From Comamonadaceae bacterium (GTDB lineage: Bacteria; Pseudomonadota; Gammaproteobacteria; Burkholderiales; Burkholderiaceae_C): 12,257 nucleotides of DNA. Both the position numbers and the translations under genes were made by a program. The notes below the pieces were generated by a model. The model did no database searches. It saw only the letters and a program-made list of their open reading frames with translations, and had not been told where the DNA came from. Below are positions 1 through 12,257 of this stretch, piece by piece. The stretch is taken from NCBI GenBank assembly GCA_947460065.1, contig CANHGF010000038.1, positions 1-12,257 of the forward strand, in the 5' to 3' direction. Every line of letters starts with the position of its first letter. Positions within the stretch are counted from its first letter, which is position 1.

Positions 1-637
1 CTTCACCATGCTGCAACTGGCCCAGGCCACCGCCACCTTGGCCCAAGGCGGCGCGCAGTACAAGCCCCGCCTGGTGGTCGCCACCCAGGACAGCGTGTCG
101 CAGCGCATGCAGCCGGTGGCCGTCGCCGCACCCACCGAGCTGGGCTACAAGAGCGAACATGTGGCCTTGATCAAGCGTGCCCTGGCCAGCGTGACCCAGG
201 ACGGTACTTCGGCGCGTGTGTTTGCAGGCGCCGCTTACCTCAGTGCGGGCAAGACCGGTACGGCGCAGGCCGTCACCATCGGCCAGAAGGACAAATACAA
301 CGCCGGCAAGCTCGAGGAGCACCAGCGTGACCACTCGCTGTACATGGCTTTTGCGCCGGTCGATGCGCCGCAGGTCGCGCTGGCGGTGGTGGTTGAAAAC
401 GCCGGCTTCGGCGCGGCCCATGCTGCGCCGATCGCGCGTCGGGTGTTCGACTACCTGCTGCTGGGCCAGTACCCGAACGAGGAAGATCTGGCGGCGGTGC
501 AAAAAGGTCTGGCGGCCAACCCGATCGGCAAGCCGCGCGAGGCGGCCAGCCTCGACGTTGTGGGCAAGCCCCTGGTCGTTGTTGGCAACCCCATGTCAGG
601 CGCTTCGGCACCGGCCGCCGACCCGCGGCCACGGTGA
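1..637 (+). CDS. mrdA: Penicillin-binding protein 2 (peptidoglycan transpeptidase), C-terminal part
   Basis: Only the last 211 residues are present; the frame is open from base 2, so the gene begins left of the window. The fragment holds the end of the transpeptidase domain. It starts with FTMLQLAQATATLAQGG, characteristic of proteobacterial PBP2, and carries the third active-site motif K-T-G-T (lysine codon at 251-253). It ends with the RVFDYLLLGQYP segment and a Pro/Ala-rich tail typical of betaproteobacterial PBP2. The SxxK and SxN motifs lie outside the window. PBP2 crosslinks lateral-wall peptidoglycan in the periplasm with RodA and MreBCD during rod elongation. No rodA follows on this strand: the next gene is convergent and ends 49 bp away, with no convincing T-run terminator in the gap. 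The family call is firm; the symbol is the usual one. Confidence 0.93.
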   Translation, partial: FTMLQLAQATATLAQGGAQYKPRLVVATQDSVSQRMQPVAVAAPTELGYKSEHVALIKRALASVTQDGTSARVFAGAAYLSAGKTGTAQAVTIGQKDKYNAGKLEEHQRDHSLYMAFAPVDAPQVALAVVVENAGFGAAHAAPIARRVFDYLLLGQYPNEEDLAAVQKGLAANPIGKPREAASLDVVGKPLVVVGNPMSGASAPAADPRPR

Positions 638-686
638 GGGGCCGGGTGCGGGCGATGAGAGCCGCGCTTTTCGGAGCCGCCGGGTA

Positions 687-1622
687 TCAGGAGGGCAGCA
701 GCCCCACCTTGGCCAGGCAGGCGGCAATCTCGGCCTTCTTCTTCGCATCGGGCAGCACCAGCGGCGCCCTGGCCGCCGCCGACTTCAGATGACCCATCTG
801 ATGCAGGGCCTCCTTGGTGGCCGCAAAGTAGCTGGTGAAGGTCTTGTGCAGCTGGTTTTCGAACACCGCGTCCATGATGGGCATGGCAAATTCGCTGTGG
901 ATCTGCTGGGCCACCTGGGCCGAGCCTTGGGTGGCCTCGTGCACCAGGTCGGACCAGCGCTGCGTGCCGATCACGCTGATGCCGATCAGCGCGCCATGCG
1001 CCTTGTGCAAGAGCATGCCCAGCAAAGCCGGCGCGTCTGAAGCCGCCAGGATGGACAGTTGATCGCCCACCGCGTTCATGATCTCGGCGAAGGTGGTGGG
1101 CGATGTGGCGCCCACCTTGACGCCGACCACGTGCGGCAAATCGGCCACCGCCTTCAGGGCCTCGGTGGTGTAGGCCACGCCCGATGACTCGCCGTACTGG
1201 AAGATGATCATCGGCAGCGCCACTTCGTCATTGAGCCGCTTGAACACCTTGCGCACCGACACCGGGTCGTGCGCCAGCATCCGGTAAGGCCGTACGTCAA
1301 AGGGCGGCAGCACCAGCAGCATGTCGGCGCCGGCGGCCTTGGCGTTGAGGCCTTGCACCACCAGGTCATCGATGTCATGGCTCTCAATGCCGGCAATCAG
1401 CTTGAGGCCGGTGGGCAGCACACTTTTGGCATGGGCCACGACCGAGCGGCGCTCCTCGGAGTTCATGGCCAGGATTTCGCCGGCATGACCGTTGACCGCA
1501 ATGCCGTACAGCCCGCTGGCCGAGCCCACCTGCCGAAGGTGGCGGGTCAGCTCCTCAAAGTCGATGGCGCCGCTTTCGGTAAAAGGGGTAACGGTGGCGG
1601 GGATCAGGCCGGTGATTTTCAT
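687..1622 (-). CDS. Dihydrodipicolinate synthase (DapA)-superfamily lyase/aldolase
   Basis: A 311-residue protein of the usual length for the class I, Schiff-base TIM-barrel DapA/N-acetylneuraminate-lyase superfamily. Visible features are the N-terminal GLIPATVTPF strand, the G45-H-A-G-E49 loop where DapA has GTTGE, the IIFQY segment with catalytic Tyr143, and VVGVKVGA with the Schiff-base Lys169. Members condense or cleave pyruvate or related 2-oxo acids with an aldehyde, or dehydrate sugar acids. The altered GHAGE loop argues against true lysine biosynthesis and for a catabolic aldolase or dehydratase; the substrate cannot be named. The ATG at 1620-1622 is preceded by AGGA seven bases upstream on the minus strand. 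The gene is divergent from the binding-protein gene at 1857 and converges on mrdA, so it may share the 1623-1856 control region with the transporter operon. Confidence 0.88.
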   Translation of the reverse strand: MKITGLIPATVTPFTESGAIDFEELTRHLRQVGSASGLYGIAVNGHAGEILAMNSEERRSVVAHAKSVLPTGLKLIAGIESHDIDDLVVQGLNAKAAGADMLLVLPPFDVRPYRMLAHDPVSVRKVFKRLNDEVALPMIIFQYGESSGVAYTTEALKAVADLPHVVGVKVGATSPTTFAEIMNAVGDQLSILAASDAPALLGMLLHKAHGALIGISVIGTQRWSDLVHEATQGSAQVAQQIHSEFAMPIMDAVFENQLHKTFTSYFAATKEALHQMGHLKSAAARAPLVLPDAKKKAEIAACLAKVGLLPS

Positions 1623-1758
1623 GCTTCATCCTGTGAAAAAAGGAGATGATTTAAAAACAGCAGCATCAAGCAGCTGCGCCGCGGCTTGCGTGGGCGCAGA
1701 GTTTAGGGTGCGCAGCGCATCCTCGGGTTTTCCTTGGTCCGTCTGCGCGCTAGCCCGA

Positions 1759-1787
1759 TTCCCATGGCGCCCGATGACACTTAGACT
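1759..1787 (+). promoter_or_regulatory. Candidate sigma70 promoter for the 1857-4315 operon
   Basis: TTCCCA (1759-1764) and TAGACT (1782-1787) match the -35 and -10 consensus at four of six bases each and are separated by exactly 17 bp. Transcription would start near 1794, leaving a leader of about 60 nt. No better pair was found by eye in the 234-bp divergent gap. This is a weak inference, since matches of this quality occur by chance. I found no convincing promoter for the minus-strand gene in the same gap. Confidence 0.3.
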
Positions 1788-1788
1788 G

Positions 1789-1805
1789 CGAAGCTTCAGG
1801 CTTCG
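1789..1805 (+). repeat. Perfect 6-bp inverted repeat in the leader of the binding-protein gene
   Basis: CGAAGC and GCTTCG flank a five-base spacer (TTCAG), directly after the candidate -10 box and about 50 bp before the start codon at 1857. There is no T-run, so it is not an intrinsic terminator. It could be a regulator half-site pair around the transcription start or a leader hairpin. A repeat this short can also arise by chance. Confidence 0.35.
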
Positions 1806-1843
1806 GTGCTGCAGTGCAGTACTCGGGCCCGCCGTTTCAATGC

Positions 1844-1850
1844 AAGGAGG
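1844..1850 (+). promoter_or_regulatory. Ribosome binding site fixing the start at 1857
   Basis: AAGGAGG is an almost full anti-Shine-Dalgarno match six bases before the ATG at 1857. The in-frame start further upstream at 1806 lacks such a site and would put a charged, non-signal-like extension before the signal peptide. The ATG at 1852 lies in another frame and is too close. Confidence 0.85.
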
Positions 1851-1856
1851 TATGCC

Positions 1857-2831
1857 ATGCAATTTATTCGTCGCCAAATTTTGAGTGCGCTTGCTCTGGG
1901 CCTGTTGGCCAGCTCGGGCGCATGGGCACAAAACTTCCCGAGCATCAAGCCGATACGGATTGTGGTGCCCTATGCGCCCGGTGGCCCGGTGGACGTGACG
2001 GCCCGCATCATGGCCGAGCGCATGGAGGCGCACCTGGGCCAACGCGTTTTGGTCGAGAACAAGGCCGGCGGCAATGCCACCATAGGCACCGAATTTGTGG
2101 CCCGTGCCGCCCCCGATGGTTACACCCTCCTGATGGCCGCGCCCGCGCACACCGCCAACCCCAGCCTGATCAAGTCCATCACCTTCGATACCGCCAAAGA
2201 CTTTGCGCCGATTGCCATGGTGATGGATCAGCCCATGCTCATTGCGGTCCATGCCTCCGTGCCGGCCAACAACGTCAAGGAACTGGTGGCGCTGGTCAAG
2301 GCCAATCCGAGCAAGTTCAACTACGGCACCTCGGGCGCGGGCGGCCCGCAGCACCTGATGGGTGAGTTGTTCAAGGCCGCTACCGGCACCCAGATCATGC
2401 ACGTCCCCTACAAAGGCGCAGCGCCTGCCGCTGCCGCACTTTTGGCCGGCGACACCCAGGTGGCCTTTAGTACCCCCACCAATATCTTGCCCCACGTCAA
2501 GTCCGGCAAGCTGCGGGCTCTGGCCAGCAGCACTGCGCGGCGCTCCCCGTTCTCGCCCGAGCTGCCCACCCTGGCCGAGTCGGGCGTGGCCGGTTTTGAG
2601 TATTCCTCCTGGACCGGACTGTTGGCGCCGGCGGCGACGCCGCGCGATGTGGTGCAAAAAATCAACGACGCGGTCATGAAGGCATTGGCAGAGAAAGAGA
2701 CCCGCGACAAGATGTTCCAAAACGGCATACAGCCGGTCGGCAGCTCGCCGGAGGAATTTGCGCGCTTCATTGCGCTGGACCTGGCGCGCTCGGCCAAGAT
2801 CATCCGGGAATCAGGAATACAGCCGGAATGA
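1857..2831 (+). CDS. Bug/TTT-family periplasmic solute-binding protein
   Basis: A 324-residue protein with a signal peptide: Arg-rich start, hydrophobic core LSALALGLLASS, and A-W-A before Q25 as the likely cleavage site. The mature protein has the hallmarks of the Bug family, the binding proteins of tripartite tricarboxylate transporters. These are the IRIVVPYAPGGPVDVTAR segment (about 34-50), ENKAGGNATIG (67-77), PDGYTLL (86-92), an AGGPQHL..E segment (161-170) and HVPYKGAAPAAAALLAG (182-198). Bug proteins bind small, usually carboxylated, metabolites in the periplasm. No TctA or TctB membrane genes are in the window, so it is an orphan that must use membrane partners elsewhere or act as a sensor. 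Its stop overlaps the next start (ATGA at 2828-2831), which ties it to the flavoprotein. Confidence 0.93.
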   Translation: MQFIRRQILSALALGLLASSGAWAQNFPSIKPIRIVVPYAPGGPVDVTARIMAERMEAHLGQRVLVENKAGGNATIGTEFVARAAPDGYTLLMAAPAHTANPSLIKSITFDTAKDFAPIAMVMDQPMLIAVHASVPANNVKELVALVKANPSKFNYGTSGAGGPQHLMGELFKAATGTQIMHVPYKGAAPAAAALLAGDTQVAFSTPTNILPHVKSGKLRALASSTARRSPFSPELPTLAESGVAGFEYSSWTGLLAPAATPRDVVQKINDAVMKALAEKETRDKMFQNGIQPVGSSPEEFARFIALDLARSAKIIRESGIQPE

Positions 2832-4315
2832 ATCAGCCAGGCGCTGGCGCGTCTATGCCGCAGGCCGCAGCCTTCGACGTGATCGTCGTCGGCGCTGGCG
2901 GCTCGGGCCTGGCCGCCGCCGCCAGTGCCGCGCAAAGCGGCGCTCGGGTGCTGGTGCTCGAGCGGCGCGCGCAGGTCGGCGGCACCACCTGGATGGCCGT
3001 CGGCTCGATCTCGGCGGCCCGCACGCAACTGCAGCAGCGCGCTGGCATCGACGATGACTTCGGTGGCTTTGTTGAAGATATGAACGCCTTTACCGCCGAC
3101 TTGCTGGCTCAGGACCATGCGCCGCTGCGGCGCATGCTGGCCGAGCAGGCCGGCATCACGGTGGACTGGCTGGCGCAGCAGGGGGTGGCTTTTGCCGGCC
3201 CCTACGAGGAGCCGCCGCATCGCATCCGGCGCATGCACAACACCATACCTGGCCCTGGCGCCATCGTGCAGCGCCTGCTGATCACCTGCAAGCGCCACGG
3301 CGTCAGCCTGCGCACCGGGATAACGGTCAGCCGCCTGCTGATGGACGCAGCCGGGCGGGTCGAGGGCGTTGAATATCTGGAGCAGGGCCAGCTCTGCCAG
3401 GCCATGGCGCGTGGCGGCGTGGTGCTGGCCAGCGGCGACTTCAGCGGCAGCCAGGCCATGCGGCAGGCACATTTGCCCGAGCCTGCCGCGCGCGCCAGCC
3501 CGATCAACCCGGACAACCAGGGTGAAGGCTTTCGCCTCGCGCAGGAGGCCGGCGCAGTGCTGGTTCACATGGACAAGATCTTCGGCCCGCAGATGCGCTT
3601 CGAGCGCAGCCAGCGCCCGGGTCTGAACGACACCCTGCCCTCTTGGCCCTGGCTGACCCGGCTGGGCGCGCTGTTCTTCATGCACGCGCCTGGCTGGATG
3701 CTGCAACCGCTGATCAAATCTTTGCTCATTGCCAATATGTCGCCGTCGGAAGAGCTGTTCAAGCAAGGCGCGGTGTTGGTGGACAAGCAGGGCCGGCGGC
3801 TCGATACCGCACGCCCGGCCGTGTCGGTGGCGATGACGCAAGAGCGGGCCGGCTATATCGTCATGCCCGGCGCGGTGGCCGACAAATTTCGCGCCCATCC
3901 CTTTTACCTATCGACCGCGCCCGGCATCGCTTATGCCTACGTGGGCGACTACGAGCGCGGCCGCCCCGATATCGTTCACCGCGCCAGCAGCCTGCCCGCG
4001 CTGGCCCAGGCCCTGGGCATGAACGCACAAGAGCTGGCCCAGTCCACCGATGCCGGTTCCGCACAAGGCCCTTGGCTCGCTCTGGGCCCGGTGCGCGCCA
4101 TGCTCACCACCACTGAGGGCGCGGTGCGGGTGGACACGAGCTGCCGCGTGCTCAATGCCAATGATCAGGTGATCGACGGCCTGTATGCGGTGGGCTGCAT
4201 CGGTCAAGGCGGTCTGCTGCTGCGCGGTCATGGCCTGCATCTTGCCTGGGCCTTTACCTCGGGTCGGGTGGCTGGCCAGGATGCGAGTCGTCAAGTCGCG
4301 CAGGGGGCAAGATGA
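2828..4315 (+). CDS. FAD-dependent dehydrogenase/reductase of the fumarate reductase flavoprotein class
   Basis: A 495-residue flavoprotein of the fumarate reductase/3-ketosteroid dehydrogenase/tricarballylate dehydrogenase type. The N-terminal FAD-binding motif is DVIVVGAGGSGLAAA (G22-x-G24-x-x-G27), followed by the acidic E45 and GGTT (51-54). The C-terminal flavin-contact region has GLYAVG (451-456), GQGG (459-462) and AWAFTSGRVAG (473-483). Residues about 273-304 form an unusually hydrophobic stretch in the substrate-capping region; I read this as cap structure or membrane contact, not a clear transmembrane helix. Such enzymes add or remove hydrogen across a C-C bond next to a carbonyl or carboxylate. 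The ATGA overlap implies translational coupling and a shared substrate with the binding protein. A later ATG at 2855 is possible, but the overlap favours 2828. The exact substrate is unknown. Confidence 0.88.
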   Translation: MNQPGAGASMPQAAAFDVIVVGAGGSGLAAAASAAQSGARVLVLERRAQVGGTTWMAVGSISAARTQLQQRAGIDDDFGGFVEDMNAFTADLLAQDHAPLRRMLAEQAGITVDWLAQQGVAFAGPYEEPPHRIRRMHNTIPGPGAIVQRLLITCKRHGVSLRTGITVSRLLMDAAGRVEGVEYLEQGQLCQAMARGGVVLASGDFSGSQAMRQAHLPEPAARASPINPDNQGEGFRLAQEAGAVLVHMDKIFGPQMRFERSQRPGLNDTLPSWPWLTRLGALFFMHAPGWMLQPLIKSLLIANMSPSEELFKQGAVLVDKQGRRLDTARPAVSVAMTQERAGYIVMPGAVADKFRAHPFYLSTAPGIAYAYVGDYERGRPDIVHRASSLPALAQALGMNAQELAQSTDAGSAQGPWLALGPVRAMLTTTEGAVRVDTSCRVLNANDQVIDGLYAVGCIGQGGLLLRGHGLHLAWAFTSGRVAGQDASRQVAQGAR

Positions 4316-4366
4316 ACCTGCTGCCACGCGCAAGCTCTGCACACAGTCGGTGCGCCAAAGCGCCAT

Positions 4367-4391
4367 CGCAGAGCGTGATGCACGCTCTGCG
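4367..4391. promoter_or_regulatory. Perfect 25-nt interrupted palindrome, candidate operator
   Basis: The arms CGCAGAGCGTG (4367-4377) and CACGCTCTGCG (4381-4391) are exact reverse complements separated by ATG. The half-site core GCTCTGC (4384-4390) recurs directly at 4334-4340, and an 8-bp palindrome CGTGCACG overlaps the right edge at 4390-4397. The element lies 50 bp upstream of the -35 box at 4442, in the non-coding gap after the flavoprotein gene. That position suits an activator or repressor site for the TRAP operon. Because 11-bp arms with a 3-nt loop also form a strong hairpin, it could instead help end transcription from the upstream operon, though there is no T-run. Confidence 0.6.
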
Positions 4392-4441
4392 TGCACGGCC
4401 CTCATCGTCAATCGCGAGGGCTGATGTGAGTGTTCTTGCGG

Positions 4442-4470
4442 TTGACAGTCCCCACAAGATTGTTGATAGT
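4442..4470 (+). promoter_or_regulatory. Sigma70 promoter of the TRAP transporter operon
   Basis: A perfect -35 hexamer TTGACA (4442-4447) is followed after exactly 17 bp by GATAGT (4465-4470), four of six matches to TATAAT. Transcription would begin near 4477, just upstream of the ribosome binding site AAGGAG (4484-4489), giving a very short leader of about 18 nt. The 179-bp gap (4316-4494) otherwise holds only the palindrome at 4367-4391. The TRAP genes can therefore be expressed separately from the upstream Bug/flavoprotein pair. Confidence 0.7.
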
Positions 4471-4494
4471 CCTACCCTTCAAAAAGGAGTGTTC

Positions 4495-5475
4495 ATGAAA
4501 AAACTCGTTGCGTCCCTGACCGCCGTTCTGGCGTGCCTGGGCCCAGTCGCGGCACAGGCCCAAGTCAAGTGGGACATGCCCACGCCCTATGCCGACTCTG
4601 AATTCCAGACCAAGAACGACTACCAGTTTGCCGAAGACGTCAAGAAGGCCAGCAATGGCGCTTTGGACATCAAGGTGCACAGCGCCAACTCGCTGATCAA
4701 AAACCCGGAGATCAAGCGCGCGGTGCAGACCGGCCAGGTGCAGATCGGCGAAATCTTCAAGCCCAACCTGGGGCCGGAAGATCCAGTCTTTGAGCTCGAT
4801 GCCATTCCGTTTTTTGCCGCCAGCTACAAAGAGGCGCGGGCCCTGCTCGAAGTCTCGCGCCCGGCCATCACCGAGAAGCTGATGAAGCAAGGCCTGCGCG
4901 TGCTCTACATGGTGCCGTGGCCCTCACAGGCTTTCTTCACCAAAAAGCCTATCAATTCGGTGGCCGAGCTCAAGGGCTTGAAGATGCGCACCTACAACGC
5001 GCAGACCGCTCGTCTGGCCCAGTTGATGGGTGTGGTTCCCACCACGGTGCAGGCCACCGAGATTCCCCAGGCCTTCACCTCGGGCATCATCGACACCATG
5101 TTCACCTCGGCGCCCACGGCCGTGACCACCAAGGCCTGGGACTACACCAAGTTCGTCTATGACACCCAGGCTTGGGTGCCCAAGAACGTGGTTTTCGTCA
5201 ATGAGCGCGCCTTCCAGGCTCTGCCTGAGGCGGTGCGTAAGGTGGTGCTCGAGCAGGCTGCCCTGGCCGAAAAGCGCGGCTGGGAATGGAGCCAGCGCGA
5301 CAACGACGAGTCGCCCAAAGTTCTGGTCAAGAACGGCATGACGCTGAACCCCATCAGCCCGGCCTTCAGCGCCGAGCTCAAGAAGATCGGCGACCAGATG
5401 CTCGACGACTGGCTGAAAAAAGCCGGCCCCGACGGCAAGAAGATCGTCGACGCCTACCGCGAAAAACTCAAGTAA
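4495..5475 (+). CDS. TRAP transporter substrate-binding protein (DctP family)
   Basis: A 326-residue periplasmic protein. The signal peptide has KK at its N-terminus, a hydrophobic core (VASLTAVLACLG) and likely cleavage after A22 (AAQA before Q23). Family landmarks are DPVFELDAIPFF (96-107), the LKGLKMRTYNAQT segment with Arg165, the conserved residue that salt-bridges a substrate carboxylate in DctP/SiaP proteins, and QATEIPQAFTSGIIDTMF (186-203). It delivers an organic acid anion to the DctQM membrane unit for sodium-driven symport. The start is set by AAGGAG (4484-4489) five bases before ATG; longer in-frame starts upstream would cross the promoter and lack a signal peptide at the N-terminus. 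The gene is followed by an intrinsic terminator, which would favour excess binding protein over permease. The family call is firm; the ligand is unknown. Confidence 0.94.
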   Translation: MKKLVASLTAVLACLGPVAAQAQVKWDMPTPYADSEFQTKNDYQFAEDVKKASNGALDIKVHSANSLIKNPEIKRAVQTGQVQIGEIFKPNLGPEDPVFELDAIPFFAASYKEARALLEVSRPAITEKLMKQGLRVLYMVPWPSQAFFTKKPINSVAELKGLKMRTYNAQTARLAQLMGVVPTTVQATEIPQAFTSGIIDTMFTSAPTAVTTKAWDYTKFVYDTQAWVPKNVVFVNERAFQALPEAVRKVVLEQAALAEKRGWEWSQRDNDESPKVLVKNGMTLNPISPAFSAELKKIGDQMLDDWLKKAGPDGKKIVDAYREKLK

Positions 5476-5492
5476 AACGACACTGCATGTCC

Positions 5493-5524
5493 AGCCCGCC
5501 CTCAAAGAGAGGCGGGCTTTTTTT
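5493..5524 (+). terminator. Intrinsic terminator between the dctP- and dctQ-type genes
   Basis: AGCCCGCC (5493-5500) pairs with GGCGGGCT (5511-5518). The inner CTC/GAG can pair around an AAA loop with one bulged A, and seven T residues follow (5518-5524). This is a classic GC-rich hairpin plus U-tract, 17 bases after the dctP stop and 15 bases before the dctQ start. No promoter is evident in the remaining gap, so downstream genes probably depend on readthrough. Confidence 0.85.
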
Positions 5525-5539
5525 CTAAGCAGGTAATTC

Positions 5540-6070
5540 ATGCGTTCTTTTGTGGACAAGCTCTATCTCGGCAGCGGCCTGCTGGCCGCCTTCTTCTTAT
5601 TCATGATTGGGGTGCTGGTGATCGCACAGGTTTTCGGCCGCCTGTTCGACTTCCTGATCCCCTCGGCCGATGACTTTGCCCGCCTGTGTTTGGCGGCCTC
5701 ATCGTTTTTGGCCCTGGCCCACACCCTGCGTCGGGGCGGGCATATCCGGGTCAACTTGTTGCTCGATCGCCTGTCTCCGACAGGTTCCCGGGTGCTTGAA
5801 TTGCTGTGCCTGGGTTTTGGCACTGCGCTGATGGCCTACTTCAGCTACTACTGCTTTGACATGGTGTATGACGGCATCTTGTTCCCCGACTACACCATCG
5901 GCCTGATCCCCATCCCGAAATGGATACCGCAGATCGGCATGACCATAGGCGTGGTGCTGCTGTTCATCGCCTTTGCCGATGACCTGGTCTGTGTCATCAG
6001 GGGCGAGCTGCCCTCGTATCAACGAAACGCCTCCGACAACCCTGAAGATCGCCACGCGGCGCACGAGTAA
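5540..6070 (+). CDS. TRAP transporter small permease (DctQ family)
   Basis: A 176-residue integral membrane protein with four predicted helices, at about residues 9-34, 47-64, 86-107 and 130-152. This is the standard DctQ topology. The conserved cytoplasmic-loop motif HTLRRGGHIRVNLLLDRL (61-78) is clear. DctQ forms the scaffold subunit that, with DctM, makes the membrane part of the TRAP transporter. The C-terminal tail (about 155-176) is hydrophilic. The start follows AGCAGG shortly upstream, a modest ribosome binding site. The dctM-type gene begins five bases after the stop, so the two are surely cotranscribed. Confidence 0.92.
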   Translation: MRSFVDKLYLGSGLLAAFFLFMIGVLVIAQVFGRLFDFLIPSADDFARLCLAASSFLALAHTLRRGGHIRVNLLLDRLSPTGSRVLELLCLGFGTALMAYFSYYCFDMVYDGILFPDYTIGLIPIPKWIPQIGMTIGVVLLFIAFADDLVCVIRGELPSYQRNASDNPEDRHAAHE

Positions 6071-6075
6071 ACACC

Positions 6076-7380
6076 ATGGAACAAACCGCAGCCGCCGGCA
6101 TACTGCTGGTCGCGATTTTTATCTTGCTGGGCGGCGGTCTTTGGATCGCGCTGTCACTGATCACGGTGGGCGTGATCGGCATCGCCTTTTTCTCCAACGC
6201 GCCGGTGGGCAAACTGCTGGCTACCACCGTCTGGGGCCAAAGCTCTGAATGGGCCATGACCGCCTTGCCCCTGTTCATATGGATGGGCGAGATCCTGTTT
6301 CGAACGCGCCTGTCCGAAGACATGTTCACCGGCCTGGCCCCCTGGGTGCGCAGGCTGCCGGGGCGGCTGTTGCACGTCAATGTGATTGGCTCTGGCATCT
6401 TTGCTGCTGTATCGGGCTCATCGACCGCCACCGCAGTGACCATCGGCCGCATGACCGTGCCCGAGTTGCTCAAGCGCGGCTACAACGAACAGGTGGTGCT
6501 GGGCTCGCTGGCCGGTGCTGGCACCCTGGGCATCATGATCCCGCCATCGATCATCATGATCGTCTACGGCGTGGCAGCCAATGTGTCGATTGCGCGGCTG
6601 TTCATCGCCGGTATCCTGCCCGGGCTTTTGCTGGTGCTGCTTTTTATGGGCTGCATCATGCTGCACGCCTGGATGAACCCGAAAGCGATTCCGCCGGCCG
6701 ACCCGCCCATCACCTTGGGGCAAAAGCTCTATGCCTCGCGCCGCCTGTTTCCGATCATCACCCTGATCGTGCTGGTGATCGGCTCGATCTATGCGGGCTT
6801 TGCCACCGCCACCGAGGCTGCGGGTGTTGGCGTCATGGGCGCGCTGATTTTGGCGGCGCTCACCGGCACTTTGAGTTGGAAGAGCTTTCGCGAAAGCCTG
6901 ATGCAGGCCACAGAAACCTCGTGCATGCTGGCTTTCATCATTGCCGGGGCGGCTTTCACCACCGTGGCCATGGGCTTTACCGGCATCCCCAAGGCGCTGG
7001 CCGAACTGATCATCGAGTGGCAGCTGACGCCGGCCATGCTGATCGCGACCCTGACCGTGCTGTATGTGATCCTGGGCTGTTTCCTCGACGGCGTCTCCAT
7101 GATCGTGCTGACCTTGTCGGTGGTGATGCCCATGATCAACGCGGCCGGCATCGATCCGATCTGGTTTGGCATTTACATTGTGCTGGTGGTCGAGATCGCC
7201 ACCATCACGCCGCCGGTGGGCTTCAACCTTTTCGTGCTGCAAGGACTGTCCAAACGGGACATCGTCTACATCTCCAAGGGGGCCATCCCGTCCTTTTTGG
7301 CACTGGTGCTGGCCTGCTGCCTGCTGTGGTTCTTCCCAGGCATTGCCACCTACCTGCCCTCGGTGATGTACGGCAACTGA
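6076..7380 (+). CDS. TRAP transporter large permease (DctM family)
   Basis: A 434-residue, strongly hydrophobic protein of usual DctM length, with roughly a dozen membrane segments. Diagnostic motifs include the NVIGSGIFAAVSGSSTATAV segment (102-121), LAGAGTLGIMIPPSI (145-159), a second-repeat GCFLDGVSMIVLTL and the C-terminal ITPPVGFNLFVLQG. The two SGSS/PP-type repeats reflect the inverted-repeat elevator fold of the ion-transporter superfamily. It carries the substrate with sodium across the inner membrane, fed by the upstream binding protein. The Shine-Dalgarno site is weak (GAG before the ATG), consistent with coupling to the dctQ-type gene five bases upstream. It ends just before the inverted repeat at 7391-7414. 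Confidence 0.94.
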   Translation: MEQTAAAGILLVAIFILLGGGLWIALSLITVGVIGIAFFSNAPVGKLLATTVWGQSSEWAMTALPLFIWMGEILFRTRLSEDMFTGLAPWVRRLPGRLLHVNVIGSGIFAAVSGSSTATAVTIGRMTVPELLKRGYNEQVVLGSLAGAGTLGIMIPPSIIMIVYGVAANVSIARLFIAGILPGLLLVLLFMGCIMLHAWMNPKAIPPADPPITLGQKLYASRRLFPIITLIVLVIGSIYAGFATATEAAGVGVMGALILAALTGTLSWKSFRESLMQATETSCMLAFIIAGAAFTTVAMGFTGIPKALAELIIEWQLTPAMLIATLTVLYVILGCFLDGVSMIVLTLSVVMPMINAAGIDPIWFGIYIVLVVEIATITPPVGFNLFVLQGLSKRDIVYISKGAIPSFLALVLACCLLWFFPGIATYLPSVMYGN

Positions 7381-7390
7381 TCGGCCCGGC

Positions 7391-7414
7391 GGCCTGGTTC
7401 AGCCGAACCAGGCC
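7391..7414. terminator. Perfect 10-bp inverted repeat at a convergent junction
   Basis: GGCCTGGTTC (7391-7400) and GAACCAGGCC (7405-7414) flank a 4-nt loop, 11 bases after the dctM-type stop. The repeat contains the stop codon and last codons of the leftward SDR gene (stop at 7399-7401). It probably acts as a shared hairpin that ends or stabilises both convergent transcripts. Neither side has a real T-run, so efficient intrinsic termination is uncertain. Confidence 0.5.
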
Positions 7415-8391
7415 TTGTGGGCCAAGGCCCACTGGGCGTAAGCGCCGGCCTGCAGCGCCACATCGGCCTGCAGGTCCCAGCCTTCGGCCTGGGCGCGCGA
7501 GCAACGCAAGGCGCTGCGCTGGCGGCTGAGGTCATCGAACAGATCGATATTGGGCGGCTGCGCGCCGTCGGTCAAGGCCCAATCAAAGCCGGGGTCGAGC
7601 AACTGCAAGGCCTGGCAAAAGACCGACGGGTGCCACACCCGGCCGGGCGAGAGGTTGTAGATGCGGTGGGCCAATGTATCGGCCTGCAGCATGCCGGCCA
7701 GGGCCTGTGCGACCTGCGCCGAATGCACCCAGTCGCGCTGGCCCTGCGGCGCCAGCCGCACCGGCTGGCCCTGCGCCCAACGTCGCGCGATTTGCCACAG
7801 CGGCGACAAGGTGTCGCGCAAGCCAGTATCGCGCTCCCAGGGGCCGTAGGCGGCGGTGATGCGCGCCTGCGCCACCCGCAGGCCATGCAGCTCTTCGTAG
7901 CGCCGGCCTATGCCCTCAATCGCCACCTTGCCGATGCCGTACAAATTGGCCGGTGAAGTGGGCTGTGTTTCGTCCAGGTCCCGGCCCTCAAAAATCGCCT
8001 GGCCGTAAACCGCCGAGGAGCTGGCCAAGACCACCCGGCGCACGCCGGCATGCACACAGGCGTCGAGCGCATTGACGGTGCCCATCAGATTGACATCGAG
8101 GATCTCGCGGGTCGCCACCTTCTCACGCGCTTGCGCGGCGGTGATCACCGCGCCGTGAAACAGGTGCGTGGCGCGGTGGTCGCCCAGGCACTGCTTGAAC
8201 TGCGGATCGCGGATGTCACCCTGCACCGTCGTAAGCTGTCCCGGCAAGCGGGCAAATTCGGACAGGGCCTGCGCCGGCAGCGGGTCCATCGAATGCGCGA
8301 GTACGGTATGGCCGGCCCGCAGCAGATGCTCAATCAGACTCAGGCCGATAAAGCCACTGCCGCCGGTGATGGCGATCACATCAGACGACAT
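7399..8391 (-). CDS. NAD-dependent epimerase/dehydratase family protein (extended SDR)
   Basis: A 330-residue extended short-chain dehydrogenase/reductase. The N-terminus carries the nucleotide motif TGGSGFIG (9-16), followed by GDIRD (58-62) and the SSSAVYG strand (124-130). The catalytic Y151-GIG-K155 and the C-terminal RDWVHSAQVAQAL segment (219-230) complete the family pattern. Members oxidise or epimerise sugars, sugar nucleotides or sugar acids using NAD(P). Two starts are possible. I chose ATG at 8391, which has GCAGG upstream and places the first beta strand at the N-terminus. A GTG at 8415 would add eight residues and overlap the upstream flavoprotein stop as GTGA, but lacks a ribosome binding site. 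The gene follows that flavoprotein closely and is presumably cotranscribed with it. The substrate is unknown; a role in acid-sugar catabolism is only inference. Confidence 0.87.
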   Translation of the reverse strand: MSSDVIAITGGSGFIGLSLIEHLLRAGHTVLAHSMDPLPAQALSEFARLPGQLTTVQGDIRDPQFKQCLGDHRATHLFHGAVITAAQAREKVATREILDVNLMGTVNALDACVHAGVRRVVLASSSAVYGQAIFEGRDLDETQPTSPANLYGIGKVAIEGIGRRYEELHGLRVAQARITAAYGPWERDTGLRDTLSPLWQIARRWAQGQPVRLAPQGQRDWVHSAQVAQALAGMLQADTLAHRIYNLSPGRVWHPSVFCQALQLLDPGFDWALTDGAQPPNIDLFDDLSRQRSALRCSRAQAEGWDLQADVALQAGAYAQWALAHKAWFG

Positions 8392-8411
8392 GGCGCCTGC
8401 GCGATCGGCGC

Positions 8412-10415
8412 TCACAGCGCACGGGCCAGCGCGTGGCCCTCATAGACCGCCTCGAGTGCGGTGCGCGCGCTGATGCAGTCACCGGCCAGGTGCCAGTTCA
8501 CCCGCTGACCCTGCGCGGCCAAAGCCTTCAGGCCCTGCTCCAGCTCCTGATCGCTACGCCCGTACTGGGCGCCGACCACGCTGTCAAAACCCTTCTCAAG
8601 CAGCACCTCGCCAGTTGATACATCTTCGAGCGTCAGCGTCTGACCGTCATAGGCCAGCAACTGGCGCAGCAGCACCAGACGCACGCCCTTGTCGCGCAGC
8701 CGCTTGCGGTTGGACAGGGTCGAGTAGATGGTGGCGCGCCAGGCAAAGCCGGCCACCGGCGTGAAGACGGTCACTTGCTTGTCCAGGTCGGCCAGGTGCT
8801 CGATCACCGACAGCGCGGTCCATTCGCCGGTCAGGTCGTAAAACGCGACCCGCTGGCCCAGGGCCTGCGGATCGGCCAGCGCCTGCTCCTGGGTGAGCAA
8901 AGCCTGCCCCTGCGGGGGCGTGACCGCACTGGCGCGGGCGCCTGTGGCCACAATCACTTCGTCAAAGCCGGCCTCCAGCACCGCCTGCGCCGTGGCTTGG
9001 CGGCCCAGCTCGATGTGCACGCCGTGGCGCTTGAGCATTTGCTGCTGGTGATTGAACAGGTGCCCAAAGTCCTGCCGCAAGGCCATGTGCTGCGTCCACA
9101 GCAGCTGCCCACCCAGTTGCTGGCTGCGCTCCCACAGGGTGACGCTGTGGCCGCGCGCCGCCGCCACCCAGGCCGCCTCGCAGCCGGCCGGCCCACCGCC
9201 GATGACCAGCACCCGCTTCGCACTTGCGGTGCGGTCCTGCTCGGCCTCGGGCCAGCGCGCTTCCTGGCCGGCGCGCGGATTGATCAAACAGGTGATGGCG
9301 ATGTTGCGCTCAAGCCGCTGGGAGCAGCCCTGGTTGCAGCCCAGGCAGTGGCGCACCTCATCGGCGCGGCCCTGCGCGTATTTGTTGACCAGCGCTGGGT
9401 CGGCCACATGCGCCCGCGCCATGCCCACCAGATCGGCATGGCCGGCGGCCAGCATGTCCTGCGCGTCCTGCAGCGTGCGGTATTTGCACACGGTAAAAAC
9501 CGCGGTGTTCAGGCCGGCCCCCCGCAGCGCCTGCCGGATGCCCTGCGGCAGGGCGCGAAACTCGGCCACGCCAAAAGCCATGTCGGCCATTTGCGTGCCC
9601 AGCGAATGGCTCATGTGATAGGCCGAGTGCGACACATGAATGAAGTCAATCGCGCAGGCCTGCGCCGCCGCTACCGCGATCTCCTGCGACATCGGCAGGG
9701 TCAGCCCGCCGGGCATGAATTCCTCGGCGCTGATGCGTACGCCCAGGCAAAAATCAGGGCCCACCGCTGCGCGCACCGCCTGCAGGACCTCCAGCGGAAA
9801 GCGCATGCGGTTTGGCACGCTGCCGCCGTACTCATCCTCGCGCTGATTGGACATGGGCGAGAGAAACTGCTGCAGCAAATGCCCGTGGCCCCAGTGCAAT
9901 TCAATGCCGTCCATGCCGGCGGCCACCATATTCAGGGCCACCCGCACATGGGCATCGCGCACCTCGTCCATGCCCTGGCGGTCCAGTGCACGCGGGTGGG
10001 TGGCGCCCAGCGACCAGCGCAAATCACTGGCTGAGACGGACACCGTGCGCTCAAACTCGCCGTCGATCTGCCGGCCCATGTGGCAGATCTGCGCAATCAG
10101 CGCTGCGCCTTCGGCATGCACTGCCTGGGCCACTGCGGCAAAGGCCTCGACCGCGCCGGGCAGGTAGCCGGAGACGCCCTGCGGCCGGCCCAGGGTGTTG
10201 TCCATCACCCGGATGGCCTCGAAGATGATGGCGCCCACACCGCCGCGGGCGCGTTCGCGGTGGTAGTCGACATGGCGCTGGCTGGGCAGGTGGTGCTCGC
10301 CGAAATTGGTGGTGTGCGCCGGCACAAAAATCCGGTTGCGCAAGCTCAAGCGGTTGAGCGTGATGGGCTTGAACACATCGGGGTAGGTGGCATGGCCGGG
10401 CAATGTCTGGCTCAT
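8412..10415 (-). CDS. Old Yellow Enzyme-type FMN/4Fe-4S/FAD oxidoreductase (dienoyl-CoA reductase / TMADH-like)
   Basis: A 667-residue two-part flavoenzyme. Residues about 10-345 form the FMN-binding TIM barrel: VFKPITLNRLSLRNRI near the start, HWGHGHLLQQFLSP (174-187), DEYGGS (194-199) and VGMARAHVADP. Cysteines C357-x2-C360-x3-C364-x11-C376 form the 4Fe-4S site. The C-terminal half has a dinucleotide motif GGGPAG (406-411), ATGA (490-493) and a late AGDC. The second nucleotide-binding fold (about 521-555) has no GxGxxG and instead reads VAFYDLTGEW, as I recall for trimethylamine-dehydrogenase-like members. It may therefore be an amine dehydrogenase/demethylase or an enoate-type reductase. 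The ATG at 10415 was chosen because the 57-residue extension to 10586 has no family similarity and crosses a likely promoter. GAGAG precedes the ATG. Confidence 0.9.
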   Translation of the reverse strand: MSQTLPGHATYPDVFKPITLNRLSLRNRIFVPAHTTNFGEHHLPSQRHVDYHRERARGGVGAIIFEAIRVMDNTLGRPQGVSGYLPGAVEAFAAVAQAVHAEGAALIAQICHMGRQIDGEFERTVSVSASDLRWSLGATHPRALDRQGMDEVRDAHVRVALNMVAAGMDGIELHWGHGHLLQQFLSPMSNQREDEYGGSVPNRMRFPLEVLQAVRAAVGPDFCLGVRISAEEFMPGGLTLPMSQEIAVAAAQACAIDFIHVSHSAYHMSHSLGTQMADMAFGVAEFRALPQGIRQALRGAGLNTAVFTVCKYRTLQDAQDMLAAGHADLVGMARAHVADPALVNKYAQGRADEVRHCLGCNQGCSQRLERNIAITCLINPRAGQEARWPEAEQDRTASAKRVLVIGGGPAGCEAAWVAAARGHSVTLWERSQQLGGQLLWTQHMALRQDFGHLFNHQQQMLKRHGVHIELGRQATAQAVLEAGFDEVIVATGARASAVTPPQGQALLTQEQALADPQALGQRVAFYDLTGEWTALSVIEHLADLDKQVTVFTPVAGFAWRATIYSTLSNRKRLRDKGVRLVLLRQLLAYDGQTLTLEDVSTGEVLLEKGFDSVVGAQYGRSDQELEQGLKALAAQGQRVNWHLAGDCISARTALEAVYEGHALARAL

Positions 10416-10456
10416 CGATGCTCTCTCGGGTAAGGGCAGGTCAGGGTGTGCAGACC

Positions 10457-10485
10457 ATTCTAGGCACAGCGAGCCCTCGGGATAA
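10457..10485 (-). promoter_or_regulatory. Candidate sigma70 promoter for the flavoprotein/SDR operon
   Basis: On the minus strand TTATCC (10480-10485) and TAGAAT (10457-10462) are 17 bp apart. The -10 box matches five of six consensus bases, the -35 only three. Transcription would start near 10450, leaving a leader of about 35 nt before the ATG at 10415. It lies in the 190-bp divergent gap (10416-10605). In that gap I saw no strong promoter for the plus-strand gene; AATACT at 10576-10581 is a possible -10 without a good -35. Confidence 0.4.
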
Positions 10486-10591
10486 CCAGTGCCGGACCTG
10501 CGCAAAATGACAAGCAGAAACTCGGGTTTGTAGGCCCCACAGCCGCCAGAGAAAGTTGGTAGCATCGCCTGCCAGAATACTGACACCTGTT

Positions 10592-10598
10592 AAGAGGA
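10592..10598 (+). promoter_or_regulatory. Ribosome binding site fixing the start at 10606
   Basis: AAGAGGA lies seven bases before the ATG at 10606. It would be too close to the in-frame TTG at 10600, and it is better spaced for 10606 than for the second in-frame ATG at 10612. Confidence 0.75.
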
Positions 10599-10605
10599 CT
10601 TGCTC

Positions 10606-11295
10606 ATGACCATGCCCTGGGAAGGGATCGTTTCTGCCGATGAAATCGCCGCTTACGAGGCTGCCGGCTTTGGCCGTCCGCAGGCCCAGGGCAAGCGCCC
10701 CGCCTTGCTGATCATCGATGTGCAGTACCGCACGGTGGGCACGCAGCGCCAGCCGTTTTGGGAGTCGATCAAGGAGTTCAAGACCTCCTGCGGCGAGGTC
10801 GGCTGGCAAGCGGTCGACCACATTGCGCCCCTGCTGGCCCTGTTTCGCGAGAAGAACCTGCCGGTGCTTTACCCCTATGTGGCCCCCAAGGAAAACTTCG
10901 ACCTTGGCCGCCTGGCCGAAAAAGTGCCGGCCCTGATGGGCGTGGCCGCACACGGCTACCAGTTCGTGCCCGAGATCGCGCCGCGCGAACGCGACGTGCT
11001 GCTGCCCAAGAAGCATCCGAGTGCCTTCTTCGGCACGCCCCTGGCCAGTTATCTGATCGACCTGCAGGTCGACAGCCTGGTGGTCACCGGCTGCACCACC
11101 AGCGGCTGTGTGCGTGGCAGCGTGGTCGATGCCTTTGCGTATAACTTCAAATGCACTGTGCCGATTGAATGCGTCTACGACCGCAGCGCCACCAGCCATG
11201 CGGTCAACCTGTTTGACATGGCGGCCAAGTACGCCGAGGTCAAGCCGGTCAGCGAAGTCATGCAACACATCCGTTCCTTGCCCACCGCCCCATGA
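10606..11295 (+). CDS. Cysteine hydrolase of the isochorismatase superfamily, N-carbamoylsarcosine amidase-like
   Basis: A 229-residue cytoplasmic hydrolase with the full catalytic triad pattern: Asp38 in ALLIIDVQ, a lysine in LPKKHPSAFFGT (K135 or K136), and nucleophile Cys168 in TGCTTSGCVRGSVVDAF. The preceding bulge (TGCTTS) and the later RSATSHAVNLFDMAAKYAEV segment resemble the N-carbamoylsarcosine amidohydrolase branch, which cleaves N-carbamoyl compounds to amine, CO2 and ammonia. Related enzymes instead hydrolyse maleamate, nicotinamide, ureidoacrylate or isochorismate, so the substrate is not proven. The start follows AAGAGGA. The stop overlaps the start of the PuuE-like gene as ATGA (11292-11295), indicating coupling. 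The pairing with a ureide-ring-hydrolase homologue supports an amide or ureide substrate. The triad is intact, so the protein should be active. Confidence 0.88.
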   Translation: MTMPWEGIVSADEIAAYEAAGFGRPQAQGKRPALLIIDVQYRTVGTQRQPFWESIKEFKTSCGEVGWQAVDHIAPLLALFREKNLPVLYPYVAPKENFDLGRLAEKVPALMGVAAHGYQFVPEIAPRERDVLLPKKHPSAFFGTPLASYLIDLQVDSLVVTGCTTSGCVRGSVVDAFAYNFKCTVPIECVYDRSATSHAVNLFDMAAKYAEVKPVSEVMQHIRSLPTAP

Positions 11296-12203
11296 TGAAA
11301 AAATTCGACAACAAGTTCAACCGCTATCCCTTCTCACAACTGCCCAAGCGGCCGGTCTACAACTGGCCCAATGGCAGCAAGCTGGCGGTCTACTTTGCGC
11401 TCAACGTTGAGGCCTTCGAATTCGGCCGCAACCCCGGGCCCGACTTCACCTCGCTGCCGGCCGCGCCCTTTCACCGCGGCTATGCCTACCGCGACTACGG
11501 AAACCGAGTGGGCATCTGGCGCATCCTTGAGCTGTTCGATCGCTACCAGATTCCCCTGGCCATCCTGACCAACACCAGCGTCTATGACGTCTGCCCCGAG
11601 GTGCTCGAGCCGTTTCGGGCGCGTGGCGACGAATTCGTCGGCCACGGCCGCACCAATTCCGAGCGCCAGATCGACATGGACGAGGCCACCGAGCGCGCCA
11701 TGCTGCAGGAGGTGCGCGAGCGCTTCATCCAGGAGGAGGGCAAGCCGCCCAAAGGCTGGCTTGGCCCCTTCATCTCGCAAAGCGCCAAAACCCCCGAGCT
11801 GCTGCTCGAGACCGGCTACACCTATCAGATGGACTGGTTCTTTGATGAGCAGCCGCAGTGGTTCCGCACCGACCGTGGCCCCATCTTGAGCGTGCCTTAC
11901 CCCTCGATGGAGCTCAATGACATCCCGGCCTTCATCAACCGCGGTGCCAGCGACCAGGAATTCACCACCATGGTCACCGACGGCTTCGACCAGCAACTGG
12001 CCGACGGCGAGCGCCACGGCTGGCCGCTGGTCTGCGGTATCTCGCTGCACACCTTCATGATGGGCCAGCCCCATCGCGCCCAGCAGCTCAAGCGCATTCT
12101 TGAGCACATGGCCGCCCAGCGCTCACGCATCTGGTTCACCACGCCAGGGGAGATTGCCGACCATGTGATGGCGCTGCCCGAAGGCACGGTGGCCAAACCC
12201 TGA
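11292..12203 (+). CDS. PuuE-like hydrolase of the polysaccharide deacetylase fold
   Basis: A 303-residue protein with the pattern of the PuuE (uricase-type allantoinase) branch of carbohydrate esterase family 4. Landmarks are RPVYNWPNGSKLAVYFALNVE (20-40, where ordinary deacetylases have the TFDD metal/catalytic motif), YRDYGNRVGIWRILELFD (66-83), FVGHGRTNS (115-123), GWLGPF (155-160), MDWFFDEQP (180-188), LNDIPAF (208-214) and SLHTFMMGQPHR (251-262). The canonical HxxxH metal pair is H118 with Asn122, so the standard zinc site is degenerate. This fits the reported metal-independent activity of Pseudomonas PuuE. No signal peptide is present, so it is cytoplasmic and not a wall or chitin deacetylase. 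It may open a hydantoin-like or other cyclic amide. The ATG could be 11292 or the adjacent 11295. Allantoin itself is not established as substrate. Confidence 0.88.
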   Translation: MMKKFDNKFNRYPFSQLPKRPVYNWPNGSKLAVYFALNVEAFEFGRNPGPDFTSLPAAPFHRGYAYRDYGNRVGIWRILELFDRYQIPLAILTNTSVYDVCPEVLEPFRARGDEFVGHGRTNSERQIDMDEATERAMLQEVRERFIQEEGKPPKGWLGPFISQSAKTPELLLETGYTYQMDWFFDEQPQWFRTDRGPILSVPYPSMELNDIPAFINRGASDQEFTTMVTDGFDQQLADGERHGWPLVCGISLHTFMMGQPHRAQQLKRILEHMAAQRSRIWFTTPGEIADHVMALPEGTVAKP

Positions 12204-12214
12204 AGGGCTCTGCC

Positions 12215-12257
12215 ATGAGCGACTCCTCCTCCGCGAAAACCGGCAAGCGGCCCGAGC
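12215..12257 (+). CDS. Start of an unidentified gene, truncated by the window end
   Basis: ATG at 12215 is preceded by AAGGG (12203-12207) with seven bases of spacing, 11 bases after the PuuE-like stop. Only 14 residues are visible (MSDSSSAKTGKRPE), a hydrophilic, Ser/Lys-rich N-terminus without a signal peptide. The close spacing suggests cotranscription with the two hydrolases. It could be a regulator or another enzyme; nothing seen decides this. Confidence 0.6.
   Translation, partial: MSDSSSAKTGKRPE

What the first reader, a model, noticed from the sequence alone, without database searches (positions are those of the whole stretch)
8412..12203. Possible N-methyl/cyclic ureide degradation module: PuuE-like ring hydrolase, N-carbamoyl amidase-like hydrolase and divergent TMADH/OYE-type flavoenzyme
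Seen: an ATGA-coupled pair of a PuuE-like hydrolase and a cysteine hydrolase resembling N-carbamoylsarcosine amidase, divergent from an FMN/4Fe-4S/FAD enzyme. Known: PuuE opens the hydantoin ring of allantoin. N-carbamoylsarcosine amidase follows hydantoin-ring opening in creatinine breakdown. TMADH-like enzymes demethylate N-methyl compounds. Inference: the three could run in series on a hydantoin, ureide or lactam. I see no urate, allantoate or creatinine genes, so this is not a textbook purine or creatinine locus.
Basis: partly seen in the sequence, partly recalled or inferred. Interest (0 to 1): 0.72.

Follow-up and report, generated by a model that had tools for sequence, protein, structure and literature searches.

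The report
Ring-opening and amidase enzyme pair
A group of bacteria, several of them from ponds and lakes, carries a tightly coupled pair of genes whose products most likely open a small nitrogen-containing ring and then release its nitrogen as ammonia, and genome comparison suggests that two unrelated ring-opening enzymes stand in for one another in this still unassigned pathway.

Summary
The genes are as reported. An isochorismatase-type cysteine hydrolase (ISO, 10600-11295) overlaps a PuuE-like hydrolase (PUE, 11292-12203) by ATGA; a 4Fe-4S/FMN/FAD old-yellow enzyme (OYE) lies divergently. ISO-PUE is the conserved core: adjacent in 10 of 12 near loci, the other 2 contigs ending at ISO. OYE is beside ISO in 2 of 12 and travels with an overlooked SDR gene (7399-8415). 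OYE lacks the covalent-FMN cysteine of trimethylamine dehydrogenase.

Main new result: in 70 genomes with this ISO family, the ring-opener is usually either window-type PUE or an unrelated hydantoinase-type enzyme (HYD). Outside the window's clade: 5 PUE, 52 HYD, 0 both, 1 neither. This looks like non-orthologous replacement of one step. ISO is also enriched beside PrpD and methylisocitrate-lyase-type genes; its fold is nearest to maleamate amidases, tied with N-carbamoylsarcosine amidase.

Best reading: cyclic imide (or similar lactam) -> half-amide -> dicarboxylate + NH3. A hydantoin/ureide substrate remains possible. The order OYE-SDR-imidase-amidase resembles fungal nicotinate breakdown. 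All activities are inferred from sequence.

The parts
10600..11295 (+). ISO: isochorismatase-superfamily cysteine hydrolase (predicted half-amide/N-carbamoyl amidase), D40/K137/C170, R195, H200
11292..12203 (+). PUE: PuuE-like NodB-fold hydrolase (predicted cyclic imide/amide ring opener); E40, H118, D181, D185, H253 invariant in 29 aligned rows
8412..10415 (-). OYE: FMN/4Fe-4S/FAD old-yellow-enzyme family oxidoreductase, accessory
7399..8415 (-). SDR: extended short-chain dehydrogenase; beside OYE in 9 of 11 ISO genomes that have an OYE ortholog
4498..7380 (+). TRAP transporter DctP (4498-5475), DctQ (5540-6070), DctM (6076-7380); relatives (45-99%) next to ISO-PUE in 6 of 12 window-clade loci
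1851..4315 (+). TctC-type solute-binding protein (1851-2831) overlapping an FAD/fumarate-reductase-type flavoprotein (2828-4315); absent from the same place in the near relative L021, so membership is uncertain

Best explanation
ISO and PUE form a two-step hydrolytic nitrogen-release unit. A small N-heterocyclic compound enters through the TRAP transporter. In lineages that have them, OYE and SDR prepare the ring by reducing a C=C and oxidising a ring hydroxyl to a ring carbonyl. PUE then hydrolyses a C-N bond of the resulting cyclic imide (or imide-like lactam). ISO hydrolyses the primary amide of the product, giving ammonia and a (substituted) dicarboxylate that enters central metabolism through hydratase/lyase-type enzymes. 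Shown here: gene structure, conservation, linkage, mutual replacement of PUE and HYD, folds, conserved residues. Inferred: all activities, the order of steps, the substrate class, the OYE, SDR and transporter roles.
Against: No activity is known for any member found here. Maleamate-amidase and N-carbamoylsarcosine-amidase matches are tied, so fold does not choose half-amide over N-carbamoyl. PrpD and lyase genes are linked mostly to HYD-type or 46-50%-PUE loci, rarely to window-type PUE loci; of that set the window has only an FAD gene. In several alphaproteobacterial loci a different PUE (46-50%) and HYD both lie near ISO. Four window-clade genomes have window-type PUE and an unlinked HYD. 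Of the 5 PUE genomes outside the clade, PUE is near an ISO in 3 (L108, L128, L186) and not in L104, L106. The E<=1e-75 bound was set after seeing the first 35 genomes. Two plasmid loci carry a PLP aminotransferase near ISO or PUE, which would suit an amino-acid product; I did not test aminotransferases against background. The isomerase-like L186 protein is below the NCBIfam cut-offs (EutA 81.9 vs 318).
Confidence: 0.55

Rival explanations
1. Hydantoin/ureide route: PUE opens a hydantoin, allantoin-like ureide or dihydropyrimidine, and ISO cleaves the N-carbamoyl product to an amino acid, CO2 and NH3.
For: PUE's best solved relative is PuuE allantoinase; the alternative partner HYD is of the hydantoinase/dihydropyrimidinase/allantoinase family; ISO is as close to N-carbamoylsarcosine amidase as to maleamate amidases; HyuAB-like genes occur in a few loci; PLP aminotransferases stand in two annotated loci.
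Against: No urate, allantoate or creatinine genes among the 10 window proteins scanned; two of the enriched partner families are di/tricarboxylate enzymes; PUE is far below the PuuE model cut-off (124.5 vs 424.6 bits).
Confidence: 0.25
2. Pyridine-carboxylate route: the ring is a dihydroxypyridine tautomer such as citrazinate, opened to an aconitamide; ISO gives cis-aconitate, which would explain aconitase and PrpD neighbours (pathway recalled; nothing on it was listed).
For: Aconitase-like genes near ISO in L182 and near a more distant ISO (43%) in Antarctobacter; LeuC-like in four loci; xanthine-dehydrogenase-type hydroxylase and FAD monooxygenase beside an ISO (57%) on a Variovorax plasmid.
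Against: The window shows none of the hydroxylase or aconitase genes; whether PuuE-type enzymes accept such rings is unknown.
Confidence: 0.12
3. ISO and PUE are neighbours without shared substrate, moved together by transfer; the enriched families are simply common catabolic genes in these bacteria.
For: All families are abundant in these genomes (203 PUE-like, 259 PrpD copies in 35 genomes); some loci lack PUE linkage.
Against: Observed linkage exceeds the genome-wide expectation 14- to 53-fold for the four families tested; PUE and HYD exclude each other outside the window clade; ATGA overlap.
Confidence: 0.08

Closest known systems
PuuE allantoinase (3cl6; TIGR03212)
   Different: 124.5 bits against a cut-off of 424.6; pocket motif HGRTNSERQ instead of HGYRWIDYQ; no purine genes in the window; partner is ISO
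Maleamate amidases NicF (3uao/3ot4) and Ami (4l07/4l08)
   Different: ISO has an extra conserved stretch after the catalytic Asp (YRTVGT...FWESIKEF..SCG); partner is a ring hydrolase
N-carbamoylsarcosine amidohydrolase (1nba, 26st)
   Different: 29% identity (1nba); 1nba has TAAGC and lacks the His; no creatinine/sarcosine genes in the window
Fungal nicotinate module HxnT-HxnW-HxnM-HxnN (PMC9304392, passages read)
   Same: Order of proposed reactions: OYE, SDR, PuuE-related imidase, amidase
   Different: HxnN is a FAAH-type amidase, HxnM is nearest to HpPgdA; analogous, not shown to be orthologous; substrate unknown here
2,4-dienoyl-CoA reductase / TMADH / mycofactocin OYE_2 flavoenzymes
   Same: FMN, 4Fe-4S motif and FAD/NAD domains
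   Different: No covalent-FMN cysteine; 527 bits vs 793 cut-off for mycofactocin OYE_2

Membership tests
PuuE allantoinase | NCBIfam TIGR03212 at curated cut-off | tested here: not met
   124.5 vs 424.6 bits
PuuE allantoinase | NodB-derived fold of PuuE | tested here: met
PuuE allantoinase | (S)-allantoin hydrolysis | not testable with these tools
   needs an assay
HpPgdA-like branch (nearest known structure of imidase HxnM) | Second histidine of HGYSHE as in 3qbu | tested here: not met
   PUE has HGRTN at 118-122; that the motif binds the metal and marks the branch is recalled
Maleamate amidohydrolase (NicF/Ami) | Asp-Lys-Cys triad in the isochorismatase fold | tested here: met
Maleamate amidohydrolase (NicF/Ami) | Distinctly closer to it than to N-carbamoylsarcosine amidase | tested here: inconclusive
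N-carbamoylsarcosine amidohydrolase | Creatinine/sarcosine gene context | tested here: not met
   none among the 10 window proteins scanned; the rest of the genome was not searched for it
RutB / BiuH | NCBIfam cut-off | tested here: not met
   37.6 vs 378 and 40 vs 370 bits
Trimethylamine/histamine dehydrogenase | Cysteine for 6-S-cysteinyl FMN | tested here: not met
   Thr (PAHTT) at the position of the histamine dehydrogenase Cys; PAHTT also in 9 other orthologs read. That this Cys bears the FMN is recalled
Trimethylamine/histamine dehydrogenase | 4Fe-4S motif plus FMN and FAD/NAD domains | tested here: met
   shared with 2,4-dienoyl-CoA reductase
Mycofactocin OYE_2 | TIGR03997 cut-off | tested here: not met
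   527 vs 793 bits

The most novel reading that the evidence does not exclude
The locus is part of an undescribed bacterial 'imide route' for alkylmaleimides, such as those from chlorophyll and heme decay (methyl ethyl maleimide, hematinic acid). PUE or HYD opens the maleimide, ISO frees ammonia, aconitase/LeuC/PrpD-type hydratases hydrate the alkylmaleate, and methylisocitrate-lyase-type enzymes cleave it to a keto acid plus a carboxylate, with OYE-SDR feeding in oxidised pyrrolinones. It would be the bacterial analogue of the fungal HxnT-W-M-N steps, with a repeatedly swapped ring opener.
Probability: 0.12. Interest if true: 0.8.

Novelty: new variant of a known kind. Interest (0 to 1): 0.5.

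Why it matters
ISO belongs to a large family whose members bear only generic or automatic names in the 120 hits listed: 5312 of the 8000 scored candidates matched at E <= 1e-40. The apparent swap of a hydantoinase-type enzyme for a PuuE-type one ties the ISO substrate to the product of a cyclic amide/imide ring opening, so one pair of purified enzymes could assign a pathway found here in Proteobacteria and some Actinomycetota. If the substrates are tetrapyrrole-derived maleimides, it would bear on how the nitrogen of degraded chlorophyll is recovered; the hits listed (20 of 317, 12 of 114, 8 of 9 papers; titles and abstract starts seen) named no bacterial pathway for them.

Tried and rejected
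TMADH-type demethylation: rejected as the leading idea (no covalent-FMN cysteine). An OYE-type His-His pair (HWGHGH) looked like evidence for an ene-reductase, but the first His is Gln in L193 and L196, so I do not rely on it; my pattern missed three other orthologs. Reading the 40-53% PUE homologs as the same system: rejected as a whole; in the 16 loci L023-L038 and the 16 loci L164-L179 no ISO relative was found at E <= 1e-12; a few pair with an NTF2-like gene or an amidase-signature amidase. Half-amide versus N-carbamoyl from sequence or fold: inconclusive. Literature: searches for cyclic imide/half-amidase, maleimide/succinimide degradation, maleamate amidase/isochorismatase, hematinic acid, citrazinic acid, PuuE/imidase, MmgE with isochorismatase and hydantoinase, dimethylmaleate, Blastobacter imidase: none of the listed titles or abstract starts describes this module; some lists were capped (20 of 317, 12 of 114, 12 of 13, 8 of 9), and the library is open-licence PMC only. 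Passages of five papers were read; no paper was read whole. Rows dropped: 3 of 76 loci had no ISO ORF in the neighbour count; 6 of 76 (L137-L139, L141, L142, L144; ISO 34-43%) were not among the 70 genomes; the background test used 35 of 76 loci, which I picked after seeing the neighbour maps, leaving out the window clade and near-duplicates; the tree left out L071, L079 (no partner visible) and the fragment L140, and gave no state to L121. A 132-residue PUE fragment at 56% in the genome of L088 was not counted as window-type. No Rfam or tRNA hits. One search scored only 3 candidates per genome, so its low OYE count (own genome plus one 36% hit in 369) is a weak control.
Full report
Window and genes. 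Its nearest named relatives are Comamonadaceae metagenome assemblies; some record titles point to a pond or lake (pond_D4, Lanier, ErkenSummer). Genes: end of a PBP2/mrdA-like gene (to 637; my reading of the sequence, not scanned), DapA-like (687-1622 -), TctC (1851-2831), FAD/fumarate-reductase-type flavoprotein (2828-4315), TRAP DctPQM (4498-7380), then on the minus strand SDR (7399-8415) overlapping OYE (8412-10415), and on the plus strand ISO (10600-11295) overlapping PUE (11292-12203). The contig ends 54 bases after PUE.

What is conserved. There are 12 window-clade loci (L069-L079 and L140; ISO 84-99%). PUE follows ISO in the same orientation in 10; the other 2 contigs end at or just after ISO. 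TRAP relatives lie beside ISO in 6 of 12. The window-type OYE-SDR pair lies there in 2 of 12 (L140 cannot show it). In L072-L074 a different OYE (29-30%) is near; one also lies downstream of PUE in L069 and L070. So ISO-PUE is the core, TRAP is frequent, OYE-SDR is optional.

A second ring opener. In the 73 loci with an ISO ORF the commonest neighbour within 6 kb is an Amidohydro_1 enzyme of the hydantoinase/dihydropyrimidinase/allantoinase type (HYD, 32 loci), then PUE-like (20), TctC (18), PEP-mutase/methylisocitrate-lyase type (18), MmgE/PrpD (18), FAD flavoprotein (15), CobW (11). I tested four of these families against background in 35 whole genomes (166 Mb): PrpD 259, lyase type 195, PUE-like 203, HYD 129 copies. 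Within 10 kb of ISO: HYD in 30 of 35 (expected 0.57), PrpD 18 (1.15), lyase 16 (0.81), PUE-like 12 (0.88). TctC, FAD and CobW were not tested this way.

Replacement. Window-type PUE means 67% identity or more; the next full-length homologs are at 53% or less. It occurs in 4 of the first 35 genomes, and these are exactly the 4 without a close HYD (E <= 1e-75, a bound set after seeing this set). With the same bound in the other 35 genomes: HYD only 21, PUE only 7, both 4 (all window clade), neither 3 (two with the contig ending at ISO, and L121). Outside the window clade: PUE 5, HYD 52, both 0, neither 1 (Fisher 1.3e-6). Shared ancestry weakens such a test, so I also used an ISO tree (quick method): 6 partner changes, at least 3 on starred branches, with HYD absent on the PUE side in 3 of 3 independent pairs; that number is too small for significance by itself. 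Of the five outside PUE genomes, PUE is near an ISO in L108, L128 and Pigmentiphaga (L186, beside a second ISO of 62%), and not in L104 or L106.

What the neighbours say. Named examples: Variovorax PBL-E5 plasmid PrpD-FAD-PrpD-GTP-binding (CobW-like)-HYD-ISO; Hydrogenophaga CobW-HYD-ISO-lyase annotated prpB; Antarctobacter ICL/PEP mutase-GntR-aconitase-NTF2-HYD-ISO, with a more distant ISO of 43%; Variovorax boronicumulans xanthine-dehydrogenase type-FAD monooxygenase-ISO (57%), with a PLP aminotransferase 1.3 kb on. Four alphaproteobacterial loci have a LeuC-like gene, and three of them genes that I read as HyuA/HyuB-like. L182 has aconitase- and lyase-like genes beside ISO. In Pigmentiphaga (L186) a protein of the maleate isomerase/arylmalonate decarboxylase kind (best solved match 4fq5, E 1e-15; below the NCBIfam cut-offs) and an FAD monooxygenase precede ISO-PUE; L185 has a related gene divergent from PUE. 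Most of these families handle di- and tricarboxylates, which fits ISO releasing one; the aminotransferases point the other way.

OYE and SDR. OYE orthologs (47-97%) occur in 11 of 70 ISO genomes: 8 of the 15 with window-type PUE and 3 of 55 without. SDR is beside OYE in 9 of 11; in L195 and L196 a choline-dehydrogenase-like GMC gene is there instead. In L134/L201 OYE-SDR stands with HYD, CobW and ISO; in L194 with LeuC-like, lyase-like and HyuAB-like genes. So OYE-SDR appears tied to the same pathway by more than one neighbourhood.

Comparison. In Aspergillus nidulans nicotinate breakdown (PMC9304392, passages) an OYE (HxnT), an SDR (HxnW, ring hydroxyl to ring carbonyl), a PuuE-related cyclic imidase (HxnM) and an amidase (HxnN) act in that order. 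The window has the same four enzyme types as two pairs, from partly different families. I treat this as analogy. Maleimides and hematinic acid are reported from leaves and lake sediments (PMC7318184, passages); this is the basis of the novel case only.

Verdict. The series idea holds for PUE and ISO and may extend to OYE-SDR. The substrate class is best read as a cyclic imide giving a half-amide (about 0.55), with hydantoin/ureide as the main rival (0.25). No activity has been measured.

Noticed in passing
window 687-4315; L021 3319-5132: DapA, TctC and FAD genes stand between the mrdA-like gene and the TRAP genes in the window, but no match to them lies between these in the 99% relative: a variable site.
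   Followed up: partly
L069, L070, L075-L078, just after PUE: A 115-aa protein of unknown kind and a SAM methyltransferase-type protein follow PUE in 6 window-clade loci, beyond the end of the window contig.
   Followed up: no
G000 and relatives: The window's genome holds 10 PuuE-like genes; one order-level relative (G048) holds 16.
   Followed up: no
L195 7429-9066, L196 10913-12547: OYE orthologs paired with a choline-dehydrogenase-like GMC oxidoreductase instead of SDR.
   Followed up: partly
L026, L030, L169-L172: An NTF2-like gene recurs near 45-47% PUE homologs, in L171 and L172 followed by an amidase-signature amidase: perhaps a sister pathway.
   Followed up: no
L161 8001-10219: Variovorax RA8 plasmid: PUE (50%) overlaps an amidase-signature amidase, with HyuAB divergent: another ring-opener/amidase pairing.
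   Followed up: partly
L121, L123, L124: Tandem PUE-like genes (32-35%) with DUF4387, AtuA and a second isochorismatase-type gene near ISO.
   Followed up: no
L075 record title: A metagenome assembly titled Bordetella parapertussis whose ISO groups with the window clade, so the title looks wrong.
   Followed up: no
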